DNA of 64,000 nucleotides from Hysterangium stoloniferum (taxonomy: Eukaryota > Basidiomycota > Agaricomycetes > Hysterangiales > Hysterangiaceae). Under the pieces are notes generated by a model. That model was given only the letters and a program-made list of their open reading frames with translations. It made no database searches and was not told where the DNA came from. How positions within the stretch are numbered: position 1 is the stretch's first letter; the number at the start of each line of letters is the position of its first letter. The DNA is taken from positions 62,001 to 126,000 of the forward strand of contig WHVD01000192.1 in NCBI GenBank assembly GCA_015178975.1. Reading direction: 5' to 3'. Shown in pieces: positions 1-64,000 of the stretch. The position numbers were made by a program, and so were the translations under genes.

Positions 1-1503
1 GCTAGTGTCTTGTTTGTATTAATTTGTTATTCAATAACTTGGGACAGGGCCCATAATCTATAATAACTAACATGGATAATATCTAGTATGGAATCAGTAT
101 CTAGTCTAGTACTAAGTGAAAAGAACAACATACCTCAGTCAACTTGTAAAGAGTAATTTGACTGAGGTATCTGATGTTGATTCACATGTATTTAAGCACA
201 ATTGCAAACAATAGTGGGTGGTGACACAAAAGAAAGGGAACAATGGGCACTAAAGGTACAATGAGCATAGAGGAAACAATGGGCAAAAGGGAACAATGTG
301 GTGTATGGAAACAAAGGGGAAAGAACATGTGGGCCTGAATCACAACACTTTAAACACTTTAAAATAAGTTTCTCTAAGTTAGATCACATGTCCTAATAAT
401 ACTTAGAATTGTTGATACAGAGGAAAGTCGTGGGTGAGGGGCTTGCCCACAGGTCCACCCCTCTGGTTAATTGTAATACAAGCACGGTCACATGCCCGCA
501 TATTTTTTTTTTAAATACATTTATATACAGCGTCGCATAACTAAGATACATAGCGGTTAGAGTAAAAGGTACCCTAAAAGTAGGTAGGGAGGAGAAAGGA
601 GGGTCGAAAAAAGGGAGGGGGAGGGCAGGGAAGATAGAGAAAGGGCCTGGGGCGGGGTGAACTGGGTTCCGAGGGGGTGAAGCGGTGCTTATGTCTTCCG
701 GAACACAGAGCCCCCTCCGGATCCGCGAGTCAGCAAAATGCACTAGGGACATCAAAGCATTCAATACTCAAAACACATTATATTGTTTAATATGTGTGTC
801 CGTGATAAGAATATCATATGTCCTTGTTTCGATAACACTACCCGTCTTTCAGGTACTAATTTATAAGTAATCAACTTGAAATGTTTCTTGACACGGTATT
901 ATGACCTCCACAAGTCATCTTCAAACTTAATAAAATTCGTCATTCGACTTGAAATATCGCGTTAACCAAAAGACAACAGTTTATTGGGAAATTCATACGT
1001 AATATCAATATGTAGCATAAACGAAGGAACATGGGCAAGGGGACCACTGGTTACATGTCTGTCTCGGCCGATGCATGATAAACCTCTATTGACAATTCTA
1101 TAGTAGGGCAGCAATGCCCGTGGCTCAGTCGCTGCCAAGAGGGCTATAATGACGGCTATATTCACCTATAGTAGGGCAGCAAAAGCCCGTGGCTAAGTAC
1201 ATTAAATCTTCTGGTACAGCAGAAAAAGATAAATTGACTAGCTCACCTCAGTCACTGTCCAGAGGGCTGTAATGACGGCTGAGGTGTTACTTGGAAGATT
1301 TTAGGAAAATATATGTATGGGTGAAAACTACACTTGTGCCATCAGGTGACACCAGGCACGAAAACTGATGCGCGGTCTTCACTGACCGGGGCATTCAAAT
1401 CGGGTGCCTCACAGACAGACCGCAGCAAGAGAGTGCATGCGACGACGTCACTGAAATTTGTCATCTGTATCACAGACTTTTCGATACATGCTATTTACAA
1501 GCT
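1..1503. other. gene-free repeat-rich left edge
   Basis: I see no convincing gene here. Near 43-57 the minus strand reads like a Copia primer-binding site (ATTATGGGCCCTG), so a decayed LTR element may run off the left edge. At 130-170 there is a 13-bp inverted repeat (ATACCTCAGTCAA and its complement around a 15-bp loop). Between about 1098 and 1290 a block starting CTATAGTAGGGCAGCAA and ending near AATGACGGCT occurs twice in diverged form. Open frames in this stretch are short and uncorroborated. Confidence 0.45.
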
Positions 1504-2213
1504 CATCCCGGAGTGAATTATGATTCAACTTCAAGCTTTTTGGGGGGGGAGCTTGAGCTCGTTTTGCGGGCTGTAAACCTTTTCTCCCCAAGCAGCTGAT
1601 AACCCCTATGGGCTGGAGATATACTACATCTTGACGCCCCATACTCTACCTGCATTCTGACATAGTCAAAATAGAATTGATTAGATAAATATCGCGCAGC
1701 CTCCCGACCCCGATTCCAACCCTGAATCCGATACCAGGCCCGATTACGACTCTAATCCCCTTGCGACTCATGACGGTGGGGCTTCGGCGTTCTTAATTCA
1801 CCATTCCTACCATCAACGGGATGGGTCAACCGCTCTTTGTCTACTCATCCCGGACTGAATTATGATTGAACTTCAAGCTTTTTTGGGAGGAGCTTGAGCT
1901 CGTCTTGCAGACTGTAAACCTTTCCTCCCCCAAGCAGCTGATAAAACCCCTATGGGCTGTAGATATACTACATCTTGATGGACCCCATACTCTACCTACA
2001 TTCTGATATAGTCAAAATATATAATTTTGAAACCAGAAATCATATTGGTTAGATAAATGTCGCGCAGCCTCCCGACCCCGACTCCAACCCTGAACCCGAT
2101 ACCGGGCCTGATTACGACTCTAATCCCCTTGCGACTCATGACGGTGGGCTTCGGGGTTCTTAATTTACCATTCCTACCATCAACGGGATGGATCAACCGC
2201 TCTTTGTCTACTC
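1504..2213 (+). repeat. tandem duplication of secreted-peptide promoter region
   Basis: Two adjacent copies of a unit of about 345-365 bp (1504-1845 and 1846-2213) begin CATCCCGGA.TGAATTATGATT and end CTCTTTGTCTACT. They differ by scattered substitutions and small indels. Diverged versions lie upstream of the second peptide gene (about 8318-8605) and again at about 9915-10030, so the unit marks the 5-prime flank of a tandem gene array. The second copy sits directly upstream of the TATA box of the first peptide gene. Confidence 0.75.
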
Positions 2214-2267
2214 CCCGTAGTCAGCATTACCAAATCTCCAAAGTAACACTGTCTCTCTTCAAAATGA

Positions 2268-2273
2268 TATAAA
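2268..2273 (+). promoter_or_regulatory. TATA box of secreted-peptide gene 1
   Basis: TATAAA lies 92 bp upstream of the ATG at 2365. The paralog has the same motif, in the same context (GATATAAA), 82 bp upstream of its ATG. Conserved spacing in two copies supports a core promoter, though both copies are related by recent duplication. Confidence 0.55.
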
Positions 2274-2364
2274 GTGAAGGAGGTAGCACTCGTCTGAATC
2301 ACCAAAGCCTTCCCTCCAAAGCAATTGTCTACACACATCTAACACAATCACATTGGCCTTAGAC

Positions 2365-2603
2365 ATGAAATCACTCTCGCTCTTCTTCTCCATCGTTCTC
2401 CTCGGGTTCACCACAGCTGCCCCGGGCCAGCTCGAGGGCAGGGTTGCCAGGCCCTGCACCCAAGTTTGTCTGTATCAACCAGTGTGCCCACCACCGCCCC
2501 CCAACAACCCTTGCTATTGTTGTATCTGTGAGTACAGAAAATATGCCCTCCGAGTATGCTGTTTGCTAAATCTCGGATGACGACAGCCTCTGTGAAGGCG
2601 TAA
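2365..2603 (+). CDS. small secreted six-cysteine peptide, copy 1
   Basis: Two exons (2365-2527, 2587-2603) flank a 59-nt GTGAGT...CAG intron and give 59 residues. A hydrophobic signal peptide (about residues 1-20, cut near TTAAP) precedes a short mature peptide. Its six cysteines are spaced C-x3-C-x5-C-x8-C-x-C-C around a five-proline run. The paralog at 8724 keeps the cysteine spacing, the intron position and the spliced tail SSVKA. The unspliced frame would instead end in a leucine-rich tail; splicing is preferred because both copies keep a consensus donor and the same short second exon. It is probably exported. No family is recognised; it is effector-like only in size and cysteine content, and it is not a hydrophobin (those have eight cysteines). 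Confidence 0.7.
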
Positions 2604-2849
2604 AGAGCATAATTCATGGGCTCAACGAAAACCCTTTCCCAGGTAGGAATTCTGGAGTACCTATCTTTTACGTGAGCTGATTCAGGATTACTAGATACAC
2701 TCTTAGGCAGCCGAATTCAAACATGCATTTTCACGTATATTGTATATATTTATAAAGTCTCATACCTCCAAGTGCCAGCCATATTGACTTCGATACATAT
2801 CAATTTCATATGACTAGTATCTTGTATTCTTTATTCTAAGACAGAGTAG

Positions 2850-3203
2850 ATGGTTAGAGCGGAAAATCTGGGTTCTAGTCGACCTTTCACATATGAGAGT
2901 CTATGCGTTTACAGTCGCCTCATCGAAGAGAAACTCGTTTCTAAGAAAAGGTTTAGTTCGTTTGGCTACATTCTATGTCCTGAGTACGGTGACATCGCTA
3001 ATCAAGTTCATCCTATTCAATGCGCCACGGAGAAGATAAAGTTATCAGAGCTAGAGCTGTATCTCATGCCGGATATCGTTACTGACGATACTATCAATGA
3101 TTATGTTCTGGAATCTTCCACTAGCAACTATGACAACACCCCTCAAGGCACTGCCACAACACAGCTGGCAGTATCAAATTATTTGACTAAACGAATTAAC
3201 TGA
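2850..3203 (+). pseudogene. duplicated coding fragment, unknown family
   Basis: An open frame of 117 codons follows the peptide gene. Its middle part (YGDIANQVHPIQ, then ATEKIKLSELELYLMPD) is kept in the duplicate at about 9233-9460 as GDIADEVHPIR and ATEKITLPELERYLIPD. Frame and protein similarity survive although flanking bases differ, which suggests former or present coding function. The start and any introns are not clear, and the second copy lacks a comparable open frame. It may be a 3-prime remnant of a larger gene carried along with the array. Confidence 0.4.
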
Positions 3204-3351
3204 ATCGACACAAATCTTCGTGTATCGCCACCGCGCTCGAACAACTCGTATACTTTTTGCGAACCAGGTACTAGTGGACTAGCATCCGAGTCAAGGTAAA
3301 GAGTGAAAACTATCATATTCAGCTCATTATTTTATTAGTCCACAAACACCT

Positions 3352-3637
3352 TATTGTAAAAGGTCGCAACTTGTAGACGCAGTGCCACTCAGGAAACTCC
3401 TGAGTGCGAGTAGAGGAGTGCGAGTAGACTGACTCTGTTGTTTTTCTATCGTACAATACCTATTTACTTTATACTAATCTACGTCCATTGTTCTATCTAA
3501 ATGAGTATAACAATGGGCATATATATCCACAGTCATGTGCCACTTAGAATAAGGGGCATAATAGGAATCTAATAATAGATTCAAGTAGTCGTTGTGCTCG
3601 GAGGTAATTCGACCGTTATTGTTCCCTTTTTACAACA
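3352..3637 (-). repeat. 3-prime LTR of young Copia element
   Basis: 286 bp, identical by eye to 7855-8140. The minus-strand start TGTTG follows the polypurine tract at about 3638-3650. The polyprotein stop codon (3581-3583) lies inside this LTR. Confidence 0.95.
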
Positions 3638-6600
3638 CTCCCCCTCGGTTGAATTATCAACGAGTCCAAGTCGTGATATTAAAGTGTTGTGTTGATCCCG
3701 TGGTAGTGATTTCGTGAAAACATCGGCAAGATTATTCTTAGTGTTGACTTCATTTACACTGACTGTCCCATCCATAATTTTTTCTCGGATGTAGTGGTAT
3801 TTAATATCGATGTGTTTTGTCCTCTTGTGATAGACATTGTTTGAAGCAATTGAGCGGGCACCAAGTGAGTCACTAAAGATATTAATTGGGAGGTCAATGT
3901 CGAAATAGAGTTGTTGGAGAAGGGATACAATCCACTGTGCATGTTTAGAGCATTCGGTGAGGGCCATGTACTCTGCTTCGGTCGAAGAGAGTGCGACAGT
4001 GCGTTGTCTCTGAGTAGCCCAGGTTACCGCCCCTCCTGTGAGCACAAATGTGTATCCTGTAGTTGATCGACAACTGTCTTTATCTCCTGCCCAGTCAGAG
4101 TCACTGTACCCGACCAGTTCTGTAGAGTCGTTTTTTCCATATGTAAGTTTGCGATGTTGTGTCGTAATGAGGTATTGCAGGGTGTGCTGAGCAGTGGCTA
4201 GGTGAGCAGATGTGGGGTTCGATCCATATTGTGATAGCTTGTTCACAGCATAGCATATATCTAGTCGTGTCCCTAGCATGGCATACATGAGGGACCCGAC
4301 AAGTTGTTGGTAATGTGACCTAGTCGTAAGATCGAATCCTGTCTCTGTATTGGATACAAGATTGGTTCCTGTGGGAAAGGGGGTGTATGCTGGCCGGCAG
4401 TTCTGCATATTGAAGCGATCGGCTATACGTTGTATGTAGTGGGTCTGGTCTATTGTGATAGTCCTTTTCGAACGGTTGCGGGTAATGTGAAGTCCCAGGA
4501 ATTGTTCGATTTCCCCTAGATCAGTATATTTATACTTGGAACCAATGAAAGCTTTCACATCTTGAATGTTTTTCAAGTTGCCAAAAATTGCCATGTCATC
4601 AACATATACTAGGATAATTGTAAACTCTCCCCCTTCGTTGTGACTCTTGAAAAAGATGGAGACATCCCCTGAAAGTAGCTTACTGTATCCGAAGCTTTCT
4701 AAAGTCCCTTGCAGGTGCTCATGCCATTGGCGCCCTGCTTGCTTCAAGCCATAGATCGCTTTCAGGAGACGACACACGAGTGTTTCCTTCCCAGGTACTG
4801 TGAAGCCTTGCGGTTGATCCATGTATATTTCTTCATTGAGATTCCCATTTAGATAGGCTGACTTGATGTCAATTTGGTGGATATCCCAGTCGTAGACAGC
4901 TGCCAATGATAATAAAAGTCGTAATGAGTCCAGACGAGCAACTGGAGCGAATGTTTCCTCATAGTCAATTCCTTCAGTTTGTGTGAACCCTTTCGCGACA
5001 AGCCGGGCCTTATATCTTGTGACTTCTCCCTGCGTATTTCGTTTCGTCACATACACCCATTTGTTCTTAACGGTGGTCCGGCCTTCTGGTAGACTGACCA
5101 GCTCCCAAGTCTTATTATCTGCTAGTGATGTGATTTCTTCATTCATAGCTTGCTGCCAAAGGTATGCTTCGGGTGTCTTCATGGCATAAGTGTAGGTGCT
5201 AGGATCTCCAGTTGGTGTAATACTCGCAGCAGCTATGAAGGCCTCTGGGGAATCATCCCAGGCATTGGCAACCCAGGGGCGTAACCCTTGTTGTATGTGT
5301 TCCCGATCAGGGTGTGCATTCATTGGATCGTTTCGCCGTATGCCCCGGTTCGGTCTGGTGGACCTACGAAGTGGTGGAAGTGGCTCTTCAGGCAGAGGTG
5401 TTGGAGGGGGTGCATTTGAGCGCGGCGATGTAGGTGTATGCACACTTGTATGTGGTGGTATGGATGTATACTCAGTTGCAGATGGAGAAACATGTTCCTC
5501 ATCATCGCTGTCAGGCAAGATGAGGTCTACAAGTTCAGTGCTTTGTGGTGTATCCAGGTTGGTTGGTTGAGACATGGAGGGGTGGAGGGGAAAAAGACTT
5601 TCATCAAAGATAACATCTGTGGAAGTGAGGAGTTTTTGTGTCTTGGGATCCCACAGTTGATATCCCTTTGTAGTAGGCTCGTATCCTGTAAAAATAAGTT
5701 TCTCGGAGGTGGCTTCAAGCTTGGTTCTAGGCGTCGTGATATGCCTATATGCAAGGCATCCAAAAACTCGAAGGTATGAGAGATCAGGGGCCTCTCCAAA
5801 GAGTCGTTCATGTGGGGAAAGGTAGTCATTTGCTCGTGAAGGTGCTCTATTTCTGACATGTGTAGCAGTAGCTATGGCACATTCCCAGAAGGTGTTTGGC
5901 ATCCCAGCTGACTTCAACATTGCCCTTGCGGCACCTGCAATAGTTCGGTTTGCTCTCTCAGCTACCCCATTCTGCTGGGGGGTGTATGGTGCAGTGAGCT
6001 CATGTTTTATACCTTTCTCATCTGTGAATGTTTTGAAGTCCTTAGATAAGAATTCCCCACCACGGTCAGAGCGAATGGCTTTTATCTCTGCTTGGAATTG
6101 AGTTAAGATATACACAGCAAAATACTTAAATTTTTGTATTGCTTGATCCTTAGTTCGTAGAAAGAAAATCCATTTGAAGCGTGTATAGTCATCTATAATA
6201 ATAAAATGATAGAAGCTTCCCTGTATTGACCGGGTTTGCATTGGTCCCGCAAGATCCATGTGGACTAGTTCAAAGGGGTTTGTTCTCCTTGTATGTGTAG
6301 TCTTAAAGGTCCTTCTCGTGGATTTTCCAAGTAAGCAGCCTTCGCATGTAGAGAGCCTGTGTGGAGAAGTGGAATCTATGTGATCACTGAGCTTCTGAAG
6401 AGTTGTCCAGGAGAGGTGTCCCAACCGGGCATGGAGAGTCTCAATTGGGATTTTCTTCTGGATTGAGTGAACTGTAGGCTTCGAGGAACGGAGTGTGATC
6501 CAGTATTGTTGTCCAATTAAAATCCCTTTTGCGCATGGAGCAGAATTCTTGCTGAGAGTAACAGTGTTTGTGAAAAAGGTGGTAGAGACCCCCTTTTCTC

Positions 6601-7759
6601 CTAGTTTCCGTATTGAAATGAACCTCCCATTAATGTTGGGCGAGTGTAGGACATTTGTTAATGTAATTTGTTTTTCAATCCCTTCGATTTGTGTAGTGGC
6701 TGCAACTGTGCCAATTCCAATGTAGGAGATTCGTGTGGTCCCATCTGCCAGGCGAATGTTTTCTGGTCTTGGCAGAGCTCGGTATTCTGAGAAGTCCGAG
6801 ATTTCGTGAGTGATGTGATCTGAGCATCCTGAATCTAACATCCATTTGGTTTCACGCGCAATGTAAAAGATAATGGCCTCGTTTGAGATTGACTTAACCA
6901 TTACATCGGTACTGCTAGGAGGTGGGGTATATGCTACCTCTTGTATTGATGCGCTCACAGTTGGTGTATCTTTCTCTTTCCCATCCTTCCCTACTTTCCA
7001 TTGCTTTCTCTCGCTCTGTGCCTCCTCCTTTGAAAGGCCACGCTGTTTGCGTCGGCAGTCTCTCTCCCAATGCCCCGGGGCGCCGCAGAAGTTACATGTA
7101 TCGTTAGTCCTCCTTTTCCCTTGTTTTATGGCGTTAACTGAGGTCGTTCCTTGTCGGAGTTCTTCAGATAGGATGCGGGCACGCATATTCGCAGAAGTGA
7201 GTGTCTTGTAGTCGCTCACGTTCGCTAGGATAGTTTGCTGGATTATTTCGTATGTGGGGGGTAGGGCGCGAAGGATAAGGAGTGCATGGAGGCTATCCGC
7301 AATGGGCATTCCAGCTGTTTCGATACGGGAGCGGTATTCAGACATCTCGTCTATCTGTTGCGTGAATGGGAGATCGGTTGTAATAGATGTATTGAAGTAT
7401 TTGGTGATGTCGACCCAAAGATTGAGTCCTGTGCGAGTGCCGTAAGTTTCTTGTAGTCTTTTCCAGTTGTCTGCAAGGCTCTCATCATCTTTGATAGATT
7501 GCCTGATCATTGGCTTGATTGCGAGTTGTATCAAGCCTAGTCCTTCGTCGTTTCGTCTGTCCCATTCGTTAATGGCCTGTGTTTCTTCACTCGTAGGGGT
7601 CTCAGGTGTTTTTGGTGTTGGGCGAGTCTCATTTCCCTCAGCAATGCGTAATATGTGTGTGAGGCGAAATGCACTTCGTACTGAATATGACCAATCTTCC
7701 CAATTCGTTCCATCGAATTTTTCAATTGAAGTTAGAAGTCTGGAAGCTGTTGATGACAT
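3581..7759 (-). CDS. Copia Gag-Pol polyprotein, intact
   Basis: A single frame of 1392 residues from the ATG at 7759-7757. A longer in-frame start exists inside the 5-prime LTR, but this methionine begins the Gag-like N-terminus. In order: a Gag domain; a zinc knuckle CNFCGAPGHWERDC (222-235); a protease motif DSGCSDHIT (309-317); an integrase HHCC zinc site (about 443-475) and catalytic D502, D565, E601 with the signature QQNGVAERANRT; a reverse transcriptase with YVDD (1052-1055); and RNase H (SDSDWAGD, LSSTEAEY, then the ADVFTKSL tail). The order protease-integrase-RT-RNase H is diagnostic of Copia. No stop or frameshift is present, so the element could be autonomous. The protein makes cDNA in virus-like particles and integrates it. 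Confidence 0.96.
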   Translation of the reverse strand: MSSTASRLLTSIEKFDGTNWEDWSYSVRSAFRLTHILRIAEGNETRPTPKTPETPTSEETQAINEWDRRNDEGLGLIQLAIKPMIRQSIKDDESLADNWKRLQETYGTRTGLNLWVDITKYFNTSITTDLPFTQQIDEMSEYRSRIETAGMPIADSLHALLILRALPPTYEIIQQTILANVSDYKTLTSANMRARILSEELRQGTTSVNAIKQGKRRTNDTCNFCGAPGHWERDCRRKQRGLSKEEAQSERKQWKVGKDGKEKDTPTVSASIQEVAYTPPPSSTDVMVKSISNEAIIFYIARETKWMLDSGCSDHITHEISDFSEYRALPRPENIRLADGTTRISYIGIGTVAATTQIEGIEKQITLTNVLHSPNINGRFISIRKLGEKGVSTTFFTNTVTLSKNSAPCAKGILIGQQYWITLRSSKPTVHSIQKKIPIETLHARLGHLSWTTLQKLSDHIDSTSPHRLSTCEGCLLGKSTRRTFKTTHTRRTNPFELVHMDLAGPMQTRSIQGSFYHFIIIDDYTRFKWIFFLRTKDQAIQKFKYFAVYILTQFQAEIKAIRSDRGGEFLSKDFKTFTDEKGIKHELTAPYTPQQNGVAERANRTIAGAARAMLKSAGMPNTFWECAIATATHVRNRAPSRANDYLSPHERLFGEAPDLSYLRVFGCLAYRHITTPRTKLEATSEKLIFTGYEPTTKGYQLWDPKTQKLLTSTDVIFDESLFPLHPSMSQPTNLDTPQSTELVDLILPDSDDEEHVSPSATEYTSIPPHTSVHTPTSPRSNAPPPTPLPEEPLPPLRRSTRPNRGIRRNDPMNAHPDREHIQQGLRPWVANAWDDSPEAFIAAASITPTGDPSTYTYAMKTPEAYLWQQAMNEEITSLADNKTWELVSLPEGRTTVKNKWVYVTKRNTQGEVTRYKARLVAKGFTQTEGIDYEETFAPVARLDSLRLLLSLAAVYDWDIHQIDIKSAYLNGNLNEEIYMDQPQGFTVPGKETLVCRLLKAIYGLKQAGRQWHEHLQGTLESFGYSKLLSGDVSIFFKSHNEGGEFTIILVYVDDMAIFGNLKNIQDVKAFIGSKYKYTDLGEIEQFLGLHITRNRSKRTITIDQTHYIQRIADRFNMQNCRPAYTPFPTGTNLVSNTETGFDLTTRSHYQQLVGSLMYAMLGTRLDICYAVNKLSQYGSNPTSAHLATAQHTLQYLITTQHRKLTYGKNDSTELVGYSDSDWAGDKDSCRSTTGYTFVLTGGAVTWATQRQRTVALSSTEAEYMALTECSKHAQWIVSLLQQLYFDIDLPINIFSDSLGARSIASNNVYHKRTKHIDIKYHYIREKIMDGTVSVNEVNTKNNLADVFTKSLPRDQHNTLISRLGLVDNSTEGECCKKGTITVELPPSTTTT

Positions 7760-7840
7760 GTTCTGATTGTCGCAAGATGGGTGTGTGTGTGCTGTAGGTA
7801 TTGTCAGGTAGGAATAGTATTTTATAAGTGCGTTAGGCAG

Positions 7841-7854
7841 CGGGGCCCATAACC
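7841..7854 (-). promoter_or_regulatory. primer-binding site, initiator tRNA-Met half
   Basis: The minus strand reads GGTTATGGGCCCCG immediately after the 5-prime LTR. This complements the anticodon arm of eukaryotic initiator tRNA-Met, the internal half-tRNA priming known from Drosophila copia, not the tRNA 3-prime acceptor end. The same motif abuts other LTRs here (about 27610-27623, 53971, 55053). Confidence 0.8.
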
Positions 7855-8140
7855 TATTGTAAAAGGTCGCAACTTGTAGACGCAGTGCCACTCAGGAAAC
7901 TCCTGAGTGCGAGTAGAGGAGTGCGAGTAGACTGACTCTGTTGTTTTTCTATCGTACAATACCTATTTACTTTATACTAATCTACGTCCATTGTTCTATC
8001 TAAATGAGTATAACAATGGGCATATATATCCACAGTCATGTGCCACTTAGAATAAGGGGCATAATAGGAATCTAATAATAGATTCAAGTAGTCGTTGTGC
8101 TCGGAGGTAATTCGACCGTTATTGTTCCCTTTTTACAACA
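7855..8140 (-). repeat. 5-prime LTR of young Copia element
   Basis: 286 bp, identical by eye to 3352-3637, followed on the plus strand by target duplication CACCT. It should carry the element promoter. Confidence 0.95.
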
Positions 8141-8317
8141 CACCTGTCTTGCCATGTATCTCTTGGTTTCGATGTTGATCAATGCGTAGTATTACACCGA
8201 ATTTGATTTTCATCATTTCCAGGTAAGTGCTTTGGGCTTGGACGTTGCCAAAAAGTCTGGTCACGTGTATTGATACATCTACCTCTATATCTGACTTTTC
8301 GATGCATGTTTTTTCAC

Positions 8318-8605
8318 AAGATTATCCTGGAGTGAATTATAATTCAACGTTTTTTGGGGTGAGTTTGAGCTCGTCTTACAGGCTGTAAACCTCTTCTTTG
8401 TCCGGTAGTTGATAAAATCTACATAGGCGATAAATGTATTACATCTTGATGGGCCACATACTGTGCCTGCCTTCTGATGTAGTCCAAATATATAATTGAA
8501 GCCATAAGTCATATTAACTAATAAACGCTGCGCAGTGGAGTTTCAGCGTTTTCAATTGACTATCCCTATCAACAGGACGGATTAACCGCTCTCTGTCTAC
8601 TTCTT
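8318..8605 (+). repeat. diverged promoter unit of second peptide gene
   Basis: This stretch resembles the 1504-2213 units (GAATTATAATTCAACG, GAGCTCGTCTTACAGGCTGT, then CAACAGGACGG and CTCTCTGTCTACTTC). It precedes the TATAAA at 8637-8642 and the ATG at 8724, and marks the start of the next tandem unit. Confidence 0.6.
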
Positions 8606-8723
8606 GCAGTTAGCATTGCCAATCCCTTCAAAACGATATAAAATGAAAAAGATTGTCTGAATCATCAAAGTGCTTCCTCTAAAGTAAAGTAACTGTCTAC
8701 CCACATCTACAATCGCCTCAACC

Positions 8724-8964
8724 ATGAAATTACTCTTTTTCTTCTCCCCCGTTGCTCTCTTTGGGCTCGTCACGGCTGCCCCTGGTCAAAGCCTCCGAGG
8801 CAGAATTATTAGGCCGTGCCCCGCTATTTGTCAGGTTAAACCGGTGTGCCCACCACCGCCACCCAATGACCGTTGCTTTTGTTGTGTCTGTGAGTGCACA
8901 AAATATGCCCTCCGAGTGTATTGCTTGCTGAAGCTCGGATGACAAAGCCTCTGTCAAGGCGTAA
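8724..8964 (+). CDS. small secreted six-cysteine peptide, copy 2
   Basis: Two exons (8724-8889, 8948-8964) flank a 58-nt GTGAGT...AAG intron and give 60 residues. A signal peptide (about 1-20, ending VTAAP) is followed by six cysteines with exactly the spacing of copy 1 (C-x3-C-x5-C-x8-C-x-C-C), the run CPPPPPN and the same SSVKA tail. The signal peptide and loops differ from copy 1 while the cysteine frame is constant, which suggests selection on the fold. The two genes became separated by the Copia insertion. Expression is likely driven by the TATAAA at 8637. The function is unknown. Confidence 0.7.
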
Positions 8965-9232
8965 AGAGCATAATCCATGGGCTCAGCGAAAACCCTCTCC
9001 CAGGTAGGATTTCTGGCAGGAGTGCTCATCTTTTACGTGAGCTGATTCAGGATTACTGGATACACTTTTAGGGAGCCGAATTCAAACATGCATTGTCACG
9101 TAGATCATATATATATGTATAAAATATCATACGTCCAAGTGCCAACCATATTGACTTTGATACAATTCAATTTCATATAAAGACCAATATTTTTAATTCT
9201 TTAATCTAGGACAGAGTGATGGCTTCTGGGAG

Positions 9233-9460
9233 TGGAAGTTTTGGATTCTAGTACTGTCGATCTTTCACATAGCAGAGTTTGTGCGTTCGTCGAAGGGAAA
9301 TCATTTCCGAGAAAAGGTTTAGTTCTATTTTGCTACATTTTAGGTCTTGATTTTACGGCGACATCGCTGATGAAGTCCATCCTATTCGATACGCCACGGA
9401 GAAGATTACGTTACCAGAGCTAGAGCGCTATCTCATCCCGGATCTGAGACTATTTAGATG
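9233..9460 (+). pseudogene. second copy of unknown coding fragment
   Basis: This is homologous to 2850-3090. In one frame it reads GDIADEVHPIRYATEKI then LPELERYLIPD, but the flanking frame is broken by small indels upstream and by stops downstream. It shows how far the array unit extends (TATA box, peptide gene, this fragment, spacer). Confidence 0.4.
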
Positions 9461-10827
9461 ATAAGTACTATCGATGATTACGTCCCGGATCCTCCTAAAC
9501 CACCTCCAGTACCATTCCACTGGTAGCTGGCGGCACATCCCTTAAGGCTCTTCCACAATACAGCTAGTTGGTGGTGTCAGATGATTTGACTCACCGACTT
9601 AACTCAATCGACAAAAATCTGTCATGTATCGCCAGCGTGCTCAACTGAACGCCTCGTATATTCTCTGAGAACCAGCATACGAGTTAAGAGTGGGTTGTAT
9701 ACTGTTTTATAAAAGAGAAGGTTATGTTATTCACTTACTCCACAAATCCACCTCTCGCCATGTTCTCTGGACTAACGCGTAATATTGCACCAAATTTGAT
9801 TTTTAATCACTGAGGAAGGATGGTCAGTGTTGCATCTTGCCAGAAAGGGCAACCCTCACATGTGGACAAGTTGACAGCGCATGATAACACCACGATCTAT
9901 ACCCAGATTCTTTGATACATGTTTTTTACAAAATTATCCCAGAGTCCCTTGCGTTTTTCCTTGCGTTTTGCTTTGGACTGGTCCTGTAGGCTGTGAAACC
10001 TCTCGTTCGTCCGGTATTGAAACATTCTGGAATGACTTTCTTTTTTGCGGGCCTTTGACGTAGAATTAGAACGATAGAACAAACATACGAGCAGATCATC
10101 CTTTCTTGCAGTTGTAAATACTGCAACAGATAGTAAAGCTAAAACTAATGGCACATTTCAATATAGAGGATATTTTCCTAAGTTTGTGGTCATCCAGAAC
10201 CGTCTTTTAAGTGCCCTGGATGCCAATGCTGTAACCGGGTAAGCCGATGGCAGAATCAAGCCTGCAGCAAGAATAATGTCACACCTGGAACTTACGGGTT
10301 TAGGGGTAGGTAAAACCTGAATAAAAGATATGATATGAGAAGCCTGTTCGAGCCAAAATATTCAGCAATAGGGAGGTCCACTATGGTGGCCGGTACCCAG
10401 GACATAGGCTCCATTTAAAGGTCGGAGCGAATCTAACTTGACTTTGATGATGAGAAAAAAACTTTCCGGAAAGCACCCCAATGTGGAGTATCTCCTATCG
10501 TTCCAACTGTCCTGATGACAATAATCGAGCATTATCAGATACACGATATCGCTCAGCTCTATGTGACGTTGAAAATCCGTGACCCGAGTTCATCGCATCA
10601 CAACTAATGTACAACGAAAGAACTAACTAATAAAAACTCTGGCAATATATATATATATAAATGAGCCAAAGTAGATGTTCAAGAAATAGTTTAAATATCT
10701 GCGCTTTTCGGAACACGCCACGTAGTCGGTGATATCCTTCCGACTGAACATAGAATAAGTGTCAAGGATCGGTTGCGCCCCTTTGCCTGAGCTCTCATTT
10801 CTACTTTCGAGAGCAGGAACTCATCCC
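9461..10827. other. array spacer, third partial unit, no gene seen
   Basis: The spacer at 9720-9830 matches the sequence on both sides of the Copia insertion (about 3320-3350 and 8141-8215). At about 9905-10030 a degraded third copy of the promoter unit begins (GATACATGTTTTTTACAAAATTATCC, in two words). An AT dinucleotide run lies near 10645-10660. The last 200 bp form the 5-prime flank of the cohesin-loader gene. The short open frames here look random. Confidence 0.5.
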
Positions 10828-13800
10828 ATGGATCAGGGAATTTGGTTTCAGATGCAGAACGGCGCATACCAAAATCAGTCCTCCCCGTCGCAGGGGACCT
10901 CTGACCCCAGTTCTATGTCTGACTTTCAAGACGCACAAAGGATTCTCGCCTCCTATCCTTTTGCTTCCGCAACTCCTGCATCCTCTCATGGTGAGTTTAA
11001 TCTTGGCTATAGCCAAATAGGAGCTTATTCTACTTGTTTACAGTTAGCCGGCATCTGGACGATCTTACCGTGACTGCACCTATTCCTTCTTACATGCAAC
11101 CTCAATACTACTCCCAACAGCAGCAGGGTAACACGCCTCCATACTCGGAATATGCAGAGTTAGCTACAGTTGATGTCCCTGCGGCTGGTCCACAAAGGGA
11201 ATTCTGGGAGAGTGCTCGAGATGACGCGGTTAGGCTGCTTGTCCCTAATTCTGTTGGGTGACCTTGGTTTTGTTTTGCTCCTCATACATGGATTTTACTC
11301 ATCCCATTATAGGCCATATTCACTTCCTCCACAACAGTCTTGGGGGTCTAGTTCCTATGGCGCAAATCCCTTTGCCACATCTGTCATGCAACGGACCATT
11401 CCTTTCATGGCCGCCTCTTCATCTTCTCTCGCACTTGCGCTTGGGGATCCCTCCAAGCCCCACCCCCCGCCACGCCAGCCGCCGCCTTTGCCCCCACCGC
11501 CCCTACCCCCTCTACAGCCACCGCCCCCACCGCCCGCTCAGCCACAAGAATCCGTTCAATTCTTCAACGACTTCCTTGAAGAAACCTCACGCGAGGCTTC
11601 CTTGCAAGAATCTGTCCTAAATGCTCCACCGACACCACCCCAGTTTGCATCAGACCTCAAGACTCCTGTAAAAATCAAACACACCGTGTCTACTCCGGAT
11701 GTAGTATCAAGCCTTGATCCTCTCACACTGCCCATTGGGAGTTCCGTTACGCCTCGCAAGCGCAAACCTGAAGAGCTTGCATCGCCAACACTCAAGCGTG
11801 TGCACTCTTTTGCTGTTCCACGCGATCGTTCCGAGTCTGTCTCTACGACTCCGATTAAACCGTCCAGACGTCTATCCGTCTTCGTTGACATCCCTCCAGC
11901 CCCAAATGGATGGGCTACTCCTAGCACCTCCGGTCGGTCAATTTCAAAGTCGATGCATTCAACAAGGAGCCCAGATTTGGGTGGATATAGCCCACCACCC
12001 GAGAGTGATTGGGAAGAAGAGGGCAGGGGGCATAGAGGCGGATCCAAGAGTACGGGAAAAAGAACAGGTGATAGAGATGAACGCGGTAAGTGTCATTACT
12101 GCATATATACAGCTTTTACTGACTAAATATCGATGATAGCTCCTCTCGAAAAGCTCACCGCCTTCATCGAAGACATATTTGAAGCCGAAGACACTCTTCC
12201 TTCAGATATAGACAGTTCATCACTCCCACGAGATTGGTTTTCTACCAATACGATAGATCCCACTCGACCGCATCTGTCAATATCTGTCATACGCAAACTT
12301 ATCAAGCTCACTTCTCAAATCGCACGCCCAAGGAAGCGTATGCGACTTGCTAGAGAAAGTCCACGTAAAGCTGCGGGTGGTCTGGCAGAAATGGAGACAG
12401 TTATGTTGGGACGCATACTGAAACTCTTGGAAAGAAGCGTTAAGGCAGGAGAAGATGTCGACCCTTTCGGGGAGAAGAAGGCAAGCACGAAAGGGTCCGC
12501 CACATCCAAAGCGACAGTGAAAAAGAAGGGGGGCAAGAGTGCGAAGGCAAAAGGAAAGGAGAAAGCAGTTGACGGAACACAGGGGCATGAACAGGAGGAG
12601 TGTGTGGACGTAGAGGAACAAGAAGAGGAATTAACAGATCAAGATTTTCAGAAGTTGGAGAGGTTACTGGAATCTGCCAATGAAAGCGTCCTCGCTGCTG
12701 ACTGTTGTGTCGCATTGCTGGCGGCGGACAAGCTGCCGAAGCAGGTAAGTATTGGTTGTTTTCGCACCCAGTGAATTACTTTAACTCAGTTGTCTTTCCA
12801 CAGCTCTATTCTGAAGAGCTCATCACATCTTGTTTTGCCACGATAAAAAATGCCCTCACAAAGATAATCTACCCCTTCGTCGAAGTCACCCTTGACGTGC
12901 ACAACACGTCCACCCCTCTCCTGCTCCACGTAGCAAAAGCACTCGATCAGTCCTCTCAATTTTATCGAAGAGAAATTGGCCAGACTTTCCAGGCCCTGAC
13001 AGCTGTGCTTCCTCGTATTAACGGGCTTATGGGCGCGGAGGTTGCCATGTCAGATGCGATCGTTATTCAGGCGGTCTACATTGCAATTGGACCGTTCTTC
13101 GTCGTAGAGGTGGAAGGGAAGGGGAAGAAAGGGGAGAGTGGATTGGAAGGTCTGGTGCTTGGTGCGTTGGGTGGTAAAGGAGCGATGAGGGGGCTGAGAC
13201 TAGAGGCGTTAAGTCTTATTCGCAGTGTGAGTACTCATTTATTCAATATGAAGGTGCTAGTGTCCATCATGGGTCGACCAGATTTTTGCAAATCATGAAG
13301 ATCAGCGATCGTGGATTATAGAAGAAATATTGACGTCGCTGATCAAGCTCCCTGATCTGAAGCAGAAAAGTGGACAATTTCGGTAATTTGTGTTCTTTTC
13401 GCGTTTTAAGTTAAATTAATATTTTTAACAGACTTCGTGATGGACGGTCTATCCATACCGTGTCTGCGCTCCTCCTCCAACTTGTTCAAACCTCAGCCCA
13501 TGATGTCCGTATTAAAGCAAAACGACTCGCGATCACCCGTCAGCAAAGCTTTGTAATGAAGCATGATAGTCAAGGCCAACCAGACTCAGGGGAAGCATTT
13601 TTGACTGAGAGGGACCATGAGGTAAGCCTTGTTATTTCGTCTCCAGCGTGGATGTTCATTCATGAGTGTATAGGAGATTCAACTGTATGCCGCTGGGTTA
13701 GATTCGGCGTCAAAGGCGGCGAAGACCATTGTGCTTTTCCTTACTCAGAGGTTGTATTTTTTCAAGATCATTGATCGGGCATTGTTTTAACGTACTGGTA

Positions 13801-16800
13801 TCATTCAGATCAGGAAAAGGCAAAGCGACCAAGAGCTCCAATGAGGCAGAGTATCGTGCAATATTCGACAATCTCATCTCGGACTTGCTCACTGTTCTTT
13901 ATTGGCCAGAATGGCCTGCCGCTGCGCTCCTGCTTCGTATCATATGCAGATTCATGGTAAGTTGTTTTTTGACGCGATGAACCATAATCCTTACTTTATT
14001 GTAAGATTTCTTCGCTCTCAGATAAAACTAATAATAGTACGGATAATAATGCCGCTAAGACACTTTCTTTGGACCATCTCGGAGTTATCGCAGCGAGGTT
14101 GACCACGAGTAGTTTAAAATTCAAAAAGGACTCGAAGAGCAGGGAAGGCCCATTAACGAGTGTCGATGATGTAAGTGTTTGTGTTTAAAAAAAATCAAAT
14201 TCTAAATGTTCAACGTTTTTGCGCGTATCTAGACTATTGCGAAAAACGACATGGCACAGCTAAAGAGATTAACCTCCGTGCATCAAGATGTTTCAAATCA
14301 TTTATCAAAACGATCTTCGGAGGATCAAGCTTGTGATGTGAGGCATTCGTTTTCAAACAACTTAGGTATCTAACTTACCACGCCCCGCAGAGCGCACGTG
14401 AACTCACGGGTGTAGTCTGGGGACATGAACTTACCAATGCCCTTACTCACTGTAGTTCTGTCTTAAAACGGATGGAACAAGAAGGTGCACAGGCTGAACA
14501 GGAAGAATTCCGGAAATTGGCGGAGCGTATCAAGTCTGCCCTGCGTAATGTATGGCAGGAGGCAGCACATGACGTATTTGATATCGGGTGAGCGTACTCG
14601 TGCTGCAAGAAGCCTGGTTACTGACAAGGTTAGCAGTTCTGAGGAAGATGCTGCACGTGTTGATCGTCTTGCGGAGGAGCTTGGAACGACGCAAGGCATT
14701 GGAAACGCGTTTGATGCAATCCTTAACGTTATATTAATGTCTTTAGATGCTACTGCTGTTTTCATGCGTACGAAAGCTTTGAGAGCATTAGGTCAGATTG
14801 TCACTGCCGACCCAGGCATCTTGCGTAGTGTGAGTAAACATAGTTCTAATATGGGGTGGTAGTTTGACCACGACCACCGGGTAATTAGATGAATGTCCGG
14901 AAGGCGATCGAGACCCACTTATTAGACAGCTCACCTCAAGTCCGGGATGCAGCTGTTGAACTTATCGGCAAGTATGTGGTCTCGATACCGGAGGTAGCAG
15001 GAGATTATTATGTGCAAATTGCTGATCGGATTGCGGTGAGTCTTATTCTCTCAACTAAATGCCAAGCTGACTTGGCACCAGGATACTGGTCTGGCTGTCC
15101 GCAAACGGGTCATCAAGCTGCTACGGACATTTTACAGCGTCTCGAATGAGCATGACCGACGCGTTGATATTTGCACGAAGCTTGTTCTTCGTATGAACGA
15201 CGAAGACGATACGGTCAAAGTAATATTATTATAAGCTTTTAAAGTATTATTTGACTGAAAAAATACTCTTAGGAGCTTGCGATGAAGACCATCGAGGATA
15301 TCTGGTTCGGCGATTCACAGGGCCAAGACATCCCCAAAGCGAGCGGCCGGTCCATTTCGAGTCCTTTGAATGAACGGAGTCAGCTTCTAAGCAAGGTATC
15401 GGTTATAATGGGAGTTTCTTCACAGTTTCGGGACCGACAGTCACCTTTAGAGGAACTATTACATAAAGTCGTTATTCATTTTTTTCATTAATTTATGACG
15501 TAAATTGACCGTCTTCCATAGGTAATCGTGGACAAGGATGGAAAAGAGTCCCAGTCCATTCACAACCGATATATAGAGATTGGCAATGTTCTCATAGACT
15601 GCCTCGTAGATGATCAAGAATTACCTGGTTTCACCGTTGTTAATTGTATCAAAACAATTTATTTGTTCGTATCTGCCCACCCAGCAATTATTTCCACTCA
15701 ACAAGCAACGACTCTTCTTCCTTACCTCAAGAATGCAACGACTGTTTGTAGACACATCTCCTTACCTTACGCAGGCTCATTTCCTTTATGTAACTAGGCT
15801 GAAGAACAAATTACGTCGGATTATATCCTCAAGATCTTCCGGGCCTCAATCCCCGGCATGTCCAAGACCGCTTCCAAATTTGCTCACGAGCTTCAGTCAG
15901 TATTACAGCAGATGTTAATGAGACCTTCTGGTCCGAATTGGGTTGCCGTGAGTATTTACAAATACGATTGACTAGGTAGTATCATGTTCTAATCTTTGCA
16001 TCTCAGACACTGCAAGAAACCGTCGCGTGTATCTGCAGCGTAGTGCGACACTTGACTCATGATTTCCATCTCCTTGTCGCACTATTGAAATCATGCAATG
16101 GTGAGCGCGATACTCTGCATCAGTGTTCTGTTTTAATCCAAGAGTCTAGCCCGTTTGAAAGAGCATTTGGCACGACCGAAGAATGCTGCTATAGATGCCC
16201 CGACCAAGAAGAAATTGAACTTGCAAGTATTCATCGCATCTCTCCTGTGCGAGCATTGCGATTTTGATAAGCTGCGGATTGAGAATACCGGTATAATAAC
16301 AGAAGTTATAATACATATCGTTATAATTTGTTTAACTTTACTTTGCAGGGTCTACATCAGAACTCAACTCCATATCTCAGGGCTCGCTCACTGAGCATAT
16401 CTATAACGTCATGTTGCGGATGTATGAGAAATTCACCGAGCCTATGGTTCGGGCTCGTCTGCTTGATTGTTTGGGCATGTCATGGATTGTCTTACTGTCC
16501 CCAGCCACTGATAACATTCATGACAGGTTTTCTATTCCGGGCATATCCGACACTAATGACACTGGAAAGCTCAGCGACTATAATGGACGCTATCTTTTCG
16601 TCGCCCGAAGAAGAAGCACGTGGCCGACTGCTCAAAATCATGCAGGACTTCTTAATCACTGAATCTACGAAGCAGTCCGCACATGAAAAAGGTTAGTATA
16701 CTGCACGTTACGACATCAACGTTTTAACTCTACATTGTATCATAGCCGCACACAAAACAAAGAATACTCAATCAAAAGTCAATATGGAAGAATTGGTGGG

Positions 16801-18344
16801 CAATACTGATGGTTTTGCGGACTCCGGGTTGGTCTATTCGATCAAAAAATTCTAATGGCAAGTTAACATGACCGTACCTAGTGTAAGCTCCGCAATCGTT
16901 CAACGATACCTTCCTCAAATATTGGAAGCTGCTATGACAAGAAACGTCCAGATGCAAGCCGCAGCCGTTGATATTCTAGGTTTCACAGTGAAGCAAGGGC
17001 TTGCTCATCCATTGCAGGTTAGCCCCATTTAAACCGCTCGTAAACGTTGTGTCCAGTCTAATGGTTTGCTAGTGTCTACCTGTTATTGTTGCATTAGAGA
17101 CAAGTCCCAATCCCAGCCTTAGTAATCGAACGAGCGCATTACATGCAATCCTGTACAATAAGCACCATTCTCTTATGAACACAAGGCATCTTGAATGCGC
17201 CCGTGCCTCTTTTGTATATCAACGGAAAGTTACCCAGGGTGCCGTTCGAGGTGAGTCATCTCTTGATATAATTTAAACAACCAGACATCCTGAAGTTATC
17301 TGCAGGCTACCGACTTAGTCCAAATCCAACCGCTTTGCTCCATCGATGGTATACCCTTGTCCGGGAGAAACGCACCACTCGACAAGATTTTTTGAAGACC
17401 ATTGCGAAAGCATTCGACTTAGACTCCACAAATTTGGTGTCTACCCAGGTGTGTTTTCACTTGTATTACCCATATGAGTCGTTGGCTGATTCGATTTTGA
17501 GGACGATGTTGATTTCATTCGTTACATGGCTGAAAATATGTCTGCTTTCGACTATAAGACACAAGAAGAAGTTCTCACCGTTATTCGACACTTAACTTCT
17601 GTACTTTCTGTTGTAGGAATGGCACTTGTAGAAACGATATCCCCGACGACATTGAATGATTACTCACACGACATACCTCCGTCAACACCGTTACCAGTAA
17701 GCAACGGAAATTTTACGATTTAATTTACTCTCATACTTGGCAAACAGAACTCAAACGTAGTTCCAAGTCTCAGCTCGCCCTTGACGCCACTAATGTTAAT
17801 TCAGAACTCTAAGGGGACACCTCAAGGTAAATCCACGACAATTACGATTAGCTCTGGTGTATTGAGATTCGCGTTTAATCAAAACTGATATCCCTGTCTT
17901 AGTCCCAGTGCTAGCGGACTCTGATATGTTAGGCTTAGCCAGATGCTCCGCGGCTGTGGGCATCATTTTGATTTTGAAGTCACACCTGAAGTCCTTATAC
18001 GGTTTAACTGACGAGTAAGCAGCTGCGCATTGCTCATCATTCTTATGGAGTTGAGCTACTTTCTTAGCAAATGCTCAAAATGGGTCCCTGGTAAAAAGAG
18101 TGCTGTGGGAGATAGGCCCGCTACGAAGCGACGCGAGATTCCTTTGGAGTGGGATCGTATGCTCTATGCCGCGCAACCCATCCGAACTGAGCGGGACGCC
18201 AGTTTACAAAAAGAACGCGTAAGACCAAATACCCTCCTAATACTTGGCTGTATATTTATTTATCACATTCGTTAGTTTCTGGAGCTTTGGTCTGAAGATC
18301 CTATCATGGCCGAACCCGAAGACGACGCAATGGACCTACAATAA
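10828..18344 (+). CDS. mis4: sister chromatid cohesion loader Scc2/Mis4 (NIPBL family)
   Basis: I resolve 31 exons giving about 1,960 residues, normal for a fungal Scc2. Boundaries: 10828-10990, 11044-11257, 11313-12085, 12140-12744, 12804-13226, 13282-13382, 13432-13621, 13674-13750, 13809-13956, 14006-14170, 14233-14337, 14391-14587, 14634-14829, 14889-15035, 15082-15219, 15273-15467, 15522-15743, 15798-15947, 16007-16100, 16143-16290, 16349-16474, 16527-16691, 16746-16827, 16882-17017, 17073-17250, 17306-17448, 17502-17696, 17748-17826, 17903-18014, 18068-18218, 18276-18344. A disordered Pro/Ser-rich N-terminus precedes HEAT repeats with family signatures such as [31 protein letters not shown] and [11 protein letters not shown]. 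With its Scc4 partner, Scc2 loads the cohesin ring on chromatin in the nucleus. Every junction keeps frame except 16100/16143, which is off by one with canonical sites. One intron (16475-16526) is GC-AG. Confidence 0.93.
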
Positions 18345-18554
18345 AACATGTAATACTGCCTTCCTTTGTTCTTACGTGCTTTCATGCTATTTGTCTGTTG
18401 GTGTCGGGTCAGTACTGTTGTCGTGCATATCATTATCATTTCTCCCTGTGTCATTAGCAAGTACAACAGAGTTTAATTGATCGTGATAAGTCGTGAAAAC
18501 ATCATTAGGGTGACATAGCAGAAAATAAAACAAAGCAGATAAACAAGATTATCA

Positions 18555-20313
18555 TTATGTCTCCGATGCCTTCTTCTGTACGCGCTCCCAGAATCCTCGA
18601 TACTTCTGCTCAGATTCTGCATGGAGTAGTGGAGGTGGCGACAACGGTGGCAAGCCAGAATACGCTTCAGTCTGAGCAACTGCGATCCTGTCAATGGCAC
18701 GTATAAGACTGGGAGTCATGGGCACGGCACCAGCTGGTGACTGCCGTGATTCAGCAGAATTGGATGAGGGCTGTGGCGACGTTGAATAGCGTTTCAGGAA
18801 GTCAGGTTTCCAACCAGGCTCATCACGATGTGACTTGACGCGTTTTAGCGGTGTCGAGTGTGGTGTCGTAATGTCTTCTCCATCAGTGTCTGAATATTCT
18901 TCGGGAATAGTGACGCTCTTGCGCATGGGTTTGTGCTTGTCGGTGTCATCATCACTGCCATACAATGTAAGGCCTGATAAGGGAGTGGAAGAGCGCTCAT
19001 CCTTCAACCACGGTCTAGCTGGGACTGGATACGCCAACGGTACGGGCTTGTGTTCCCATTCCGTGTCCGAGTCTGAACCATCAGAATCCGAATAATTGCC
19101 CAGAGGGCGGAATTTCACATCTAACGATTTCCGAGCCCGCTTTCGGGGGCTAGCCTTCATGTTCGCATGGGTAGTAAGGGTAGGAGCAGATTTGAGGTCC
19201 ACATCAGAAGGGAACACGACGGGGGCCGGCACAGGCGATTGGAAGAGCCTCTGCCACAGAGATAAGACGGGTCGAAATGACCCTGCGCGATCGTGGTTGT
19301 TCGGGAGGCTGGAAGCATACCGCGCTAAATACGAATCCCATTTCTACAAAGCGACTCAATAAAAAAATTCCAGATAGTAAGTTGGAGGACTGGTACCTGA
19401 TCTGGATTTTCGCCTATTTTCTTCCGGATGAACCAGTCTGTTACGATGCCCAGGGTAAGCATGAGACATGCAAAAGCACTAAGTCCATGCTCGATGCTCG
19501 AGCCCCAGTCGTCCGCAGGGCTCGTTGCCCGCCAGAGTCTTTCCCACACATTTGCCCAAGAAGACTTCCTAGCTAGGAGTGCAATGGATACTGTTATCCC
19601 GAAAGACCCAGTCGATGCTGCGGCGAATCGCAGAGCGCCGTGCTGAGTACGCACAATAGGAAGTAGGACGACAATTGTTGACAGGGGCGTGATAATGGCG
19701 ACAAAAATGAGGCGTGTGAGGAGGGAGGGATGCAGAACAACGGAAATGATAAGTGCAAAGGATACGCCCCCGGCGAGCCCAATACAAGATAGGGCTGCTA
19801 TCTTAAAGCGTCCTCCTAAGAATGTGAATAACAAGGATGTGATGATCTGGATTAGTAGAAATTGGACGGGTGTGAGCGGAGGATCGTTGGCCAGGTTCAT
19901 AATCAATAGGGATACGAAAGTAGCAAGGTGAGCTGCCATAAAACGTCATTATTTAACTTAATCATTTCTGAAACAAATTGAAGTCACCTCCACATGCCCA
20001 GCCACCTGCCAATCCTCCAACCCCACCTTCCAGCCCCCACCAGGACTTCAACCCCGACTTCTTGTTTTTAAGATCAAATTCACCAGGTATAGGATCCACA
20101 TCGGCTTGAGGTGCAAAGGTCCGGGTACGATCGAGCGTGAGGAATGCCCCAGTAAATGTCAACGGTAGCGATGCCACCAGTAAGGGAACAGCATAGACTA
20201 GATTGTAAGGTGTAGGCACAATTGACGATACTTTCGATAAAAATTTTCAGAAAAATAGATGGATATATAAGAGTACACGACTTACACAATACATTTTTCG
20301 ATGGATCGGCCAT
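18555..20313 (-). CDS. TM7S3/TM198-like (DUF4203) multi-pass membrane protein
   Basis: Four exons (20286-20313, 19988-20230, 19397-19932, 18555-19343) total 1596 nt, 531 residues, with all junctions in frame and introns of 53-55 nt. The 28-nt first exon supplies the ATG and splices at a GTAAGT donor. The N-terminal half has a signal-like first helix and about seven hydrophobic segments with Gly-rich turns (GLEGGVGGLAGGWACG, FLGGRFKIAALSCIGLAGG), as in fungal TM7S3/TM198-like proteins. The C-terminal half is polar and Ser/Asp-rich with a basic stretch (SPRKRARKS), probably cytosolic and a candidate for phosphorylation. The gene converges on Scc2 with 210 bp between stop codons, so the two terminators share that gap. 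The family call rests on remembered motifs; the molecular function is unknown. Confidence 0.8.
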
Positions 20314-22018
20314 GTTTCAAGTTGCTAGGAGTCTTTCGTAAGGTCGTAAATGAGTCGTTATAAAACTAGGCGTGATAATCTTCCAAAGCGTTCCAGGATG
20401 GCTCGGATGCAGCAACAGACAAGAGAAAAGCTAATGGATGGATCTTATGTATTAGTATCTATTAACTTTATACCTTTTTCTGCTGGTGCAATGAATTCCT
20501 TCGGACTAAGGAGAAGATGATGAAAGGTCTATAAATAGAAGTGATTCTTATATTTGCCTGATTTGGACAAATGGCAGGCACGCTGATGATTACCAATTTT
20601 TCCATGCCAAATTTACTAGTCAAAAATATCTCCACCACACACGAATTATTATCATAAATATATAACAGAGAGACACGGCGATTCGAATTCACCTATTGTC
20701 AATTGTTCTTCGAAAGTTCGTGTGAATCCTGTGCCAAATGGATATAGAAAGTGTACATCGAACAGCAGAACAAATGGCACTACTCCCTAACCCTCACACT
20801 CACAAGAAATATTCCATGCCTCCTTGGACGAGCTAGCGATAGCGCAATTCGAATAGCTTTGATGTGTTTAATCTTGAACCTTGATAGACGTTAGGAAACT
20901 AACCAATTTGAACATAATTTGCTCAACTGAGACCTCATGGAGGTTCCTGTTTACTCACCAAAACCCAGAAACATCCCCCAATTTCATGCTACATCACTCC
21001 TCAGTAGTACTTGCCTTGGTCTTATACCTATTTGAATTATATATTTATCTGTATCCTACCTCCCATGGCCTTAATACATGGGTTTCCGGCTTCTGCCTTT
21101 GTGGGTGTGTCAATGCACCACCTTAGTTTCCAAATGACATAAACCCTTTCCATCATATAATCCACTTTCAAGGATTGTGCCCATTATTGTCATCCCTGGT
21201 AACAGTTCACCTATCCGCTTCCAAGCCTGTTCAGCAATTTTCCTACTTTTTTTTGGTCTAGAGACCTAGCAACTTAGGAGCACATGGACGTCCATACTTC
21301 CTATTAACCGTGGGTGTCACATTCCATGGGGCAAATATCTTTAATTGTACTCTTCAGTTTGTGAAGAGCGACGCAAAAAATGGGCTATAATGTGTCTCAT
21401 AATGTGTCGAATCATCCGCATAATTGGCATTCAGTAAATCCGTCAAGTTTGCAGTGAGGACCTCGAGCATTGACAATGAGTGATATTTTGTGCTTGTCTG
21501 AGCTCTGTCAAACGTGGTGATGAAGAACAGGGTTTTAATTCTTGCTAAACTGGATATTTTACTAATTCCTTTAAGTCTATTTTCTTATATTTTTAGTATA
21601 TTTTTAATATTTACTTTGTTAAGATATAATGCATAACAGTGACAGTTTACAACTGTGAGCATCATGGATATGAAGAGACTGCCCCTGACTTTGACCCACC
21701 AAGTGATGTTCAAGGTTAGTGGCCTGTTCTCTGCAGTCCTAGTGACTGCTCTTAGTTATAAACCTTAGTTCTCCTTTATATTCAATTGTATACTATAATT
21801 GACAAGTGTTAAGGTGTTGAAAAGTAGGAAAGACTAAGGTGGAAGGCTGGAGGTCTAACTCCTTGTTAGGATTCTATTATTTCAGATCCCTGCAACTTGG
21901 TTTTACCCGTGTAACCCTCCAGCACCCCACTATTAGTATCCCCAACCACAGTGTCACCACCTGCAGTGTCCTGACATATGTTTCTCTGTTGATTACCTTT
22001 TGGTCATCCTATCCATCT
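20314..22018. other. intergenic region and old repeat debris
   Basis: No gene is supported. The first 300 bp is the promoter side of the membrane-protein gene. From about 21600 the sequence becomes AT-rich, and near 21860-21900 it contains GTTAGGATTCTATTATTTCAG...CCCTGCAACTTG, which resembles 23192-23232. Both look like remnants of one older LTR family into which later elements inserted. Confidence 0.4.
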
Positions 22019-22023
22019 CCATC

Positions 22024-22666
22024 TGTAAAGGGTATGCATATATGCATACCTGGACTAAGGAATAATAGCTGGATTATAGTACTTTATTATTTACCTTTTA
22101 TTTTCTTTCTTTATATTCTTTCTATATTTCGAGCACACCTTGATTTTGTAGTTCAAAGCTTTGTGTATACGTATGGGCGCTCTCAGCGCCAAAAGAGACA
22201 GACAACTTTTACCCAGCAGACACCACCTCGTAACGACTCAGACGTCGAATAGCGAGAGGTGTCAAGGGTAGTATCTCAGCTACCATAAGGGTAGCATTCT
22301 CTAGTCTACTAATAGCCTTTTGGACTCAAACCGCTAAGGTCAAGTTCCGCTTTCAAGACTTTGCGCTCGTCGACACCATAGTCGACTCACGCTACTATTA
22401 CTCTATCCTAGACACTCAGTCTTTAGCTGAGTATCTTACTTATTTCTAGCTACTAGTTGTACCGTAAAAGGTCAACTCATTATCTTACTGTTCTAAGCCG
22501 TCACAAGCAACTATACAGTTGCTCTTGAGGTGTGCAGTGCGTTCTTATACTAGTACTAACAGTCTAGTAGTCTATAGTATTGTACTGACGGTCAATACTC
22601 TCTAATAGTAGTTGAATAAACACTATTCTTCATATATTGAGCAGTCAGAATCCACCACTCTTCACA
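22024..22666 (-). mobile_element. solo LTR of the chromovirus family
   Basis: This 643-bp LTR is bounded by TGTAAAG...CTTCACA and flanked by a perfect 5-bp target duplication CCATC (22019-22023, 22667-22671). It is homologous over its whole length to the Gypsy 3-prime LTR at 32736-33373 (inner words such as GCGCTCTCAGCGC, GACTCAGACGTCGAATA and AGTTGCTCTTGAGG, inverted there). On the minus strand it reads TGTGAAGAGTGG onward in the opposite sense to the element at 32.7 kb. A solo LTR arises by recombination between the two LTRs of a full element. Confidence 0.9.
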
Positions 22667-22671
22667 CCATC

Positions 22672-23233
22672 CCAATGCTCTCCCATTACCCATTCTACAT
22701 GTACATACTGTACACTTTGTTTGCCACCTCACAACCTTTAGATTACTTGTGTTTCATCACATCTAGTCTTAGTTTGATCCTTGTTCCTTTTCCCACTTCC
22801 CTTGACCTGTCATGACTTCTTACTTCCTTAATCAGCCTTCTGATCATCCATTATACTTTTGTATAAATACCCTATTGTGAAGATCTGTTCCCAGAGACTC
22901 CATGGAGTATTTCCCAGCCATGATGTCAGGTTCCAAACCATCTTCCAGACTAGTATTAAGATCCAGAATCCACCAGAACCTGACCCTCATCCCTCAAGTA
23001 CCCTTCAACTCAAATCCCATTCTGGTATTCTGCCCTCAACTAGACACCTCCTTTATGACCTGGAACCCATCAGACTCCACCCTTTCCTGGCTAGCATCTC
23101 CAAGTGTCCTTGCCATTTCCTGACCCAGACTCCAGCTGGACATCCCACATTTGTTCTATATACATCTTTAATCCATGGTCCAACCTTCACTGGTGTTAGG
23201 ATCCTGTCATTTTGGACCCCTACAACTTGTTTC
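22672..23233. other. old LTR-like sequence, no gene
   Basis: Pyrimidine-rich sequence with a TATAAAT near 22862. Parts resemble 28850-29110 (TTGCCACCT, then GGCCTTCTGATCA and a promoter-like TATAAA), suggesting two decayed copies of one LTR. No coding capacity is credible. Confidence 0.35.
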
Positions 23234-23611
23234 TGAAGATTAACGAGTGTAAAATGTGTTGTTATTTGTTATGCTAATTCTCGTATATATATATATCATA
23301 CAGGTGGATAGAGTTTATCCACTTAAGTGGATCAATACATCATAACCCACATCATAATACGGATCACCTATTGCATCATATACACGGCTCCACTCGCTCC
23401 AGTTCAACACTCGTATCTCAATACTCCTCCTTGAGTGTTGAAGTACCAATACCTAGTCAGCGAAACATATTGAAGTTGAATACTATTTTATTCGACACTT
23501 AATCAAAAATGGAACGATCCAACTTATCTATCAACACACAAAGGAAATGATTGCAGATATTTTGATGAAATTGCTACCACCGTCGACTCATTCTTATCAT
23601 ACACTCATTCT

Positions 23612-26600
23612 TCATAGAGTGTGTCGATTGTGAGCAAATGCAATTGTTCCTTGATTGTCCTTGAAAATCACTGTCAGTTCTTCATAAATAATATCCAATT
23701 CTTCCAAAAAATGTCTCGTCCACATAACTTCACGTGCTGCCTCGGATAAAGCAATGTATTCAGCTTCTGTCGAAGACAGGGCTACCATTGACTGTTTTCT
23801 TGAAGACCAAGATATGGCCCCTGACCCTAAAAATACAATGTATCCTCCAGTTGACTTTCTGTCCTCTGTATCACCAGCAAAATCTGCATCCGAGTACATG
23901 TGTAAACAAAGTGTTCCTCCTCCCAAATGAAGGTTGTGATCTTGAGTGGTGTATAAGTATTGGAGAACTCGTTTTGCTAAGTTCCAATGTGCTCTTGCTG
24001 GGTTTGTTGAATATTGTGATAGTTTGTTCACAGAATATGCAATATCGGGATGTGATACCGTGGCAGCAAATATTAAACTTCCTATGATTTCACGATATGG
24101 GAGTTTCACCATTTCCTCACATTCTTCTTCTGTTTCCAGATGTGTAATGGATTGGAAGTCGACTCCTAGTGCGATAGGGGCAAACTGGTCTTGAATTCTG
24201 TATGTTGAATTTCTTCGCAATGTTTTCAATATATTCCTTTTGTGATATGAATACTGACTTCGAATCAGTGTTTCAACAAATACTCATTCCCAAAATCCAG
24301 TGCACATCTCCCTCACTCAAAATTCCAAATCGTTCACTAACTGCCTTTTCGAGATCTAGAAGATGCTTTTCATCAACCATGGCTGTCACGTCGTCCACCC
24401 AAAAAGCGACCATGGCCCAACTTCCATCGTCCCACGTTTTGAAGAATGCACCACTGTCGAAGTCGGAACAGAACCAGGTGAGTTCCTTAACCATAAAATT
24501 GTATGACGTCTTTCTCCACTCATTGCCTCCTTGGTTCATGCCATACAGAGCCTTCAATAACAGTAATGGTAGGTGCTCCTTTCCAGGTTCTTCAAACCCT
24601 TCCGGTTGCTGAACCCAAACCTTCTCCTTCATTGTCCCATGTAAGCCGATTTAACATCAAATTGACGAATGGCTGAATTCGTTATTCCTCCCAGTGCCAG
24701 TAAAATTTGAAATGTTTCCCATTTCATAACAGGTGCATATGTCTCGTTGAAATGTAAACTGGGAATCTGACTGAACCCCTTGACAACAATCTGAACTTTT
24801 CATTTTACCAGTTTGCCATTCTTGTATGTTCTGCGACATACAGTTCCCATTTTCAAAATTCGCGTTCCAGGTGGCAGTTCTTTGGGTGGTCTGAACACAT
24901 CGTGATCCAACATATTCTGCCATTCTGCTTGTCTCACCTTCTCCCAGGCGGCTCCTTCTTCTCCTGGCATGTTAAGTGCCTCTTGGATTGTCGGGTTATT
25001 TCCTATGGCGGAATACATGATGAGTCTGTCATTGTGTCCAGATTCGTCCTTATCTGCTAATATTGTACTTCCAGCTATTTCTCTTGTATGTCCAGATCGT
25101 GACATTCCACATGGGATATCAGGTACGTTCGAAACTAGCTGTGACTGGTCTGATGATTTGCTGATTTCTTTTCCTTTTTCATCAGTGGGTCTTGGTCGCG
25201 GAGGAATTTGTATCATGAGCCTAGGCTGCAGCTCATTCGGCATCACCTTTAGTTGAAGTTTGTTATTTTCCCTCGTATCTGCAACATTCCTAAATTGCCC
25301 TTCGTCTCCATATAGACCAGTGACAGCAATGTCATTGCATTTTCGTGGAATATTGTGTCTCGTACCTTTTCAATACATCTAGACCCAGGATACCATACCA
25401 AGTAACCGGTGGAGTATGGTTCATATCTGACCATGTTGCCCATTCTAGAACGTGGGTCCAATTTCTGCCATTTTTTATCTAGGGATAGCAATGCTAACTG
25501 GACTGCCAAAAATACGCAAATGGGATAGATCTGGCCTCTCTCCAGTAATACGTTCGATTGGCGTGTGTCCATTGTTGGTTCGAGTAGGACTTCAGTTTTT
25601 CAGGTACACCATTGTCTTGACAGCTATTGACCAAAGGAATTTGGGCAATTTCGATGAAAACAACATTGATCGACCCCCCTCTAAAATCATGCATATACCC
25701 CTTTCCGCAATTCCATTTTGCTGAGGCATATAAGGGACTGATGTGAACAACAATATTCCTTTGGATGATAAATATCTCTTGATTTCCAAATTGATGAATT
25801 TGGTCCCATTGTCTGCCATTATGCCTTGGACTTTCGCATCAAACTGCATCTTGAGTTTCTGTATGTATTCTCGTATTTTCTGAATGGCATCCGATTTGCT
25901 TGCTAACATTTCAATCCATAACAGTGCGTGAGTGATCGTCAATGATAATTATGAAATATCGTTTCTTATCGAAGCTTGTTGTCTCCATTGGTCTGGCCAA
26001 ATCCATGTGAAGGAGTTCTCCGAGTCGCATTGCTCGAGTTCGGCCAGTTTTAAATGGAGTTCGATGTTGCTTTCCTTTGATGCAAGCAATACAGTCAGCT
26101 TCAAATTCTTCATAATTGTTGATTTCTATTCCAGATGTGAAATGCTGTGCCAGATTTCAGATGGCGGCTGTGTGTAGATGTCCCAATCGCTGATGCCATA
26201 ACATCAAGTTGCTTGGTGATTTCGTGGAATACACTACAGGTATGTTGTCCAAGTTGTCTTGTAATTCACCTTCTGATAAATTTGTATATCCACATATTGA
26301 TGACGAGGCTGGAATCGTCCTGAATTGGAATGGGTACACATTCCCTCTCTCAACGGCTTTGCCTAAGGTTTGTCCATTTGTGTCGATAATTTTTGAACCA
26401 TTTATATCCAAATTGACTTGATATCCATCTTTGAAGAGTTGTGCAGGATTCTGGCCCAAAACTCGACACATTCAATTTCAACATTCCGACAACTTTGGCA
26501 TAAATGTAACCACCATTCGCCATCTGAATCTTCTTCAGCACATTATATGCCATAAAATTGTGTAAGTCCTGGATATTTGGCACATAATGTCCTGACGATG

Positions 26601-27566
26601 CGGAATCCAGGAAATATTTATGTTGGGTCATGTCCTTACCCATGAAAAATACAGAATCCACTGCTGTAAACATTCCTCGGCTCGAAACTAAGGTTGGTGA
26701 GTTATCAGGTGCATTAGCTGGCCCTTTGTCCTGCTTTGATTGCTGAAGATTCTTCTTTTTCCTTTTCAGACAGTTTTGCACCCAATGGGATAAATCTCCA
26801 CACTTGTAGCATCCTTGTGAACTTCTATTATTTGGCCTGCCTCGTCCCAGGTTCCCACGTCCATGCTGGAATCGTCTGCAGGACCTGATTGGATCACCTT
26901 GAGTGCAAAATGCAGAACCGTCTGCAAACATGGGGCATATTTCTTTTCGTATTTCAATTTTCCGAAGCTTGTTGACAATTTCTTCAACAGTATCCTTATT
27001 GTAGTTGATCGTTGTCGACATGATATCGAAATCTTCCGGAAGTGTGCTCATAAAAAGGCTAAGGTAATCAGGGTCCACAATGGTGTGTCCTGCTTCTAAC
27101 AACTTGATTTGGATAGAATCCATTTGGGCCTTATACTCAATTATTCTGGTTCCATCGTACCTCATATGTACGAGTTCAGAGAGTAATGTTGCCTGGCTGT
27201 TAGCAAGACGTGTTCCGTAAGTATTTTTTAGCTTATTCCAAGCGTCAACAGGATTATCATTGGTCATAATAGCTACCCTTGGTTCGTCTTCTACGCACAA
27301 CATTATTTCACTATACGCCCTCTTCTTTCAAAGCACCCAGGCTTCTTCAATTTCCAATTCATCTTTCGTCGGGGCATCCAATTTAGCGTGTGAGGGATCT
27401 GCCAATTCACCAGTTACGACTTTCCACTGGTTCAAAGATTCGAGTACAGTCTTCATACTTGCACTCCATGTAAAGTAGTTGTCCTTTCATAGCTTCAGAA
27501 AGACTTGATATGCGCTTCCAGTACTCGATTCGTAGTCCTTGATCTTCTCCAAGGTAGACATGGTAA
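23612..27566 (-). pseudogene. broken Copia Gag-Pol
   Basis: Fragments in Copia order appear on the minus strand in shifting frames. They are: a Gag start near 27566; Gag with a zinc knuckle CYKCGDLSHWVQNC (within 26350-27303); a protease-like FLDSASSGHYV; integrase GIMADNGTKFIN and PQQNGIAERG (25592-25942); reverse transcriptase with WVDD where YVDD is expected (24273-24632); and RNase H with YSDADFAGD and LSSTEAEYIAL (23612-24229). At least six frame breaks separate these pieces, so no protein is made. It is a different Copia lineage from the element at 3.3 kb. Confidence 0.9.
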
Positions 27567-27760
27567 TAATCCTGAGCGGTTCGAAGTTCTTTTTACTGAT
27601 AAGAAGGGCCGGGGCCCATAACCTGAAGATTAACGAGTGTAAAATGTGTTGTTATTCGTTACGCTAATTCTTGTATATATATATCGTACAGGTGGATAGA
27701 GTTTATCCACTTAAGTGGATCGATACATCATAACCCACATCATAATACAGATCACCTATT

Positions 27761-28748
27761 TGTTAAGAGCAGAAAACTGACTGATATTGGTTGACCGACA
27801 GGGACCAAATGGAAGGACTTGGCTTCAGCTTATGTGCTGCACCCTCACAAGTTACCATCAGGTGTCCTTAAATTTTGGGTGGGCAGAAACTAGTCCTGTC
27901 AAGTCAACCTCTCGGTAAACTACCGATCGGAAACTGAAGGATAAGTCGAGGGTTGGGCTGAGGGGTTGGAGACTGAGAGTCGGAAACTGAGAGTCGGAGA
28001 CTGAGAGAGTCAGAGACTGAGAGAGTCAGAGACTGAGAGAGTCAGAGACTGAGAGAGTCAGAGACTGAGAGAGTCAGAGACTGAGAGAGTCAGAGACTGA
28101 GAGAGTCAGAGACTGAGAGAGTCAGAGACTGAGAGAGTCAGAGACTGAGAGAGTCAGAGACTGAGAGAGTCAGAGATTAGAGGTTGAAGTCATAAATGTA
28201 GGTTGAATCATAAATCGGATGGAGTCGGAATGTGGGGGTCATGAATAGATAATGGAGTCAGAAATTAGAGGGGTATCTAAGTCGATCTAAGTTGATATTC
28301 TGATTGTCTAGTAGTTACATTACAGCGGGTCTTATATATGAGTTATCGGCGTCTAGAAACTACTAACTAAGGGAAGAGTGGAAACACTATTTGACAAATA
28401 GACTTGACTAGAAACTGGAAAGTTACGATAAGATCGGAAGCCGAGATTTAGCTGAGAGCAGGATTACGAGAAAAGGGAATAGTCCACAGGCTACAAGTAT
28501 ATATGGGCATATGTGAAACATAGAGTAAAATAGATCATCATAATGAAAAGGGACGTATCAAAGCATAACCAGATAGTACGAGTATATTTTGACAGGGGTG
28601 TAAATGAGGTTTGATCGCCATGAAGGTATACATCAGCATCGGTGTTCCGAGGTTGCCGAAATAATGACTTGATAACTTGGAACATTGATAGACGGTAGTA
28701 TTCTCAGGGACCGTCAGATTGCGACATGGTTACGACATGGTCGTAACA
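27761..28748 (-). mobile_element. solo LTR (TGTTA...TAACA family) with internal minisatellite
   Basis: 988 bp from TGTTAAGAGC to GTCGTAACA with a perfect 5-bp target duplication CTATT (27756-27760, 28749-28753), inserted inside the right LTR of the decayed Copia. It shares the block GGACTTGGCTTCAGCTTATG with the LTRs at 30752, 54396, 56695 and 62716. Orientation is opposite to the three copies at 54-63 kb. Confidence 0.92.
27997..28174. repeat. 16-bp minisatellite inside solo LTR
   Basis: About eleven near-perfect copies of GACTGAGAGAGTCAGA follow two or three shorter degenerate units (GACTGAGAGTCGGA). The related LTR at 62716 has a different 16-bp array at the equivalent place, and the copy at 54396 has only a few degenerate units. 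Confidence 0.92.
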
Positions 28749-28804
28749 CTATTGCATCATATACATGGCTCCACTCACTCTGGTTCAACACTCATATCTC
28801 AATA

Positions 28805-30751
28805 TTTTCTCACTAGAAAACCCTTGTCATCTCATTATTGGAGCCTCCACTCACATCATTACCCCTTGCAGCATACCCAATACTTGTTTATAGTACACTC
28901 CAGCCCCATTCCACCTCCACTCCATCCACTTCTCCATTTTCCATCTCCATGTATACTCTTATTTGCCACCTAGTATTGTTTCTTAGTACCATACATTAGT
29001 TTTTATCTCTCTCCACCTCATCATCACTTCCCTGTGATCTGTCCTACACTTTGCTTCTCTGATTGGCCTTCTGATCACCCATCTCAATGTACAGTAGTAT
29101 AAAGTTCTTTCCATGTACACTACAGTTCTTCAGTTCAAATATTAACTTAGGAGGATATCTGAAAACTATTAAGTATACCAAATTCTAATATACTCTAAAG
29201 GTCATTTAAACATCTGGGATGTGATTCAAACATAATTTGGTTTTTAAAACTTTCAAAAAGTTTTAAACTCTCTCATACATTACAAGCTAAAGAATCTTTC
29301 CAGACACGAGTAGACAATGAAAAAAATTAGTAGTTTGAAACACTAATACTTTTAAAAAATAGATACCTTTAGATAGTTCATTCTATGCATATGTATATCA
29401 TTGGCATCTCTAAATACATATGTATTACTTCGGAATGGATCTGTCAATCTAAACAGATTTCTACTTGATTCAACATACCCAGAATATATAGAGGGTTTTA
29501 CTTAATAAAGACAGCTGTGGTATGAAAAATTTCCAATAATATTTTACATATTTTACATGGAAATAACTTCATTACAACTTTTAAAAAACAAAGTACTAAT
29601 AAAAGTATTAGTAGGCATCTGTAAAAGGAAGGAAATTATATACAATGGAATTTGTTAAATAACTATGGGTTGTATAAAATGTAATATGGAGAACTATTTC
29701 TGATGGTTGTTTTTTGATGATATAATTGTTTCAGAATAGATATCACTATTTAAAGATGGAGTTTTGTAAAAATAAGACTTTTATTAGTAAATATTTGAGA
29801 TTATATTAATTATAAACACCCTCCTTAGATTAGTCCCTCTAAGTTTTCTGCCTTTTCCTCTCATTGCTATATTCTTAAAGAGTGGTCTTTGGCAAGCCAC
29901 AACTCTCTACTCTTCAACTCTTAGTGATTTGGTCCCCCAGTTGATTAAGCTAAGTGTCAATTTCGACTCATATTGTACTATCTGCTGTTTGAAATACCAG
30001 AGCAGCCTGACAGTTTGTGTGAGGGTGCAACACATACATACATACATATGTAAGTTGAAGCCAAGCTCCACTACACTTATAGAGTTGGACCTCATGACTA
30101 GTACAATCTCTATTGTCAGCCCTCCGATTTAACTCATTTCCTATCATCAGCCCTCCAACTTAGAGCATTTCCCCTCTTCCCAGCTTAGATCTTAACAACT
30201 GGATCATCCCTGTCAACCCTTGTCACTTCCCTATGCCAATGTTCTAACCTACTGTAATGTATTTAGGGGTTTCTCTCAGATAGCTCAATATATGCTATAG
30301 TGTCACAGAGCTTCAACAATAAAATAAGCAAAGGTCCAGTAATTTAAATACTGATAGATTAATTAGTTGCACTATTAAGCTTAAGCAACTAAAATCAATG
30401 CTTATTTTGATTATTGAAAGGTTCAATAGAACTGTGTATGACTCTTTTAGCAAATAAACAGCTATTCCTTGGGAATAGGGGCTAGAAGCTGAGTATATGT
30501 GCAGTAACTTAGCAGAGACTTGATATAAAGCTTTGGTTTCTTGTATGCTTAGGAGGATGGTCACACTTTATTGAATATACAAAGTTTTACTGAATAATCC
30601 TCATATTTTTAAGTGAAACTACTTTCTCTGTGTGAAGAGTGGTGGAAGTTCTAACTGTTCTATATATGAAGAATATCAACTGTTTAGGTATGACACGAAG
30701 ATGTATTGACTATCTAAGTCTAATATAGACCAAACACGTATTGACTATTTA
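28805..30751. other. AT-rich intergenic relic region, no gene
   Basis: 28850-29110 resembles 22680-22900 (old LTR). 29100-29830 is strongly AT-rich with no usable frame. About 30552-30630 contains a block of roughly 80 bp (CACTTTATTGAATATACAAA...CCTCATATTTTTAAGTG) repeated at 56416-56480 and 61555-61615. I cannot assign these to a named element. Confidence 0.4.
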
Positions 30752-31723
30752 TGTTAAGAACTGAAAACTGACTAATGTTGGTGGCCGACAGGGACTGATT
30801 GGAAGGACTTGGCTTCAGCTTATGTGCTGCGCCCTTGCAAATATCCGTAGTGTGTCCTTAAATTTCGGACGGGCGAAGACTAATACTAAAGAGTTCCTTT
30901 CGGCGAGATACCGATCGGGACCGAAGGATAAGTTGAGTGTTGGGCCAAGGGGTCGGGGCCAGGAGTGGGTGAGCGCACGCGAAGGCGGATGAGGGGATCC
31001 TTAGTATGAGACTGTTACAGATGTATGAGGGTATTCTGAGTCGATATTCTGATTGCCTAGTGACTACAACTACAGCGGGTTTATATACAAGTATCAAGCG
31101 TCTAGGAAATACTAACTAGGAGAAGAGTGGAACAGGGTATTGACAATAAGCTCGACTAGGAACGGGAAGTTTATGATTAGTTCGGAGGCCGATGATAACT
31201 GAGAGCGGAATTACGGTAAAAGGAAATAGTTCGAGGACTACAAATATAGATAGACATATGTGAAACATAGGATAAAACAGATCAACATAATAAAAGGGAT
31301 GTATCAAAAGTTTAACCAGATAATACGAGTATATTTTGACGTGGGCATAAACAGAGTTTGATCACTGCGAAAGCATACGTCAGCATCAGGGGCGATGGTT
31401 TCTGATGTGGTGACTTGAGCGATAACATGAATCATCGATAGGTGGCAATAACCTCGGGGCTGAACGGCTGCGACACAGTTGTAACAGTATCTCCCCATTT
31501 GGCCAAAATCCCAAGGAGGCTGAAAATCTAGATCCCGTACGTAAAACTCGTCGGGTACGGTTTGGTGTGTCAATACGTCATGTGACTCAGCAAAATTTAC
31601 ATATAAGAATTCGAGGGGTGTCAGCGCTAGATTCTTCACTTCTCTTCCCTTGACCACCATGACCATAGGGTCGGGGTCAAAACCATTCCCGGTTAGATTG
31701 ACTGTCGGGACCGAGTAGGCCAC
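30752..31723 (-). mobile_element. LTR plus internal fragment of truncated retroelement
   Basis: The LTR spans 30752-31486 (TGTTAAGAAC...GTTGTAACA, 735 bp), clearly related to the solo LTR at 27761. It is followed at higher coordinates by internal sequence, so on the minus strand this is a 3-prime LTR preceded by a purine tract (AAATGGGGAGATAC). The internal piece (31487-31723) encodes about 78 residues in one frame (PMVMVVKGREVKNLALTPLE and onward) that I do not recognise. The element is cut off near 31723, next to the coiled-coil gene. Confidence 0.75.
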
Positions 31724-31728
31724 CTAGC

Positions 31729-32643
31729 GTGCAGAAACGTCGTCAATTGCTCGAGCAGAAGAGAAAGGTGCGTGAAGAGGAGGAGTGGAAAGAGAAGGAG
31801 GAGCTGGTGGCCATTGAGGCTGAGGAGAAGAAACAGGTGGCAGAAGAGGCCATGTGCAAGCACTGGGATGCAGTGCTTGCAAAGAAAAAGCAGCAGGAGG
31901 CCAATCGGGCACGAGAGGAGGCAGCAAAGAAGAAGCGGGAGGGGAAGGTAAGTCAGCTCCAGTGTCTTTTGCGAACCTTGCTGACTTATATATATATATT
32001 TTTCAGCGCAAGGCTGCAATGCCTTCGGAGTCCAATGATGAAGAGGAAGAGGAGGATGAGGAGGATGCACCGGGGCCGTCGAGCCCCAAGGTGGGTTTGG
32101 TTTCCTAAATAAAAACTCTTCTAATAATTTTTTTTTCTTTTTAGAAACAAAAGCAGGCCCCCAAGGTGGGGCCCGAAAATGACCCTAAGTGCAACCGGTG
32201 CACGAAACGGGGTCAAACTTGCCATCCTCGGGCAATGGTTGGGGCCGCACTTGTCAAGAGTGTGCCGATCAGAAGCTTGGATGTGTCTTCCCAGGGGCCA
32301 ACAGATTGTTCCAGGAGTGACAGGCCGATGCTCTAGAAAAGCAAAACTGCCTTATGCAGACTTACTTCTCGGAAACAACTCAGTTCCGATTTGAGACACT
32401 GCGACAACAAGGGCTCATGACCAAGCAGTTGTGGCTTTTGGGCGTTGGGCTGGAGAAGCAGACCAGCGTTATCCAGTCCCTTGGGGGTCAACTTGAGCAG
32501 TATTTAGAAGTCTCGAGTTGCGATGGAGTTGGGCACGAGATTGGGGTATTGGAAAAGGTCGGTGGAGTGGTATCGGTGGCTGTCGGTGCAGGGGGAGGTT
32601 CAGAAGCCAGAGAGGAAGGGGAAGTTGTAGAAGAAGAAACTTA
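31729..32643 (+). pseudogene. broken Zn2Cys6-type coiled-coil gene
   Basis: Three exon pieces (to 31947, 32007-32090, 32145 onward) splice in phase 0. First comes a long charged coiled coil rich in Glu, Lys and Arg, then an acidic segment (DEEEEEDEEDA). Then comes the cysteine pattern CNRCTKRGQTC and, after a one-base frame change near 32225-32245, CQECADQKLGC. Together C-x2-C-x6-C...C-x2-C-x6-C fits the fungal binuclear zinc cluster, a DNA-binding fold. A TGA at 32318-32320 interrupts the reading, which then resumes in frame (coiled-coil-like tail to 32643). The 5-prime end is missing at the junction with the LTR fragment. It is probably one member of a dispersed family and not functional here. 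Confidence 0.65.
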
Positions 32644-32735
32644 GATAATAGAAATATATCAGTTTTTCCTTTAAAACAAACAAATCATAGTGTGAAGAAC
32701 ATAATGCATAGTCAGGAAAGGGTCGGATACCACCT

Positions 32736-33373
32736 TGTGAAGAGTGGTGGATTCTGACCACTCTATATATGAAGAATAGTGTTTATTCAACTACTATTAG
32801 AGAGTATTGACCGTCAGTACAATACTATAGACTACTAGACTGTTAGTACTAGTATAAGAATGCACTGCACGCCTCAAGAGCAACTGTATAGTTGCTCGTG
32901 ACAGCTTAGAACAGTAAGATAACGAGTTGACCTTTTACGGTACAACTAATAGCTAGAAATAAGAAAGATACTCAGCTAAAGACTGAATGTCTAGGATAGA
33001 GTATTAGTAGCGTGAGTCGACTACGGTGTCGATGAGCGCAAAGTCTTGAAAGCGGAACTCGACCTTAGCGGTTCGAGTTCAAAAGGCTACTAGTAGACTA
33101 GAGAATACTACCTTTATGGTAGCTGAGATACTACCCTTGACACCTCTCGTTATTCGACGTCTGAGTCGTTACGAAGTGGTGTCTGCTGGGTAAAAAGTTG
33201 TCTCCGTTTAGCGCTGAGAGCGCCCATAGATATACACAAGACTTCGAACTAAGAAATACGGGTATGCTCGAAGATCTAGAGAGTTAGGGAAAAAGAGTAA
33301 GAACTAAATAATATAATACTATAATATATGTATTATTCCACAGTCCAATCATGATATATGCATACCCTTCACA
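32736..33373 (-). repeat. 3-prime LTR of the chromovirus
   Basis: 638 bp from TGTGAAGAGTGG to ACCCTTCACA, inverted termini TGTGAAG/CTTCACA. The inner edge is preceded on the minus strand by a purine tract ending CTGGGGGGCAC. It is homologous to 22024-22666 throughout. Confidence 0.92.
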
Positions 33374-33410
33374 GTGCCCCCCAGTTCGAAGAGATGTGCT
33401 ATACTAGGTG

Positions 33411-35444
33411 TCAAAGAGCATCTGGGACACCGCCCCAAGCTTCCTGTGAGGATCCCCCAAGGTCCAAAATGAGGTTTCCCCATCGTTCCCTTTTTACTCT
33501 GAAGGATTCAGCTATTCTCGCCCGAGTCAAATCACTAGAGTTCCTGTACAAAGAGTCGGCCCATCGTCTGTAGGCTTTCTCTCTGCAACGAACGACTGCA
33601 CAGACACTAACCGGCGGAGCGGAAATCCGCACGAGAAGAGGAGCTTTGGGGAGGGGAGACGAAGACGCGGGCAGTAAGGCAGGAACGTGTGGTTGCATGG
33701 TGGTCTCTGTGGGAGGCGTCAGGACGATGGCTTCGAGTAAATCTACTAAGCCAGCAATAGAGAGGACATTCGCTGAGTCTGGGGGCAGACGGTGAAGCTC
33801 CACTATGATGTGCCGGAACATAGAGAGTTTAATCTCCTGTGCTGCTCGTGCAAAGTTCTTCCCCTCTGCGAGATCCTCGAAGGAGAGATAGAAATCCTCC
33901 ATTATCTCCGACAACGGAGCCAGACCGCGACAACCCTTGAGGCTCCCTTGAAGGACCGGTTGTTGAAGTACTGGCACGAGCTCTGATAGCACCCTTCTGA
34001 CAGGAAACTGTTCGGAAGGGTAGTTGACAGCTACTCGCATCCAGAAAGTTGTGGATACGGGCTCAGTGAGGGGAACCGGGCTATCAAGGACGGGAATAGG
34101 GGATTGTTCTCGGAGAGGAGTGGTGGCTTTCTGCATCTCCTTCACCTTTCTGCTTGCCAGGGGATCAATGACGTCCGGTGTAGGGGGGTCCAAATCGACA
34201 TCCATTCGCTCTGGTGGAAGGTCCTGGATAGGGCTACCCAAGGACATGCAATATGAATATGGAGAATCGGGAGGGATACCCGGTGACGGCGGAAGTTGGG
34301 TCGGTACCGGTATAGCTTTCGGGGAGGGAGAGAGACGAGGTGCTAGAATCGGGGAAGGTTTGCGTTGGGTAGAGGGAGTGTGTGTCGGGTGAAGGATGGG
34401 AGGGGGCCTCGACATCCCAAGTGAGGTTGGGACTGGTACAGCGTTTGAAGAGGGAGGTAAATGAGGCGTTAGAATCGGGGCTGAGGGAGTGTGTGCAGGG
34501 TGAATGATGGGAAGGAGCCTCGACGTTGGCGAGAGATGTGGGACCGGAATCGTGGATGGTTCGCATTCCAGTGACTGTTGACTAGGGCGGTGACCCCTCC
34601 ATACTCTGGATGACGGTCTCCGCGTTTGTCTTTGGTTGGGGTCGCTGGTTACGAAATGAACTTCAGATGGGAGAAGGAACCCTTCATGGCAATCCTCTCC
34701 CAAAGATCGGATACTATACACGCCATTCCTGTTCTCGTCCTCCTCCTCATCCTCGTCCGAGGAAAACTCAATTGGTCCCCTACGGTATCCCTTTTCTTGT
34801 TGGGGCAGCGTTTGACCGTCCCCTCAGGTGAGAACTATGCGTTGCAACTTAATGCGTCGAAGTAGCTCCCAGTCGTAAAAGATGGTACCCTCCTTCTCCT
34901 TCCAGCTCTTGGTTCCCGTCGTCCTAATACAAGGCGTCCCACCCTCGCTATCATCGGTCTCCGCGAAGTCGGCCCATTTCTCTCCCGTGGGGGGAAGGAT
35001 CGGCACTGAAGCTCTGTTTCCGCACTGCGCTCTGTACTCACACCGCTGCCGCTTGGAGGGGACTCCTTCTCTTGCTCCCCTCACCTCCTGTTGACTTCTA
35101 TACTCAGCACGCCTTTCTCTTTTGCGGGCGAGTCTCCTTGCGTTGTGTTCTTCCATGAACATTTCCTGCTTCCGCATGCTAGCAGCGACTTCCTCAGATG
35201 ATGGCCTGATGGAGGGGCCTAACGGCTTGCTCCAATCCATACCGGTATTTTTCCCCGGCTCATCACCAAAGGAGAAAGTCGAAAGGGGGGTTGATTCCTG
35301 GGTACCCCAATTGCTCTCGACATTGTCTGTACGAGGCACGCGGGTGATGAATCCCCCGCCGGTCGTGGATGTACTGGCTGTTGGGGCTCGCTGGACCTTT
35401 TTGAACTTAGGGAGGACTTGCTTGTTTTGTTGGAAAGGGAGCAT
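33411..35444 (-). pseudogene. chromovirus accessory 3-prime ORF, one in-frame TGA
   Basis: From the ATG at 35444-35442 one reading frame runs to a stop at 33411-33413 (678 codons), interrupted only by TGA at 34824-34826. The two halves are in the same frame. The first 206 codons are basic and Arg/Glu-rich (ARRLARKRERRAEYRSQQE). After the TGA come an acidic run (SSDEDEEEDE), a long Pro/Ser linker with repeated HPTHTPS-like words, and a folded-looking C-terminus rich in Leu, Arg and Trp (YRRWADSLYRNS, FRVKRERWGNLILDLGG). I see no signal peptide or membrane helix, so it is not an obvious envelope gene. It lies between the chromodomain and the 3-prime LTR, outside the usual gag-pol plan. I recognise no family. 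Confidence 0.65.
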
Positions 35445-35796
35445 TATAACGCGATAAAAGTGGTGAAGTTGAAGATAGAGGGAAGGACGTGGTGTGAAAG
35501 ATAAAGAAAATTTATGCGAATTTACATGTACTTTTTTTTTATATATATTGAATTGAAACTCCGCTCGGTTGGTCGTTAAATAGAATTCATTAATTGTGGC
35601 CAGGTTTTGGGGAAATGTGTCCGCTGCCAATTAATGGTTGTCCCAATCGACAGAAGGGATAGAAAAATGAAAAAGAATAAAAGCCAACGATATGGCTCAC
35701 CGAATAACTGAGATATTTCTGAAAGGAAGTTACAAAAGAGAGGGAATAGATGATTCTTTGAGCGCATATATCCCGTTAAATGTTGAACAGCGCCTT

Positions 35797-38700
35797 TTAT
35801 GCCCTCAAAAGTGCCGGAGCGTTTCTAAGGTCAGCACTGCTTAACCACGAATCCTCCTCGGGTCCATAACCTTTCCAGCACACCCTAAATAGCAGACGAT
35901 TTCGCTGTTTCCTATGTCCAACAATAGCTTTGACTTCATATTCTTTGTGATCTGATTTCAACTCTCTTAGGTTCTCAAGTTGGGGTCTCGGACCTAGCTT
36001 GGAAGGAGAGAGTCGATATTTCTGCAGATGATCCCGATTAATGACTGGATGCATAGGATACTCCGGGGGAATCTTAAGCCTAAATACTTGAGAGTTCAAT
36101 TTCTCAAGGACCTCGAATGGTCCAATCCGTCTTTGTATCAGTTTCTTCCCCAGTTCCCTTGACTTCCACCAGTTCGAGGGAGTGGGGGTTCACTAATACA
36201 AAGTCTCCCTCAGAGATATCTTCTACGGGTCTTTGCTTCTTGTTATATGCTCGTGCTTGAATCTCTTGGGCTCGAGCGATGGAATCCCGCGCCATCTGCC
36301 GATGATTTTCTAGCTCGAGGATCCATTGGTCGGCCATAGGGCTGTCTGATAGTTCTCTAGGAACTAGGGGCTCGTCACCTCCTAGAACTCGAGACATTCC
36401 TCTTGGGAGGTATCCCATTAATAAGAAGGCCGGGGCGTAGTTTGTGGAACTGTGAACAGTCGAGTTGTATGCGTGAACAACTACCTCAATCCACTGGGAC
36501 CAACTTTCTTTAGCAGAGGCACAATAGGCTCGAAGCATCTGTTCTATGGTCGCGTTCATATTCTCCGTTTGCCCATCCGTTTGAGGATGATGAGCCGAAG
36601 ATACCGCAAGGGTGGTACCATAGATCTTACAGACTTCCTGCCAAAACCTGCAGGTCCATCTCTTATCCCGGTCACAGATTATTCGAGAGGGCAGTCCGAA
36701 GGGGCTTGCTACCTGTTTGACAAATATTCGTGCGAATCCTTCAGCGGTAAGGTTCGAAAAGGTAGGTATTGTAATAGCGTAGCGCGTCAATTTATCAACG
36801 GCAACGAAGACTGCGGAATACGAATCCTTTCCTGAATCGGGTAGTCCAGTGATCAAGTCCATAGAAACTACCTCGAATGGCCTAAAAGGTACGTCAGCCG
36901 GTCTGAGGGCTCCTTGACGAGCGGTGCGATCGACTTTGGTTTTTTGGCAGATATCGCAGGTACGCGCGTACGACACGCAATCTTGTAGCATTCTCGGCCA
37001 AAAGAACCGGTCTTTCATCAGGTTGAACAACCGCTGGCCTCCTGGCGTGTGCTCCCTCAAAAGGGTTATCATGCACCAACCTTAGAATCGAGTTAATCAT
37101 GGTTCTGGGTACACAGACTCGACTTTTCCAGTCCGAGTCGCGAAAGTACAGGAGTCGGTTTGCTCCCACGAAGTAGTGAGAAGGAGTAACAACTGCGTTG
37201 GGTGAAGGGGTATCTAAAGCATAGAGATTCCTGAAAACCGGGTCCTTTGAATAACCCTCTAGAAATTTCTTTATATATCCCTCCTCGATGCTGATTAGTA
37301 GCTGAGGATGACGCAATGCGAAGTCGGACTCGTCTTCCTGGTCATTCCTTATTGCGTTATGAGTATCCCATTCTGACCGTCGGACCTTTTGAGTTACTCC
37401 AAAAGGCTCCATAGAATCGAGTATGGTAGAGAAGACCGCTTTCTTAGCGGGTTCGTCTTTCCATAGTTTTTCCTCAGTATTCTTGTCCAGAGAAGTCGAG
37501 GTGATAGCCTGCAAATCATCTCTAATAGGGCTCACGAAGGCTGGTACCCGAGGGAGTCTGGACAGTGGATCCACGTTGCTGTGAACTCTCCCTGCTCGAT
37601 GCAAAATCTCGAGACCTGGAAATGCAGCGTATATCGCCCCCCATGCGGCTAGTCGATGATTAGTGTTCTTGTAAGATCTAGCCCATTGCAGAGCTGCATG
37701 GTCCATAATGAGCAGGACATGTTCACCTTCAATGAAAGGTTGAAAGTGGACCAGTCCCTCCTTTGCTGCTAATGCTTCCCGTTCAGTAGCAGAATAGTTA
37801 CGCTCCGCGCTTTTCAGCGTGCGACTCCAATATGCAATGACTCGTTCAACAGTAACTTCGGTCGCCTCAAAAGTGGATCCCCACGAATCCGACCACTCAA
37901 TCTCGGGCTGTTTGGTTTTGTACCGATGAACAAAGGATGGCACGTCCTGCGCACGGTCAAAAGCCAATTTGGCTTGGGCGTAGATTTTTGTATCCACTAA
38001 ATCTCCTAAAGCCATCTTCTGGACTTGTTGGAGGCAACAACCCAAGGCAAAATCCGAAGCGTCCGTATACAATCGGTAGGGCATCCCACTAACTGGATGT
38101 CCCAACACTGGAGCTGATCCTAATGCGGTTTTAACATCCTCATAAGCTCGGACATGTTCAGCAGTCCACGTCCAAGGTGTTCCCTTTTTTAGGAGCGAGA
38201 ATAAAGGGGACACCATCCATGAATAAAATGGTATATATGCTGAAAAGTAAAGGACCATTCCAAGAAACCGTTGTAGATCAGAAACCTTAGTGGGTGGGGC
38301 CAATTCCAATATAGCGCGAACCTTTTCTTGATGGGTTGAAAAACCCAGCCTAGATACTTTATGACCCAATAACAATATCGAATTATATCCGATAAAACAT
38401 TTCTTGGGAGAGAGAGTAATACCGGCCGAAGCGATAGCGCCAAGCACCTGATTCAGGTGAAGCAAATGATCATCCCAGTTCTTAGAGAATATGACTATGT
38501 CATCGATGTAGACTAAACAAAAAATCCACAAGTAGGGTGCTAGAACAGTTTGCATGACGCGCTGAAATGTAGAGGGGCCGTTTCTGAGCCCAAATGGCAT
38601 CCTTTTAAATTGCCACAGCCCTCTATGGGATCTAAAGGCTGTTTTGGGCTTATCGTCCTCCAACATTTCTAATTGAGTAAACCCGGCCAGCGCATCGAAA

Positions 38701-40970
38701 GAAGAAAGAACATTTGACCCCGACAGCGCTTGCATAATCTCCGATTGACGTGGTAAAGGGAATTCATCTGGAACAGTGAGATGGTTAAGTTTCCGATAGT
38801 CGATGACCACCCGCGGTTTACCATTGCGATATACTACAAAGGCTGGCGCTCCCCAGGGGCTTTTAGATGGCTCAATGACACCCTGTTCGAACCAGGTATC
38901 CATTTGCTCGTCTATAACTCTCCTATTGGCAGGGGACGAGGGGAACATAGGCATGGATATGGGCTGAGCGCCCTCTTTCAAGGGGACAGGGACTCTACAT
39001 TCCACTTGCCCTAACCGTCCGTCGACTCCGAAAGCCTTAACGTTCTCAGTCAAAACTGATCTGAGACGTGGCAGGACCTCCGTTGGTATATCCGGTCCCA
39101 AATTGACTAACTTGTGAAGATCCTCTGAGGCAAATTTCTCATTATCAGCCACTGCAGCCGTCTTAGGACCAGGCGGTTCGAAATCGTCTGCAATCTCTGG
39201 TTCAACAGGTGGCTTAGGTCTTTCTGAGGCGACTTGACGGTCCTCCTCAAGTTGAGAGAGACTTTCAATAAGGTGTGCGATCTTGGTCGCGCCTGCTACC
39301 ATTAAACCTTTCTCCTCGAGTGACCTGGGCTTGTGAGCCCAACGAGCAGGGTCATGAATTATCCCTATTGTCTCCCCTCGTCGGATAGTCTTAGGGGTTA
39401 GTGATGGATTGGCTAAAGGTACTGCCGCACTATTCCTTGAAATTGCCGTGATTGGTGTGGCTAATATAGAACCGTCCTCGTTTTGCAGTACAATTCCTTC
39501 AACAATCCATTCCTCGCCCTTTAGATCTTCAACAAAAATAGGCACTAGTCTGGCTGACTCTGGATCGATAGTGCAATCCTCCAAGGCTTGCGCGACTCTT
39601 TCAGTACGCACACCTTTATCGGGGAGAGAGGTGAGTTTGGATGACTCCTTCTCATGCTTCCCGAAAGGGGCCTTATTGACGGTGAAGGTCAAAGGTTGAG
39701 GTTCCTTAGAAGAGCTGGCTGGAATAAAACCCTGTCGTCCCGGGAGAATAAGTCTAGATCCCAACGGCTGATCTCTTAGAGTACCAATTTCATAATTAAT
39801 ATGGAAGTCTTCTCCCAAAAGAATTGGCACCGTCATTCCTCTAACGACATAAGTTTCAGCCGCAAACTTCAGTAACGTTCCACTGTCGTCCTCCAGGTAA
39901 ATGGGGACATTAACATATCCGATAACCTTAGCGTTACCCGTGAGCTGAATTAGACGTAATTTGAGTCCTTGTTTCAACTTATACATGCCCTGCAGTTCCT
40001 TGTAGAATTCCTCCGATATAAGGGAAAGATCCGCTCCCGTGTCCATTCGAATTTTAACGCGTTTGGGTGAATCGGGAGTTCCTACATGACCGAAAACATG
40101 GAGCACTGCAACTCCTATGCTAGAGTAACCACTGGGAGGATCCCGTTTTCGATAAAGGATTGTAGTATCCTCCTTCATCAGACGACTGGGACGAGGGTAT
40201 TGGATTCGAGGCCTCTTACTTTCCTTGCGCAGGGACAAGATTACGTTCCTGCGTTCACTTCGGCAAGGAACACGCTTCGAAGGGGAATCCAATACTGGAT
40301 CATCGTCGCTGTCCTCCGAATCCGAATTCTCATACGGTAGTAAATCGGGGGGGTTCCCGGGATCAAACGGGAACGTGTCAACATCAGCTCCAGGCGAACA
40401 GAGCGAATTCAAACTGATTTGTTCATGAGAATCTCCAGTCTGACAGTAGTCCTCGGTCAGGCCTTCAAGGTCCTGCTGATGAACACTCAGCCGGTCTCCT
40501 TTTTCGAAGAAATCTGCGGCGAGTATGGATATGTAAGCTTCTGACAGAAGAGCTTCACCAGTCGTTTGATTTTCCTCCCTCACTAATTTGTCTTCGACAG
40601 GGGGCGAATAAACGGAAACAAAAGTCAATTCGTCATCAGAGTTATTTACTTGTCCTTGTATAGATAGTCCATGAACCGCTTCATATAACCTTTGCTCCTC
40701 AGCTTCCTCCGACATATCCTGTGCGGAGCATTTGTTGATGGAGACATAATGAGACATTTTGCCAGCTTGAGGGCAGTCTATCTTAAAATGCTCCGGACTT
40801 CCATATATCCAACATTCCTTGGTGGGTTTGATCGAACTCCTCTTGTTACTCCTCTCAAAGAACATTTTTCCATGACGCTTTCCCTGTTTTGGATCAGCGA
40901 CGTCTGGAACGGTCCTTCTCGTCGAGCCTCTCTCGTTAGTCTCACTAATGAGAATATGGTTAGGTGAAGA
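35797..40970 (-). pseudogene. chromovirus Pol with chromodomain, frameshifted
   Basis: The main frame (40865-36894) starts near a zinc knuckle with one cysteine changed (CWIYGSPEHFKIDC). It contains a protease (MDTGADLSLI), a long linker, a reverse transcriptase (VVIDYRKLNHLTVPDEFPLP, then LVYIDDIVIFS) and RNase H (LYTDASDFALG). A frameshift near 37045 moves integrase into another frame: zinc ligands ending CDICQKTK, catalytic SMDLITGLP, a degenerate DRDKRW, and HPQTDGQTEN. A second shift near 36140 leads to the C-terminal chromodomain (EYEVKAIVGHRK, WKGYGPEEDSWLS; 35797-36099). Chromodomains of such elements steer integration to marked heterochromatin. Gag and Pol lie in different frames and overlap at 40778-40865. 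Confidence 0.92.
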
Positions 40971-42430
40971 GGAAAGACTCTAAAATCCAATTCTTGACCC
41001 TCCGATAACATTACACGCGGTTTCTGGAACCTGTAACGTTCCCGGTGTGTTTGGACCCAAGCGTTAATCAGAGCTTCTTGCAGGTTATTAGCATAAGTCT
41101 GTAAACTCATGATATTATCGATGGGTTGTCCTTGAAGAAGGTAGAGCCATTCCGTAGGCAGTGTGAGAATGAGTCTGCGTGTCTCATCCCCTCTGTCCTG
41201 GTGGAACCCGTACAGGAAACGATAAAGTTTAACTCTCCGTTGGATATAGTGGACGGGTGTCTCACGATCATGACCAGCCTGTCGAAATTTCATAGCTTCC
41301 CATTCTAAGGCTAAGGATTCACGCCAACGAGTTCCGAGCAATCCTTCGACGATACCCCAAAGAAACGACCCATGAGATTGACTGAATTCAGTACGATGCT
41401 CACGGTCTAAGGTGCTCCACCAGACCTTAGCGTGCCCCTTGAGTCATCTTGGCAGAGCAACTCCTAAGATCGCACTCATAGAGTCTGATATCTCCGCGAG
41501 ACTCATGATATCCATGATATAGTCCAGGGCTTCGGATTGAGCTCCATCGTATTCAGGGAGATCAGACCATTTGATCTTGAGGTCGTTGGTGTTAAGAGTG
41601 ACCTTCTTGTCCTTAGGTAAGTCGTCAATAAGTGCGCTAGCTCGAGACCGCATCAGAGTTCGAAAAGGGGTATTAGGCACTCCATTGTGGCGTTCCCCAC
41701 GTCCTGAGTTCCCTCCCCGGTCTGAAGTATTCGAACTCCCAGATGAATCGCTAGGGGGTCCTCCTGATGGCAAGAAAGGGTTTGAAGCGATCGGTAGAGA
41801 ATGGCGGGGACCGTCTGGATTAAGCGATCCTCGACCAGCAACTGGGCCAGCTATGCCCTCAGTAAATGCCGTGGAGAAGGACGGTCGACCCTTGTTGGCG
41901 ACTGATCGGTTTCTGAGAGTGGTCGCTTCATCCCTGAAGTTAGGGCTGTTGGAGACTCCCTCAAATGCGACGCGAGAGCGGTGATCTCCCTGGAAAGACG
42001 TTAGGCCTGGTTCCATCGCGATTTGTCTCTCGATCTCCGTCACATTCAGAAGTCGACACGGCTGGGGTTGATGGAAGGGAGCGCAGACCTCAATCCTCTT
42101 CTCCTGAAGGCGTTCTATTACTTGTGTCCTCAAATCCAGTGGAAAATCCTCCAATATTACAGGACGGTTGAGAGAATGCAGAAAACGAGTATCAGGGGAC
42201 CCGTTTAAGTTGCGAACAAACGAATTGGTCGTGGAGATAGGCGAATCAGGGACCTGGATCGAGTCGTTATAGGGGAGGAGTACCTCTAAAACCATCTTAT
42301 CAAGTCTTCTTTGGTTTCGCTTCAACCGACCTCTTAAAGTGAGGTATGCCAGCGATAGATTTGGCGTGACTCCATTGAGAGACTCCTCCAACATACGGAT
42401 GTACATGTACTGGTAGTCAACCTTAGGCAC
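40778..42430 (-). pseudogene. chromovirus Gag, one in-frame TGA
   Basis: A single frame from 42430 to 40778 is broken only by TGA at 41444-41446 in the context ALPR-stop-LKGHAKVWW. Both sides are in the same frame, and the downstream part has the typical Gag core (STLDREHRTEF, GTRWRESLALEWEAMKF, YIQRRVKLYRF). CGA to TGA is the simplest cause. The methionine at 42430 lies only some 20 bp from the truncation point, so the true N-terminus may be lost. Confidence 0.85.
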
Positions 42431-42453
42431 AACATGATCTCCTCCAAGCAGGC

Positions 42454-45174
42454 TGTCTCCTCCTCCCTTCTCCTCTTCTCCCCTGCCTCCTTCTCCATGG
42501 TCAATGCTGCCCAGTACTCCTTTTCCAGCTCCTCCTCCTCCTCCTCCTCCCTGGCCCTCTTTTCCTCCTCCTCATCCTCATGTCACTGCCACTGTTATTC
42601 ATGCTGCTCAAGTAGCTGAGCAGCCAAGAATGGGGCCTGGTACATTTTCCTGGAATATCCATGGGTTTCCCCTGGAGACCCACCCATCAGCCCTGTGCCT
42701 AACACTCTGCCACTCCATTTTCTGGAGGTGTGTAAGTATTTGTTATTTCAAGGTGAATACCCTTTTGATTCTAGGTACTCTCCAAATTCTTTGAATGCAT
42801 ATTCACCATGACCATCAATGCTGAATCTGATTGCATCCACTCCAGTCTCAGTCTCTACTTTCTCAATGAATGCCTTGACTTTACCAGGACTTCAGACTTC
42901 TCCATCAAATGGTGATATACACCATTCAACTTGCATCATCAATGAGCATGACAAAGAAGTCATACCTAGTGCGTGATTTAATTTGCATTTACTACAAATC
43001 GGCCAAAAGGTTACATTGGCTTTTGAAGCTAGAACTTCATGAAATTGTCCAACATGCAAAGCTTATGAGGGGCTCTTTGTAACAAGTTCTTAGTAATCAT
43101 CTCTTGCTGTCCATTTGGACCATTTGGAATAGTCTTGAATCGAATTAAAGGATGGCGACAGGCGGAGGTTCGAGGCAGTATGAAGCCAGCAAGTGAAAAT
43201 TAAAGAGATGTGATATAGAGGATCTGTGATACTTGCTGATGTATTAGTAGACGGCTCCAGGAGGGGCCTCCTAGCCAGAACATTCTGTAAGATACATTCA
43301 CCTGCAATATTCTATCTTTGATACCTCTTTCAGCACCATGAATACAGATTTAGTTGCATAGTCTGAAACCTCTAATGAGATGATCTCTGACCTCATCATT
43401 GTCATGTTCATAGGCAAACTCAAGGTGCCAGGAGTGATTATGAGAACCAAACTCTATCAGCTGACTCAATTAAAAATAGAGTGATGAACGTGGCCACAGT
43501 CACAAGGGACTTCCATTACGTCTCCCTGCACCATCTCCTAAGTTGACTGTTTGTAAAAAAAACCTGGTAATGAAGCTAGGCGGCGTGAGTATGAGATCAC
43601 TGTTTATATTATATATTTCATGGATTTTTCAGTATCTTCATCAAGTTCTTTGCTCTGAAAATTTACTAATAATCGGTCCGAGCAGATAGAAGATGGGAGC
43701 AAATGACAGGTGACAGTGGGATGGTTCGAAGGAATGGAATCAACAAAAACATGGTAGAGCACCTGCACGTGGTGGGTTGAAATGAATGCTCAGATCCTTC
43801 TTGGAATGTAACCAATTTCAAAAGAAAAACAAGGTTTGATGGCAGTACCTACTCATGGTGGCCGTACGCAGTTTAACCTCTATCTGGTCATAAATGTTCC
43901 GGAATGGATCCCGATTATCAGTCGAAAAGGGGGAAACAACTACTAACAAGGAGTTTTTCGAGGCATATTCAATGCTTTGGGAATGGTCTTAAAGATACAA
44001 TCACATCATCTTCCAATCAGGTTCCCGATCTACTATGAATGGTAGATTCCTCACCACTGGACAATCTACATATAATAGAACCTTTTCACCGCTCCGCCTC
44101 CTTAACATCGCCTTACAACACTCTCAATTACTCAAACCTGCGATGCATCCTACGCCACTTCACCCATTCAGCACTTTCACTATTCAAGGAAACGGCGACG
44201 CCACATGGTGAGTCGTGTTATCCTTGCTGCTGTTGGTGCAACCTCTTATATCTATCGTTCTTCAAGCAATGCCAACGGCGTTCCACTTCAGACAACAACG
44301 GATACCACGCGATATGCTTTCCCGAGGTGAGTTGAAACCATGACATCTGACATTGCAACAAACGATAATTAACCCACCACCATTCGCAGCCACCACACAA
44401 TGACAGTCACTCCTAGCAATTCCGCTATGAGAGATCCCTCGGGATATGTCGATGACACTTGGTCGTGTGCTCAAACTGATGGTGAAAGGTAAGCCCATTG
44501 TGCGGTTCGCCCGGCTATTCAAACATATTTATACCTTTTACTTTCTTAGGATTTCGCATTCGATGACGAATGGAGGATTCTTCGGCACCGTTCAGCCTGA
44601 GGGGACAAACCGCGAACAAAGTTCAACGTGGAATGAAACTATTCCTGTTAGTGATTATTCGTGAGTTCTATATCAAAGTCATTGTGATGCATTATATCTG
44701 AGCATATCACACAGATCACTTGTTGATGCCCTCCAACCCAAATGCCAGTCAAGGGCTATTATTCGGTAACTAACACATTGTTTTTTTAGGTATGTTCACC
44801 TGACTAATAGAAACTAAGTAGCGGCAGCCCTAACCCCAATCGTTTGTGCTACAACGAGTCGATGATGAACTCCCTGAATGATGTCTATTATCCACCTGCG
44901 CTGGCCAACAACACAAGGTAGTCGCTCTCATGAATGTTTCAGAATTTTTGTTCAAATAACTCGCACAGTTCAACGGTTTACCCAGACCACGCCGGCGAAA
45001 CACACATTTTTGTCGGCGATTATTCCAGAACGTCGACATGCATCCACCCTTCGCACTGTGCATCCCCTCCCCCTGGAGCGCTGCGATGCGTAGAAGTCCA
45101 AACTACATTGTAAGTTATATGTGTATCTCGCAATATGGTCCACTTAAATGCCCACAGCCTTGCTTCAGGTAATT
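42454..45174 (+). repeat. 2.7 kb direct duplication, copy 1
   Basis: This segment matches 58848-61553 in the same orientation nearly base for base, with scattered substitutions and small indels (for example a shorter CTCCTC run and a few missing bases near 59470). It begins TGTCTCCTCCTCCC and ends CTTGCTTCAGGTAAT. It contains a decayed Copia piece and the first eight exons (the eighth partly) of the zinc-finger-like gene. Here the gene continues past the boundary; in copy 2 it is cut off, so this copy is the source. Confidence 0.92.
42700..42885 (-). pseudogene. Copia integrase relic
   Basis: The minus strand reads VDAIRFSIDGHGEYAFKEF and, after a stop and frame change, YTPPENGVAE. These correspond to the integrase words around the second catalytic Asp and the glutamate of Copia elements. 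The equivalent relic in the duplicate is at about 59090-59270. Nothing else of the element is clear except low-similarity sequence to about 43500. Confidence 0.6.
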
Positions 45175-45909
45175 ATGAGAAGCAAAGTGCATCCATTGGA
45201 TCGTTTAACCCGCCGGATAAATCCCTGGTCGACGGAATGTATGTAATTTATAATGAAACCTATGACAAATAACTAACTATTGGTACAAATACCGAAAAGA
45301 TATTCATCCGCCGGCCAGAACAAAGCAAATCTAGATCTCAGACCATCGTGGGAAGGGGAGTTACACCCCACTCCTTATGGTGGGAGAAATGACCGTAGTG
45401 AACCGAACGGAGAATCGTCCGCGGGTCCTATGGTTACCCCACAAGGTCTGACATCCCCACCTCCGAAATGCCCTTCATATTCAACCGCCAAACCCTCACC
45501 ATCCGCATTTCCCCCTCACTGCCCCTGGGGCGGTATCTACCTTTCCGACGGAAACAAATACCGCTGTATGTATACGCTGGATAGCCAAAGTGACACCCAG
45601 ATCCTGGAGCATTGGGCGCGGGAGCACGTCGCCAATGAGATATTTGCCTTCCGTACTGGAGTCATCACAGAGTGGGATCAAGCTTGTTTCCTGAACACTC
45701 CGCAGAAGTTGTGGAATGCTATCTCGGATCTGGGGATATGTCCAAATGAACCTTGCGTAGGGGAGGTGTTTAAGGCGACAGGCGATAGGGAGGAAATGAT
45801 TCATAGCCACCTGTTGAAACACCCAGAGTGCGAGCCTGCCTTCACGGTTCCGCCAAACAGAGGGTATATGGACATGGCCGCACAGCTCGGATATGACGAT
45901 CCTCGCTGA
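44035..45909 (+). CDS. nine-exon zinc-finger-like protein, all introns phase 2
   Basis: Exons 44035-44207, 44267-44326, 44390-44488, 44550-44660, 44715-44765, 44822-44917, 44969-45109, 45158-45238 and 45300-45909 join without a stop into 473 residues. All eight introns (51-64 nt) interrupt the third position of a codon, so each of the seven internal exons is a multiple of three. The N-terminal two thirds is Ser/Thr/Pro/Asn-rich. The last exon carries two Cys/His clusters: C-P-W-G-G...C...HWAREH, and C-x4-C...H-x-H-x3-H-x2-C (DREEMIHSHLLKHPEC). These resemble C2H2-type zinc fingers. An upstream in-frame TAA at 43990-43992 is CAA in the copy at 60 kb, so the ancestral start may lie near 43896. 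No family is recognised; a nucleic-acid-binding role is only a guess. Confidence 0.65.
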
Positions 45910-46465
45910 CATATTTCAGTTGATGGCTGGGAGCGTATCGACGAGAGAGTACATGGAAGCTGACAGACATGCCGCTTAACTCCTTAGATATATGCCCAAC
46001 GTATTCCATGTGCTACATAATTAAAAGTACAACCAAATCTATTAATTGTACAACCTACCGAAGCTCACCGTGACCATCGATAGACTATTGTCCCGACACT
46101 GATAGTGAACATCGAAAATTTGGTGAGCATTTGTTGCATGCGGCTCACTCGGATCTAACCGATCAAGGTTCACTGACCTGACTTGATGTCAGCCGAAGTT
46201 TCTGTGGTCGTTCTTCCTATCATACGAACGGCATGTCAGAATACTGAGGCTGTGAGAAGATACGAGATCAACCATGTGCCCGATACCCTCCATCATATGT
46301 GCGTATGGTCTTGATTTTAGTTCGGCCTCGAACGGTGTGTATCCTTGTGTGCGACTGAGTATTAAGGCTTTTTTTGAGCTTGTGGCCCGTTCGGGAAGGA
46401 AATCACGTCTGAACCGAAACCGTCATTACGATGCTCTATAAAAACCATGTTTTGACCACCTGAAA

Positions 46466-46950
46466 GTTGACGAACACGTGTGATGTATAACGGAAGGTCA
46501 AATACATTAATTATTATCCCCAAACGCCCCACCCTGAATCAAAGATACAGCAACAACAGCTCAGAAGCTCAGACACAATGGAACTATGGCTGTATTATTT
46601 TGTGTTGCCATCTGGCATGTCAGATGAGGGGGTCAGGGGAAAGTGGAGGAACATGTGGCTGGGGATAGAACGGAGATGTTGGGAGGGTAGTCATAATCTG
46701 CGTAATCACGCTTTGCAAAACTGGAAAACTATTCAGACCAAATTGTCAAAAACCGGTGAGGTTCAAGAGTCACATGTACGGTGTAAATAGAGGGTTCGGA
46801 ACAAATAGAGGATGGCAAATAGCACCACCAAATAATACAACTATAGTTGTGAGCTTTTGTTGTTCCTTTATAATTGATTCAGGATGGGCCCATTGACAAT
46901 AATAATTAATGTATTTGACCTTGCGGTATAAATCACGTGTTCGTCAAGTT
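46466..46950. mobile_element. short element with about 100-bp terminal inverted repeats
   Basis: TTGACGAACACGTG at 46468 and its inverse CACGTGTTCGTCAA at 46934 begin terminal inverted repeats of about 95-100 bp, which both contain AAGGTCAAATACATTAATTA. The total is about 485 bp with a non-coding centre. This fits a MITE-like or fold-back element. The same terminal word recurs at 47145 as the inner end of arm 2. A clean target duplication was not found. Confidence 0.6.
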
Positions 46951-46973
46951 TTTTTTTTTTTTTTTTTTTTTTT
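46949..46973 (+). repeat. T25 homopolymer
   Basis: Twenty-five consecutive T follow the right end of the TIR element. Read on the minus strand it is an A tract beside CTTGACGAACACG. It may be a slippage-prone tract or the trace of a poly(A)-primed insertion. Confidence 0.8.
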
Positions 46974-47716
46974 GTTATATTTGTATCCCGCTTCAAGCAA
47001 CAATGGCTAACTGCGGCTAGGGGGTGGAAAGGCCCCCAGAGAAACTATGCTACGGTGGTAAGAAGTTCCGAGTGAGCTTCGTGGCTACGATGGATTTTAG
47101 AGGGCTCGAGTCAGGGTGGGGACGGTGAAAGTCGGCGTACGGATCACGTGTTCGTCAGGTTTCATATAGGCAAAACATGAGCATCGTACGATGGTGGCAT
47201 CACGTTTTCGGTTCAGACGTGATTTCGTTCCCGCACGAGCCACAAGCTCAAAAAAAGCCTTAATACCCAGTCGCACACAAGGATACACACCGTTCGAGGC
47301 CGAACTAAAATCAAGACCATACGCGACATATGATGGAGGGTATCGGGCACATGGTTGATCTCGTATCTTCTCACAGCCTCAGTATTCTGACATGCCGTTC
47401 GTATGATAGGAAGAACGACCACAGAAACTTCGGCTGACATCAAGTCAGGTCAGTGAACCTTGATCGGTTAGATCCGAGTGAGCCGCATGCAACAAATGCT
47501 CACCAAATTTTCGATGTTCACTCTCAGTGTCGGGACAATAGTCTATCGATGGCCACGGTGAGCTTCGGTAGGTTGTACAATTAATAGATTTGGTTGTACT
47601 TTTAATTATGTAGCACATGGAATACGTTGGGCATATATCTAAGGAGTTAAGCGGCATGTCTGTCAGCTTCCATGTACTCTCCCGTCGATACGCTCCCAGC
47701 CATCAACTGAAATATG

Positions 47717-48308
47717 TCAGCGAGGATCGTCACATCCGAGCTGTGCGGCCATGTCCGTATACCCTCTGTTTGGCGGAACCGTGAAGGCAACCGTGAAGGC
47801 AGGCTCGCACTCCGGGTGTTTCAACAGGTGGCTATGAATCATTTCCTCCCTATCGTCCGTCGCCTTATATATCTCCCCTACGCATGGTTCATTTGGACAT
47901 ATCCCGAGATGCGAGAGAGCAGTCCATAACTTCTGCGGAGTGTTTTGGAAACAAGCTTGATCCCACTCTGCGATGACTCTAGCCCGGAAGGCAAATATCT
48001 CGTTGGCGACGTGCTCTCGTGCCCAATGCTCCAATATCTGGCTTTCGCTTTGACCATTCAGAGCATACATACAAGAGTATTTCCTTCCGTCGGAAAGGAA
48101 GATACCGCCCCAGGGGCAGTGAGGAGGAAATGAGGTTGGTGAGGGTTTGGCGGATAAACGCAGTGGGGACTTTTTAGGTGGAGATGCCAGACACTGTGGG
48201 GTTACCATAGGACCCGCGGACGATTCTCCGCTCGGTTCACTACAGTCATTTCTCCCACCATAAGGAGTGGGGTGCAATTCCTCTTCCCACGATGGTCTGA
48301 GGTCTTTA
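47717..48308 (-). pseudogene. inverted partial copy of the zinc-finger-like gene
   Basis: This is the minus-strand counterpart of exon 9 of the gene at 44035. It reads open from DLRPSWEEELHPTPYGG through the same Cys/His clusters (HCPWGGIFLSDGRKYSC; DREEMIHSHLLKHPEC) to an equivalent stop. A four-residue repeat (AFTVAFTV) has arisen. Upstream exons 1-8 are missing. An internal ATG near the HPTP segment could start a product of about 186 residues, but there is no evidence of a promoter. It has many amino-acid differences yet no stop, so it may still have been under constraint for some time. Confidence 0.6.
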
Positions 48309-48392
48309 ATTGATTGTATTTTATAATGAAATCTATGACAAATAACTAACTATTGGCACAAATACCCGAAAATATATTCATCCGCCGGCCAG

Positions 48393-49316
48393 TTTGCTTA
48401 ATAACCGATGCAAGCCTTTGGGCCAAGGACCGCCATCACTGGGAGACATCAACGCAGATCCCAGTTTGGTGGATGTGTTAGAAGGTCCCGCGTTCGTTAG
48501 CTTGAAACACATTGCAGGCTCCACGGATTTGGCACTTGTGCATGCATTACGAGAAGAGTCTAGGCATAACATATGCATTTGAACTGATACTTTTCAGCTG
48601 TAACCCACGCTTATTCAAAAGGGTTTTTGTGCTTCAATACATTTCCATTGAAAAAATGTGGTATGGGATGCGAGATTGTCTAATTTCTACGATTGCTTGT
48701 ATGGTCTTTGCATTTCGCCAAGGCAATTTTGAAGAGTACTAAACTAAAACCACTATTCCACTGCTAGTCCAGTGTATGCAGTTGTGGTCACGTTCGATCT
48801 GTTTCGTCGCACAACGTTAATATTGTTTGCCGAATTCATGATCGATATGAAATAGTACATGGGAGATTTGCCTTAATGATTGAGCGATAATGTCGATACA
48901 ATCGCATGAAGTAGATCTACTATGTACATTCGCGTACATTTCACTGAGTCCCAGGGAGTTAGGAGTGAGCGTATGATGTTATGGTGGTTGATGATGACAA
49001 GATAAGCAGACATAATAGTCCTGCCTGGCATATCAACTATACCCAACAATCTTCAAGTTGCTGAGTTTTGTATTTTTCTCCTCGCGAGTGTCTTTTATAC
49101 GTTCAAAGCCCAGTAGTAGATTCATGCATGAAACAAGCAGATATCTATGAATTACAAGTAAAGTGAAAAGAAGATGAGCTCCCAGCGTGTACATTCAGTC
49201 GGAGTGTCTTAAAATCGAGGTTGAGATGTTTTTGTGTTTGTGAGCTCTAGTACATGTTTTACAATTCAAGATGAAGCATGGAACGGTGTATCTCGAAACA
49301 CTACCAAGGTCGGTCC
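48393..49316. repeat. direct repeat with ankyrin-gene debris, copy 1
   Basis: Sequence from about 48466 to 49310 matches about 52846-53630 in the same orientation (shared words GATGTGTTAGA, GTATGGGATGCGAGATTGTC, TCGAAACACTACCAAGGT). It ends at the stop codon of the WW-like gene. This copy lacks the roughly 112 bp that encode an ankyrin repeat in copy 2. A short frame (SLVDVLEGPAFVSLKHIAG) survives. No working gene is seen. Confidence 0.7.
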
Positions 49317-52085
49317 CTAAACCTTATCATGCCATTTGCGAAAGAGGGCTAGAGGGGACGATAGCATTAAGATATTCCACAATGACTGCAGATCTTCTTC
49401 CAATTTGAGATCATCTTTCCAGAAGAATTGGATCACCCAAATAAGCGTGACCCCAAGGGCTAGAGTCACAAACGTGTCAGTAAGTGAGCTATGGCGGCAC
49501 ATATCATTTCACATACAGAGAGCTAGCGAGGCGAGGATTATTTCAGAATGTGTGCTGACGCCGGATTTGAAGACATACAGTAGTATCGCTGCAATGAACG
49601 ACACCATAGCCCACATAAGGAGCGCGTATGGAAGACTATACAGGATGGCCAAAGGCTGCAAGTCCAAAAAGGATTTGGATTTTCTATAGAGAAATTCATC
49701 CTATGAAAGGTATCGTCAAAAAGTCTATCTGGGGCGCTTGAGGATCACCACTAACACTGTCCGTTACTTGTTGACGATTGAATTTCTAATTGATCAAATT
49801 AAGTCAGAAGACGGACTTGAAGCAATTAAATGATAGACCTTGTGTTTCTTAAAACAAAAGGTCACGTCAGATAATGGGATATAGCAATATAGAGCATCAT
49901 TCCACGTACGCGTACATGCAGCAAGCCTATAACAATAGATGCTGTACTCAAAAGGGTAGATGCCATGCTACAAGTCACCGCGAGGTTTTCCTCTACAACT
50001 TGTTCGGTCGAATTGAAGACTGCCAAAAACCCCATATTCGCTTTCAATACACATGGGTTAGTCTTTTTACTACTGAGATGGACATTTGAAAGACGGTCAC
50101 CAGTTAACAATACAGTGGCCTATCGAATATAAGTGGGAGTACTGTGGGTCGAAATTAGCTTGAACATACTTGAAGAATCATATCTCCCCAGCTTTCGCAC
50201 AGCTGGCCCATGCACTTCTGCCATCCTTCAGCGTAAAGGACTTTACCAGAGTACAACTCGCGCAGGGTAGATAGCTGAACCGAGGGTGCATCGAATAATG
50301 CCAGAAAAACTAGCTTCATGAGTGGATGTGGCGTAGCCCACCCCTCGATTGCAATCTGTTTTCTGTGTAGTCTTGCCTCGGGCTCTCCATAGTAATTAAT
50401 AAAGCGAGCTTCATCTGACTCCAGTTTAATATGAACGAATAAATGGGAGCGACGGTTCACAACTTACATATTTGGGCCCATACTCTGCCTATCAACGCAA
50501 TTTTAAGTAGTGATGCACATCGTTGAGGTTATAATTACCTATGATTGCGGTCCGAGCAAGTCCGTGGTATTCTATGATTCAAATATCAAGTAAGGTCAAA
50601 TTGCGGTGTTTCGTACATGCACACACACCCTTTATGGTCTTCAAGCTCCAAAGAATGGTATCTACTGTTTGTCGATCATAAGGGCAGGTGTGCGTTGGGG
50701 AGGTTGTGATATCTTTTGTCCGAACCCTGTGAATAAGACTGTAGAACTGATCACACAAGATCTTACCAACAACGTTGAAGCTCAATGTGCTTATAAGCTC
50801 AGTTGACCATTTATCGGGGACAGTACGATGAGGAAAGTACTCTTGATGACGCCAGTAAAGTTTCCGAATCTTTAATTCTGTTCATGTTTGTAACCATTCT
50901 AAATTGAAAGATGGGACGTCTCGAGAATGTACTTACGAAGATGATCGTATCCAGTAAACGAGTCCCTAAATGGATAATCGTCGTCGCCATCAGGGAGGTC
51001 ATGGAGCCAAAAGATTGAAGTCCTCTCGTGATGTACGAAATAGTAGGAATCTTGGTCCTTATCTTGGGCCATATCTACAGATACGACTAAGTCGACATCA
51101 GAACCATTAAAGTCCCCGTGATCCAGTGCATTCAACAACTCAAAGAGCAGCTGTACAAAGTCCATGACACGAGTCGCCACGTCCTTCTCCCAGACATTGT
51201 TTTCTGTGATGACGGCAAAATAGGGGCATTCTGTCCATTTTGTTATAAAATAAGGTTGTCCCTCGGGGTGGATATGCATTTCCCAACCGGGTGGGATGTC
51301 TGCATATCTATGGTTATAGCAGATCGCATTAGCACCGCGTTTAGGAGCAAAAGGTCAATAGTGTTTACCTTCCACGAGTTGAGGAGGGGGGGCCAGCATG
51401 AATAGGTACACTGGCGGATGTTGGACTAGTTCTATTGTAAGCATATATCGGTATAAACCAGTAATCAAACTGACCACTCGCGATCCGCATATCGTCGGCT
51501 CAATTCTGGATTTGAAGGTTTCGGCTTCGAGGCAAGGGACGTGACGAACGTTGAACTAGCTGACGAATGTAGTACTTGTAGTGAGTCACCCAAGTCGGTT
51601 TCACCCAACTCGAATCCAATGCACTCTTCCTCTTCACCGATGGTGAAGGGTTCGGACAGCTTCCCTTTTTTCCATGAGGGAGCGAACGAAGAAGGTGAAG
51701 CAACAAGGGTGGCAAGGGAGTCCGCTGTTGATCGACGTCCTCCAATGTTGATCTCAAGCCGGGGTCTTGGTGGGGGAGTGATGGCAGCGACAGATGCAGA
51801 GGTCGAGGGCAAGCTCGGACATTGTGACGCCGAAGCACTTGAAGGGGATTCAACAAACTTGGCAGTAGGCATGACACTTGTACAGATGACGGTGTCAGAA
51901 ATACCATCTGCCAAATTTCTTTCCGGTCGATCTATATGGTCGGGGATCGTCGGTTTGGTGTTGGCGGACACGAATGGTACCAGCAGTCGCCATAGACGGA
52001 GGATAACCCGCAAAAGCGCTTGACTGCCTCTGAGTCCCCTAAAGAAGGACAAAAATGTCTGCCATATGTGTTTGGGTAGATACAT
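49317..52085 (-). CDS. WW-like multi-pass membrane protein, mushroom-type
   Basis: At least twelve exons. Resolved on the minus strand: 51475-52085, 51369-51425, 50937-51307, 50767-50877, about 50629-50712, 50539-50571, 50468-50488, 50170-50414, 50101-50119, 49910-50040; then the exon giving LAILYSLPYALLMW (about 49510-49670) and a last exon ending at 49317. The N-terminus (WQTFLSFFRG) is followed by a low-complexity Ser/Pro region. Then comes IPPGWEMHIHPEGQPYF, which looks like the first strand of a WW module, and YWRHQEYFP. An EYHGLARTAIIG word and ARFINYYGEPEARL precede several hydrophobic helices. I know this architecture from large families in Agaricomycetes; its function is not known to me. 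Exon 7 is only 21 nt. The 49690-49909 part is not fully resolved. Confidence 0.75.
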
Positions 52086-52845
52086 ATTGTATGTGACGAA
52101 AAATCATCTGCTTCCACATCTATTTTATGGAATCCTATTGCTGTGCGGTGTGGCAGCTGCCTCGTGTTAAAGAAGACTCGTCTGAGCGCTCACAAGTATA
52201 GTAATCGATAAGACAAAAAAAGGCAGACTTTCTACTTCCAGATGATTTATGTCACGGTCACAATTTGATGTGTATTCCAGAGAAAAAATAAAAAATACAA
52301 GTTAATAGGACGATCCTTGCCTAATCAGGATTGCTGGCAGATGCGGTATAAGTTTTCTCGCTGTCTAGGCCAGAGATATAGTGCATCTCTAATGGAAGTA
52401 TTTACGTCTTGTCCATCCCCGTGACTGTCGCATGAATTGACACTGCCTTCCAGGGGCTTAACACAGATTTAAAGCTTTTATGCGGCAGGCTGTGCGGCTT
52501 CTCGTTACCAAAACATTGGCAATGCGAAGATGGTGGGCTTCTCTACAAATGTAGTCACTCCCTCAACACTCAAAATGAGTGTTCCGGCCTCTACCAAATA
52601 ATATATCTCAACTCTATTCCGCTGATAAAGCGAAACAGGACTTATGGCTCTTACGTTTAGGCTACGCTCCTTTCTCAACCTTCCACCTTTGTCCTGGTTT
52701 GTAATTTGCAGCTTTTGAGGACTCATTCGTGGCTAAAGGGTGTAGTTGTTCGCATTACATAGTTCTATAATACTTGGGAAGGGTTTCCCTTTATTTATTG
52801 TCCTTTGTTGAAAACTTCTCAACCCCCAGTTCACCCCATGGGGAT
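52086..52845. other. promoter side of WW-like gene, no gene seen
   Basis: This is the 5-prime flank of the minus-strand WW-like gene followed by unassigned sequence. Open frames are short, with no motif or codon pattern I can support. Confidence 0.4.
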
Positions 52846-53032
52846 GTGTTAGATGGTACCATGTTCGGTAGCTTGAAACAAATTGCAGGTCATTATAGCA
52901 CACTACTTGCAGCAGCATCATACAAGGGTCACATGGAAGTGGTCCAGGCCCTCCTTGCCCATGGTGCGGATCGCAATGTTCAGGGAGGCTCCACGTACTG
53001 GGTACTTGGATGCATTACGAAAAGAGTCTAGG
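52846..53032 (+). pseudogene. ankyrin-repeat gene fragment
   Basis: The plus frame reads one clear ankyrin repeat (STLLAAASYKGHMEVVQALL, then AHGADRNVQGG) and then runs into a stop. One isolated repeat with no upstream partner suggests the 3-prime stub of an ankyrin (perhaps NLR-type) gene, which are numerous in mushrooms. The flanking repeat occurs also at 48.4 kb without this segment. Confidence 0.65.
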
Positions 53033-53640
53033 CATAAAATATGCCTTTGAAATGATACATTTCACCTTCGACCCATGCTTATGCATAAAAGCTTCTGTGC
53101 TTCAATACATTTCCATTTAAAAAATCTAGTATGGGATGCGAGATTGTCTCTTATCTACAATTCCTCGTATGGCGGGTATTGTCTCTGCATTTCTCCAAGA
53201 AAAATTTAAAGAGTAATAAACTAAAACCACTATTTCAGCGCTAGTCCAGTGGATACAGTTGTGATCAGGTTCGATGTGTTTCCCGTCGCATAACATTAAT
53301 ATTGTTCGCTCAATACATGGCCAATATGAAATAGTACATGGGAGATTTGCCTTAATCATTGAGCCATAATGTCGATACAATCGCATAAAGTAGTCTACTG
53401 TGTACATTCGCATATATTTCACTGAGACCTAGGAGTGAGTTGGGAGTGCGCGTATGATGTTATGATACTTGATAACAAGATAAGCTCCCTGCGAGTACGT
53501 TCAGTCGGAGTGTCTTAAAAATCAAGGTTGAGATGTTTTTGTGTTTGTGAGCTCTAGTACATGTTTTACAATTCAAGGTGAAACATGGAATGGTATATCT
53601 CGAAACACTACCAAGGTTGGTCCCTAACCTTGTTGAACGA
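53033..53640. repeat. direct repeat, copy 2
   Basis: Matches about 48575-49320 in the same orientation, with one internal deletion of about 150 bp near 53470. The match stops where copy 1 enters the last exon of the WW-like gene. No gene is present. Confidence 0.7.
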
Positions 53641-53970
53641 CACCATTGAAATCCACCGGCCAAAATCGACTGACCCAAGACCATCCAACTTTAATCTTCG
53701 GGCAGGGGCATCTGGTATCACTAACGTATCTCTGATGGTGCCTAGTAACATATGTGGTAGAATATATAAACTAAAGGACCACAGTAGTATCACCTCAGTC
53801 CATTATACAATATATGAGACTGAGGTGAGTTAAGATTGTTATGTATTCATGCACAATGTAACTAATAACCACCCATTAGTTATATTGTTATTAGGTATAT
53901 AAAATACATTCAGTCCATTATATGATATACAAGACTGAGTTATATTGTCATTAGGGTTACTTTTCTAACA
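53641..53970. repeat. LTR remnant ending at a Copia primer site
   Basis: An 11-bp inverted repeat (TCACCTCAGTC and its complement) lies at about 53789-53827. The sequence ends CTTTTCTAACA at 53970, directly followed by GGTTATGGGCC (53971-53981), the initiator-Met primer site seen after other Copia LTRs. The LTR start is unclear; TGTTATGTATTC at 53837 is one candidate. Confidence 0.5.
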
Positions 53971-54395
53971 GGTTATGGGCCTTATTTCATCTACCTGGAA
54001 CATAATCTACCATCACAACAAGTTAGACTGTAACCCCCTTCCCCCTACCTTCTTGAAATGGCTGCCTCTGCAACAGCCTCTGTGGACAACATTGCCCCCT
54101 CCATCACTACTCTCTGCACCAATGTCATTTACTCTGGCCCTAAATTAGACAAACCACAATCCAACTATCAGATGTGGCTTTGAGCTGCAACTTTGTTCAT
54201 GATGCTGACTCATTTTCATGGCTATGCCAAGGGCTATTGTGCAGCCCAGACCTGAACACCCTCACACCCATGCCAACTGGGAGAGTAATAATTCCCTGGC
54301 AGCTGCCCTCATTGCTCACAGATGTTAATGTCAAAAGGTTTCGACAATCACATAAGATAAGATCAAGAGGTAGATTAATAATACAGATAACTAAT
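53971..54395 (+). pseudogene. Copia Gag remnant
   Basis: After the primer site an ATG at about 54058 opens a Gag-like start (MAASATASVDNIAPSI, then LDKPQSNYQMWL) that hits TGA at once and decays into further stops. A TGTTA-family solo LTR then interrupts the remnant at 54396. Confidence 0.55.
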
Positions 54396-54970
54396 TGTTA
54401 TGACCTGTGCGCTTGGCACACTGTTGGCACTGATCAGACCTCACGCAAACTCCAGTCACTTGCAAACCATTGGTATCCCAACTAACCCCATTAAGCACCT
54501 TCATTGTTCCCGATTGGTATTTCCATCTGCCCCTTATTCTATACAACCACTTTACATCCAGATTTATAATGTTCCATCTGTTGGTCTCCATCTTCATGTC
54601 ACTCTATATGTAGTTCCACCTTCTCCATTAGTACTTTCCTTTGTTCTGTTCTCATTTGGACAAGTGCCAGTTTTCCATATATAAGCCACTCATGTATTGT
54701 AGTATTAGGACAATCAGAATATTGACTCAGAACACTCCTTATAGTCTTGCTCTAAATATTCCGCTCTCCACCTCTGCTTGCACTCACTCACTCTTGGTCT
54801 CCAACCCTTTGACCTCCAACTATCCTTTGGCTTCCAATCAGTGACTTACCGAGAGGAATACACAACAGGACTAGTTTTCCACCTGCCCAAAATTTAAGGA
54901 CACCTGATAGTAACTTGTGAGGGTGCAGCACATAAGCTGAAGCCAAGTCCTTCTGTTTAGTCCCCATCAC

Positions 54971-55052
54971 TAATGGTTAACACCCCTGCTATATATGCAG
55001 AAGCCCTGGGTTCAATCCCCAGTCTGGCCATTCATTTTCTACACTTTTAACA
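54971..55052 (+). repeat. 5-prime terminal repeat of miniature element
   Basis: 82 bp, the same in every base as 55254-55335. It carries the B-box word GGTTCAATCC but only part of the A box, because the upstream bases come from the host LTR. Confidence 0.88.
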
Positions 55053-55065
55053 GGTTATGGGCCCC
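55053..55065 (+). promoter_or_regulatory. primer-binding site of miniature element
   Basis: GGTTATGGGCCCC abuts the terminal repeat and is complementary to the anticodon arm of initiator tRNA-Met, as in both Copia elements of this window. Confidence 0.75.
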
Positions 55066-55241
55066 GCTGTGTGCTATAGGGCATGGTTCCTGTGTGTAGA
55101 GTGAACAGCTATATTTGTGTGTGGTATAGTGGACAAGTCTGGACAAAAGAGCCAGAGAGGACCTATATCTGCTTATAGTATAGTTGAGTGCTAGCATTAA
55201 GGGAGTGTGTTAGATTGAGTAATGCTAGCAGTGCTTCCCAG

Positions 55242-55313
55242 GGTCAGGTGGTGTAATGGTTAACACCCCTGCTATATATGCAGAAGCCCTGGGTTCAATC
55301 CCCAGTCTGGCCA
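55242..55313 (+). ncRNA. tRNA-like cloverleaf spanning internal/LTR boundary
   Basis: The stretch folds as a complete tRNA. Acceptor GGTCAGG pairs with TCTGGCC over seven pairs including two G-U; the D stem is GTGT/ACAC; the anticodon stem is four pairs with loop TATATAT; the T arm CTGGG-TTCAATC-CCCAG is perfect; the discriminator is A. The A box (TGGTGTAATGG) and B box (GGTTCAATCC) match polymerase III consensus, and T4 runs follow within 10-25 bp. The loop has A where tRNAs have U33, so it is probably not a decoding tRNA (a UAU anticodon would be read formally). The first 12 nt lie in the internal region and the rest in the 3-prime repeat. It could be a promoter, a processing site, or a captured tRNA. 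Confidence 0.7.
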
Positions 55314-55335
55314 TTCATTTTCTACACTTTTAACA
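55254..55335 (+). repeat. 3-prime terminal repeat of miniature element
   Basis: 82 bp identical to 54971-55052. The preceding bases AGGGTCAGGTGGTG are purine-rich and could act as a second-strand primer, though they are not a clean purine tract. Confidence 0.88.
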
Positions 55336-55379
55336 ATCACTCTACCAACATCAGTCAGTTTTCTGGTATTAACACTAAT

Positions 55380-56694
55380 ATAAATGGAGAGATTTTCTGA
55401 CTGAGGTCCTTTGCTCTTTCATTGCCCTTTTATGCCTTTTTTCATTAACCTATGATTAAACTATGACCTATGAATGAAATCATATATGACATTGAAATGA
55501 GATAAGTCAAATGTAAGTCAAATTAATTTGAGGGTGTCAAAGATGTCAAATAGAATGTCGAGTCAGAATTTGTGTTGAAGATAAATCAATGTGTCAAAGA
55601 TGAGTTGAAGAGTTGTTGAAAGTTACCTTGAATATTTTGTGACAATGTTGTGACAGTGACAGTTGTGACAACAGGCTCCAGAACCAGCCCATAAGCCCTA
55701 AGCTTAACACTCAGGTCATATAAAGTATGTATGTTTGGATAAATAGTTGAGACTAAATTCTCCCCTGTGGTCCACACAGCATGTGTCAATTGTACTAGAT
55801 TTTTTGGGTTTGCGAACAATGTAGCATGTGATTGATGGGTAACCGGGTATAGTATTACTGGTAGTAGGTACTTAAACTAGGTACTTGTACTCTAAACTTC
55901 ATACGTTTTCAACGTGTTCTATCTACCAAAACCGAGTCAAGTGTATTACGAACTCGCGAATTCTAACAAATTGTGAATCACAGTGAATCACACTGTATCC
56001 AGTTCCTGTTTGAGCTTCTGCATCCTCTAATCTCCCTGCTGCCTATGGAAACTCTTCAAGATTGACCTAAAGAGATGAGTCATTGTTTTCAGCCTTGCTA
56101 GCTGTCAGACACAACACTTGTTTGGCAACAGTCCCAGAACTTGTAGCTTGGCTGCCAAAAAACTGCTCATCTTTGGGATCCCCAAGATCTTCAATTATTG
56201 CATTTGAGGATTTGCATGTGGCTGCCTTAAATGAAGAACAAGATGCCTCATCCCTTGTTTTAGATGTGCCATTTGGGTGGGCATTCTGTTCACAAAGATG
56301 GAGGAAACACTGTAAAGCTAGTATAACTGAGACACTGGACACAACAGGTGAATCAGTGGGATATTACCAGGTAATAAAGCCATCTAACCCATAAGACCAG
56401 GCTTGGAGGATGGTCACATTTTATTGAATATACAAAATTTCACTGAATAATCCTCATATTTTTAAGTAAGACTATTCCTTCTGGCTGTTACGACCAGAAT
56501 TCCAGCCAGACTCCAGGCACTAACTTATATGCACCCGTGCCCTATACACACTGATTCTCAGTTTACCGGAATTCCCACTGGACTCTGTACGTCAGACTTG
56601 TCCACATTCAACTTTGTTACATCCCATATCAGTCACCGGAATACCCGCCAGACTCTGTCCCTCCTAGATTATTTGGGTTAACCTAGATTATTTG
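55380..56694. other. repeat debris, no supported gene
   Basis: Frames at 56083-56394 (+) and 56067-56342 (-) are open but carry no recognisable motif. 56416-56480 holds the roughly 80-bp repeat also found at 30.55 and 61.55 kb. At about 56486-56660 lies a partial LTR start (TGTTACGACCAGAATTCC...) that duplicates 56695-56875. A word TTATTTGGGTTAACCTAGA follows and recurs at 57.52 and 61.73 kb. Confidence 0.45.
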
Positions 56695-57519
56695 TGTTAT
56701 GACCAGAATTCCTGCTGGACTCCAGGCACTAACTTATATGCACCCATGCCCTATACACACTGATTCTCAGTTTACTGGAATTCCTGCTGGACTCCATACA
56801 TCAGACTTGTCCACATTCGACTTTGTTACATCGTATATCAGTCACCGGAATACCTGCCAGACTCCGTCCCTGTCTATGTCTGACCTCATCCCACACATCA
56901 GTCACTGGATCTTACTCAGAAAACCTGTCATCTCTCTAACTGAGCCCCATTCCCATTTTAGTGAAATGACCTGTCACAATTTGGACTCCGCTCCCGCTCT
57001 GTTTCCCATTATGGTTTATGATTTGTCACAATTCGGACTCCACTCCATTCCATCCCGTTCCTAACACCAAATTTGGTGTTTACTATTCTCATTTTATGTT
57101 TTGCTAGTTTCATTTCATCATTACTGGATTTGATATGTTATTCATTCCATGGTCTATATAGTCTGGCAGATGTTGTACATACAATCCAGTCAGAAAATCA
57201 GCTTAGATTCCCCCCAGTAATCTAATACATTTTCTGCTCTCAACTCCTCCTTGAATTACACTGCTCTCACTAGTGGGAGCCCACAGGCTCCAACGCATCT
57301 ATCTCTCTTATTTAACTCAACTCCCCGACCTCTCAATCCACGACCTCTGACCTACAACCCCTTGACCCATGAACCCTGTCTGGACTCCCCGGGATTCCCA
57401 TCTGCCTGTCTGAAATTGGACAACACAACCTCGTGAGGGCACAGCCTATAAGCTGAAGCCAAGTCCTACCGGATATCCTGCGGGTTTCTCTGGAAACCCA
57501 TTGTGTACGTACCCTAACA
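56695..57519 (+). mobile_element. solo LTR (TGTTA...TAACA family)
   Basis: 825 bp from TGTTATGACCAG to TACCCTAACA with a perfect 5-bp target duplication ATTTG (56690-56694, 57520-57524). It contains the family block TATAAGCTGAAGCCAAGTCC. It is the same orientation as 54396 and 62716. Confidence 0.88.
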
Positions 57520-57535
57520 ATTTGGGTTAACCTAG

Positions 57536-57880
57536 ATTATTTGGGTTATGACTTAATATTTGGGTTATGATGTATTCTCTTGTATACAAGCAAACTTTCA
57601 AATATATTTCATATAATTTAAATTTAGTTGGTTTAGAGAGTTAACCAGAACTATCTGGGGTGCCAATCCCCATTGTGCAATTTATTCCAAAAGAATAATC
57701 TACAAATGATTTTTTGACTAAATTTTGTCAGATATAGGATAAATATTAATATTTTTGTATTCTTCAGAGTGATACCTAATCAACTGAATTTGATTAAATA
57801 TTAATTCTACAGCAAACAATATAAATATATATACTTTAGTAGATAAATAACTTTTAAAGTTTTGGGTTATCCTCCCTTTG
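57536..57880. repeat. AT-rich direct repeat, copy 1
   Basis: About 345 bp matching 61755-62105 in the same orientation with few differences (shared words GATGTATTCTCTTGTAT, TTAACCAGAACTATCTGGG, TAAAGTTTTGGGTTATCCTCC). Non-coding; identity of the parent element unknown. Confidence 0.7.
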
Positions 57881-58847
57881 AAATTTAAGATTTATCCAGG
57901 ATGCAGAATAATTGACAGTCTTACTCAGATCAGCTTTGATTATGAGGCTGAGTATTAATCAAAGAATTTCAACAGTCAAAATATGGAACTCACTGTTGGT
58001 TATGCCAGTTGTCTTTAATCATTATAATATCAAATGTTTACTAATAAAAGCAATATTGCTACAAAACTTCATCTTTAAATAGTGTATCTATTCTAAGACT
58101 ATTATGTATATGTATTGTTATCCACCAACCTTGAGAAATAATTCTCCATGTTACATCCTAAACAATTCAGAGTCAATTAATAGACCCTATTGTATATAGT
58201 TTTCCAATTTATGTAAACACGACAGTATGGTGTCTAGCCAAGTCTAGCAAAGATAGTTAGCTCTCCTAGACAATATAGACAGCATACTTACTGATCTTCC
58301 CACTTTCCTGATGAAGGCCTCCACTCTGTGAGTGAGTTGGAATGTCTGTTTTGAGTTAGGAACTCACAGAATACCCTGCAGAACTCCTGAAGACCTCCCA
58401 GCATTGTCTTCTGAATGTTGTTGCTCTCTTCTAGCAACACATTCTGGGCCTCTATGCCTGCCACTCTCTGGCCCAGGACCTCATCTAAGGCCCCCAGCCA
58501 TTCCATGTGCCATCCCACTTCCAGGACCTGGACCCTGTGGCCTCCTGCACAAGGGAGCACTTTGCTTTCAAGTGCACAAAGGGCCAACAGACCAGAACAC
58601 TGTGAGTCATTTTTTGACTCTAGCGGGGCTGGGCTGGAGGGAACCTCTCCACCTTCTGTCATTTTTAGTCAATATATAGCTCCCCATGGACCACCCACCT
58701 ATATTTTGTTGAAGAGTCTCCAGTTCCCACTCAGACCTGGACTCCACTTCTGCTTCTTTGCACTAATGGGAGACTGTCAGTAAGGCTTCTAAAAATAAAT
58801 GTATACTTACTTTACCCACAGCAATCATGGATGCCTTGGCACATTCG
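57881..58847. other. AT-rich sequence and one doubtful Gag-like frame
   Basis: To about 58250 the sequence is AT-rich and non-coding. A minus-strand frame at 58288-58662 (124 codons) has a helical stretch (LEESNNIQKTMLGGLQEFCR) that recalls Gag coiled-coil regions of Gypsy-type elements, but no zinc knuckle or pol is near. I treat it as possible relic sequence and not a gene. Confidence 0.3.
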
Positions 58848-61553
58848 TGTCTCCTCCTCCCTTCTCCTCTTCTCCCCTGCCTCCTTCTCCATGGTCAATG
58901 CTGCCCAGTACTCCTTTTCCAGCTCCTCCTCCTCCTCCCTGGCCCTCTTTTCCTCCTCCTCATGTCACTGCCACTGTTATTCATGCTGCTCAAATAGCTG
59001 AGCAGCCAGGAATGGGGCCTGGTACATTTTCCTGGAATATCCATGGGTTTCCCCAGGAGACCCACCCATCAGCCCTGTGCCTAACACTCTGCCACTCAAT
59101 TTTCTGGAGGTGTGTAAGCATTTGTTATTTCAAGGTGAATACCCTTTTGGTTCTAGGTACTTTCCAAATTCTTTGAATGCATATTCACCATGACCATCAA
59201 TGCTGAATCTGATTGCATCCACTCCAGTCTCAGTCTCTACTTTCTCAATGAATGCCTTGACTTTACCAGGACTTCAGACTTCTCCATCAAATGGTGATAT
59301 ACACCATTCAACTTGCATCATCAATGAGCATGACAAAGAAGTCATACCTAGTGCGTGATTTAATTTTCATTTACTGCAAATGGGCCAAAAGGTTACATTG
59401 GCTTTTGAAGCTAGAACATCATGAAATTGTCCAACATGCAAAGCTTATGAGGGGCTCTTTGTAACAAGTAATTATCTCTTACTGTCCATTTGGACCATTT
59501 GGAATAGGCTTGAATCGAATTAAAGGATGGTGACAGGTGGAGGTTCGAGGCAGTATGAAGCCAGCAAGTGAAAATTAAAGAGATGTGATATAGAGGATCT
59601 GTGAAACTTGCTGATGTATTAGTAGACGGCTCCAGGAGGGTCCTCCTAGCCAGAACATTCTGTAAGATACATTCACCTGCAATATTCGATCTTTGATACC
59701 TCTTTCAGCACCATGAATACAGATTTAGTTGCATAGTCTGAAACCTCTAATGAGATGATCTCTGACCTCATCATTGTCATGTTCATAGGCAAGCTCAAGG
59801 TGCCAGGAGTGATTATAAGAACCAAACTCTATCAGCAGACTCAATTAAAAATAGAGTGATGAACGTGGCTACAGTCACAAGGGACTTCCATTACGTCTGC
59901 CTGCACCATCTCCTAAGTTGACTGTTTGTAAAAAAAAACTGGTAATGAAGCTAGGCGGCATGAGTATGAGATCACTGTTTATATTATATATTTCATGGAT
60001 TTTCCAGTATTTTCATCAAGTTCTCTGCTCTGAAAATCTACTAATAATCGGTCTGAGCAGATAGAAGAAGATGGGAGCAAATGACAGGTGACAGTGGGAT
60101 GGTTCGAAGGAATGGAATCAACAAAAACATGGTAGAGCACCTGCACGTGGTGGGTTGAAATAAATGCTCAGATCCTTCTTAGAATGTAACCAATTTCAAA
60201 GGGGAAACAAGGTTTCATGGCAGTGCCTACTCATGGCGGCCGTACACAGTTTAACTTCTATCTGGTCATAAATGTTCCGGAATGGATCCCGATTATCAGT
60301 CAAAAAGGGGGAAACAACTACTAACAAGGAGTTTTTCGAGGCATATTCAATGCTTTGGGAATGGTCTCAAAGATACAATCACACCATCTTCCAATCAGGT
60401 TCCCGATCTACTATGAATGGTAGATTCCTCACCACTGGACAATCTACATATAATAGAACCTTTTCACCGCTCTGCCTCCTTAACATCGCCTTACAACACT
60501 CTCAATTACTCAAACCTGCGATGCATCCTACGCAACTTCACCCATTCAGCACTTTCACTATTCAAGGAAACGGCGACGCCACATGGTGAGTTGTGTTATC
60601 CTTGCTGCTGTTGGTGCAACCTCTTATATCTATTGTTCTTCAAGCAATGACAGCGGCACTCCACTTCAGACAACAATGGATCCCACGTGACATGCTTTCC
60701 CGAGGTGAGTTGAAACCATGACATCTGACATTGCAACAAACAATAATTAACCCACCACCATTCGCAGCCACCACACAATGACAGTCACTCCTAGCAATTC
60801 TGCTATGAGAGATCCCTCGGGACATGTCGATGACACTTGGTCGTATGCTTAAACTGATGGTGAAAGGTAAGCCCATTGTGCGGTTCACCCAGCTATTCAA
60901 ACATATTTATACCTTTTACTTTCTTAGGATTTCACATTCGATGGCAAATGGAGGATTCTTCAGCACCATTCAGCCTCAGGGGACAAACCGAGCACAAAGC
61001 TCAACATGGAATGAAAGTATTCCTATTAGTGATTATTCGTGAGTTGTATATCAAAAGTCATTGTGATGTATTATATCTGAGCATATCACACAGATCACTT
61101 GCTGATGCCCTCCAACCCAAATGCCAGTCAAGGGCTATTATTCGGTAACTAACACATTGTTTTTTTAGGTATGTTCACCTGACTAATAGAAACTAAGTAG
61201 CGGCAGCCCTAACCCCAATCGTTTGTGCTACAACGAGTCGATGATGAACTCCCTGAATGATGTCTATTATCCACCTGCGCTGGCCAACAACACAAGGTAG
61301 TCGCTCTCATGAATGTTTCAGAATTTTTGTTCAAATAACTCACACAGTTCAACAGTTTACCCAGACCATGCCGGCGAAACACACATTTTTGTCGGCGATT
61401 ATTCCAGAACGTCGACATGCATCCACCCTTCGCACTGTGCATCCCCTCCCCCTGGAGTGCTGCGATGCGTAGAAGTCCAAACTACATTGTAAGTTATATG
61501 TGTATCTCGCAATATGGTCCACTTAAATGCCCATAGCCTTGCTTCAGGTAATA
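58848..61553 (+). repeat. 2.7 kb direct duplication, copy 2
   Basis: Copy of 42454-45174 (see there). It ends abruptly inside exon 8 of the zinc-finger-like gene, at CTTGCTTCAGGTAAT, and the next bases belong to the 80-bp repeat shared with 30.55 and 56.4 kb. This copy is thus a truncated transplant. Confidence 0.92.
60272..61553 (+). pseudogene. truncated copy of the zinc-finger-like gene
   Basis: Exons 1-7 and the start of exon 8 of the gene at 44035 are recognisable with the same splice sites. The first exon is open further upstream here (from ATG at 60272) because a codon that is TAA in copy 1 is CAA. Exon 2 has TGA at 60688-60690 where copy 1 has CGA. The zinc-finger exon is absent. Non-functional. 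Confidence 0.75.
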
Positions 61554-62715
61554 TTCACACTTTATTGAATATACAAAATTTTACTGAATAATCCTCATAT
61601 TTTCTAAGTGAGACTATTCCTTCTGGCCATGACAACTTATTCTATGAGTTTATATTTAATTACCTGAAATTTCATCTTTAAAATATGCATGCCTTTTTAA
61701 AATACACACAAATGACATAGTTACACAAGATTACTTGGGTTAACCTAGATTATTTGGGTTAAACAAGATTATTTGGGTTATGACTTAATGTTTGGGTTAT
61801 GATGTATTCTCTTGTATCAAGCAAACTTTCAAATATATTTCATATAATTTAAATTTAGTTGGTTTAGAGAGTTAACCAGAACTATCTGGGAAACCAATCC
61901 CCATTGTGCAATTTATTCCAAAAGAATAATCTACAGATGATTGTTTGACTAAATTTTGTCAGATATAGGATAAATATTAATATTTTTGCATTCTTCAGAG
62001 TGATACCTAATCAACTGAATTTGATTAAATATTAATTTTACAACAAACAATATAAATATATATACTTTAGTGGATAAATAACTTTTAAAGTTTTGGGTTA
62101 TCCTCCTATGTACATGTCATTTTTAGTATTTTTCTCAAATTTCTAATAACTAAAAAATACTAAATAAATATTAAATAAATAGTATAAATAGTAGGCTTGT
62201 ACATACTCATTTCTTTAGTTCCAATCTCTTAGGAATCCCACTAAAACAAGTGTGATCTCCCATGTCATTGAGCTGTCCCATCTTCACTTCATAATTCTAT
62301 ATTCTATCTTGTGTTTGGTAGCCTTGTTAGTATTGCCCTAACAGCAACTACCTAACTCACCTAGCAGGAGGGAATCTGAAGAGAAACAGTCTAAGGAATT
62401 CTCCCTGCAAGGTGTGACCCATAGGCACCCAGTTGTCTAAAAATAACTCTACCTATTACAGAACAGGGGGCCTTCCCCAATGGAACACTCACTAATACTA
62501 TGAGCTTCTGAAATTAGTCATCTACTCTCAGAAACATGTATTAGTTGATATTCACAAGGAGAGGGAAAGTGATGAACAGCATGGGGTTGGACTGTGGACT
62601 CAGGGACTTCAATAAGATGAGGAAATGGTACTCCCTGGGGTCTGTGACAGAGGTCCCCTGACAGACAGTCTTTGAAAGTGGTGGGAATAGATTTGAGAAT
62701 GGCAGTGTTTGGACA
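61554..62715. other. AT-rich repeats, no gene
   Basis: 61555-61615 is the third copy of the 80-bp repeat. 61755-62105 is copy 2 of the AT-rich repeat at 57536. Short iterations of TTATTTGGGTTA occur at 61735-61800. The remainder shows no feature. Confidence 0.45.
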
Positions 62716-63631
62716 TGTTAGGACTGGAAAGCCCGCTGGGTTCCGGACCCCATCCTATATGCACCTGACTCTCTCTACCCACCAGGTTACAGTAAAACTG
62801 GACGACCCCCCAGGGCCCAGATGTCAAACCTCTCTATGCTTGACCCACTGTGTCTTACACACCAGTCATTGGACTCTGCCAGGACCTGGCATGTCAAGCC
62901 TGCCTATCTCTGACTCTGTCTCACATACCAGTCACTGGACTCCTGGACAACCCATCAGCTCTCTAACTGAGCCCCATTCCCATTATGGTCAAATGACCTG
63001 TCATGTTTTGGACTCTGCCTCCATTCCATTCTGTCCCTAACACCTATTTTGACGTTTACTTGTTTAGACTTTCATTATTACTGGATGTGGTATTGCATAC
63101 ATTTCACAGTCTATAGTATAATCTAGCTAATGTTTGTACATACAATGCAGTCAGAAAATCAACTAAGTTTACAACTTCGAACTCCCTCAGTAGCTAGCAT
63201 ATATCCCACTCTATATCCCACCTCTCATCTTTGTAACACAACACTATTGACCTATTGATTCTCTGACCTATTGACTGTTCAACATATCAACTGCTCAACA
63301 TATCAACTGCTCAACATATCAACTGCTCAACATATCAACTGCTCAACATATCAACTGCTCAACATATCAACTGCTCAACATATCAACTGCTCAACATATC
63401 AACTGCTCAACATATCAACTGCTCAACATATTGACTGCTCAACATATTGACTGCTTGACCTCTCAATCTATCAGCTACTCCCGGACTCCCTGGGTGTCCC
63501 ATCCACCTGTCTGAAATTGGACACCATGATCTCATGAGGGTGCAGCCTATACATAAGCTGAAGCCAAGTCCTACTGGATTATCTGCAGGTTTCTCCAGAG
63601 ACCCTCCATCAAGCCTGCCCATCCCTTAACA
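62716..63631 (+). mobile_element. solo LTR (TGTTA...TAACA family) with minisatellite
   Basis: 916 bp from TGTTAGGACTGG to ATCCCTTAACA with a perfect 5-bp target duplication GGACA (62711-62715, 63632-63636). It shares TAAGCTGAAGCCAAGTCCTA with its relatives and carries the array at 63273-63453. Confidence 0.9.
63273..63453. repeat. 16-bp minisatellite inside solo LTR
   Basis: About eleven copies of CTGCTCAACATATCAA, the outer ones degenerate (CATATTGACTG). The unit length equals that of the array in the LTR at 27761 but the sequence is different. Confidence 0.92.
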
Positions 63632-63636
63632 GGACA

Positions 63637-64000
63637 TGGGCAATTGTATGTGGGACTTTCAAGGAGAAGAAGTTGGAATAGGATAAAAATATTATTAAAG
63701 GGGACAAAGAGAACTGCAAATATAGTATATAAAGATGTGTTATTAGATTGAAGTTTTAATGGATTTTGATTGATTCTTTCTAACTTCTAACAGTGATTGT
63801 GAGAAATACTTAAAAGTTGTGGATGCAGGGAGGTTTGGGGGATGAAGCCCCCCAACAAGCTGGAGCCTGCAGTGTGCAGTAGGGTTGGTTGTGAAGTGGC
63901 TGCCCTGCATGTAGTAAGGGTTCCCAGGCTTGTCATATAAAGCAAAGTTGCTTTGTATGCTGTGGGTGCTGAAAGGCACCTGAAATCCCAATGAGGGGAG
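63637..64000. other. right edge, no feature seen
   Basis: No repeat boundary, RNA or coding region is supported. The short minus-strand frame here has no recognisable content. Confidence 0.4.

Follow-up and report, generated by a model that had tools for sequence, protein, structure and literature searches.

The 365-bp element at positions 54971-55335 of the window, a stretch of 64,000 nucleotides from the genome of Hysterangium stoloniferum, is in view of the whole evidence best explained as one insertion of a Helenus-type TRIM, with an LTR that contains tRNA-derived sequence; we put the probability of this reading at about 0.92. The class is already published: TRIMs with tRNA-derived sequence in the LTR were named Helenus in 2024 by Kojima (PMC10886601). 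Two details are unusual here, namely left ends that are truncated recurrently at one base and composite insertions in which the TRIM is joined to Copia-type sequence at a common primer site. Each is a natural record of mechanism, and together they provide testable evidence on how promoter-bearing mini-elements borrow the Copia machinery. The family is young and multi-copy and adds to the known set of Helenus-type elements.

Anatomy of the window copy

Repeat comparison of the window gives two direct repeats of 82 bp, 100% identical, at 54971-55052 and 55254-55335. They bound an element of 365 bp in total, which is flanked by the target site duplication (TSD) ATCAC at 54966-54970 and 55336-55340 (read from the sequence and checked by script; all features of the element are on the forward strand). 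An earlier note on this DNA had reported these repeats, the ATCAC duplication, an initiator-Met primer site and a tRNA fold at 55242-55313, and all four are borne out. It had also taken 82 bp as the length of the LTR and 55208-55253 as internal sequence; comparison of copies instead gives an LTR of 128 bp, and this segment belongs to a complete 3′ LTR at 55208-55335 (TGTTA...TAACA). The 5′ LTR (54971-55052, from repeat match and copy comparison) consists of LTR positions 47-128 only, that is, a complete LTR minus its first 46 bp. The internal region of 155 bp (55053-55207, by reference to the canonical copy L004) begins with the primer binding site (PBS) GGTTATGGGCCCCGC at 55053-55067, whose 15 nt pair with the anticodon half of iMet tRNA, as judged from iMet-like matches in the genome. 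It ends with the polypurine tract AAGGGAGTG at 55199-55207, recognized by inspection, which adjoins the 3′ LTR at the edge defined by copy comparison.

The tRNA-like sequence occupies LTR positions 35-106 (72 nt, 55242-55313), as indicated by ARAGORN, Rfam, folding and LTR alignment. Within it, box A (TGGTGTAATGG, 55249-55259) and box B (GGTTCAATCCC, 55292-55302) are placed by LTR comparison, following the customary definition of the boxes. The purine-rich CAGGGTCAGGTGGTG at 55239-55253, immediately 5′ of base 55254, is a proposed secondary site of plus-strand priming, a role suggested by four TSD-flanked copies. Downstream of the tRNA, LTR comparison reveals a TTTT run at 55318-55321, a possible weak Pol III terminator, and a second one at 55328-55331 close to the LTR end. 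The cloverleaf had been thought to be completed by 12 nt of the internal region; these nucleotides at the start of the tRNA are LTR sequence, and the whole tRNA lies within the 128-bp LTR. In the truncated left LTR of the window copy, box A is missing its first five bases.

Copy number, edges and target site duplications

The genome searched comprises 111 Mb in 554 contigs, the window being C104:62001-126000. The 365-bp element has at least 46 matches, of which at least 43 are full-length with 98-100% identity; 40 of 517 candidates were scored. A 53-mer from the LTR end matches 261 places and a 51-mer from the internal region 73 places, each with up to 3 mismatches, and the reversed patterns used as controls match none. 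Many copies share an extension upstream of the first repeat, which starts with TGTTAGATTGAG or TGTTAGTTTGAG and ends with GGTGGTG. The canonical copy is 411 bp long (128-bp LTR, 155-bp internal region, 128-bp LTR; reference copy L004).

Among the loci read, an exact 5-bp TSD flanks 39 of 42 full copies, all four tandem arrays and 16 of 19 solo LTRs; a place seen in more than one view was counted once. These loci are a non-random set, made up of the best matches to the window copy, the listed pattern matches and 20 stretches around internal copies. The class of full copies includes L040, with a complete left LTR, a right LTR cut to positions 92-128 and the TSD TTTCA; that of solo LTRs includes L039, where the LTR is followed by a PBS, so that it is not a true solo LTR. 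Outside the counts are 6 other loci with an LTR-internal-LTR arrangement, 16 classed as other and one LTR fragment, all of which are truncated copies, composites or fragments. Both LTRs are identical in 27 of the 42 full copies, which indicates that the family has been active recently. The earlier note had proposed further dispersed copies, each with its own 5-bp duplication, as a check on a mobile element, and this is what the 261 LTR ends and the site-specific TSDs amount to.

These edges bear on the possibility that the family has an 82-bp LTR and that the tRNA is completed across the border between internal region and LTR. Such an arrangement matches the look of the window copy and of three others; however, the left edge of 42 full copies and 19 solo LTRs is at LTR base 1 (TGTTA), which lies 46 bp to the left of the supposed start, and exact 5-bp TSDs abut this base in 55 of 61 cases, making it very improbable. 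The presence of the full fold in the 3′ LTR only, previously regarded as part of the design, is a trait of the 5′-truncated copy: by Rfam score the tRNA is complete in every LTR of L004, L009, L019 and L100.

The tRNA-like sequence and its possible role as promoter

ARAGORN calls a tRNA with anticodon TAT at 55242-55313, and an Rfam scan places a match to RF00005 at the same coordinates with 46.8 bits (cut-off 29, E 7e-7). Free folding of this segment also yields a cloverleaf (-26.7 kcal/mol, z -2.18), with 7 of 200 shuffled sequences folding equally well. Sixteen of 20 loci scanned have at least one Rfam tRNA match, in L098 and L110 in one of the two LTRs only; L034, L042, L094 and L096 have none at the gathering score. 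No Rfam family other than tRNA reaches the gathering score in the window or in the 20 loci. Across 55 distinct LTR sequences, the pairs of the acceptor, D and T stems are formed in 52 to 55, pair 27-43 in just 5, and the main form of the loop, TATATAT with A at base 33, is found in 43. Working tRNAs have a nearly universal U33, and the LTR sequence is for this reason probably not a decoding tRNA.

An ordinary tRNA gene accompanied by a local 82-bp duplication, which the earlier note had named as a refuting case together with a lack of further copies, would agree with the calls of ARAGORN and Rfam. It is at odds with the 261 dispersed LTR ends, with TSDs that vary from site to site, and with the unusual loop and the rarely formed pair 27-43, and its probability is practically negligible.

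The tRNA-like part, with its boxes A and B, probably acts as an internal Pol III promoter from which the RNA would start inside the 5′ LTR. Cutting of the RNA by RNase P/Z, which the earlier note had also raised, would be a further possible role of the fold. Variability among the 55 distinct LTRs is 0.015 in box A, 0.030 in box B and 0.048 in the rest of the tRNA, and the two boxes together are less variable than sites drawn at random from the tRNA (permutation p 0.011, a test that ignores the relatedness of the copies). The LTR tail contains no promoter box, yet is as invariable as the boxes (0.018). Box B reads GGTTC in the main form; box A, TGGTGTAATGG, fits TRGCY in part only. The first TTTT run separates two groups of LTRs, CATTTTC... 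(70 of 132) and CATTATC... (49 of 132), with an otherwise unchanged tail. Of the 132 LTRs, 73 have both runs 3′ of the tRNA, and every one has one or more. Such four-T runs could stop Pol III before the PBS, and if they stop the fungal enzyme, few transcripts would reach the PBS.

According to a different view, the tRNA-like part is inert baggage, transcription is by Pol II and the fold has no role in expression. This is consistent with the TTTT runs and with one tandem array that has inserted almost without tRNA sequence. In L096 (C520:240971-242061), four LTRs lack most of the tRNA and the array has the TSD TTTAT; the LTRs are of two subtypes with one common deletion junction at CCCAG. As the array is flanked by a TSD, the tRNA is not an absolute requirement for insertion in every case. 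Only four of 54 pattern matches in the genome have the exact tRNA-less junction, all four within this array, and no second exact case occurs among the 54. The other 50 have two mismatches, and most of these read AATT, like tRNA-bearing LTRs with one T-loop base changed; C29:122715 (GTTT) and C38:21797 (CATT) lie outside the matches examined. An ancestral tRNA-less LTR that later received a tRNA was also considered and rejected, since deletion is simpler: the C520 LTRs have retained the 3′ strand of the acceptor stem, and in tRNA-bearing LTRs the junction CCCAG is present at both edges. The tRNA can thus be lost but, judging by this pattern, the loss has not spread. The restriction of the exact junction to four LTRs of one array against 261 LTR ends, the lower variability of boxes A and B relative to the remaining tRNA, and the precedent of Cassandra (as cited in PMC10886601) all speak against inert baggage, which we regard as unlikely though not far-fetched. 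Pol III transcription is unproven for the published Helenus elements too (PMC10886601).

Recurrent truncated left ends

Four insertions begin exactly at LTR base 47 (TAATGG) and have four different TSDs: the window copy L003 (ATCAC), L001 (GTTTT), L011 (GAAGG) and L016 (GTCCG). The right LTR is complete in all four. A genome-wide exact search, which would miss copies that have G three positions before TAATGG or deviate in any way from the pattern, finds six places where the canonical base at this position is absent; four of the six are the truncated copies, and the other two read ATG and look like point changes in a full LTR. The truncated copies make up 4 of 47 TSD-flanked full, tandem or truncated copies in this non-random sample. 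No paper on TSD-flanked truncated left ends was found by title or beginning of abstract in the open-licence PMC literature. The truncation misled the first reading of the element, yet it is recurrent and informative.

In standard reverse transcription, the left end of the LTR is set where plus-strand DNA starts beside the 3′ LTR. This start is primed at the polypurine tract (PMC10085805). Inside the tRNA, the purine-rich CAGGTGGTG before TAATGG is similar to the normal site, AAGGGAGTG before TGTTAG. For the window copy, the probable start of plus-strand synthesis is GGTCAGGTGGTG|TAATGG in the 3′ LTR and not AAGGGAGTG|TGTTAG. Priming at TAATGG would give a new left LTR that starts at base 47 and has a damaged box A, together with a complete right LTR. 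Misplaced plus-strand priming at a purine-rich site in the tRNA is the account that most simply explains the truncated left ends.

The same ends could be due to deletion after insertion or to a truncated master copy. The left and right LTRs of L016 differ at one base, the TTTT/TTAT subfamily site, which fits this alternative and counts against simple mispriming, as mispriming by itself leaves the difference unexplained; template switching may account for it. Deletions, however, would have to have run precisely up to the TSD on one side and to one and the same LTR base on the other, four times over. A master copy would not transmit its truncated 5′ LTR, because the new 5′ U3 is copied from the 3′ LTR in the standard course of reverse transcription. 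We consider deletion or a master copy improbable and favor misplaced priming.

Primer site, Copia and composite insertions

Three iMet-like matches in the genome, identified by a search with a pattern drawn in part from general knowledge, are complementary to all 15 nt of the PBS in a stretch that spans the anticodon. This 15-mer occurs exactly 240 times in the genome, its reversed control not at all. In view of the 73 TRIM internal regions (at the threshold of up to 3 mismatches) and the three iMet-like matches, well over half of the 240 probably lie in other elements. One of these is in the window itself: an apparently complete Copia element on the reverse strand (3352-8140, from ORF and domain scans and repeats), with a 15-nt PBS at 7840-7854 identical to that of the TRIM. 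It has identical 286-bp LTRs inside an identical 290-bp repeat, LTR ends TG...TA (with TA instead of CA at the right end), the TSD AGGTG and an ORF of 1436 aa with gag, integrase and RVT_2 domains. This element is a candidate for the type of helper involved.

The window has further features of its own. A Gypsy-type polyprotein is split over two frames at 36104-40979 on the reverse strand. Two similar ORFs of 210 aa lie in inverted orientation at 45277-45909 (forward) and 47717-48349 (reverse), and a Pfam scan of the former gives no match. Arrays of 16-bp tandem repeats and a 209-bp partial tandem repeat are distributed among 27968-28176, 63274-63455 and 56486-56871.

Eight TRIM internal regions have no alignable TRIM LTR on the left, and the break is at the PBS. 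In L108, the left sequence ends in what appear to be the 3′-terminal 14 nt of a TRIM LTR, and this locus may therefore be a truncated LTR and not a composite; the other seven end in foreign sequence. Outer TSDs are present in both composites examined for them. L079, of about 1.7 kb, comprises in order a foreign LTR, the TRIM internal region, the TRIM LTR, a PBS, a Copia-type gag and the start of the same foreign LTR, with GCCAT at both outer ends. L078 comprises a coding end, a foreign LTR, the TRIM internal region and the TRIM LTR, and is bounded on either side by ACAAT, over a distance of about 4.7 kb (the interior was read in part); the coding end is presumed to be Copia-like from a familiar motif. 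TRIM internal regions joined at the PBS to other left sequences are also seen in L039, L049, L080, L097, L106 and perhaps L108, and in L080 the PBS follows directly on the end of a Copia polymerase-like sequence that is interrupted by stops. The composite flanks that were compared resemble the window Copia in essentially the PBS alone.

Composites of this kind are expected if molecules packaged together become joined by strand transfer at a shared PBS. Of the present evidence they support mobilization by Copia most directly, and with the shared PBS they suggest that the TRIM is probably moved by Copia elements. Reverse transcription of the RNA would take place in Copia particles with the anticodon half of iMet tRNA as primer, and the Copia integrase would insert the cDNA to give the 5-bp duplication. 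The earlier description of a non-autonomous mini LTR element mobilized by Copia thus stands as regards the element and its TSDs; its Copia part, judged from the composites and their TSDs, is probable.

These observations can be combined into a single reading, which we hold to be slightly better than an even chance. The purine-rich 5′ part of the tRNA would serve as a second plus-strand primer, so that some insertions are born promoter-damaged, with a left end inside box A, and the Copia integrase would accept this end starting with TA. Through the shared iMet PBS, strand transfer could join the TRIM to Copia elements unrelated to it, the composites being direct records of shared particles.

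Comparison with known systems

The likeness to Helenus is drawn from the published description rather than from family sequences, and no paper on Helenus beyond Kojima 2024 was found in the open-licence PMC literature. Helenus elements are shorter than 1000 bp and have two LTRs with tRNA-derived sequence inside, as do the canonical 411-bp copy and the 365-bp window copy, with the tRNA at LTR 35-106. Fungal members have a 5-bp TSD, seen here even in all four truncated copies, and a PBS that is mostly complementary to the anticodon loop of iMet tRNA (the commonest type), here over 15 nt. A polypurine tract before the 3′ LTR (AAGGGAGTG at 55199-55207) and solo LTRs are likewise shared. Of the promoter boxes, box B agrees in the main form and box A partly. 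The Copia link of fungal Helenus is represented by the shared PBS and the composites, without one helper being singled out; in the published case it rests on sequence similarity and TSD length (PMC10886601). Copia composites joined at the PBS and TSD-flanked 5′-truncated copies go unmentioned for Helenus in the portion of PMC10886601 used here.

Like tRNA-headed SINEs (SINE2), this family has a probable tRNA-derived promoter in a short non-autonomous element. SINEs are inserted by target-primed reverse transcription. They are devoid of LTRs, a PBS and fixed 5-bp duplications of the integrase type (PMC10886601 and general knowledge), whereas all three are present here. The LTRs, solo LTRs and fixed 5-bp TSDs speak against a SINE.

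Cassandra, a plant TRIM (PMC7215508; PMC10886601), also has a small-RNA-gene promoter in its LTR and forms tandem arrays with shared LTRs. In contrast to the 5S rRNA sequence of Cassandra LTRs in plants, the LTR here contains a tRNA-like sequence and, by the Rfam scan of the window and 20 loci, no 5S rRNA. The earlier idea of a tRNA counterpart of Cassandra is thus apt as a description but not as a new class, Helenus being already published. The closest parallel for the proposed helper is the pair LTR-1_PTrit and Copia-9_PGr, a fungal Helenus tied to a Copia element (PMC10886601). In that pair the whole internal portion is shared (198 + 12 bp), whereas in the present family the link consists of a shared PBS and composite insertions.
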